Source: an uncultured Bacteroides sp. (GTDB lineage: Bacteria > Bacteroidota > Bacteroidia > Bacteroidales > Bacteroidaceae). Taken from it: a stretch of DNA of 34,505 nucleotides. The notes below the pieces were generated by a model, which worked only from the letters and a program-made list of their open reading frames with translations, ran no database searches and was not told where the DNA came from. Location of the stretch: the NCBI GenBank assembly GCA_947173895.1, contig CAMWGU010000028.1:1-34505 (forward strand), written 5' to 3'. Positions 1 to 34,505 of this stretch are shown here, piece by piece (the first letter of the stretch is position 1; the number at the start of each line of letters is the position of its first letter). Position numbers and translations under genes: made by a program.

Positions 1-2
1 AT

Positions 3-104
3 GCCCGTGGGGAGAAGGTGCGCCAACTCTGCCGGGGCACGCAGCTTCATTGCATCGTGATGCAGTTTTGTGGCTGGGAACCGGTGCGGATGGAGGAGGT
101 GTGA
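3..104 (+). CDS. Possible 3' end of an upstream gene (partial)
   Basis: Frame 3 is open from the window edge to a TGA at 102-104 and would give a 33-residue C-terminus ending EPVRMEEV. The composition is protein-like and the stop lies just before the palindrome array that starts at 111. Frame 2 is also open, to a TAA at 106-108, so the choice of frame is uncertain. I do not recognise the product. Sequence to the left of the window would settle it. Confidence 0.3.
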   Translation, partial: ARGEKVRQLCRGTQLHCIVMQFCGWEPVRMEEV

Positions 105-110
105 TGTAAA

Positions 111-278
111 ACACGTACGTACGTGTGGGCTTGTACATACGTATGTGTAGCCCGATACATACGTACGTGTAGTGCGATACATACGTATGTGTAGTGCGAT
201 ACATACGTATGTGTGGCCCGATGCGTCCGTATAGGCCGGTAGGTACACCTGTGTAGTTTGGTGCACATGTACGTGCAG
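111..278. repeat. Tandem array of about seven 22-bp palindromic units (array 1)
   Basis: The first unit holds the perfect 16-bp palindrome ACACGTACGTACGTGT (111-126). Further units start at 135, 157, 179, 201, 223, 245 and 265, mostly exactly 22 bp apart, with cores such as ACATACGTATGT and linkers such as AGCCCGAT or AGTGCGAT. The last units are degenerate. There are no unique 30-bp spacers, so this is not a CRISPR array. The 16-mer recurs at 9312 and 9356, which shows a dispersed family. A period of 22 bp is close to two helical turns. Function is unknown. Confidence 0.85.
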
Positions 279-720
279 AGTACATCATCCCCTCATCTGG
301 TTGCTTCTTCTCCTTCTCCCTTCATCCTTTCACTTTGGGTAAAACCATCTATCAATCAACTGGTTAAAAATGACAGGGCATCCCCTCACGCTCCTTTCAG
401 CCACCGGCATGAGTCCTTTCACATCTGCCCTGAGCGGTTTCATACCATGCTGCCTTTGTGTGCCGATGAAGGGAGGCTGAAAGGGGGATGAAAGGCCCCG
501 GCGGAGTATCCTCTCACCCTCGGAATCCCCATCAGCAGGGCGTTTCAGCGGTTAATGAAAGGAGGACAGAAGAAAGAGGTCGAACATGAGGGGGGAGGGT
601 ATAGCGGCTTTGTTAGGATGCTTGCCGGGCTTACACATACGGGTGCGAGAGGGGTGTGTTCATTGTCCGGGAGTCGTTGCCAAAGGGAGTTGCAATAATA
701 ATCCATTCAATAGGCAAGTA
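279..720. other. Intergenic stretch without a convincing gene
   Basis: Short open frames here lack recognisable protein features and are not reported as genes. The only structure seen is a spaced 10-bp inverted repeat, CCTTTCAGCC (393-402) and GGCTGAAAGG (475-484), several GATGAAAGG-like words near it, and one isolated array-like unit, TTACACATACGGGTG, around 630-644. Confidence 0.5.
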
Positions 721-724
721 TTTG

Positions 725-747
725 CTATTTGGGAGAATGGCAAATAG
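725..747. promoter_or_regulatory. Operator-like inverted repeat in the promoter of the GH95-like gene
   Basis: CTATTTG (725-731) and CAAATAG (741-747) form a perfect 7-bp inverted repeat with a 9-bp spacer. The left arm contains the TTTG that would be the -33 element and the right arm ends 3 bp before the -7 box at 751. A protein bound here would cover the promoter, so this is a plausible operator. The binding protein is unknown. Confidence 0.45.
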
Positions 748-750
748 TGT

Positions 751-758
751 TATTTTTG
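751..758 (+). promoter_or_regulatory. Promoter -7 box for the GH95-like gene
   Basis: TATTTTTG matches the Bacteroidetes -7 consensus TAnnTTTG. TTTG at 728-731 lies 19 bp upstream and fits the -33 element. The start codon is about 25 nt downstream of the predicted transcript start. Confidence 0.65.
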
Positions 759-794
759 AAACCTATTTATTGAGTTCTTTAATTTATAAACAAT

Positions 795-3065
795 ATGAAG
801 AATAAACTGATTGCATTTCTGTGTGTATGCACTGTATTGTCGTTATCGGCTTGTAGCAATAAGGGAGGCTTGCCGGAAAGCCGGGCCGAAAACATTATCG
901 GAAAACACACGGTTCGTTTTACGGCGCCTCCGAAACGGATACCTGTACCCCATTCGGTTGATGCTCCTTTGTTGGGGAATGGCTTTACCGGGGTGGCCTT
1001 GTCGGGAACACCGGAGGCACAGGTGTTTTATGTGGCCCGGAATGATTTCTGGAGACTGAAATCGGCTTTGGACGAATCGTTCCCTCTTGTGCTGGGAAAG
1101 ATAAAACTGGATATTCCTCAATTGAAAGATGCTTCCTATCTGGTGGAGCAACGGCTATACGATGCCGTATCGACCGCTCGCTTTACCAAAGGAGACATGA
1201 CGGTCTCCTACACGGCCTTTGTTCCTGCCACGGAAGATATGCTGATTGTCGATCTGAATATGGAAGGAAACGGTTCGGTGGAGGGATCGGCCGGCATCTC
1301 TTTCTTGGAAAAAGCGGAGCAGATTGATAATCCGCCTCTTGAACGGATATTCCCCGACGTCAGAACGCATGAGATGAAGCCGAATGGCGTTGAATGCCTG
1401 TCGCGTGCTTTTGTTGACTCGGTCGATATCTCGACCCGGGGAGCTATGGCGTTGCGAGTGGATGGGGCTACGGATGGCAGGTTCACTCTGGAACCGGGAA
1501 AGACGGTCCGTTTGGTGTGTGCCTTTTCCAGTAACTTCAAGAGCGATGATTGCCTGGCTGCCGTCATAAAGCAAGTGGAGGATTTTACGCCGGCACGACT
1601 GGCCGAAATACAGAAAAGCCATAAAGAGTGGTGGCGGCAGTATTGGGAAAAATCGTATGTCAGCATACCGGACAGTGTAATTGAAAAGCAATATTATCTC
1701 TCTCTATACGGCATGGCTTCTTGTAGCCGGGATATGGATTTCCCGCCCTCTATCTTTGGTACTTGGATTACGAAGGAACGTCCTTTCTGGAACGGCGACT
1801 ACCATCTGAATTACAATCACATGGCTCCTTATTATGCCCTTTATTCGGCCAACCGTATCGAACAGGCCGATCCCTATATTTCTTCGATGTTGGCACAGAT
1901 AGAACGGGGAAATTATTATTCGGAGAAGGTCACCGGCATTCCGGGCGGCATCTTGCTGCCTGTCGGTGCGGGACCATTAGGAATTGAGACGACCCGTAGG
2001 ACTTCGTTCATGGATACCTATTATACTGACTGGATTAAAAGCGGGAACATCGAAGATGAAGGGATGTTTTGGGGACAAAAAAGCAACTCGGCCTATGCAG
2101 TCGTTAATATGTCGATGCAGTTTTATCGTACTTGGGACGAGGCCTATACCCGGCGAGTGTATCCTTTTGTAAAAGGAGTTGCCACTTTTTGGGAGAATTA
2201 TCTGACGCGTGAAGGCGACCGCTATGTGATTTATAATGATGCGATTCATGAAGGTACGGTCGGGACAATGAATCCTATTCTTTCGTTGGGGCTGGTGCGG
2301 ATGGTGATGCAGACCGTTTCCGACATGAGTGTTCTTTTGGGAGTAGATGAAGAAAAGAGAACGCAGTGGCAGTTTATTGGCGAACATTTGGCTGATTATC
2401 CGTTGCAGGAACGAAACGGCAAGACGGTTTTCCGGTATACGGAAAAGGGATGTGACTGGTGGGGCGACAACACGCTGGGCATCCAGCTTGTTTATCCCGC
2501 AGGGCGGATTGGTCTGAACAGTGATCCCAAATTGCTGGAGGTGGCTTATAACACGATTGACGAGATGCAACGCTGGCTGGACTCCAACGGGAGTAATAGT
2601 TTTTTCCCGGCTGCCGTGCGGATTGGTTATCATCCGGACAGCATCTTGGTGCATCTGAATGCTTATTCCAGACATACTTATCCGAACGGATTTCAGGCAG
2701 GCAATCCACATGGCATCGAAAACTGGAGCACGGTGCCCAATACAATCAACGAAATGCTCTGCATGGGACACCAGGATATTGTCCGTGTCTTTCCGGTATG
2801 GCCTCGTGACAAGGATACTTCGTTCCATCAGATTAGGGTGGAAGGTGCCTTCTTGGTATCTGGCGAACTGAAAGGCGGAGTTGTCACCTCTTTGGAATTG
2901 TTCAGTGAGAAAGGACGTGATTTGACGTTGCAGAATCCATGGAAAGGTAAGTCGGTTGAAATTACAGATCCGGTTGCCGGAAAGAAAATCGTAGAGGGTG
3001 ATATTATAAAGATGAAGACAAAGCCCGGCCGGACGTATCGGTTTGCCCAGGTCGAACAAGAATAA
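795..3065 (+). CDS. Lipoprotein glycoside hydrolase, six-hairpin (GH95-like) family
   Basis: This 756-residue protein begins with a lipoprotein signal peptide (MKNKL..., lipobox LSAC with Cys about residue 20), so it should be lipid-anchored, probably in the outer membrane. An N-terminal beta-sandwich-like part (about 30-270) is followed by an alpha-helical part with the stretch WNGDYHLNYNHMAPYY near residue 332 and NGFQAGNPHGIENWSTVPN near 635-655, then a short C-terminal beta region. This order (beta sandwich, alpha/alpha six-hairpin barrel, beta tail) is that of GH95 and related clan members, which act on fucosides or galactosides. The exact family and substrate are inferred and may be a neighbouring uncharacterised group. 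It stands alone, with its own promoter at 751 and a terminator at 3101, and no SusC/SusD pair is next to it. Confidence 0.7.
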   Translation: MKNKLIAFLCVCTVLSLSACSNKGGLPESRAENIIGKHTVRFTAPPKRIPVPHSVDAPLLGNGFTGVALSGTPEAQVFYVARNDFWRLKSALDESFPLVLGKIKLDIPQLKDASYLVEQRLYDAVSTARFTKGDMTVSYTAFVPATEDMLIVDLNMEGNGSVEGSAGISFLEKAEQIDNPPLERIFPDVRTHEMKPNGVECLSRAFVDSVDISTRGAMALRVDGATDGRFTLEPGKTVRLVCAFSSNFKSDDCLAAVIKQVEDFTPARLAEIQKSHKEWWRQYWEKSYVSIPDSVIEKQYYLSLYGMASCSRDMDFPPSIFGTWITKERPFWNGDYHLNYNHMAPYYALYSANRIEQADPYISSMLAQIERGNYYSEKVTGIPGGILLPVGAGPLGIETTRRTSFMDTYYTDWIKSGNIEDEGMFWGQKSNSAYAVVNMSMQFYRTWDEAYTRRVYPFVKGVATFWENYLTREGDRYVIYNDAIHEGTVGTMNPILSLGLVRMVMQTVSDMSVLLGVDEEKRTQWQFIGEHLADYPLQERNGKTVFRYTEKGCDWWGDNTLGIQLVYPAGRIGLNSDPKLLEVAYNTIDEMQRWLDSNGSNSFFPAAVRIGYHPDSILVHLNAYSRHTYPNGFQAGNPHGIENWSTVPNTINEMLCMGHQDIVRVFPVWPRDKDTSFHQIRVEGAFLVSGELKGGVVTSLELFSEKGRDLTLQNPWKGKSVEITDPVAGKKIVEGDIIKMKTKPGRTYRFAQVEQE

Positions 3066-3100
3066 AGTGTGATGAAAATCTGGGTATGGCTATATTAGCA

Positions 3101-3135
3101 CTGCTCCCTTTTTTTGAGAAAGGGAGCAGGTTTTA
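3101..3135 (+). terminator. Terminator after the GH95-like gene
   Basis: CTGCTCCCTTT (3101-3111) pairs perfectly with AAAGGGAGCAG (3119-3129) around a 7-nt loop and is followed by GTTTTA. It sits 36 bp past the stop codon. Confidence 0.75.
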
Positions 3136-3293
3136 AAGATGTAGAATGTTGTCTCGAAAAGTAGTGTAATGATTGTTTTTCTAATCCAATGTTACGGCTA
3201 CGAGGAAACAGGGGAGAGTGAAAAAGCAAACTTCTATAGAACGTGCATTCGGAATTAAAAGTAAAGGCATATCCGGCAATGGTGCCATATTGG

Positions 3294-4358
3294 TCATAGC
3301 ACCAGTCCGTCTAGCATCTCGATATAAAGCCGGATAGCTTCCTCTATTTCCGAAATCAGGATATACTCATCGGCTGTGTGCGAGCGCGATGATTTTCCCG
3401 GGCCGATCTTGACAGACGGAAATTTCATTAACGCCTGATCCGACAAGGTGGGAGAACCGAACGGTGTGCGTCCCAATTTTACAGCACGCTTCACAAAGGG
3501 ATGGTCGGGACTGATATGAGAGGAGTTCAGACGGAAGGAACGGGCTTTCGCCTCACTTTGTATGTGGGTGCTGATTTCTTTGAATAATTCCTCATTGGAG
3601 TAACATTCGTTACTACGTATGTCCACAACGAATGTGCAGGTGTCGGGGATGACATTATGCTGTGTCCCGGCATTGATTTGTGTTACGCTCATCTTGACCG
3701 GTCCCAGCAGGGCAGATTCTTTCGGAAACTTGTAATCGCAGAACCATCGGATATCGTCCAGCACTTTATAGATGGCGTTCACTCCTTCGTTGCGTGCCGC
3801 GTGTCCTGCTTTTCCGTGTGCAGTGACGTCTAGCACCATCAGACCCTTTTCGGCTATGGCGGGATGCATTTCGGTTGGCTCGCCTACGATGCCTAGGGTG
3901 ATGGGGGGCAATTGGGGCAACACGCTTTCTATGCCGTTTTTGCCAGACACCTCTTCCTCGCAGGAAGCCAGGAAGATAAGGTTGTATGCCTGTCTGGTGG
4001 TGGAAAGATAGCGGTACACTTGGAACAAGGAAACCAGGCTGGCACCGGCATCATTGCTTCCCAGGCCATAGATCTTGCCATTTTCGGCTTTTGGCGTAAA
4101 AGGCTGTTTCCGCCATCCGTTCACCGGTTTTACGGTATCAATGTGCGAATTGAGCAAAACAGTAGGCTTGTTGAGGTCGAACATCGGGCTGATGCACCAA
4201 ATGTTATTGCCTGAACGGCCGGTCATGATGCCGGTTTCTTCAATATAGTTCTGGAGAAAGTCGGCGGCTGCCTCTTCCTCTCGGCTCAATGAGGGAATAC
4301 CGATCAGCGAATTCAGCAGTGTAGTCGCTTCGGAAGTGTAATATGCTATGTCAATCAT
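3294..4358 (-). CDS. argE: M20 family metallohydrolase, N-acyl-ornithine/citrulline deacylase-like
   Basis: The 354-residue protein has the full M20 di-metal set: HID (H72, D74), D103 in GSNDAG, the CEEE pair (E134 as general base, E135 as ligand), GEPTE near 159-163 and a late His in RSHTADE. M20 deacylases of this size remove acyl groups from amino acids in the cytoplasm. In Bacteroides the arginine pathway runs through N-succinylated intermediates (succinylornithine transcarbamylase is established there), so the natural substrate may be N-succinyl- or N-acetyl-citrulline/ornithine rather than acetylornithine as in E. coli. No other arg gene is in the window, so this is from family knowledge. 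It is divergent from the acyl-CoA ligase, with a TAnnTTTG box just upstream (4385-4392, minus). A generic M20 dipeptidase is the alternative. Confidence 0.75.
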   Translation of the reverse strand: MIDIAYYTSEATTLLNSLIGIPSLSREEEAAADFLQNYIEETGIMTGRSGNNIWCISPMFDLNKPTVLLNSHIDTVKPVNGWRKQPFTPKAENGKIYGLGSNDAGASLVSLFQVYRYLSTTRQAYNLIFLASCEEEVSGKNGIESVLPQLPPITLGIVGEPTEMHPAIAEKGLMVLDVTAHGKAGHAARNEGVNAIYKVLDDIRWFCDYKFPKESALLGPVKMSVTQINAGTQHNVIPDTCTFVVDIRSNECYSNEELFKEISTHIQSEAKARSFRLNSSHISPDHPFVKRAVKLGRTPFGSPTLSDQALMKFPSVKIGPGKSSRSHTADEYILISEIEEAIRLYIEMLDGLVL

Positions 4359-4384
4359 CTTGATTCTAATAAATTAATATATGG

Positions 4385-4392
4385 CAAAGATA
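4385..4392 (-). promoter_or_regulatory. Promoter -7 box for the M20 deacylase
   Basis: On the minus strand this reads TATCTTTG, matching TAnnTTTG, 27 nt before the start codon. Confidence 0.6.
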
Positions 4393-4535
4393 GTATTTTT
4401 GAATGGTAAAAGGTGATGGGAAAAGAGGATAATTAGTTAGATAGGCAACTAAAACTTTTTGCTCTTTTCTTCTAACTCTTTGAGTGGTTGGTAAAATTAA
4501 TGCTGTTTTATAGGGGATAATTCTAAATTAAACCA

Positions 4536-4543
4536 TAACTTTG
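4536..4543 (+). promoter_or_regulatory. Promoter -7 box for the acyl-CoA ligase
   Basis: TAACTTTG matches TAnnTTTG and lies 28 nt before the ATG at 4571. The -33 element is not clear. Confidence 0.6.
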
Positions 4544-4570
4544 CCAACGAATTAAAAATGAAATTATAGA

Positions 4571-6376
4571 ATGAGTAGTTCTTTCTTATCTGTACTGATA
4601 CAACATCAGGCCGGAAAATATGGCGATCGGGTGGCGTTGCGTTACCGAGATTATACAACAGAGACGTGGATTCCTGTTTCCTGGAATCAGTTTGCCGCGA
4701 CAGTAAAAACCGTTTCGAATGCATTGGTCGAGCTGGGAGTGGGCGTGCAGGAGAATATCGCTGTATTTTCGCAAAACAAACCGGAATGTTTGTATGTGGA
4801 CTTCGGGGCTTTTGGAGTAAGGGCAGTAACTGTTCCTTTTTATGCTACCAGTTCGGAGGCACAGGTGCATTATATGATAGGTGATGCCGAGATACGTTAT
4901 ATTTTTGTGGGTGAGCAGTTGCAGTATGATGTGGCTTTCAGAGTCATGCAGCTGGGAAGCCATCTGAAGCAAATTATTATTTTCGATAAGGAGGTGAAGC
5001 GTGACGAACGCGATCAGACCTCTATCTATTTTGATGATTTCCTGAAATTGGGCGAGGCGTATCGTTGTCAGGCTGAGGTGGACCGACGTACTTCGGAATC
5101 GGGAAACGGCGACTTGGCTAATATTCTTTATACTAGCGGGACAACCGGCGAAAGCAAAGGAGTAATGTTGCATCATGCTTGCTACGAGGGAGCTATCCCG
5201 GCACACAACGAACGCTTTCCGAAACTGGGAGAGAAAGATCTGGTAATGAATTTCTTGCCGTTCACGCATGTGTTTGAAAGGGCTTGGTCGTACTGGTGTT
5301 TGTCGGTGGGATGTACATTGGCTATTAATCTGCGCCCTGTGGATATTCAGAAGACAATCAGGGAGATCCGTCCTACGGCCATGTGTAGTGTGCCTCGCTT
5401 TTGGGAAAAGGTATATGCAGGCGTGCAGGAGAAAATAAACGAAACTACCGGATTGAAGAAAAAACTGATGCTGGATGCCATCAGGGTGGGGCGTGAGCAC
5501 AATGTGGAGTATGTGTGCAAGGGGATGACACCGCCTCCTTTCTTGCACATGAAGTATAAATTTTATGAGAAGACCATTTATAGCCTGCTGAAGAAGACAA
5601 TCGGCATTGAGAACGGACGTTTCTTCCCGACCGCAGGAGCCGCCATTCCACCGGCTGTGCAGGAGTTTGTCTTGTCGGTAGGAATCAATATGGTGGCCGG
5701 ATACGGACTGACGGAATCTACCGCCACGGTGTCTTGCGAAAATGATTACGACCATGTAGTCGGATCAGTGGGACGTATCATGCCTCATGTACAGGTCAGG
5801 ATAGGCGAGAATAATGAAATACAGCTTCGTGGCGAAGGAATCACTCACGGTTATTATAAAAAGGAGGCTGCCACAGCGGCGGCGTTTACCGAAGACGGTT
5901 GGTTTCATACCGGCGATGCGGGATATATAAAGGATGATCATTTGTTTCTGACCGAACGTATCAAGGATTTGTTTAAGACTTCGAACGGTAAATATATTGC
6001 CCCGCAGGCCATTGAGGCTAAACTCATTGTAGACCGTTACATCGACCAGATCTCTATCATTGCCGATGAGCGTAAGTTTGTTTCCGCTCTGATTATACCC
6101 GAATATAAATTGGTGGAGGAATATGCCCAAAGAAAAGGCATCTGTTATGGAAGCATGGAGGAATTGTTGCAGAAACGGGAGATAGTGGATTTATTTAAAG
6201 AACGCATCGATACCTTGCAACAGCAATTTGCACATTACGAGCAGATCAAGAAGTTCACATTGCTGCCCCGTCCGTTCAGCATGGAACGGGGCGAACTGAC
6301 CAATACCTTGAAAATAAAACGTAATGTGTTGAATAAGAACTATGCTGCCGAAATAGAAAAGATGTATGAGGAATAA
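4571..6376 (+). CDS. Long-chain fatty acid--CoA ligase (AMP-binding family)
   Basis: The 601-residue protein activates fatty acids as acyl-adenylates and transfers them to CoA. It has the AMP-binding P-loop YTSGTTGESKGV (about 186-198), the GYGLTES motif (about 378-384), HTGDAGYI (about 446) and the hinge/C-domain motif LTERIKDLFKTSNGKYIAP, all in order and with normal length for FadD15-type ligases. No signal peptide is visible, so it is cytoplasmic or membrane-peripheral. It probably serves uptake or recycling of exogenous fatty acids for phospholipids, since gut Bacteroidales lack an evident beta-oxidation context here. Its last 37 bp overlap the tail of a convergent recombinase remnant (6340-7134, minus), but the C-terminus looks complete (NTLKIKRNVLNKNY...EKMYEE). 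Confidence 0.9.
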   Translation: MSSSFLSVLIQHQAGKYGDRVALRYRDYTTETWIPVSWNQFAATVKTVSNALVELGVGVQENIAVFSQNKPECLYVDFGAFGVRAVTVPFYATSSEAQVHYMIGDAEIRYIFVGEQLQYDVAFRVMQLGSHLKQIIIFDKEVKRDERDQTSIYFDDFLKLGEAYRCQAEVDRRTSESGNGDLANILYTSGTTGESKGVMLHHACYEGAIPAHNERFPKLGEKDLVMNFLPFTHVFERAWSYWCLSVGCTLAINLRPVDIQKTIREIRPTAMCSVPRFWEKVYAGVQEKINETTGLKKKLMLDAIRVGREHNVEYVCKGMTPPPFLHMKYKFYEKTIYSLLKKTIGIENGRFFPTAGAAIPPAVQEFVLSVGINMVAGYGLTESTATVSCENDYDHVVGSVGRIMPHVQVRIGENNEIQLRGEGITHGYYKKEAATAAAFTEDGWFHTGDAGYIKDDHLFLTERIKDLFKTSNGKYIAPQAIEAKLIVDRYIDQISIIADERKFVSALIIPEYKLVEEYAQRKGICYGSMEELLQKREIVDLFKERIDTLQQQFAHYEQIKKFTLLPRPFSMERGELTNTLKIKRNVLNKNYAAEIEKMYEE

Positions 6377-7134
6377 CGGGGATATGGATAGACTTCACTA
6401 TCTGTGCACTGTCTGATGGCACAAAAAAGGTGTAAGGCTTCCTTACGTATTGTAAATTCAACCGCATAGACATGGCAGAACGGGTTGTGTTGTGCGACAA
6501 GTCCCTTCTCTACAGCGCGGTTGTAAATGGAGCGAAGGTTGCGCATGTAGAATGAGATGCTGTTGGGGCATATCCCCATGGATTTTAAGTGTGCCTCGTA
6601 TGCCATCATCAGGTAGGAGTCCACCTCTTCCAAGGGGACATCGTTGCCGCCGAGAAACCGCTCCAGACTGTTGGCCGCCGAGGAATAGATTTCGGCAATG
6701 CGCTTCCTGCCAATGCATTTCAGTTGCCCGGCAAGGTTGCGGGCAAAGGAGATGAGACCATAGTCATCTGCATGAGAAATGTAAGTCTTCACCACTTCGT
6801 CGGCAGTATATGGTTGCCCCTTGCGTTCCAGGCGCAGGATGGAGGCTTCCATCTGTTGTCTGTCTTTCCGCAAGTTTTCCTGTAAAGACAGGAGATGGTT
6901 CAGCCGTCCTTCCTCCAACGAGGGGAGGAATACCACCTCCATCTTTTCTGCATCCCATTCTCTGGGAAACAGCCTGTATCCCGGGTTGATCTGTCTTGCC
7001 ACCCGATTGTGGATCACTTGATAGTAGAGTGTGCCTTCCCTCATCTCGACGGAAGAGGCACGGAATTTTATTTTCATTGTTGCCATATATATAAGGTGTG
7101 TCAGAAGAGTGGCACGGATGTCACTCACTTGCAT
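6340..7134 (-). pseudogene. Truncated tyrosine recombinase (integrase), catalytic domain lost
   Basis: The first about 235 codons read as a Bacteroidetes integrase: an Arm-DBD (from MKIKFRASS, codons starting near 7077-7086), then the SAM-like core-binding domain ending GICPNSISFYMRNLRSIYNRAVEKGLV and NPFCHVY. Just after the conserved linker (TIRKEALHLFCAIRQ) the similarity to the family ends, about 6415-6430. The frame then runs on for some 25 unrelated codons into the 3' end of the convergent acyl-CoA ligase and stops at 6340. The whole C-terminal catalytic domain (R...H-x-x-R...Y) is absent, so recombination activity is not expected. No partner catalytic fragment, IS or attachment site is seen nearby. 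I read it as the residue of an excised or decayed element. The annotated start could also be the inner ATG at 7086. Confidence 0.8.
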
Positions 7135-7297
7135 TCATTAATAAGACGAAAACCGTCGGTCCGGCCTGAACTTTACTCTCGGACGGGCGATGAGGATAGG
7201 GCCGGGAGTAGTAACATTGAAATTGTTCTCGAAACAGCTAAGATGCTTTATGTCAACTATTTTTTACCATTCCTCTCTCATTCTCGGATTTTTGTTA

Positions 7298-7305
7298 TAT
7301 CTTTG
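7298..7305 (+). promoter_or_regulatory. Promoter -7 box for prfB
   Basis: TATCTTTG matches TAnnTTTG. The transcript would begin about 7312, so the ATG at 7315 would be essentially leaderless. This favours the ATG at 7333 as the prfB start. Confidence 0.6.
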
Positions 7306-7332
7306 CAAACGAAAATGCAAAAAATCATCAAG

Positions 7333-8451
7333 ATGATAACAATAGAGCAACTGAAAGATGTAAAAGAACGTACGGCAGCACTTGAAAGGTATCTGGACAT
7401 AGAGAACAAACTGGTACAGGTGGAGGAGGAACAGCTACGTACGCAAGCGCCCGGCTTTTGGGATGATGCCAAGAAAGCGGAAGCACAGATGAAAAAGGTG
7501 AAAGAGCTGCAAAAATGGATTGACGGTTATCGCGAGGTAAAGACCCTGTCGGACGAACTGGAACTGGCTTTCGACTTTTTCAAAGATGAGCTGGTGACGG
7601 AGGAAGAGGTGGATGCGGCATATCAAAAGGCAATCACTACCGTGGAAGCATTGGAGCTGAAGAACATGTTGCGCCAGGAAGCCGACCAGATGGACTGTGT
7701 GTTGAAAATCAATTGCGGTGCCGGAGGAACGGAAAGCCAGGACTGGGCGTCCATGCTGATGCGTATGTATATGCGCTGGGCGGAGACCAACGGGTATAAA
7801 GTGAGTGTGGCCAACTTGCAAGAGGGGGACGAAGCGGGAATCAAGACCGTGACATTCAATATCGAAGGCAGTTTCTCGTATGGTTATTTGAAGGGTGAGA
7901 ACGGCGTGCATCGCTTGGTGCGTGTGTCGCCCTATAATGCGCAGGGAAAGCGAATGACGTCTTTTGCCTCTGTGTTTGTCACTCCGTTGGTGGATGACAG
8001 TATTGAGGTGACAATTGAACCTGCCCGTATGTCGTGGGATACTTTCCGTTCGGGAGGTGCCGGCGGACAGAACGTGAACAAGGTGGAATCAGGAGTACGC
8101 TTGCGTTATCAATATAAAGATCCTTATACCGGTCAGGAAGAGGAAATCTTGATAGAGAACACCGAAACGCGTGATCAGCCGAAGAACAAGGAAAACGCAA
8201 TGCGCCAGTTGCGCTCCATCTTGTATGACAAGGAATTGCAGCACCGCATGGAGGAACAAGCCAAAGTGGAGGCCGGCAAGAAGAAGATAGAATGGGGGTC
8301 GCAGATACGTAGTTATGTCTTCGACGACCGTCGGGTGAAGGACCATCGCACCAATTTCCAGACTTCGGATGTGAACGGAGTGATGGATGGAAAGATTGAC
8401 GGATTCATCAAGGCATATCTGATGGAATTTTCAGGTTCGGAGAACGAGTGA
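7333..8451 (+). CDS. prfB: Peptide chain release factor 2 (RF2)
   Basis: RF2 reads UGA and UAA stop codons and triggers peptide release on the ribosome. The 372-residue product aligns in layout with E. coli RF2: N-terminal helical domain, GCGAGGTESQDWASM-type core, and the catalytic GGQ at 244-246 in SGGAGGQNVNK. The codon-recognition tripeptide is SPY (199-201) where E. coli has SPF. The start at 7333 is chosen from the alignment (MITIEQL...) and the promoter at 7298, although the frame is open far upstream. At the place where most RF2 genes have an in-frame UGA and a +1 shift (TAT CTT TGA C), this gene reads TAT CTG GAC (7390-7398) straight through, so no frameshift is needed. A 44-aa membrane peptide follows at 8542. 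Confidence 0.95.
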   Translation: MITIEQLKDVKERTAALERYLDIENKLVQVEEEQLRTQAPGFWDDAKKAEAQMKKVKELQKWIDGYREVKTLSDELELAFDFFKDELVTEEEVDAAYQKAITTVEALELKNMLRQEADQMDCVLKINCGAGGTESQDWASMLMRMYMRWAETNGYKVSVANLQEGDEAGIKTVTFNIEGSFSYGYLKGENGVHRLVRVSPYNAQGKRMTSFASVFVTPLVDDSIEVTIEPARMSWDTFRSGGAGGQNVNKVESGVRLRYQYKDPYTGQEEEILIENTETRDQPKNKENAMRQLRSILYDKELQHRMEEQAKVEAGKKKIEWGSQIRSYVFDDRRVKDHRTNFQTSDVNGVMDGKIDGFIKAYLMEFSGSENE

Positions 8452-8489
8452 TTTCTTGGCTTTTTATTTGTTTTTTTCCATATTCTTTG

Positions 8490-8497
8490 TACTTTTG
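8490..8497 (+). promoter_or_regulatory. Promoter -7 box for the 44-aa membrane peptide
   Basis: TACTTTTG matches TAnnTTTG. It gives a leader of about 40 nt before the ATG at 8542, so the small gene can be transcribed independently of prfB. Confidence 0.5.
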
Positions 8498-8541
8498 GGC
8501 ATACGCTAAAAAAAGAGTTTTAATCTTAAAATGATATACCT

Positions 8542-8676
8542 ATGGGAAAGAACAAGAAAAAGGCCGCTTATAGCAAGCGGGAAGAAGAGAGAGCAAATAG
8601 AATCGTGAAAGGTTTGTTTATCGGATTAATCGTATTGGCCCTTATTATAATGGTGGGCTATGCTGTTAACGCATAA
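8542..8676 (+). CDS. Small single-span membrane protein, 44 aa
   Basis: The ATG at 8542 opens a 44-codon frame closed by TAA at 8674-8676. The product begins with a lysine-rich cytoplasmic stretch (MGKNKKKAAYSKREEERANR) followed by one hydrophobic helix (about residues 23-41, LFIGLIVLALIIMVGYAV) and a two-residue tail. The positive-inside rule predicts N-in, C-out. It has its own promoter box and is followed by a very strong terminator 18 bp after the stop, which supports it as a real gene. Function is unknown. It lies between prfB and the CYTH gene. Confidence 0.7.
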   Translation: MGKNKKKAAYSKREEERANRIVKGLFIGLIVLALIIMVGYAVNA

Positions 8677-8694
8677 GGAAAGAGAGAAATAGGA

Positions 8695-8733
8695 AAGTCC
8701 TGTCGGAGGCCTGCTCCGACAGGACTTTTTTTT
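8695..8733 (+). terminator. Strong intrinsic terminator
   Basis: AAGTCCTGTCGGAG (8695-8708) pairs perfectly over 14 bp with CTCCGACAGGACTT (8714-8727) around the loop GCCTG, followed by a T-run. It ends the 44-aa peptide transcript and insulates the CYTH gene 23 bp downstream. Confidence 0.92.
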
Positions 8734-8755
8734 AGTATATATAATAAGGTATAGT

Positions 8756-9226
8756 ATGGGACTGGAAATAGAACGGAAATTCTTGGTGAAGGACGATAGT
8801 TACAAACACGAGGCATACGCCCACAGCCACATTGTGCAAGGGTATATCTGTAGCGACTGCGGAAGAACGGTGAGGGTGCGTATCCGCGATGACAAAGGAT
8901 ATCTGACGATAAAAGGAGCTTCTAACGAAACGGGTACAAGCCGTTATGAATGGGAGAAGGAAATCAGCAGGCAAGAGGCCGAGGAACTGATGAAACTGTG
9001 CGAGTCGGGAGTGATTGACAAGACACGCTATTTGGTGCGAAGCGGACAACATGTGTTCGAAGTGGATGAGTTTTATGGCGAAAACCAAGGGCTGACCGTG
9101 GCGGAAGTGGAATTGGGAAGTGAGGACGAAACTTTTGAAAAACCTCATTTCGTCGGTGAAGAAGTGACCGGAGATATACGCTATTATAATTCGTTTCTAA
9201 TGAAAAATCCGTATGCCGGATGGTAG
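8756..9226 (+). CDS. CYTH-domain phosphohydrolase (triphosphate tunnel metalloenzyme family)
   Basis: The 156-residue protein starts with the signature GLEIERKFLV (ExExK motif, E4/E6/K8), and then shows alternating charged strands (RTVRVRIRDDKGYLTIKG, FEVDEFYGENQGLTVAEVELG) typical of the beta-tunnel that binds triphosphates with Mg2+. Short bacterial CYTH proteins of this size hydrolyse inorganic tripolyphosphate or nucleoside triphosphates; the exact substrate is not readable from sequence. It is cytoplasmic, with no signal peptide. A strong terminator lies just upstream (8695-8733), so it must have its own promoter in the AT-rich 8730-8755 interval, but I could not identify one confidently. 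A hairpin and palindrome array 2 follow. Confidence 0.88.
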   Translation: MGLEIERKFLVKDDSYKHEAYAHSHIVQGYICSDCGRTVRVRIRDDKGYLTIKGASNETGTSRYEWEKEISRQEAEELMKLCESGVIDKTRYLVRSGQHVFEVDEFYGENQGLTVAEVELGSEDETFEKPHFVGEEVTGDIRYYNSFLMKNPYAGW

Positions 9227-9240
9227 CATACGATGCTTTC

Positions 9241-9279
9241 GTCAGGGGGGAATTATCACCCGTAAAGGTGCTTCCTGAC
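9241..9279 (+). terminator. Hairpin after the CYTH gene
   Basis: GTCAGG (9241-9246) pairs with CCTGAC (9274-9279), and an inner CACC (9257-9260) pairs with GGTG (9267-9270). There is no clear T-run directly after it, so it may act together with array 2, which starts 6 bp downstream. Confidence 0.4.
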
Positions 9280-9284
9280 CCATA

Positions 9285-9376
9285 GAAAAACACGTACGTA
9301 TGTGTAGGCTCACACGTACGTACGTGTAGGCTTACACATACGGCCGCGCAGGCTCACACGTACGTACGTGTTTTTC
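9285..9376. repeat. Palindrome array 2: four 22-bp units bounded by a perfect 16-bp inverted repeat
   Basis: Units begin at 9290, 9312, 9334 and 9356, exactly 22 bp apart, each a 16-bp palindrome plus the linker AGGCTC or AGGCTT. Units 2 and 4 are the perfect palindrome ACACGTACGTACGTGT, identical to the one at 111-126; unit 3 is degenerate (ACACATACGGCCGCGC). The array is closed by GAAAAACACGTACGTA (9285-9300) and its exact complement TACGTACGTGTTTTTC (9361-9376), so an A-run opens it and a T-run ends it. As RNA this could also work as a terminator for the CYTH transcript. Confidence 0.88.
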
Positions 9377-9483
9377 GACGCTATAATGGGCGTTTTTTTG
9401 CTGATTTTAAGGAGGATTCCGTATGTCAAGGATGATATAGTCTTTTTTAACACATGCAAGCAAACTACTTGTTATAGTTTGCT

Positions 9484-9491
9484 TATCTTTG
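9484..9491 (+). promoter_or_regulatory. Promoter -7 box for the outer membrane receptor
   Basis: TATCTTTG matches TAnnTTTG. The transcript would start near 9498, after the more upstream TTG codon at 9489, which supports the ATG at 9519 as the start. Confidence 0.6.
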
Positions 9492-9518
9492 TGCAGAACA
9501 CAAATTAATAATAAATTT

Positions 9519-12002
9519 ATGAAACACAATTTTTTATGCAGCCTGCTTGTCCTGCTTTTGGCAAGTGTGGCGTTCACGGCAAAAGCGCAGAAAACGGCGC
9601 GGGGACAGTTCTCGGTCAAAGGAGTTTTGGTGGATTCTTTATCGAACGAAGGAGAGCCTTATTCCACCATTCGTATTTCGTTGAAAAGCAATCCGGGTAA
9701 ACCGGTGAAACTGGCGGTGACCGGAACGGACGGAAAGTTCAGTGAAAGCCTTGTCGCACCGGGCACTTATTTCATCAGCTTTACCTCGGTGGGCAAAGCA
9801 CCGGTGCAAAGAGAGTTCTCGGTGTCCGAAAATCGCAAAAACGTAGATTTGGGGAAAATCTTCATTGCCGAAGCAACAGAAATGCTGAAAGGAGTAGAAG
9901 TAGTGGCACAGAAGCCGCTGGTAAAAGCGGAAATAGACAAAGTGTCGTATAGTGTGGAGGACGATCCGGACTCGAAGACGAACACCACGCTGGAAATGTT
10001 ACGCAAAGTGCCCTTGGTGACAGTCGATGGCGAGGATAAGATTCAAGTGAACGGAAGCAGCAGCTTCAAGGTGCATGTGAACGGAAAACCCAATAACATG
10101 ATGAGCAACAATCCGACGGAAGTGCTGAAAAGCCTGCCGGCCAACTCGGTGAAATCCATCGAGGTGATTACCGACCCAGGTGCCAAGTACGATGCGGAAG
10201 GCGTGGCCGGCATCCTGAACATCATCACCACGGGAGGCGGAATGCAAGGTTATACGGTGACGCTCAATGGCGGAGTGAGCAACCGGGGATATAATGCCAG
10301 CGGATATGGTACGGTGCAGGTGGGCAAGTTCACGGTGACCGGAAACTACGCATACAACCATAACCAGTCTCCCCGTGCGTATAACGAGAGCGGACGCGAG
10401 GATTTCACTTCAGAACAATACAAATACCTGAGCTCTGCGGGCTCTTCCAAAAGCAAAGGGAATTTCCAGTATGGCAGCATGGAAGGAAGTTACGAGATAG
10501 ACACGCTGAACCTGATTACTTTCTCCATGAACATGTTCGGAGGGAAGTTCAAGAACAACGGGCTTAGCCATACTTCCATGCTGAACGCGAACCGCGAACA
10601 TTCCTATAGTTATAATACACTGTCAAACAGCGAGAGCGAATGGTCCAGTCTAGGCGCGAACTTTGACTACCAGCGCTCCTTCAAAAAGAAGGGAGAGCTC
10701 CTGACGTTTTCTTACCGCTACAGCGGGTCGCCCGACAACAGCGAGGCATATACAAACTATGAGGACTTGAAGGATTATCCCTACGAGCTGTTCAACCAGT
10801 ATTACGACGACGATGCTCGTACGAACGAACATACGTTCCAGCTGGACTATACCAATCCGCTCACCAAGCAGCACCAGATAGATGCCGGAGTGAAATACAT
10901 CCTGCGCGACAACAAGAGCGACAGCAAGTATTTCAAGGAAAACGAGCAAGGTGTTTATCAGCAGGATGACGACCAATCCAGCAAGTTCAAGCAGTCGCAA
11001 GACATCCTGGCGGCTTATGTGGGCTATCAACTGAAGTTGAAGAAAATGGGCGGAAAGGCAGGATTGCGTTTTGAACATACTCTGATGGATGTGGAATACG
11101 CCTACATGCCCGACCGGAATTTCGACAGCGACTTCAATGACCTGATTCCTTCGGCCAGTCTGTCTTATCAGTTGTCTCAGACAAAAACGCTCCGCGCCAA
11201 TTACAACATGCGCATCAGCCGTCCGAGCATCTGGTACTTGAACCCGTTCCGAAACACCAGCAACCCCACCAATATCAGTTATGGTAATCCGGATCTGGAT
11301 ACGGAGAAATCACATCAACTAGGAGTCACTTTCAGTTCCTTCTCGCCCAAGTTCAATGTCAATGTTTCCATGAACTATTCATTTGTGAACAACGGCATCG
11401 AACGCTATTCCTTCCTTAATGACGGTATTCAGGAAAACACGTTTGGCAACATCGGGCATACCAATCGAACCAACCTGTCTTTGTGGATGAACTGGAATCC
11501 CGGTTCCAAGACGCGTATCTCCATCAATGCCAGCGGGGCCTATGCCGACTTTAAAAGTGAAGAAGAGTATCTGAAGGTGCGCAACCATGGTTTCTATGGA
11601 AACTTATTCCTGAATGCGCAACAGACTTTGCCATGGGAGATCCGTTTCAGCTTGCATGGCGGTGGGGGTACTCCTCGGGTTTCCTTGCAGGGGAAAGGCT
11701 CTTCGTATAATTATTACGGATTTAGCCTGAGCCGTTCTTTCTTGAAGGAAAAACGTTTGACAGTGTCGGTAAATACATCGAATATATTCAACAAATATAA
11801 TACTTACAGAAATACCACGACTACTCCTACTTTTGCTTCATGGAGTGAGAGCAAGTCTGCAAACCGTTATTATGGGATGAATATCAGCTGGCGATTTGGC
11901 GAGCTGAAGGCGCAGGTGAAAAAGGCGGCACGTAGCATCAGCAACGATGATGTGAAGGGCGGCGGTGGCAACTCGGGGGGTGGTAGCCAAAGCGGATCCT
12001 GA
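9519..12002 (+). CDS. TonB-dependent receptor-type outer membrane beta-barrel protein
   Basis: The 827-residue protein starts MKHNFLCSLLVLLLASVAF with a cleavable signal peptide ending near TAKAQ. Next come a carboxypeptidase-regulatory-like beta domain (about 30-110, GKFSESLVAPGTYFISFTS), a plug domain (about 140-235, TLEMLRKVPLVTVDGEDKIQVNG and VKSIEVITDPGAKYDAEGVAGILNI), and a long barrel of alternating aromatic strands to about 790. This matches the OMP_b-brl_3 group, about 200 residues shorter than SusC, and no SusD follows, so it is not a classical Sus pair. The extreme C-terminus is a Gly/Ser-rich tail (GGGGNSGGGSQSGS) after a charged stretch, unlike the usual terminal aromatic of barrels. 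The ligand is unknown. It is followed by a terminator and an ECF sigma factor gene. Confidence 0.87.
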   Translation: MKHNFLCSLLVLLLASVAFTAKAQKTARGQFSVKGVLVDSLSNEGEPYSTIRISLKSNPGKPVKLAVTGTDGKFSESLVAPGTYFISFTSVGKAPVQREFSVSENRKNVDLGKIFIAEATEMLKGVEVVAQKPLVKAEIDKVSYSVEDDPDSKTNTTLEMLRKVPLVTVDGEDKIQVNGSSSFKVHVNGKPNNMMSNNPTEVLKSLPANSVKSIEVITDPGAKYDAEGVAGILNIITTGGGMQGYTVTLNGGVSNRGYNASGYGTVQVGKFTVTGNYAYNHNQSPRAYNESGREDFTSEQYKYLSSAGSSKSKGNFQYGSMEGSYEIDTLNLITFSMNMFGGKFKNNGLSHTSMLNANREHSYSYNTLSNSESEWSSLGANFDYQRSFKKKGELLTFSYRYSGSPDNSEAYTNYEDLKDYPYELFNQYYDDDARTNEHTFQLDYTNPLTKQHQIDAGVKYILRDNKSDSKYFKENEQGVYQQDDDQSSKFKQSQDILAAYVGYQLKLKKMGGKAGLRFEHTLMDVEYAYMPDRNFDSDFNDLIPSASLSYQLSQTKTLRANYNMRISRPSIWYLNPFRNTSNPTNISYGNPDLDTEKSHQLGVTFSSFSPKFNVNVSMNYSFVNNGIERYSFLNDGIQENTFGNIGHTNRTNLSLWMNWNPGSKTRISINASGAYADFKSEEEYLKVRNHGFYGNLFLNAQQTLPWEIRFSLHGGGGTPRVSLQGKGSSYNYYGFSLSRSFLKEKRLTVSVNTSNIFNKYNTYRNTTTTPTFASWSESKSANRYYGMNISWRFGELKAQVKKAARSISNDDVKGGGGNSGGGSQSGS

Positions 12003-12032
12003 CGACCGACCACCTGTTAACTGATAAATTAG

Positions 12033-12070
12033 GGGGTACAAACTGTTATTTGATAGTTTGTACCCCTTTT
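12033..12070 (+). terminator. Terminator after the outer membrane receptor
   Basis: GGGGTACAAACT (12033-12044) pairs perfectly with AGTTTGTACCCC (12055-12066) around a 10-nt loop and is followed by TTTT. Confidence 0.85.
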
Positions 12071-12165
12071 CTTGTTAGTTTTTCTGCCCTCACTCTGCTG
12101 TGAAGTCGCTAATATTGCACCAGAAAACCAAAAGTAGAAAGTAATAACCCATAAAATAAATTAAT

Positions 12166-12669
12166 ATGAAGACAGTCGATTTTACACAGCATTTATTGAG
12201 TATTCAAACCGAATTGTTTCGTTTTGCATTTAAGCTGACAGCAGACCGAGAAGAGGCAAATGACTTGTTGCAGGAGACTTCATTGAAGGCATTGGACAAT
12301 GAAGAAAAGTTTACACCTGATACAAACTTTAAGGGATGGATGTATACCATCATGCGCAACATATTTATAAACAACTATCGTAAGACAGTGCGCGATCAGA
12401 CTTTTGTCGATCAAACCGACAACTTGTTTCATTTGAATCTTCCACAGGATTCCGGCTTTGATTCGACTGAAGGTGCATACGATTTGAAAGAGATTCGTCG
12501 GGTTGTGAATGCCTTGCCTAAGGAGTACCGTGTCCCGTTCGCCATGTATGTATCCGGATTCAAATACAGGGAAATTGCAGAAAAACTGGGCCTTCCGTTG
12601 GGAACAGTGAAGAGCCGCATCTTCTTTACCCGCCAACGATTGCAAAAGGACTTGAAAGACTTCCGTTAA
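12166..12669 (+). CDS. ECF-type RNA polymerase sigma factor
   Basis: The 167-residue protein has a sigma-70 region 2 (about 12-80: FRFAFKLTADREEANDLLQETSLKAL, then FKGWMYTIMRNIFINNYRK) and a region 4 helix-turn-helix (about 110-162: LPKEYRVPFAMYVSGFKYREIAEKLGLPLGTVKSRIFFTRQRL). It lacks region 3, as ECF factors do. It would direct RNA polymerase to a dedicated promoter class. No FecR-like anti-sigma gene is adjacent: the next gene is convergent and VanZ-like. It therefore belongs with the free-standing Bacteroidetes ECF factors, some of which are strongly expressed. A terminator separates it from the receptor gene, so a functional link between the two is only suggested by proximity. Confidence 0.92.
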   Translation: MKTVDFTQHLLSIQTELFRFAFKLTADREEANDLLQETSLKALDNEEKFTPDTNFKGWMYTIMRNIFINNYRKTVRDQTFVDQTDNLFHLNLPQDSGFDSTEGAYDLKEIRRVVNALPKEYRVPFAMYVSGFKYREIAEKLGLPLGTVKSRIFFTRQRLQKDLKDFR

Positions 12670-12712
12670 AGCAACTCTCTATCTTTATTATATAACTTTG
12701 ATTTTTATCATA

Positions 12713-12743
12713 GCGTCGGCTGTTCGTGAAGAATCGTCGACGC
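12713..12743. terminator. Weak convergent hairpin between sigma factor and VanZ-like gene
   Basis: GCGTCG (12713-12718) and CGACGC (12738-12743) form a 6-bp stem with a long loop, followed by CCTTTATT. It lies between two convergent stop codons and could serve either strand, but it is short. Confidence 0.3.
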
Positions 12744-12746
12744 CCT

Positions 12747-13136
12747 TTATTGACGCTTCCGCCACATGAGAGGACGGAGTATGTAGTAGCCTACGCATGT
12801 AGCAAGTCCCACTCCGGTGCTGTTGGCCAGGAAATCCAGCCAGTCGCCGCTACGACTGTCCGTGCAGTAAGCTTGCAGCAGTTCGATGCATCCGCTCATG
12901 GCTATAGGTGTTATGATTCCTCCCCATGCGATACGCTTCCAGTGAATAGCCTGATGGGTTCTCAGATATTCTATCCACAGAATGAAGCAAAGCCCTCCGT
13001 ACATGCATAGATGAACCAATTTGTCTATATGGGGGATTTTCTCCATATCTGTTTTAGGAGGAGTGAAAAAAGACAGATAAAAGATGGTGGCTATGATGAT
13101 TAGCGATATTGGATACTTTTTAAAATAAGATAGCAT
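12747..13136 (-). CDS. VanZ-like family membrane protein
   Basis: The 129-residue protein has about four hydrophobic helices (residues 8-25, 42-58, 70-88, 104-120) and the VanZ-type pattern HIDKLVHLCMYGGLCFIL with a conserved DKxxHxxxY and, later, CIELLQAY...SGDWLDFLANSTGVGLA. VanZ was named for low-level teicoplanin resistance, but the many short homologues in Bacteroidetes have no proven role and resistance should not be assumed. It ends convergent to the sigma factor gene and shares a divergent promoter region with the NSS transporter. Confidence 0.8.
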   Translation of the reverse strand: MLSYFKKYPISLIIIATIFYLSFFTPPKTDMEKIPHIDKLVHLCMYGGLCFILWIEYLRTHQAIHWKRIAWGGIITPIAMSGCIELLQAYCTDSRSGDWLDFLANSTGVGLATCVGYYILRPLMWRKRQ

Positions 13137-13162
13137 ACTTTACTTTTTTATGTGGTTCGTCG

Positions 13163-13170
13163 CAAAAGTA
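13163..13170 (-). promoter_or_regulatory. Promoter -7 box for the VanZ-like gene
   Basis: Minus-strand TACTTTTG matches TAnnTTTG, 27 nt before the start codon. It lies back-to-back with the NSS promoter box at 13183. Confidence 0.6.
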
Positions 13171-13182
13171 CGATTAATTTTA

Positions 13183-13190
13183 TATTTTTG
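13183..13190 (+). promoter_or_regulatory. Promoter -7 box for the NSS transporter
   Basis: TATTTTTG matches TAnnTTTG. The start codon lies 43 nt downstream of the box. Confidence 0.6.
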
Positions 13191-13232
13191 CAGGATAATA
13201 GGTATTGTTTTATAATAATTTGATAGTTTTTT

Positions 13233-14597
13233 ATGCAGAAAGGTGAAAGAGTAAATTTCGGGAGCAAGGTTGGAGCTATTTTGGCGGCGGCAGGTTCGGC
13301 TGTCGGGCTGGGTAATATTTGGAGATTCCCATACGAAACAGGAAATCACGGGGGAGCGGCATTTATATTGATTTATCTGGCATGTGTCTTAATGCTGGGA
13401 ATGCCTATTATGATTGCCGAGTTTACGGTAGGGCGTCATTCTAAGGCAAGTACAGGACGCGCTTATAAAGTGCTGGCAGCCGGAACTCATTGGAAATGGT
13501 TAGGTTATTGGGGAGTTCTAGCCGGTTTCCTCATCTTGGGCTACTATTCGGTGGTGGCAGGGTGGACTTTGGAATACATTATAGAGGCGGTAACTTCAGG
13601 GTTTGCCAATAAGACTCCGGAAGAATTTGTAGAAGCTTTCCGTAGCTTTTCACAAAATCCGGTTCGTCCTCTTGTGTGGTTGGTTGTTTTTTTATTGGCT
13701 ACTCATTTCATTATAGTAAAGGGCGTGAAGGACGGTATTGAAAAGTCATCAAAAGTCCTGATGCCCATTCTGTTTGTATTGATACTTGTGCTAGTAGGAT
13801 GTTCGTTATCTCTTCCCAATGCGGAAAAGGGGCTGGAGTTTCTGCTGAAGCCGGATTTCAGTAAAGTGGATAGTGATGTTTTTCTAGGTGCGATGGGGCA
13901 GGCCTTTTTTTCTTTAAGTTTGGGAATGGGATGCCTTTCCACTTATGCCTCTTATTTTGGAAAAGAAACCAGACTGGGGCATACGGCTTTCAGTGTAGGC
14001 GTTATCGATACTTTTGTGGCTGTTTTGGCAGGACTGATTATTTTTCCCGCGGCTTTTTCTGTGGGCATTCAGCCGGATGCAGGACCGTCGCTCATCTTTA
14101 TAACTTTGCCTAATGTATTTCAACAAGCGTTTGGTGGCGTGCCGGCATTGGCCTATGTTTTTTCAGTGATGTTTTATGTGTTGTTGGCATTGGCCGCATT
14201 GACTTCTACCATTTCTTTGCATGAAGTGTCAACGGCTTTCTTGCATGAAGAATTCGGGTTGACGCGAGGACGTTCTGCCCGATTGGTAACTTCGGGGTGT
14301 ATTGCAATCGGGGTTGTTTCATCTTTATCGTTGGGGAGCATGCAGGAATATACCTTGTTTGGTAAAGGTTTCTTCGATTTGCTCGATTTTGTCACGGCAA
14401 AGATCATGCTTCCCTTATCCGGCCTGCTGGTATGCATTTTTGTTGGGTGGTATCTGAAGCGTTCTGTATCGTATGCAGAGTTGACCAATGGGGGAAAACA
14501 GAAAGTGGGATTTCTCGGGTTGTATATGTTCTTGCTGAGATATGTGGCACCTATTGCCATCGCTTTGATTTTTATCAATGAACTCGGGTTGATTTAG
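13233..14597 (+). CDS. Sodium-dependent transporter, NSS/SNF family
   Basis: The 454-residue inner-membrane protein opens with the family signature SKVGAILAAAGSAVGLGNIWRFPY (about 9-32), the unwound TM1 that binds sodium and substrate in LeuT. About eleven to twelve hydrophobic segments follow. Members import amino acids or related amines with sodium; the exact substrate cannot be read. The TM6 region (FFSLSLGMGCLSTYASYFGKE, near 228-248) carries the conserved SLGMG. It is probably co-transcribed with the helix-hairpin-helix gene 10 bp downstream. Confidence 0.93.
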   Translation: MQKGERVNFGSKVGAILAAAGSAVGLGNIWRFPYETGNHGGAAFILIYLACVLMLGMPIMIAEFTVGRHSKASTGRAYKVLAAGTHWKWLGYWGVLAGFLILGYYSVVAGWTLEYIIEAVTSGFANKTPEEFVEAFRSFSQNPVRPLVWLVVFLLATHFIIVKGVKDGIEKSSKVLMPILFVLILVLVGCSLSLPNAEKGLEFLLKPDFSKVDSDVFLGAMGQAFFSLSLGMGCLSTYASYFGKETRLGHTAFSVGVIDTFVAVLAGLIIFPAAFSVGIQPDAGPSLIFITLPNVFQQAFGGVPALAYVFSVMFYVLLALAALTSTISLHEVSTAFLHEEFGLTRGRSARLVTSGCIAIGVVSSLSLGSMQEYTLFGKGFFDLLDFVTAKIMLPLSGLLVCIFVGWYLKRSVSYAELTNGGKQKVGFLGLYMFLLRYVAPIAIALIFINELGLI

Positions 14598-14607
14598 CAA
14601 AAGCATT

Positions 14608-15516
14608 ATGTGGAAGGATTTTTTCTATTTCTCGAAAGGTGAGCGCAGGGCTGTGCTTTTGTTATCCGTATTGCTTTTTGTCTTGATAGCTGCTTTGTTG
14701 CTTTGGCCGGTAAAAAGGGAAGAGGAATCATGGCCCGGAAAGCAGGAGGATATAGCAAGAATAGAGAACTTTCTGGCGGGAATACATACGTTGGAAGAAA
14801 AGAAAAACCTTGTGTATTCTCATGATAAATCTGAAAAGAAGAAAGTGATATTAGAGCCTTTCGATCCGAATACGGCCGATTCCATTCGGTTGTCTGAGCT
14901 GGGATTACCTGCTTTTATTGTGCGCAATCTTTTGAAATACAGGAAGGCAGGTGGCAAGTTCAGAACAGCGGATGATTTCTCTAAGATATATGGCTTGTCT
15001 GTCGAGAAATATAAAGAACTGAAACCTTACATTCAGATTTCGGAAGCCTTTTGGCGGAAACAAGATACGTTGCTTGTCGTTAAAAAAGAAAAAAGCGATA
15101 CGGTGGTGGTTTATAAATATCCTGAAGGGATGTTGGTAGAACTGAATGCGGCAGATACGGTGGAACTGAAAAAGATTCCGGGCATAGGAAGTGCCATTGC
15201 AGGCAAGATTGTCGCATATAGGGATCGCTTGGGGGGATTTTATGATATATCACAGCTGACAGAAGTGGAATATGTGACTCAGGACATGCTGAAATGGTTT
15301 AAAATCGGAGATATGCCAGTTCGCCGGATAAATGCCAATAAGGTTGGGCTTGACATACTTCGTGCTCATCCCTATATGAATTTTTATCAGGCCAAAGTGA
15401 TTATAGAGTATCGGAGGAAGAAGGGAAAATTAAAAAGCCTTTCTCAGCTATCCCTTTATGAGGAATTTACTGAGAAAGACTTGGAGCGTTTGTCACATTA
15501 TTTAGCTTTTGATTAA
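14608..15516 (+). CDS. Helix-hairpin-helix (ComEA-like) DNA-binding protein
   Basis: The 302-residue protein has one N-terminal transmembrane helix (about 12-32, AVLLLSVLLFVLIAALLLW) and then at least three ComEA-like helix-hairpin-helix repeats: FDPNTADSIRLSELGLPAFIVRN (about 91), VELNAADTVELKKIPGIGSAIAGKI (about 176) and INANKVGLDILRAHPYMNFYQAK (about 240). The second has the canonical PGIG hairpin; the others have diverged hairpins. Such proteins bind DNA non-specifically; ComEA does so for natural uptake, but no competence gene is nearby, so the role is open. It lies 10 bp after the NSS gene, and its stop codon overlaps the stop of the convergent alkaline phosphatase by 4 bp. Confidence 0.85.
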   Translation: MWKDFFYFSKGERRAVLLLSVLLFVLIAALLLWPVKREEESWPGKQEDIARIENFLAGIHTLEEKKNLVYSHDKSEKKKVILEPFDPNTADSIRLSELGLPAFIVRNLLKYRKAGGKFRTADDFSKIYGLSVEKYKELKPYIQISEAFWRKQDTLLVVKKEKSDTVVVYKYPEGMLVELNAADTVELKKIPGIGSAIAGKIVAYRDRLGGFYDISQLTEVEYVTQDMLKWFKIGDMPVRRINANKVGLDILRAHPYMNFYQAKVIIEYRRKKGKLKSLSQLSLYEEFTEKDLERLSHYLAFD

Positions 15517-16931
15517 TCGTTGGGATAGCCGGCTGCTTCTGCTATCTTTGCCGGAATTTCAGTATTATCCATGCGTCCTTGGAACAATTGGGCTCCTGCT
15601 CCGATAGCAAATACAGGAACATAGCCTCCTGAGTGTCCTCCGCTGGTCCATCCTACTAAGGCAATGTCGTCCAATATTTTTTTAGCTTCGGCTGCTAAAG
15701 GTTCGTCTTGCTGGTATTCGCTCTTAGTTAGGTCGACAGCTTTGCCGCTAAATGATTCATCGTATACTTTCTTCAGCGATGCCTCTTGTTTCTCGTTCAA
15801 TTGGATGTGTTCCCAAAATCCGAAGTTTTCTTTCAAGGATTGTTTGATAACTTCCCAAGAAACTTGATTCTTGTATTTTTTTCTCAGTTCGTTTACTACT
15901 TTAGTATATTCGCTTTCACTCATCTTTTGCGATTTCAGAGCTTGCAGATTCAGGGTGTACGGGCCTTTGCCAAGGACGATACCTCCTGTTTCATGGTCGG
16001 CGGTTACTACGATCAGGGTTTCATCAGGATGTTGTTCATAGAATTCGTAAGCAACCTTGATAGCATCATCCATGTCCATCACTTCATGAAATACGGTGGC
16101 CGCATCGTTGCTGTGACAAGCCCAGTCGATCTTACCTCCTTCAACCATCAGGAAGAAACCTTTTGAAAGGTCCTTGGACAGAAAGTTTATTCCGGCGCGG
16201 GTAATTTCGGTCAGAGTCATGTCGCCTTTCTTGCGATCGATGGCATAAGGGATGGAGTTTGTGTTTGTAGCAGTGGCGGGTTGCAAAAGAATCATTTTAT
16301 CTGTTTGCTTTGCTTTTTTCTGATAATCTTTGTATCCGCGGGCTATGGTATATCCGGCTTTGTTTGCCAGTGTATATAAACTTTCAGAATTAGAGTTGTC
16401 CGCATGTTTGTTAGTGGGATCCAAAAAGTCTGATCCGGCATAGAAATCAAAGTTGGCTTTAATCAAATCCAACCCTATGTTGTAGTAGCTGCCTCTTTTC
16501 CCTTGATGGGCATAAAAAGCGGCGGGAGTAGCGTGGTCTACGCTGACGCTGGTGCTGATTCCTACACGGCATCCTTTGTTTTTTGCCCATGCAGCCACAC
16601 TGTTGATTGAGGTTTCCAAATCCTTTTTAACACCTAGTGCTCCGTTTTTTGTTTTACTTCCAGTTGCCAAAGCTGTTCCGCTAGCGGCCGAATCGGTCAC
16701 TCCGTTGGTGGCAGAGAAAGTGGTGGCAATAGTTGCATAGGGAAATTGTGTGAACAATAGTGGAGTCACGCCAATTTTTCCTTCCAGCTCTCCACGATAC
16801 ATTTCTGTACCTAGAACCTGATTGACTCCCATTCCATCTCCGATAAAATAAAATACATACTTTGCTTGCTGTGCCTGTACAAAAAGAATAGACAGAAATG
16901 CAAATGCGATAATAAATGATAGTTTCTTCAT
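15513..16931 (-). CDS. Alkaline phosphatase, PhoA superfamily, secreted
   Basis: The 472-residue precursor starts MKKLSFIIAFAFLSILFVQA, a signal peptide cleaved near AQA, so it acts in the periplasm. It has the metal-binding GDGMG (D32), the nucleophile motif VTDSAASGTALATG (S81), TADHETGG (about 302) and SGGHSGGYVP near the C-terminus, all expected for zinc/magnesium alkaline phosphatases that release phosphate from organic monoesters. The start at 16931 is chosen for the signal peptide and the promoter box at 16971; the frame is open further upstream but would fuse a charged stretch to the signal. No Pho box can be assigned by eye. Confidence 0.93.
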   Translation of the reverse strand: MKKLSFIIAFAFLSILFVQAQQAKYVFYFIGDGMGVNQVLGTEMYRGELEGKIGVTPLLFTQFPYATIATTFSATNGVTDSAASGTALATGSKTKNGALGVKKDLETSINSVAAWAKNKGCRVGISTSVSVDHATPAAFYAHQGKRGSYYNIGLDLIKANFDFYAGSDFLDPTNKHADNSNSESLYTLANKAGYTIARGYKDYQKKAKQTDKMILLQPATATNTNSIPYAIDRKKGDMTLTEITRAGINFLSKDLSKGFFLMVEGGKIDWACHSNDAATVFHEVMDMDDAIKVAYEFYEQHPDETLIVVTADHETGGIVLGKGPYTLNLQALKSQKMSESEYTKVVNELRKKYKNQVSWEVIKQSLKENFGFWEHIQLNEKQEASLKKVYDESFSGKAVDLTKSEYQQDEPLAAEAKKILDDIALVGWTSGGHSGGYVPVFAIGAGAQLFQGRMDNTEIPAKIAEAAGYPND

Positions 16932-16970
16932 ATTAATAGAATTGATAATGTTAGCCTTGTTTCGGCATGG

Positions 16971-16978
16971 CAAATATA
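16971..16978 (-). promoter_or_regulatory. Promoter -7 box for the alkaline phosphatase
   Basis: Minus-strand TATATTTG matches TAnnTTTG, 40 nt before the chosen ATG and inside the upstream open frame, which argues against a longer protein. Confidence 0.6.
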
Positions 16979-17126
16979 AGAAAAAAAGGCTTTGGATGTT
17001 TTTTCTTCTTTTAAATAATTGTTCTTGGAAGGGCAAATAATCCTTTTTTGTAATACGTGTGTATCACTTTAGAAATATCCGTTGGCGGAGTTAAAAACGT
17101 GTATACCATTAAAAGAAACTGAAAAA

Positions 17127-17154
17127 GGGGGGGGCGGAGAAAGGTTGTTTCTCC
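17127..17154. other. G8 tract next to a short hairpin
   Basis: Eight consecutive G residues (17127-17134) follow five A residues, then GGAGAAA (17136-17142) pairs with TTTCTCC (17148-17154). The stretch lies between the GntR stop and the alkaline phosphatase start on the minus strand. On the minus strand it reads hairpin, C8, T5, so it might end the GntR transcript inefficiently. Confidence 0.4.
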
Positions 17155-17203
17155 TGTTTTATGTCGAGCTATATAAAGTGTGTCCGAAATCGTGACATTC
17201 TGG

Positions 17204-17932
17204 TTATCTCTCTGCTTCTATGGTATAAGTAAAACTATCTGCCCGATAATATCCTATATTATACTCAATAGGTTTTCCATTTATATCGTAAACAAATCTT
17301 TTTCTTATCAATATAGGGTCATTGGGGGATATATCTAGCTTGTCTGCAATTGTTTCTCCTGCCAGCCGTGCAGAAATTTCTTCTTTGCTGGTTTTTACAA
17401 TGATGTTATAGTTGTTTTCAAGAACTGTGTAAAGAGGCCGTGTAAAGTCTTCGTCACCGCTCAATGGAATTTCCGGATTAAAATAAGAGATGAAATAAAC
17501 AAAAGGATATTCTTTGTTACCCCGTACCCTCTCTAGTACCAAGCATTTATTTTTCTTTTCTGGACTGATATTGAAGAACGAACGTATTTCCTCCGTCAGT
17601 TTTCGGAAACAGACATGTAGTTCGAAGTTCTTTATTTCGATACCTAACATTTTCATTTCCTGTGAAAAACTCAACCAATTCTTTACTCCTCCGGTAATGC
17701 CTTTACGTACCACTTTGGTGCCATGGCCTTTTTTTCTGATTAACAATCCTTCGAACACCAGTTTGTTGATGGCTTGCCGCAAAGTGTTTCTAGAAATGTT
17801 TAATTGTTCAGATAGTGATACTTCATTAGGGAGCAATTTCCCATTTTTGTATTCCTCTGATTCTATCAGTTCTCTCAATACTTCTTCTGCCTGTATATGC
17901 AGTGGTTTGCCAGAGTTCGGATCTAATTTCAT
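17204..17932 (-). CDS. GntR/HutC-family transcriptional regulator (winged helix + UTRA)
   Basis: The 242-residue protein has an N-terminal winged helix-turn-helix (about 10-75: LHIQAEEVLRELIES...LPNEVSLSEQLNISRNTLRQAINKLVFEGLLIRKKGHGTKV) and a UTRA ligand-binding domain (about 95-235, ending KRFVYDINGKPIEYNIGYYRADSFTYTIE). UTRA regulators bind small sugars or phosphosugars and usually repress adjacent catabolic genes. It is transcribed divergently from the GH92-GH38 pair, so it was probably their regulator. Unlike those genes it is intact and of normal length. Bacteroidales mostly use SusR or hybrid two-component regulators for glycan loci, but GntR/UTRA control also occurs. Confidence 0.9.
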   Translation of the reverse strand: MKLDPNSGKPLHIQAEEVLRELIESEEYKNGKLLPNEVSLSEQLNISRNTLRQAINKLVFEGLLIRKKGHGTKVVRKGITGGVKNWLSFSQEMKMLGIEIKNFELHVCFRKLTEEIRSFFNISPEKKNKCLVLERVRGNKEYPFVYFISYFNPEIPLSGDEDFTRPLYTVLENNYNIIVKTSKEEISARLAGETIADKLDISPNDPILIRKRFVYDINGKPIEYNIGYYRADSFTYTIEAER

Positions 17933-17967
17933 GATTGGTTTTCTCTTTTTAAATTCATTGATGTCGG

Positions 17968-17975
17968 CAAATATA
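17968..17975 (-). promoter_or_regulatory. Promoter -7 box for the GntR regulator
   Basis: Minus-strand TATATTTG matches TAnnTTTG, 36 nt before the start codon. Confidence 0.6.
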
Positions 17976-18028
17976 GTTCTTTTTTTAAAAAAACATTCAA
18001 GTATATTTTGTTTTATTTATCAAGATTG

Positions 18029-18036
18029 TACCTTTG
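18029..18036 (+). promoter_or_regulatory. Promoter -7 box of the mannosidase transcript
   Basis: TACCTTTG matches TAnnTTTG, with TTTG at 18007-18010 18 bp upstream. It lies divergent to the GntR promoter and about 200 nt before the GH92 pseudogene, so the promoter seems preserved although the enzymes are not. Confidence 0.6.
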
Positions 18037-18060
18037 CACAAGTTGAATATATGTTCATAC

Positions 18061-18138
18061 ATGAAGATTGCTGTGAGTAAGAATGAAGTTCTTTTCTACA
18101 GGCATTTCGGAAATGAAGATGTAGAATTGGAATGGTAA
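18061..18138 (+). CDS. Possible 25-aa leader peptide
   Basis: An ATG 24 bp after the -7 box opens 25 codons (MKIAVSKNEVLFYRHFGNED..., ending LEW) before TAA. TTCTACA (18094-18100) and TGTAGAA (18120-18126) inside it form a perfect 7-bp inverted repeat. It may be a leader peptide, the remnant of a deleted first gene of the locus, or chance. No similarity is recognised. Confidence 0.25.
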   Translation: MKIAVSKNEVLFYRHFGNEDVELEW

Positions 18139-18236
18139 TTGTGTTTTGTTGATTATTTGTTTGAATATACTAGAATATTGCCTATTGAGTTGTATATAGC
18201 ACTTTTTTTAGGATGATAATAAAACGGTTTCCATAG

Positions 18237-20516
18237 ATAAATATCAAATTTTTTCTTTGTTGCTTGGTGTCTGTCTTTCGGATAAATGCGAAAGATAAGG
18301 AGCCGGTAGATTATGTGGATTGTTTTATCGGAACTTCTAACTCCCGATGGATGTTGGGACCCTATGCACAAGCTCCATTCGGTATGGTACAGATAGGCCC
18401 CGACAATCAAGGCAATCGCTGGATGGGTGGATATGAATATGCTATAAATAGTGTGTCGGCGTTTAGTCATATTCATGCCTGGACCATGGGCGGACTTTCG
18501 ATGATGCCTGCCACGGCCGATTTTACGATTGAAAATCCTGGGCCGGATTCTCCTTACAAAGGAGCGAATGCCGGATATCATTCTCGTATTTTGAAGGAAA
18601 CGGAGAAAGCGTATCCTGGATATTATGAGGTGGAATTGTATGACCATCAGGTAAAGGCAGCTATGACGGCTACCACCCGTTGTAGTTTTCAGAGATATAA
18701 TTTCCCCGCTTGTGAGGATGCTCGGGTGTTGATAGACCTTTTGTTTCCCACCGAATGGGATTATGGTTTTTCTGTGAAAGATGCTGAGATCAGAAGGGTG
18801 AGTGATACACAAGTGGAAGGTTATGCCCAATGTGTTTCGGGAGCTTGGAGTAGCTGGAATGATTGGACACTTTATTTCTCCATACGTTTTAGTAAGCCGT
18901 TCTTGTCATTTAATGGTTGGAACGATAAGGGGATACATGAGAATGTAAATGAAATAAAGGGAGCGGGAGAAACTGGTGCTTATGTAACTTATAAGACGTA
19001 TGATAACGAAGAAGTGTTGGTTCAGACCGGACTTTCGCTGGTAAGTTTGGAAGGTGCCCGTCTGAATTTGGAAAAGGAATTGAAAACACCGTTTGGATGG
19101 GACTTTATCACTTGCGTACAAAGCAATCGTCAGGTTTAGAACAATTTGTTGGGAAGAATAAAAGTGGGAGGTGGAACGGAACAGGATAAACGTAAGTTTT
19201 ATACCAATTTATATAGGGCCTATGCAGGTAAACAAACTTGGAACGATGTGGACGGTAAGTACAGGGATGCTTGCGAGCAGGTGCAACAGCTTAAGGTCGG
19301 GCAATCGGTATATGGCGGCGATGCTTTTTGGAATACTTATTGGAATCTGAATGGTTTATGGTCCATCGTTTCGCCGGAAGTTATAGACAACTGGGTTACC
19401 ACTCAATAGGAAATGTATAAACATACCGGATGAACCAGTAAAGGACCTGCCGGCATTGAATATTCGGGCATAATGGAAGGCTCTCACGAACTGGCTTTGA
19501 TGGTAGCTGCCTATCAGAAAGGAATACGCAAGGACGGGGAAGCCATTTATGAGGCGGCGCATAAGATGGTGACGCAGCAAGGGGGCCGGCACGAGTGTGG
19601 AGGATGGTATGGGCAGATTGATTTGGATGCATACGATAGGTTTGGCTATATGCCCAGTGAAATCAATGTGGTATCTAAGACATTGGATTATGCATACGAT
19701 GACTTTTGTGTGGCACAGCTGGCTAAGGCTCTTGGTAAGAAGAAAGATGCGGCTTTTCTGGAAAAACGTTCCATGAATTACAAGAATGTCTTTCATCCGG
19801 AGTATAAGTATGTATGTAACAAAGATTCGCTAGGCAGTTGGGACACAGATTTTGATGTCTTTTCCAACAAGGGATTTATCGAAGGAAATTCTTGGCAGTA
19901 TTCTTGGTATGTGCCTCATGATATGGATGGCCTGATTAAATTGATCGGTAAAGAAAAAGCGTTGGAACGTTTGTCTTCCGGATTTGAAAAAGCCAGGAAA
20001 CATCATTTTGCCGCCCATGTGTTCGATCGTACCATGGGACAGTCGGCCGAATTTTATATCAATCAGGGAAATGAAGTGAACATGAATGCCGCCTTTATCT
20101 TTAATTATTTGGGAAAACCGTCTTTGTGTCAGGATTATGTCCGGGCAATAGTGGATGAATATTATGGAAGTTCGCCTTATAAAGGGTGGGAAGGCGATGA
20201 AGACGAAGGACAGATGGGGGGATGGTTTGTGATGTCGGCCATGGGACTTTTTGAAATGGATGGGGGTGTTACGGCTGATTCGCAACTTGATCTGACCTCG
20301 CCGCTTTTCGAGAAGATTACCATTTCGCTTGATTCACGTTATTATAAAGGTAAGGAATTCGTTATTGAAGCGGTGAACAACTCATCGGACAACCGATATA
20401 TCAAGTCTGCCCGTCTCAACGGAAAACTGCTGAAAGGATTGCGGATTCCATTCAGTGCTATTGCCAATGGTGGTAAATTGGTATTGGAGATGACGGATGC
20501 TCCGGCATACGAATAG
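18237..20516 (+). pseudogene. GH92 alpha-mannosidase pseudogene (three in-frame stops)
   Basis: One continuous frame of about 760 codons, the usual GH92 length, encodes the family end to end: a signal-like N-terminus (IKFFLCCLVSVFRINA), the N-terminal domain starting VDYVDCFIGTSNSRW and PYAQAPFGMVQIGPDN, then GGDAFWNTYWNLNGLWS, GIEYSGIMEGSHE and the GWEGDEDEGQMGGWFVMSAMG motif. Intact members are Ca2+-dependent exo-alpha-mannosidases of N-glycans or mannan. Three codons are now stops with no frameshift: TAG 19137 (expected W in WNNLLGRIKV), TAG 19407 (expected L after VTTQ) and TGA 19431 (expected W in HTGWTSKGPAG). The codon where the signal peptide should start is ATA (18237), so the start also seems lost. 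A TTG at 18264 could start only a fragment. Confidence 0.9.
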
Positions 20517-20590
20517 TCTGTATAAGACATATCCGGGCAATACTGGTTACTTGAAAACATAATATATAAAAATAAAACTAATTGAATATC

Positions 20591-22889
20591 ATGAAAAAAC
20601 GATTAATGTTAGGCTTGCTTTTAGGAAGTCTCAGTGCATGGGGGACAGTCCGGCCGGATTTGCTGGATGTTCGGGTATGTGACCATTATAAGTACAGACA
20701 GGATAAGGAAGCCGGCCGTGAAATCTTTTTGTCTTATAGGGGGAGTAAAACAATGGATGGGGGCAAAGGTGGAAATACTTTCTAAAAAAGGAAATGAGAC
20801 CACTATCTTGCATACTAACCGACCGGACTCCATTCCAGTGTTGCTGTTGCCACAAATTGGCGTAGAGACAACCGATACCATTGTGGCCTGTCTACAGATA
20901 GGCGGAGAAAAAGTAACTCGCGAAGTGGTGGTGCCTGCCATGCGTCATTGGACGGTTTACATCTATCCCCATTCGCATGTGGATATAGGCTATACCAATA
21001 CGCAGGAAAACGTGGAATTCATTCATAAGCGTAATCTGGATGTGGCGATGGATTTGGCCGAAAGAACAGCCGATTATCCGGAGGATGCACGGTTTCGTTG
21101 GAATCCGGAAGTAACGTGGCCCATCGAACGCTATCTGAATAGCGAATCTCCCGAAAAGAAAAAAAGACTGGTTGAGGCCATACGGAAAGGGCATATCTCT
21201 GTCGATGCAGGTTATGTTAGCACTAACACCAGTGCAAGCAGTGACGAGGAACTGTTGCAGCTCTTCTCCTTTGGCAAGAAGATGGAGAAAGAGACCGGAA
21301 GAGCTGTGAAAACGATGGTTCAGGTGGATATTCCGTGAGTGTCGTGGGGTGTGGTCCCTGCCGCCAATCAGTTGGGCATTTTCTATTGCCTGTCTTTATT
21401 CAACGGATATGACCGGACGGGACTTTCTCCGGAGATGAGCTTTAAGCCTTTCTGGTGGATTGGGCCGGATGGTAAGTCGAAAGTATTGTTTTTGCAACCG
21501 GGAGCCTATACTCTGGGAACTTTGGCCAAAGGAAAATATTTCTGGCCCAAATTGGCAGGACAGCTGGATCGGGACAAATTGATTCCGGTGGTTCAGACAG
21601 ATTGTCCGCGAGAGAACTTCATTGATGCCTATCTGGCGGAAATGTTGCCCAAACTGGAAAAAGATAAAGACTATCCGTATGAGGTCTTTCCCATGACCTG
21701 GTGTATGGCCGATAATACACCTATTGATGTGGACTTGCCCGATGCAGTGAAAAGTTGGAATGAAGAATATGCCTATCCTCACGTACGGGATCTGTACGGC
21801 CACGGAAATGATGCAGGCGTTTGAAAAGTATGCCGACCGGCTACCTACTCTGCAAGGCGACTACACCGAATATTGGACCGACGGATTAGGTTCCAGCGCC
21901 GAGAAGACAGGGGAAAGCCGCGAAGTGAAAGACAAGCTGGTGCAGGCCGAAATTCTATGGAGCATGCTGAGCCCGGACCGAGAAGAACCTACAGCTCTGA
22001 TTGGAGAAGCCTGGCGTAATATTATTCTCAGTACGGAACATACCTGGGCTTATATGCAACCCGACCAACAGCCGATCAGTGACCAAATTCTGCAAACAAA
22101 GTTAGGATGTTTCGACAAGGCGAGAGAATTGACGGAGCAGGTGATGGACATGGCTTGCCAAACCATCGAAGATAAGAACTCGGATGTGCTTACGGTGTTC
22201 AATACCAATACGTGGGTGCAAAGCGGACTGGTTACTCTTTCGAAGGAAATAGCCGAAACCTATCAGTCATTGCAAGACGCGCAAGGGCAAGACATCGTGT
22301 GCCAGAAGCTATCTTTCGGCGAACTGGCCTTTTGGGCGGAAGATGTCCCGGCATTGGGCAGTAAGACATTCCGTCTGAAGAAGGAGGCACGACAGGGCAG
22401 GGTGCCCGAATCGGCAGCTATGGTCTTGGACAATGGCATAGTGAAAGTAGCGGTCGATCCGTCGACGGGAGATGTGACCAACTTAATATACAAAGGAGAA
22501 GAATTTGTCGATGCGGTTTCAAGTATCGTGTGCTTCCTCATATTGGTGCATACGATGTGGTTCGTTCTCACCGTTTTGCAATGGAGCAATATCGTCCGTT
22601 GATTGCGGTGCAGACCAAGAAAGCATTTAAATCCGCCAATCCGTTTTCTATAAAAGATAACGATAAAGTGGTGCTATCTAACTATCAGATACAGAATAAG
22701 GGAAAATCGCGTACCATCCGCCTGCTTTCTCTTTCGGAGCAAGATGAAAAGGTTTCCTTGCATTGGGAGAAGAAACAGCCTAAGGCCATTTATCGGAATG
22801 AAAACGGTAGGAAGGTGAAACTGTCGAACAAGAAACATCAAATTACAATCCCGGCTAAAGGCATCACCACGTTGCTGACAGAATGGTAA
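20591..22889 (+). pseudogene. GH38 alpha-mannosidase pseudogene (frameshifts, stop, internal deletion)
   Basis: A signal peptide (MKKRLMLGLLLGSLSAWG) begins the gene. The GH38 zinc motif PHSHVDIGYTNT, RWNPEVTWPIERYL, VQVDIP and SWGVVPAANQ are recognisable, as are CTATEMMQAFEKYADRLP and the C-terminal YRVLPHIGAYDVVRSHRF. Lesions: a five-G run at 20739-20743 with one G too many; TGA at 21336-21338 where Gly is expected, three codons after the Asp of VQVDIP (a likely nucleophile region); an extra G in GGG at 21787-21789; and a junction at about 22510-22518 where the start of the beta domain (GEEFVDAV) jumps to its end (FKYRVLPH), with several hundred residues missing. It lies 74 bp after GH92 and was probably co-transcribed to release alpha-mannose from the same glycan. 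Confidence 0.9.
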
Positions 22890-22895
22890 GAAAAG

Positions 22896-22939
22896 TTCCT
22901 GCTTCTTGTTGTAGGCAGAAACAGCATGAGCAGGAATTT
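22896..22939 (+). terminator. Hairpin after the GH38 pseudogene
   Basis: TTCCTGC (22896-22902) pairs with GCAGGAA (22930-22936), followed by TTT. The loop is long, so it is a weak terminator candidate 7 bp after the stop codon. Confidence 0.4.
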
Positions 22940-23079
22940 GCATTGGCTTATCGGCAGGATTATGGAACAGGCAATCTGCTTCTTGGCGTAAAAAGATTGT
23001 TTAGCGTAAATCCTCTCATAGCCGGATGAAAAACACTTCGTCTCCTGACGAATACTTGTTGCCGGCCGCTTGAATTCTT

Positions 23080-23161
23080 AAAACTCCGTCGGTGTTCTAA
23101 TGATTTCCGTCGGTATTCTTGTAAACACCGCCGGAGTTTACAAGAACACCGACGGAGTTTT
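23080..23161. repeat. Palindrome array 3: four CCGNCGG units, 21-bp period, nested inverted repeats
   Basis: CCGTCGG, CCGTCGG, CCGCCGG and CCGACGG occur exactly 21 bp apart. The outer arms, AAAACTCCGTCGGTGTTCT (23080-23098) and its exact complement at 23143-23161, form a perfect 19-bp inverted repeat, and an inner CTTGTAAAC/GTTTACAAG pair flanks unit 3. Units 1-2 are in one orientation and 3-4 in the other. It lies between the GH38 pseudogene (plus) and the convergent nrdG-side RNA (minus), starts with an A-run and ends with a T-run, so it could terminate transcription from both sides. The sequence differs from arrays 1 and 2 but the architecture is the same. Confidence 0.88.
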
Positions 23162-23434
23162 AGAAAATGAATAGGGCATGAACATCTTTATATAAGCCTC
23201 TCAAGAACTTTGCAAGCGGTTGAATCGCTATTAAAGATAGAAAATCCCTGGATACCAATATTTCAGAACTGTAACAAACACCATGCAGAACCCTAATGAA
23301 ACAATACTGGGCCACCATTTCGTTGGCAGGGAAAGGAATGCATTTGCTGAGTCATTTCGGACTGACCCGAAATATCCGTCGGCCCCTATCTTGTAGTGAA
23401 TGGAATGACAATTGTCTATTAAAGGTAAGGGCAT
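23162..23434. other. Intergenic stretch without a convincing gene
   Basis: No frame here has protein-like features. The interval separates array 3 from the 3' end of the small RNA candidate on the minus strand. Confidence 0.5.
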
Positions 23435-23755
23435 AAAAAAAGAGCGAAAGTTCTTTTGGCTGAACCCGCTCACCTCCTGAAGAACCCCCTCCATAAATGG
23501 GGTTCTTTTCGTCTCTCTCGTTTAAATTTTCAATTGCGTTATCCTTCTCTTCTCTTGTACCTAAAAACAACTCTTTTAATACCTGTGAAAACTAATTTCC
23601 TGAAAACTTTTTCTCTTCATTACCTTTACTTTTCTCTAATACCTTTTCTAATTAAATCTGTTTTTACCTAAATCTAATACCTTAATTATTCTAATCACTA
23701 TTATACCTATTCTTGTAATTTCCTTATAATAACTTCATCTCTAGTTTCACAACTA
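23435..23755 (-). ncRNA. Candidate small RNA, about 320 nt, unknown family
   Basis: The unit has its own promoter (minus-strand TACCTTTG at 23768-23761 with TTG 19 bp upstream) and a terminator (GAGCG..GTTC / GAAC..CGCTC between 23471 and 23442, then seven T). Between them the first about 200 nt are purine-rich and stop-dense in the frames I checked, and carry seven copies of AGGTA (plus-strand TACCT at 23558, 23580, 23621, 23640, 23665, 23678, 23704), often extended to AGGTATTA. Next come a hairpin (AAGAACCCC / GGGGTTCTT, 23507-23480), the unpaired AGGAGGTGA (23478-23470) and the terminator hairpin. It follows nrdG on the same strand. It does not show the conserved cores of tmRNA, SRP RNA or RNase P RNA; 6S RNA cannot be excluded. 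Confidence 0.55.
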
Positions 23756-23760
23756 CGCTG

Positions 23761-23768
23761 CAAAGGTA
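23761..23768 (-). promoter_or_regulatory. Promoter -7 box of the small RNA candidate
   Basis: Minus-strand TACCTTTG matches TAnnTTTG, and TTG (plus CAA at 23788-23790) lies 19 bp upstream as a -33 element. The predicted start is about 23755. Confidence 0.65.
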
Positions 23769-23865
23769 CGGCTTTTTAGCATATTGGCAAGTAAATAGAT
23801 GCTGAAAAACATAAAAAAGAGTAAATTCATGATATATATCAAGGAATACCGTTCTTTTTCATTTT

Positions 23866-24324
23866 CTATCGCACATGAATGATGCGTTGGTTGCTGCTTC
23901 CTCTGAATTCCAGATACGGGGAATATAAGTCGGCTTCAAAGCGTCCGTCCACTATGACATCTACATAGTTCAGTATCGGTCTCAACAGATCGTTGCTTTG
24001 TATTTGTTCGAATGTATATCCCGTATAGCACCAGATGTTCTGTTTGGTGCATTCTTTGATTCGTTTAGCCAGTTGTAGGAATTCCTGTGGATGATATAGC
24101 GGGTCTCCGCCCGAAAAGGTGACCCCGTCCAGCAGCGGATTGGCATTTATTTCGCCGATGATGCTTTCCACTTTCTCTGGTGTGAGCGGCGTGCCCGCCG
24201 ATGGGTTCCATGATTCCGGATTCTGGCAACCTCGGCAATGATGGCGGCATCCGGCCAAATAGATGGAATAGCGGATGCCTTCACCATCGACTATTGTTTC
24301 GGGATAGGTAAATAACAAGTTCAT
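23866..24324 (-). CDS. nrdG: Anaerobic ribonucleotide reductase activating protein
   Basis: The 152-residue radical-SAM protein has the NrdG cluster motif C26-RHH-C30-RG-C33 (CxxxCxxC) for a 4Fe-4S cluster and the [13 protein letters not shown] segment (about 68-80) that binds S-adenosylmethionine. It abstracts hydrogen from the glycine of NrdD to install the glycyl radical. The length is standard. It starts 5 bp after the nrdD stop, so the two form an operon, controlled by the riboswitch at 26644-26810. Confidence 0.96.
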
Positions 24325-24329
24325 GCTGA

Positions 24330-26618
24330 TTATCCATGTTTTACCCGATCACGTTCCTCTGCGCGTTTTGCCGAATTCCAAGTACTGAGATCGCCTGTCA
24401 GATAACCTGTTATGCGGCGCATGCGCATGATGCTTTCACTCCGGCATACCGGGCATTTGTCGTATATTACTCCTTTGTAGCCACATGCTTGGCAAGTATC
24501 TACAGGATGGTTGATAGAGCCGTATCCGATTCCTTCGTCATGCATCACCTTTACGATTTTGGCTATAGACTTTACGTTTTTCTGAGCTTCTCCGTCCAGT
24601 TCCACGTAGGTGATGTGTCCGCCGCGGGTAATGGCATGGAAAGGGGCTTCTCGCTTTATCTTTTCGGTAATGGTGATGGGGTCTTTCACATCCACATGGA
24701 ATGAATTTACATAATAATCGTTGTCTGTCACTCCGGGGATAACACCATATTTGCGGCGATCCATGCGGGTGAAACGTCCGGCCAGTCCTTCGGCTGGGGT
24801 GGCGAGTACGGAATAATTCAATTGATATTTCTGTTTGTATTCGTCCACTACTTTGTTCATTTCCGTAACGGCCTCGAACAATGTATTCCATGCTTTGGGA
24901 TTATGTCCGTGACCTTCTCCATACAGGGCCACCATGGCGTTGTGTCCGCCCAGAAAACCAATGCCCAGTGTGCCTTGGCGTAATACGTCTCCTACCTGTT
25001 CGTTGGGAGACAGTTTTCCTCCGCCTTTCCATACATTGTTGCCCATCATGAAGGGGAATTGGCGTGCTAGAGCCGTACGTTGGTATTGATAGCGTGTGTA
25101 CAGCTGTTCTGCAATGAGCTCGGCTGTTGTGTGTACGCTGTTTATGAAGATTTCCTTTGCTTTCTTCTCTATGGCCTCTTTTCCGTTCGCTTCTTCTTGT
25201 TTTTCTGCCTGAATGCGTGCTTCGATAGCCAGTCGTGGCATGTTCATGGTAGTGAATGACAGGTTGCCCCGGCCGAGCGAGGTTTTTTCACCTGCCACGT
25301 TCTCGAATACGCGGGTGCGGCATCCCATGGTTGCCAGTTCATAGCGATAGCGTTTGGGATCGTTGATGTCCCATTTCTCGTTCTTGTTGTAAGGAGTGTC
25401 CAGAAACATAAAGTTCGGAAACAGGGCCTTGGCCGTGGTTCGGCAGGCTTTCAGGAACAAGTCGAAGTTGGGTGCCTGAAACTTCATGTTGCCTTCCAGG
25501 GCCGCTTCAAAGTTTTCCATGGCTTTTTGGTAGTCTTCTTCTGAATAAGATACTCCGTCCTTTATTTTAAATATCTGTATCGGGAAAACAGGTACTTCGC
25601 CGCGGGTGCCCAATCCTTCGATGGTTGCTTTCAGCAGTTCTTCTATCACCATGCGTCCTTCGGGAGAAGTATCTGTTCCGTAATTGATGGAACTGAATAC
25701 CACCTGATTCCCTCCTCGCGAATGCATCGTGTTCAGGTTATGTATGAATCCCTCCATGGCCTGGTGGGTATCTTTGCGTGTCATAGCATTGGCTTTTTCT
25801 TCAATTTTCCGGAGGGCTTCTGCGTTCGGTTCTTTTCCTTCTATTTCTATATAGAAGTCGGTCAGGCTTTTCAAATGTTTACGGTAAGTTTTCCGTACTC
25901 CTTCCGCCATAAAGAAGTCGAAGGCGGGAATGGCCTGTCCGCCATGTTGCTCATTCTGGTTTGTCTGGAAAATGATAGTGGCCAGGGTGGCATAGCTTTG
26001 GATGGACTGAGGAGTGCGGATACTTCCGTTTTTGGTGCGGAAGCCGCGTTCGAACAGGTCATCCAGGTCATATTGGATGCAAGTGGTAGTCTTGGTGGGA
26101 TAATAGTCCAAGTCATGTATATGGATGTCACCCATTTGATGTGCTTCTGCATACTTTTTGGGTAGCAGGTATCGGTAGGTATAATCTTTGGTGACTTCCG
26201 AGGCGAATGTCATCATTTGTCCGGCTGGGGTGTGGCTGGACATATTGGCATTACTCAGATTGACATCGTTTTTGTCAATGGCCACAATGCCGTCCATGAT
26301 ATGCTTCATCTGCGTTTTACGGTCGCGTTCCGTGTTTCTCCATTCGCGGTAGATGATATATTTCTTGGCCACTTCGGGGTATGTTCTCATCAGCTCTTTT
26401 TCAACCAGATCTTGAATATCTTCCACACCGATGGTGGGGGAAGCGAAATGGTTGATAACCTGCATGGTGATGTCGGCAATTTGTTTATCCTTATTGTCGA
26501 TTCCGCAGGCATGGAATGCCTTGCCTATGGCGTTCTTGATTTTGCTGATGGAAAAGTCTTCCCGCTTTCCATCTCGCTTGATGATACAAATCTCGGCGTA
26601 ATTCATTGTTGAAAACAT
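24330..26618 (-). CDS. nrdD: Anaerobic ribonucleoside-triphosphate reductase (class III)
   Basis: The 762-residue enzyme reduces ribonucleoside triphosphates to deoxyribonucleotides without oxygen, using formate. It has an N-terminal ATP-cone (about 5-95, [26 protein letters not shown]), the NrdD barrel with [29 protein letters not shown] and [19 protein letters not shown], a zinc site ([17 protein letters not shown], near 716-732) and the glycyl radical loop [10 protein letters not shown] near the C-terminus. A second possible ATG lies 4 codons in (26606). A cobalamin riboswitch precedes it, implying repression when B12 is available, as expected in a cell that also has a B12-dependent class II enzyme elsewhere. 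Confidence 0.96.
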
Positions 26619-26643
26619 TAATTGTTAATTAAAATACTAAGTT

Positions 26644-26810
26644 GTCCTTTCAGGCAGGTTTTCTGACTTGTCTCTTCCCTGAAACGCCTTCCCGCAAATG
26701 TATTTTGTAGTGGCATACTGTTTCAGCTCAATGAGAGTTACAGCAGCGGGTACTGTTGCTGATTTTCACGGCATTCCCTTTTAAAAGTGATTAGCTTCAC
26801 CATGTAGGAC
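26644..26810 (-). promoter_or_regulatory. Cobalamin (B12) riboswitch upstream of nrdD-nrdG
   Basis: On the minus strand the leader carries B12-element features in order: GGGAATGCCGTG, then CAGTACCCGCTGCTGTAA, and near the 3' end GACAAGTCAGAAAACCTGCC, which matches the conserved closing segment GTCAGAA-ACCTGCC. The ends GTCCT (minus 26810-26806) and AGGAC (minus 26648-26644) can form stem P1. It begins right after a promoter box at 26816 and ends 26 bp before nrdD. Riboswitches of this class usually turn the gene off when adenosylcobalamin binds. Confidence 0.9.
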
Positions 26811-26815
26811 GCTTA

Positions 26816-26823
26816 CAAAGGTA
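26816..26823 (-). promoter_or_regulatory. Promoter -7 box for the riboswitch-nrdDG transcript
   Basis: Minus-strand TACCTTTG matches TAnnTTTG. The transcript would start around 26809, at the first base of P1 of the riboswitch. Confidence 0.65.
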
Positions 26824-26922
26824 TAACATTTTGGGAAACTATTAGCTTTAAAAAGCAATAAAAGTTTTCCAAAATGGATAACTTGTTGAGCGACGGTGGA
26901 TTATAAATTATGTCGTTGATAG

Positions 26923-28341
26923 CTATAAATGGACTGGTGTCAGTCCCATCTTTTTTGCTTTTTTCAGCATGTATTCCAAGGCTGCATCGTGCTCGTTGGG
27001 GATGATGCCGTCCAAGATAGCATCCTTGATGGAACTTTTCAGGCTGCCTATTTCACGGCAGGGCTGCATATCGAATATACGCATGATTTCTTCTCCGTCC
27101 ACTGGTGGCTGGAAGTTGCGTATACGGTCTTTTTCCTCCAGATCCTTCAACTTTTGGCGTACCAGCTTGAAGTTGTCTAGAAATTTTTGCTTGCGTGCTT
27201 CGTTCTTCGAGGTGATGTCTGCTTCGCAGAGCGTCATCAGGTCGTCGATGTCGTTTCCGGCTTCGAAAAGCAGGCGGCGTACGGCGGAATCGGTTACAAT
27301 GTCGTCTGCAATGACAATGGGACGCATGTGCAGACCCACTAACTTCTGCACGTATTTCATCTTTTCGTTCATGGGCAGTTTCATCTTGCGGAAGATGTTC
27401 GGAATCATTTTCTCGCCAATGAAGTTGTGGTTATGGAAAGTCCATCCCAAACGAGAATCCCAGCGTTTGGTGAGCGGCTTGCCTATGTCGTGCAGTAAAG
27501 CGGCCCAGCGCAACCATAAGTTATTGGTGTGTTTGGATATGTTGTCCACCACTTCCAATGTGTGATAGAAATTGTCCTTATGAGCGCGTCCGTTTCGAGG
27601 CTCCACGCCTTGCAGGGTTACCAGCTCGGGGAAAATCAGGGGCAGGAGTCCGCAACGGTCCAGCTCGACGAAGCCTTTGGAAGGGATGGGCGAGAGTAGA
27701 ATCTTGTTCAACTCGTCGGCAATGCGTTCTCGCGAAATGATGTGGATGCGTTCTTTGTTGCGCTCTAACGCTTCGAAAGTGACATCGTCGATGTAGAAGT
27801 TCAGTTGTGTGGCAAACCGGATGCAGCGCATCATGCGGAGCGGGTCGTCGCTAAAGGTGATATCCGGATCCAGCGGAGTACGGATGGTGAGTTCCTTCAA
27901 GTCGTCCAAGCCGTTGAAAGGGTCCACCAGTTCGCCGAATCGTGCTTTGTTCAGGCATACAGCCATGGCGTTGATGGTAAAGTCGCGTCGGTTTTGGTCA
28001 TCTTCCAGTGTACCGTTCTCTACTATCGGTTTGCGGCTGTCGTGGCTGTATGATTCTTTACGTGCGCCGACAAATTCCACTTCCGTCTCGTGATATTTTA
28101 CTTGTGCCGTGCCGAAATTCTTGAATACGGAGACGTGTGCTCCGCGTCCCAGTTTCTTGCCAAAGGCTTGTGCCATGTCAATGCCGCTTCCTACTACTAC
28201 TATATCTATGTCTTTCGAGGGGCGTTTCAGGAACAAGTCCCGCACGTATCCTCCGACGACGTAACATTCCAATCCCAATTCATCGGCTGTCTCGGAGATG
28301 GAATGGAATATCTTGTTATTAAAATGTTCTTTTAGTTCCAT
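26923..28341 (-). CDS. cca: CCA-adding tRNA nucleotidyltransferase with HD domain
   Basis: The 472-residue protein adds or repairs the 3'-terminal CCA of tRNAs. The class II nucleotidyltransferase head shows VVGGYVRD (about 28-35), the metal-binding DID (D44, D46), RRDFTINAMA (about 115-124) and DPLRMMRCIRFATQL. A helical tRNA-binding middle follows, then an HD phosphohydrolase domain (LHDIGKP, with HNHNFIGEKM). HD-containing members can also remove cyclic phosphate or AMP from tRNA ends. Start codons at 28347 and 28341 are both possible; the -7 box at 28360 puts the transcript start near 28353, so the inner ATG is preferred. It is transcribed divergently from a lipoprotein gene. Confidence 0.93.
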   Translation of the reverse strand: MELKEHFNNKIFHSISETADELGLECYVVGGYVRDLFLKRPSKDIDIVVVGSGIDMAQAFGKKLGRGAHVSVFKNFGTAQVKYHETEVEFVGARKESYSHDSRKPIVENGTLEDDQNRRDFTINAMAVCLNKARFGELVDPFNGLDDLKELTIRTPLDPDITFSDDPLRMMRCIRFATQLNFYIDDVTFEALERNKERIHIISRERIADELNKILLSPIPSKGFVELDRCGLLPLIFPELVTLQGVEPRNGRAHKDNFYHTLEVVDNISKHTNNLWLRWAALLHDIGKPLTKRWDSRLGWTFHNHNFIGEKMIPNIFRKMKLPMNEKMKYVQKLVGLHMRPIVIADDIVTDSAVRRLLFEAGNDIDDLMTLCEADITSKNEARKQKFLDNFKLVRQKLKDLEEKDRIRNFQPPVDGEEIMRIFDMQPCREIGSLKSSIKDAILDGIIPNEHDAALEYMLKKAKKMGLTPVHL

Positions 28342-28359
28342 ATTCATCTTAAAGAGGCG

Positions 28360-28367
28360 CAAATTTA
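28360..28367 (-). promoter_or_regulatory. Promoter -7 box for cca
   Basis: Minus-strand TAAATTTG matches TAnnTTTG and implies a leader of about 6-12 nt, which excludes the long upstream open frame. Confidence 0.55.
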
Positions 28368-28410
28368 CGATTTTTTGTGCATGATAAGGAGGAATCACAC
28401 AATTAAATTG

Positions 28411-28418
28411 TATTTTTG
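28411..28418 (+). promoter_or_regulatory. Promoter -7 box for the lipoprotein gene
   Basis: TATTTTTG matches TAnnTTTG. It overlaps the most upstream possible start codon, so translation must begin at 28431 or 28443. Confidence 0.6.
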
Positions 28419-28442
28419 CCTGCATATAAAATGATCAAGTAC

Positions 28443-29261
28443 ATGAAAAAGATAGGATTGGTAGCATTATTAGCCCTGTTATTAACCGGTTGTGATGATG
28501 GTGGCGAAAAGAAGGCGCAGGAAAATCTGTGCAGAGCAGAGGCGGCTCTGGCAGACGAGAATTTCAGCGAAGCCAAATTGCAAATAGACAGTATCCGTAT
28601 TTTGTATCCCAAGGCGTTTGAGGCCAGAAGGCGGGGAGTCAAGTTGATGCAGCAGGTGGATTTGAAAGAGCAGCGCAAAAGCCTGGCTTATTTGGATAGC
28701 ATGATGGTGCTGAAACAGGCGGAACTGGATGCGGTGAAAGGTAATTTTGTGCTGGAGAAAGATACTGCATATCAGGAAGTGGGCAATTATTTCTATCCGA
28801 CTCAGACTGTGGAGAAGAATGTCGGGCGTTCGTTTTTGCGCGGACAAGTCAGCGAATTGGGGGAGATGTCGCTCACATCCATCTATTGTGCCGGAGGTGC
28901 CTTGCATCATACGGCTGTGAAAGTGGTGGCAGGTGATACGTTTGCCGAGACTCCGGCTTCGAATGACAGCTATGAGACGACCGACCTGGGGCGTGCGATT
29001 GAGAAGGCCGATTATAAAGCGGGCGAAGACGGCGGAGTCATTGCTTTTGTGTCGCTCCATCAGGATAAGAATATCCAGCTTCAGTTTATCGGCGACCGTA
29101 CTTATAAGACAGTCATGCGTCCCGACGATCGCAAGGCGATTGCCGCGCTGGCAGATTTGGCACGCATCTTGTTGGGAATGGAGCAGATCCGTAAGGACCG
29201 GAAGGAAGCGGCTTTGAAAATAGAGTTTGTGACCCGTAAAATGCAAGAAGAGGAGAAATAA
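28443..29261 (+). CDS. Lipoprotein of unknown function with helical N-terminal domain
   Basis: The 272-residue precursor has a lipoprotein signal (MKKIGLVALLALLLTGC, lipid on Cys17). The next about 90 residues are rich in Ala, Glu, Lys and Leu and contain QENLCRAEAALADENFSEAKLQIDSIRILYPKAFEARR, which resembles a TPR-like helical pair, then a coiled-coil-prone stretch (LMQQVDLKEQRKSLAYLDSMMVLKQAELDAVK). The C-terminal half is beta-rich (GRSFLRGQVSELGEMSLTSIYCAGGALHHTAVKV). I do not recognise a named family with confidence. The start at 28443 was chosen because the promoter box at 28411 leaves too short a leader for 28431. It should be anchored in the periplasm or outer membrane. Confidence 0.75.
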   Translation: MKKIGLVALLALLLTGCDDGGEKKAQENLCRAEAALADENFSEAKLQIDSIRILYPKAFEARRRGVKLMQQVDLKEQRKSLAYLDSMMVLKQAELDAVKGNFVLEKDTAYQEVGNYFYPTQTVEKNVGRSFLRGQVSELGEMSLTSIYCAGGALHHTAVKVVAGDTFAETPASNDSYETTDLGRAIEKADYKAGEDGGVIAFVSLHQDKNIQLQFIGDRTYKTVMRPDDRKAIAALADLARILLGMEQIRKDRKEAALKIEFVTRKMQEEEK

Positions 29262-29415
29262 AGAGAAGGCGGACTCTTGTTCGGGTCTGGCCGGGATCAT
29301 GAGAAGAACGGCGGAATAGGGATGCCGGACATGCAGGCCGAAGAGGATGCTTGGATGCCGGCCACTGGATTTTCGGGCGGCAACTGCCCGCCCGGTTTCC
29401 ATGGCCGGCTGTCTG

Positions 29416-30009
29416 TCACAGCCTTTTCAGTGCCAGTTTTATCACCTTTTCCACCGGTGCGTCCGGCTCTTCGGTCAGTATGGCGGCCACTACTTTGTGT
29501 GATGCCGCTTGTGCGAATCCCAACATGGTGAGAGCGGCCACAGCCTCGTCGTGAATTTCTGTATTGGCCGGGCTGGCGGACATTTCGCTGCTCACGGTTT
29601 CCATGCCCGAAGCGGCAATCTTGTCCTTCAGGTCTACAATGATGCGTTGGGCGGTTTTCAGTCCGATGCCTTTCACCGTTTTCAGCAGTTTGTCGTTGCC
29701 CGAACTGATTACTCCGCACAGTTCGGAAGGCGACAAGGCGGACAAGATCATCCGTGCCGTGTTGCCTCCGATGCCCGATACGGAAATCAGCAACAAAAAC
29801 AGTTCTCGTTCCTGTTTGGTCGAAAATCCGTAGAGCACGTATGCGTCTTCGCGGATGGCTTCATAAATATATAGCTTTGCATCACTTTGGTTCTGGATGG
29901 CCGAATACGTATTCAGTGATATGTTGACGCCATACCCCACTCCGTTACAGTCCAATACTACCATTGCCGGAGTAATCTCCGCAATTTCTCCTTTAATATA
30001 TTCTATCAT
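29416..30009 (-). CDS. ruvA: Holliday junction branch migration protein RuvA
   Basis: The 197-residue protein binds four-way DNA junctions as a tetramer and recruits the RuvB motor. It starts [28 protein letters not shown] (OB-fold), has two helix-hairpin-helix motifs ([18 protein letters not shown] about 75-92, and [22 protein letters not shown] about 110-131) and the C-terminal RuvB-binding domain (about 150-197). The length is standard. It has its own promoter box at 30042 and no ruvB neighbour. Confidence 0.96.
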
Positions 30010-30041
30010 AGCGGTTCTTTTTTTGAATTTACAGTTCTTTG

Positions 30042-30049
30042 CAAAAATA
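30042..30049 (-). promoter_or_regulatory. Promoter -7 box for ruvA
   Basis: Minus-strand TATTTTTG matches TAnnTTTG, 33 nt before the ruvA start codon. Confidence 0.6.
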
Positions 30050-30135
30050 GGACATCTATCTTTTAAATTATAAGTTAGGCAAGAATATTTTTAAATTATT
30101 AGGTCGTGAAGAATGCAAAAGCGAGGCAAAATGTT

Positions 30136-30143
30136 TATTTTTG
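30136..30143 (+). promoter_or_regulatory. Promoter -7 box for ddh
   Basis: TATTTTTG matches TAnnTTTG. It lies downstream of the first in-frame ATG-like start and 40 nt before the ATG at 30184, so 30184 is the likely start. Confidence 0.6.
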
Positions 30144-30183
30144 CAGCCAATTAATAGACAATAGTAAATTAAAACCAATAAAG

Positions 30184-31083
30184 ATGAAAAAAATAAGAGC
30201 TGCCGTTGTCGGATACGGTAACATTGGTAAGTATGTGGTAGAGGCTCTGGAAGCCGCTCCCGATTTTGAGATTGCAGGAATCGTGCGCCGCAGCGGTGCG
30301 GAAAACAAGCCGGCCGAGCTGGAAGCCTACGCGGTTGTCAAGGACATAAAGGAACTGAAAGACGTGGATGTGGCTGTTCTGGCTACTCCGACCCGCAGTG
30401 TGGAAATGTATGCCAAAGAGATTCTGGCTATGGGTATCAATACGGTGGACAGTTTTGACATTCATACCCAAATCACTTCGCTCCGCCGTTCGTTGGATGA
30501 ATCGGCCAAGGCCGGCAAGGCTGTTGCCATTATTTCTGCCGGATGGGATCCGGGAAGTGACTCGGTGGTTCGTACATTGCTGGAAGCCATTGCTCCGAAG
30601 GGTATCACCTACACCAATTTCGGGCCGGGACGCAGCATGGGACACTCTGTTGCCGTGCGTGCCATTGCCGGGGTGAAGGATGCTTTGTCTATGACCATCC
30701 CTGTGGGTACGGGCATTCATCGCCGCATGGTGTATGTGGAGCTGGAAGAGGGAGCTGACTTCAAGACTGTGGAAGCGGCCATCAAGTCGGATCCTTACTT
30801 TGTGAACGACGAGACGCATGTGAAACAAGTGCCTTGTGTGGACGACTTGAACGACGTGGGCCATGGAGTGAACCTGGTGCGCAAAGGTGTGTCGGGCAAG
30901 ACTCACAACCAGTTGTTTGAGTTCGACATGAAGATCAACAATCCGGCTCTTACGGCACAGGTGCTGGTGTGCGTGGCCCGTGCTTCCATGAAGCAACAGC
31001 CCGGATGCTATACCATGATCGAGGTGCCTGTCATCGACTTGCTGTGCGGTGACCGCGAGGAACTGATTGCACATCTGGTGTAA
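30184..31083 (+). CDS. ddh: meso-Diaminopimelate D-dehydrogenase
   Basis: The 299-residue NADP-dependent enzyme makes meso-diaminopimelate from tetrahydrodipicolinate in one step, bypassing the acylase and aminotransferase branches of lysine and peptidoglycan synthesis. The Rossmann start is [17 protein letters not shown] (about 5-21). The mid-region [23 protein letters not shown] (about 118-140) and [18 protein letters not shown] (about 143-160) are typical, and the C-terminus ([15 protein letters not shown]) completes the fold. The length is usual for the family. The upstream open extension is discounted because the promoter box lies inside it. The gene is monocistronic by position. Confidence 0.92.
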
Positions 31084-31202
31084 AGAAGTACGGCGGTTTG
31101 TGCGGAACCGTTGTTTCCCAGATCGAAGAACGCTTCGCGGACATGCTGTCTTTATGACTGATATGTTCGGGAGGCGTTTATTGTCTTTGGCTTTCCTTAT
31201 GG

Positions 31203-31817
31203 TTAGACTTCTTGCGGCATCTTTTTGTATATCACGTGGGGTGCCCGCCCTTCTCTCACGATGCGTTTTTCATTGCTCCAGCGGCGCAGCTCCTCGCTTG
31301 CCCTGGTCCGTAGCAGCCCCGTCAGTTCGCTATATTCTTTGCGGGTGATGACGGAGTGTTTCTCCAGATGGGCGGTGAGCAGCGCAAAACGTTCTTCTTC
31401 CGAGTAACGGGTGGAGGAGGACAGGAAGCCGTATTCCGCACGTTCCAGCTTTTCTCGCGAGCGTATGGTTTTGCACAGCTGGCGCGTGGGTTTGAACTTC
31501 ACGCTGTCAAAGTGTACCGATGCGGCGCGTATGGTTTTCTTGTCGGTCACTTTCCGGCAGGTCAGGGTGCTCGACAGGGTGCCCAGTTCTCCCAGTTTCA
31601 CATTGTAGCCGTCCGCCAGGTATTCGGCCACGAGGTCTTCCAGGTCGCAGAACAACCCGATGATGGTTCCCTCGTGCAAGGAGGTGCGTTTGGAAAGTTC
31701 TTTTGCCAGGGCTTTCAGGTCCTTGGTTCCTGTGGTTACTATCTGCGGATAGAGGGTGGGAGGTTCATCCTTTCTCTGCACCTCGTGTATTGTCTTGAAG
31801 TCATATTTTGCTGCCAT
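31203..31817 (-). CDS. HU-family (HU-HIG-like) DNA-binding protein with C-terminal winged helix-like part
   Basis: The 204-residue protein has an N-terminal HU-like domain (about 1-125: MAAKYDFKTIHEVQRKDEPP, LAKELSKRTSLHEGTIIGLFCDLEDLVAEYLADGYNVKLGELGTLSSTL), matching the Bacteroidetes HU-HIG variant rather than canonical 90-residue HU. A C-terminal extension (about 140-204: RYSEEERFALLTAHLEKHSVITRKEYSELTGLLRTRASEELRRWSNEK) looks like a small helix-turn-helix domain. It probably binds and bends DNA; the specific role is unknown. It lies next to palindrome array 4, upstream of its own start, but a connection is only a suggestion. Confidence 0.85.
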   Translation of the reverse strand: MAAKYDFKTIHEVQRKDEPPTLYPQIVTTGTKDLKALAKELSKRTSLHEGTIIGLFCDLEDLVAEYLADGYNVKLGELGTLSSTLTCRKVTDKKTIRAASVHFDSVKFKPTRQLCKTIRSREKLERAEYGFLSSSTRYSEEERFALLTAHLEKHSVITRKEYSELTGLLRTRASEELRRWSNEKRIVREGRAPHVIYKKMPQEV

Positions 31818-31868
31818 AGTCGATGCTTTTTTTATTGTTGGCCTGCCGTCCGGTTGGCTGCAGGTTTA

Positions 31869-31876
31869 CAAATGTA
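31869..31876 (-). promoter_or_regulatory. Promoter -7 box for the HU-like gene
   Basis: Minus-strand TACATTTG matches TAnnTTTG, 52 nt before the start codon. Confidence 0.5.
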
Positions 31877-31997
31877 GACATAATTGTCGGTTTATGGACT
31901 ATCGGGCGGCTTTTTTCTTTCTCTCTTCGTGTTTCTCTCCTGTTTTTTCCTTATAAGCGATTCTCGTATGCGGGCTAAGGCTTTGGGGCTGGAAGGT

Positions 31998-32137
31998 TAA
32001 GCCCTTTCATATGGTTTGCTTTTACTGCCGTCCTCGTCCGGTTGTACAGCCGTCCATGGGCGGTTGTATAGCCGTTTGTGGCAGGTTGTACGACCGCCCA
32101 TGGTCGGCAGTAGCATATATCGGCATGAAAGGGCTTA
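31998..32137. repeat. Palindrome array 4: four 22-bp units inside an outer inverted repeat
   Basis: Units start at 32025, 32047, 32069 and 32091, exactly 22 bp apart. Units 2 and 4 have CCATGG-centred cores (CCGTCCATGGGCGG, CCGCCCATGGTCGG), and the linker GGTTGTA ends units 1-3. TACTGCCG and CGGCAGTA close the array. Outside it, TAAGCCCTTTCAT (31998-32010) and ATGAAAGGGCTTA (32125-32137) form a perfect 13-bp inverted repeat. It lies between divergent genes (HU-like, minus; lgt, plus), so termination is not its obvious purpose. The remainder of 31818-32388 contains no convincing gene. Confidence 0.85.
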
Positions 32138-32388
32138 GGTATACGGGCGCGACGGCTTCTGCTTTTAAGCCTTTGTGCTTGGCATGGATGGCTTTAGCCT
32201 CCGAAGGGCTTGGGGCTGCCTGTAGCTTCCTTATCTTCCCTGCTTCGTGCGGGTTATCTTTGATGGGCGTTTGCAATGAAAGAACCGCATGGACTGAAAT
32301 CTCTTCTTTGTTTTGTTTCGGAGAAGCGATTTTTTTATTTCCTTTGTACTCTGTAAATTTTGTATATTCAAATTAAAGAAGAGGAACA

Positions 32389-33204
32389 ATGATAGCAAGT
32401 ATCGTATGGGATGTAGATCCTATCTTATTCAAAGTAGGGAATTGGGAAGTGCGTTGGTATGGCCTGATGTGGGGGTTTGGCTTTATATTGGCTTACGAGA
32501 TAGTGAACCGCTTGTTCAAGAAGGAGAAATATCCCGAGGAATGGGTAGACAAGCTTTTTGTGTACTGTCTGGTGAGCACGGTCATCGGTGCTCGGCTGGG
32601 GCACTGCCTGTTTTATGAGTGGGATTATTATGGCGCCCATCCCATCGAGATATTCAAGATATGGAAAGGCGGGCTGGCAAGCCATGGAGGAGTGTTTGCC
32701 ATCATCCTGGCGCTGATGTGGTATTCCTGGCGAGTGACAAGGAAAAGCGTTTGGTGGCTTTTCGACCGCATGATACCTGCCGTGGCTGTTGTTTGTTTCT
32801 GCATCCGTTTTGGCAATCTGATGAATTCCGAGATTTTCGGTTTTCCCACTACGTTGCCTTGGGGGGTTGAGTTTGTCCGCTCCCGCGAGTGGCATCAGCT
32901 GTACGAAGGGTTGCCTTGCCATCCCACCCAGATTTATGAAATGCTGTATTGTTTGGTGGCCGGTGTCACTGCCTGGGTGATGTATCACCGGTTTCATTTT
33001 CAGAAAAAGGTGGGATTGATCACCGGCGTGGGGTTGCTCATATTCTTCGGTTCACGCTTTGCGCTGGAGTTCATGAAGAATCCGCAGGTGGCCGAAGAGG
33101 CCGATATGGCACTGAACATCGGACAGTTGCTCAGTCTGCCGCTGATTTTGCTGGGTGGATATCTCATTGCCACCAGCCGTACGCGGAAGGAAAACCTGAA
33201 GTAA
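32389..33204 (+). CDS. lgt: Prolipoprotein diacylglyceryl transferase
   Basis: The 271-residue inner-membrane enzyme transfers diacylglycerol from phosphatidylglycerol to the lipobox cysteine of prolipoproteins, the first step of lipoprotein maturation. It has about seven membrane segments, the RWYGLMWGFGFILAY opening (about 22-36), GGLASHGG (about 97-104) and the Lgt signature CIRFGNLMNSEIFG (about 137-150), with the catalytic-region residues in place. The length is normal. The start follows a purine-rich AAGAAGAGGAA leader. A tiny putative lipoprotein follows 6 bp downstream. Confidence 0.95.
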   Translation: MIASIVWDVDPILFKVGNWEVRWYGLMWGFGFILAYEIVNRLFKKEKYPEEWVDKLFVYCLVSTVIGARLGHCLFYEWDYYGAHPIEIFKIWKGGLASHGGVFAIILALMWYSWRVTRKSVWWLFDRMIPAVAVVCFCIRFGNLMNSEIFGFPTTLPWGVEFVRSREWHQLYEGLPCHPTQIYEMLYCLVAGVTAWVMYHRFHFQKKVGLITGVGLLIFFGSRFALEFMKNPQVAEEADMALNIGQLLSLPLILLGGYLIATSRTRKENLK

Positions 33205-33210
33205 AGCCGG

Positions 33211-33345
33211 ATGTGCGTAAATCGGATTGCGATTGTTGGTCTGCTTGCATCACTTGCCGGGTGTAGGAAAGCGAGGGGGGATTGTCACTATGTGGCTTTG
33301 CCAGTGGATGATGAGAAAGGCCATATTTCATTTATGAGGAAATAG
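33211..33345 (+). CDS. Putative 44-aa lipoprotein, possibly a truncated remnant
   Basis: ATG at 33211, 6 bp after the lgt stop, opens 44 codons to TAG (33343-33345). The product starts MCVNRIAIVGLLASLAGCRK, a short lipoprotein signal with lipobox SLAGC, followed by only 26 residues (ARGDCHYVALPVDDEKGHIS...). The tail VALPVDDEKGHISFM looks like the beginning of a larger, perhaps WG-repeat-like, lipoprotein cut by the early stop, but this is inference. The PfkB kinase gene starts 24 bp later. It may be a real microprotein, a remnant or chance. Confidence 0.4.
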   Translation: MCVNRIAIVGLLASLAGCRKARGDCHYVALPVDDEKGHISFMRK

Positions 33346-33369
33346 AGAACTGAATAAATAAAGCGTATC

Positions 33370-34260
33370 ATGAACAACATTATTGTAGGAATGGGTGAAG
33401 CACTGTGGGATGTGCTTCCCGAAGGAAAGAAAATAGGCGGTGCTCCGGCAAATTTCGCTTATCATGTGTCACAATTCGGTTTCGACAGTCGGGTGGTCAG
33501 TGCGATTGGCGATGACAGGTTAGGCTACGAGATGCTGGAGAACTTCGATAACAAAAAGCTGCATTATCAGATAGAAAAGGTATCTTATCCAACGGGGACA
33601 GTGCAGGTGAAATTAAATTCTGAAGGTGTGCCGGTGTATGATATAAAGGAAAGTGTGGCGTGGGATAATATTCCTTTCACATCCGCATTGGAGTCGCTGG
33701 CAAAGGATACACGTTCCGTATGCTTCGGCTCGCTGGCACAGCGCAGTGTGGTTTCAAGAGAGACCATCAACCTTTTTTTGGACGCCATGCCCGACGGAGA
33801 GGGACAATACAAGGTTTTCGATGTGAACCTGCGTCAGGGATTCTATACAGAGGAGATTCTTTGCAATGCGATGCAGAAATGCAATGTATTGAAAATTAAT
33901 GATGAAGAGTTGATGACTTTGAGCCGTATGTTTGGCTATCCCGACATCGACATGCAGGACAAATGCAGGATATTGTTGGCCAAGTATAATTTGAAGATGC
34001 TTATTCTGACTTGTGGAGTGAATGGCAGTTATGTCTTTACTTCGGGCGAGGTTTCATTTGTGCCGACACCGAAAATTGAAGTGGCCGATACGGTGGGTGC
34101 GGGCGATTCGTTCACGGCCGCTTTCGTGGCGGCTGTCATGAAAGGAAAGCCGGTTATCGAGGCACACAAACTGGCTGTTGAGGTCTCGGCATTTGTTTGC
34201 ACACAAAATGGTGCTATGCCCGAGTTGCCTGCTTGTTTGAAGAAACAGCTGGCAAACTGA
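33370..34260 (+). CDS. PfkB-family carbohydrate kinase (fructokinase-like)
   Basis: The 296-residue cytoplasmic kinase phosphorylates a sugar with ATP. It shows the first PfkB motif region GGAPANFAYHVSQFG (about 22-36) and the second signature DTVGAGDSFTAAF (240-252) with catalytic Asp246 and the GAGD anion hole. The opening IVGMGEALWDVLPEGKKIGGAPAN resembles fructokinases. 2-dehydro-3-deoxygluconokinase or ribokinase activity cannot be excluded. No sugar transporter or hydrolase gene adjoins it. A second start is not evident; AATAAAGCGTATC precedes the ATG. Confidence 0.88.
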   Translation: MNNIIVGMGEALWDVLPEGKKIGGAPANFAYHVSQFGFDSRVVSAIGDDRLGYEMLENFDNKKLHYQIEKVSYPTGTVQVKLNSEGVPVYDIKESVAWDNIPFTSALESLAKDTRSVCFGSLAQRSVVSRETINLFLDAMPDGEGQYKVFDVNLRQGFYTEEILCNAMQKCNVLKINDEELMTLSRMFGYPDIDMQDKCRILLAKYNLKMLILTCGVNGSYVFTSGEVSFVPTPKIEVADTVGAGDSFTAAFVAAVMKGKPVIEAHKLAVEVSAFVCTQNGAMPELPACLKKQLAN

Positions 34261-34407
34261 GGGTAAGCCCCTCCAGCTTGGTTTGCAGAATAGGCAAGTG
34301 CAGAGGATATAAGGTTTTAAAATACTCACTAGGCAATCTTGATAGTGTAAAGCTTAAGTAAGTGAAAGTTTAACGGTTTATTATTTTTCTTTTCTTTATA
34401 AATGCCT

Positions 34408-34415
34408 TACCTTTG
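34408..34415 (+). promoter_or_regulatory. Promoter -7 box for the gene at the right edge
   Basis: TACCTTTG matches TAnnTTTG. The next ATG is 11 nt further on (34427). Confidence 0.6.
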
Positions 34416-34426
34416 TGAAGTAATAA

Positions 34427-34505
34427 ATGAAATCGAAAAACAGTTCTGCCATGTGTACAGAAGGAATCATCGACAGGTATGTCAATTTTTATACTGATTT
34501 TGCCT
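34427..34505 (+). CDS. Start of a gene cut by the window edge (partial)
   Basis: An ATG shortly after a clear -7 box opens a frame that runs to the window end (26 codons, MKSKNSSAMCTEGIIDRYVN...). An alternative start is the second Met (codon 9). Too little is present to name the product. Confidence 0.55.
   Translation, partial: MKSKNSSAMCTEGIIDRYVNFYTDFA

Follow-up and report, generated by a model that had tools for sequence, protein, structure and literature searches.

The window, which is the whole 34,505-nucleotide stretch of DNA analysed here from an uncultured Bacteroides sp., most likely encodes a non-coding RNA of about 320 nt that forms its own transcription unit on the minus strand, and this RNA is probably a base-pairing sponge (a multi-site target mimic) for a homologue of the small RNA BTnc060 rather than a protein sponge of the CsrB type. 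The complementarity of its sites far exceeds that of the controls, the sites are conserved in most comparisons, and titration of BTnc060 is the most likely role. A preliminary description of the same DNA had proposed a sponge-type regulatory RNA with repeated sites; that part is retained, but the repeats, which had been regarded as protein motifs, are better explained as complements of BTnc060. The unit directly follows nrdD and nrdG, and its features are as follows, all on the minus strand.

26636-26819, minus strand: cobalamin riboswitch RF00174 (Rfam, 92.4 bits)
24330-26618, minus strand: nrdD (open reading frame)
23866..24324, minus strand: nrdG, the upstream neighbor (open reading frame on the same strand; product name presumed from its translation)
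23829..23842, minus strand: putative CRP/FNR-like palindrome TTGATATATATCAT; its start lies 78 nt ahead of the TTTG in the -7 element
23788..23790, minus strand: putative -33 element TTG (from the sequence)
23761..23768, minus strand: -7 element TACCTTTG (from the sequence; kept in relatives)
23742..23755, minus strand: 5' hairpin UAGUU-GUGA-AACUA at the predicted RNA start (33-sequence alignment)
23537..23741, minus strand: purine-rich arm containing seven copies of AGGUA as well as eight exact BTnc060-complementary sites of at least 8 nt
23703..23711, minus strand: BTnc060-complementary site AAUAGGUAU (exact-complement scan)
23617..23683, minus strand: second-best predicted BTnc060 duplex region (AGGUAUUAG, AGGUAAAAA; -23.7 kcal/mol)
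23536..23610, minus strand: best collinear predicted BTnc060 duplex region (AAAGUUUUCA, AGGUAUUA, AGGUA, AGGAUAACG; -38.6 kcal/mol), a conserved block
23480..23507, minus strand: 3' hairpin 1, AAGAACCCC..GGGGUUCUU (alignment of relatives)
23435..23471, minus strand: terminator hairpin GAGCG..CGCUC and T-run, which ends near 23435 (alignment)

The TTG and TACCTTTG elements are consistent with a Bacteroides-type promoter of this RNA. They (23790-23788 and 23768-23761, respectively) agree with the -33/-7 promoter of the preliminary description, the -7 element is conserved in relatives, and the two hairpins and the T-run that it reported are likewise present on the minus strand. A consensus scan called neither a promoter nor a terminator on the minus strand at this unit; it seeks E. 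coli-type promoters and loops of 3-8, which are absent here. A covariance model of the 3' hairpins that was built from 33 sequences (R1) matched the window at 23435-23513. Among the 33 aligned rows, the second pair of the 5' hairpin was G-C in most, A-U in the window and in L035, and G-U in a few, and one pair was broken in L043 and L069, which contain AAUCA. One pair of 3' hairpin 1 was C-G in 33 rows and otherwise U-A (5 rows) or G-U (2 rows), and the outer pair of the terminator hairpin was A-U in 19 rows, G-U in 13, and G-C in 8. Two open frames (72 and 87 aa) share sequence with the 3' portion of the RNA, but the arm varies among relatives by insertions and deletions that ignore reading frames, in agreement with the earlier view that no protein-like frame is present. 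The earlier impression that the RNA belongs to no recognized family was also borne out: no family in Rfam 15, including 6S and Bacteroidales-1, was matched at the gathering threshold, and the three matches obtained were at chance level (E 4 to 8.4). The cobalamin riboswitch upstream of nrdD is also present in P. vulgatus (L015). Elsewhere in the window, open frames with a glycosidase-like appearance (18264-22889, plus strand) are split over several frames, which suggests frameshifts or assembly errors, and the words CCGACGG/CCGGCGG are repeated in direct and inverted orientation at 23080-23180, beyond the terminator.

The seven AGGTA copies of the arm were found on the minus strand (23708-23704, 23682-23678, 23669-23665, 23644-23640, 23625-23621, 23584-23580, and 23562-23558), with the spacings given earlier (26, 13, 25, 19, 41, and 22), and three of these are extended to AGGTATTA, which agrees with the statement that several copies are longer. 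Dinucleotide shuffles of the 203-nt arm contained on average 1.0 and at most 5 copies, and none of 2000 reached 7. The arm had also been described as purine-rich and apparently unstructured. Its purine content is 68%, which accords with the former; the latter holds only in part, as the predicted folding of the complete RNA is close to that of its shuffles (z -1.2; 10/100 as good), and the accessibility of the sites (0.50) does not exceed that of the remaining arm (0.51).

The proposed partner was encountered by a pattern search for AGGTATTAG followed by AGGTA, which matched the opposite strand of a short unit in several genera. This unit consists of a promoter, then CGUUAUCCUGAAAACAAUCUUUUUACCUUAA..ACUAAUACCUAUUG or a close form, and then a terminator hairpin. 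The window genome contained one strong copy (L079, G000:C6:67035-67145), which lies downstream of a gene that we take to be phoU-like from its translation, and which matched Rfam family RF04184 (BTnc060) over the full model length with 129.9 bits and E 4e-23. L079 thus appears to be a BTnc060 homologue that scores below the curated cut-off of 228.9 bits, a value that was reached by none of the eight BTnc060 loci scanned (129.9-191.8 bits, the upper value being from a second genus, g3). The RF04184 model extends about 120 nt upstream of the 5' end predicted here; the annotated BTnc060 may therefore be longer. The first 56 nt of BTnc060 are predicted to be unpaired. BTnc060-related DNA was detected in at least 185 of 251 Bacteroidaceae genomes and in at least 23 of 30 genera when at most three candidates per genome were scored. 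L050 and L056, which the pattern search also retrieved, are short sites that precede a start codon or lie in an intergenic position; they were left out of the count, and L049, L058, and L067 lie outside the set. Units of AGGTATTAG/AGGTA behind promoter-like sequence, which resemble BTnc060 complements, were observed in two other genera (L057, 1500-1630; L062, 1500-1600). With regard to a viral origin of BTnc060, viral contigs yielded nothing in a scan with one exact 28-base pattern, which diverged copies could escape.

When compared with the initial 60 nt of BTnc060, the RNA of the window contains eight exact complementary sites of at least 8 nt that cover 79 of 330 nt. This coverage was attained by none of 500 dinucleotide shuffles of the RNA (mean of 17 nt) and by none of 500 shuffles of BTnc060. 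In natural sequence, none of 236,386 windows of 60 nt reached 79 nt, the best being 42; this control comprised 120,113 bases of the window genome (fetched loci and the window, with a few stretches doubled), from which the RNA and BTnc060 loci were excluded. All 17 Phocaeicola pairs, in each of which both RNAs came from one genome, showed 46-146 nt of complement in 4-13 sites, with 0/500 sponge shuffles reaching the observed value in each pair, and the BTnc060 shuffles reached it in 4/500 for the pair from G192 and in none for the other pairs. Reversed and same-sense controls of the Phocaeicola pairs gave 0-26 nt. Of the 36 loci entered, three (G154, G005, and G041b) were left out as their 5' anchor could not be located; the array was present in G154 upon later inspection, and G005 was treated apart. 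The best predicted duplex (-38.6 kcal/mol) runs collinearly along BTnc060, and none of 200 shuffles was as low (mean of -23.4). On the other hand, the energy summed over all predicted sites was ordinary, with 9/100 shuffles as low, and the region 23617..23683 taken alone (-23.7 kcal/mol) was not better than shuffled sequence. Among the words conserved in Phocaeicola are GUUUUCAGGA and AGGAUAAC, both distinct from AGGTA; jointly, the conserved words spell the reverse complement of BTnc060. Base-pairing complementarity between the arm and BTnc060 is therefore well supported at the level of sequence. The clustering of the repeats in intergenic DNA would also fit an array of sites for a DNA-binding protein that is transcribed only incidentally. 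However, in the aligned loci the array is situated between a conserved promoter and conserved hairpins, and its reverse complement corresponds to the 5' part of BTnc060, which is itself followed by a terminator; such a DNA-level explanation is highly improbable.

Arrays behind the NrdG-like gene recur among relatives, with six to eight AGGTA in P. vulgatus ATCC 8482, P. sartorii, P. faecalis, P. massiliensis, and Bacteroidaceae IMSAGC_004, and two in the MAG of L016, and the array was missing in two of the eight named loci examined (the MAGs of L018 and L020). A DNA search of the genus matched 52 of 61 genomes at E 0.01, many of these matches covering the promoter only. R1 matched 44 of 399 genomes of the family, including 32 of the 33 Phocaeicola genomes sampled. 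Most of the matched genomes had supplied the model; in the seven that had not, all nine loci carry the array. R1 also matched seven genomes of g3, which would be a Bacteroides-like genus as judged from its content and higher BTnc060 scores, and gave weak matches in five further genera (G027, G040, G058, G069, and G355). In the g3 unit, AAGAACCC/GGGTTCTT of hairpin 1 is replaced by AAGAATCCC/GGGATTCTT, which is a paired change. A model that combines both forms of hairpin 1 (R2) matched, at E 0.001, 70 of the 149 genomes of g3, including 20 with values below 1e-8, and Rfam gave no match for seven g3 loci at E 0.1. Two copies of the RNA with different arms were present in the Phocaeicola genomes G126, G041, G153, and G152 (L170/L171, L176/L172, L246/L247, and L248/L249). 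A plasmid-collection record labelled Phocaeicola massiliensis (OY725986.1, 62522-62878) contained the RNA at 72% identity; this record may be a chromosomal contig.

The complementarity extended to g3 and to a third genus. Five of the seven g3 loci were excised, L244 and L245 having been set aside as their 3' hairpin does not fit the pattern applied, and all five exceeded 300 shuffles, with 60-101 nt of complement to their own BTnc060 (two loci) or to that of G227 (three loci). R2 listed 72 places, of which 30 were made into loci and 28 were examined, in every case against the BTnc060 of a single g3 genome (G227). In 27 of these 28 loci, 37-106 nt of complement lay within the 300 nt that precede the hairpins, compared with just 18 nt in L275, and the controls remained at or below 18 nt (same sense) and 27 nt (downstream). 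Nine of the 28 loci had another stem, AAGAAAAGCC, and form a second g3 subtype, in which AGGTATTAG is absent from eight loci and single in one, while the word AGGTA-purine-ATTG, which is complementary to another part of BTnc060, occurs in six of the nine. The exact word AGGTAAAAAGATTG was found in 2/9 loci of this subtype and a looser form in 6/9. The second subtype fits the sponge reading but supports it weakly. In the third genus (G005), the RNA consists of 5.3 tandem copies of a 47-nt unit that is a near-complement of BTnc060. This unit is collinear with the reverse complement of both BTnc060 copies of the same genome (predicted -33.2 and -30.9 kcal/mol per unit), and the complement covers 172 and 167 of 451 nt. 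The 47-nt array (L177, 396-645; L012) lies about 1 kb from an NrdG-like frame, beside a response-regulator-like gene.

Circular-shift tests were used for site-by-site conservation. Among seven close relatives, the BTnc060-complementary positions of the arm were 92% identical vs. 56% elsewhere (0/202 shifts), and AGGTA positions were 75% identical vs. 69% elsewhere (41/202 shifts). In a second alignment of the window group, the complement, AGGTA, and words shared in the same sense with the small RNA FopS were equaled by 0/199, 1/199, and 24/199 shifts, respectively; the corresponding values were 6/195, 23/195, and 44/195 with G156 as the reference, 3/200, 22/200, and 7/200 in five other Phocaeicola, 0/153, 45/153, and 6/153 in ten g3 loci of type 1, and 16/216, 0/216, and 45/216 in four g3 loci of type 2. 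The complement therefore scored best in the window group, among the other Phocaeicola, and in type 1 of g3, with FopS-like words close in two of these comparisons, and AGGTA ranked first in g3 type 2. The preliminary description had proposed conservation of the AGGTA sites as a check, and the outcome was mixed: the arrays recur in relatives and the motif stood out in one alignment (1/199), but it did not in another (41/202). BTnc060 itself hardly varies, which leaves no room to demonstrate compensatory changes in the two RNAs.

These values also bear on two readings in which BTnc060 is not the ligand that is titrated. According to the first, the repeats are binding sites for an RRM protein, e.g., RbpB, which the RNA would titrate in the way that CsrB titrates CsrA. 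One RRM protein is indeed encoded in the window genome, as the preliminary description had anticipated for Bacteroides, and AGGTA is the best-conserved class in g3 subtype 2 (0/216 shifts). The arm also shares GUAUUAGAUUU-like words in the same sense with FopS, including seven common 8-mers, and the available text of PMC11697453 reports that RbpB binds FopS in its 5' portion. However, the conserved words vary from site to site and jointly form the reverse complement of BTnc060, and the FopS-like positions were less clear (24/199 vs. 0/199 in the window group; 45/216 in subtype 2), albeit near-equal in two comparisons. Titration of a protein as the main role is thus unlikely. The second reading regards the arm as a multi-seed RNA that pairs with mRNAs, such as susC-type starts, in the manner of FopS, with BTnc060 antagonizing both RNAs; in the same available text, FopS represses a susC mRNA (PMC11697453). 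It is consistent with the same-sense similarity of the arm to FopS, with a predicted FopS:BTnc060 duplex of -24.2 kcal/mol (2/200 shuffles), and with nine matches of the FopS family in the window genome, seven of which were over the cut-off. On the other hand, the arm carries complements of the 5' half of BTnc060 (GUUUUCA and AGGAUAAC) that are missing from the FopS stretch, and the candidate mRNA leaders are alike in sense to the arm, so that BTnc060 rather than the arm would be their pairing partner, which renders a multi-seed function quite unlikely. Given one RRM protein in the genome and a FopS same-sense stretch in the arm, protein binding, e.g., by RbpB, is possible in addition to the sponge function for BTnc060.

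The sequence upstream of the promoter and the candidate mRNA partners are relevant to how a BTnc060 sponge would operate. The box TGAY-N4-RTCA started 76-78 nt ahead of the TTTG in the -7 element at 32 of the 32 Phocaeicola loci with sequence there (22 of 33 loci by one pattern and ten by the sister form ATGAY..RTCAAG, the remaining locus being cut by the contig end), and this palindrome was present at an equal distance in all 18 anchored g3 loci (20 tried). We take this palindrome to resemble CRP/FNR boxes. Similar boxes precede the candidate target leaders of L051, L053, and L054. Leaders with sites in the sense of the arm, which are complementary to BTnc060, were found before PII/glnK-like, small secreted protein, SusC-like, and ClpB-like genes, product names that we presume from their translations. 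Because the E-values of these leaders were 3.5e-5 to 0.04 in whole-genome searches, they are leads only. L189 and L195 contained near-exact complements in PII/glnK-like leaders near position 1500, with intact 118-aa frames 28 and 25 nt downstream, respectively, and P. vulgatus (L188) contained a degenerate copy of this leader with neither a start codon nor an open frame of 60 aa. The leader of the small secreted protein was identified in g3 (L187 and L193), and further leaders precede genes that look SusC-like (L194) and ClpB-like (L201). The leader of the 117-aa secreted protein (L053, L054, L187, and L193) contained up to four AGGTA, with a CRP/FNR-like box in L053 and L054, and the protein had no Pfam match over the cut-off. 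In the window genome, two leaders complementary to BTnc060 (L087 and L090, G000:C12) lie about 2.5 kb apart before carbohydrate-active-looking genes.

In the proposed mechanism, the open 5' region of BTnc060 (about 55 nt) could pair with mRNA leaders such as these. The window RNA, which repeats target-like words many times without a gene and is probably made under a regulator of the CRP/FNR family, would capture BTnc060 and thereby free its mRNAs. This direction of titration is suggested by the many sites in one RNA relative to one strong copy of BTnc060, and by the presence of BTnc060 in more genera.

Sponges of bacterial small RNAs are already known, including SroC, RbsZ, and the chb leader for ChiX. 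As is proposed for the window RNA, these pair with a trans-acting small RNA and lower its activity, but they carry one or a few sites, whereas the 17 Phocaeicola RNAs each contain 4-13 exact sites in a stand-alone gene, and the third genus has a tandem array of near full-length mimics. CsrB and CsrC are protein-titrating RNAs with many repeats of a short word. The window RNA resembles them in its many short repeats and differs in that its words are complements of a small RNA, not one protein motif; according to the preliminary description, Bacteroidales lack CsrA. FopS (RF04319) likewise occurs in Bacteroidaceae and has GUAUUAGAUUUAAGG-like words within an open stretch in its 5' part, but its model has 71 positions with one such stretch, and the window RNA did not match the RF04319 covariance model. 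BTnc060 (RF04184) is the proposed partner, reverse-complementary to the arm; the window RNA has the opposite sense and is not a member of that family. A non-exhaustive literature search, from which subscription journals were mostly missing, retrieved neither the name BTnc060 nor a small RNA sponge in Bacteroides. The available text of the 2020 B. thetaiotaomicron transcriptome paper mentions such sponges solely as a general class (PMC7366714), and that of PMC13370916 deals with another RNA. An array of 4-13 sites in a dedicated gene, found in Phocaeicola and a second large genus and without an Rfam 15 match in the loci searched, thus appears to be a new variant of the sponge.

A broader and tentative proposal, which we consider possible though doubtful, is that of a hub common to two or more gut genera, in which a dedicated, environmentally switched multi-site sponge would sequester BTnc060 and also draw RbpB through the FopS word, so that two small RNA circuits are reset. 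Bacteroidaceae are dominant gut bacteria in which RNA regulation is little known, and a dedicated sponge would place the widespread small RNA BTnc060 in context. If the hub exists, its circuits would act on mRNAs for glycan use and nitrogen (PII/glnK), and the multivalent arrays would represent a distinct class of bacterial RNA sponge.
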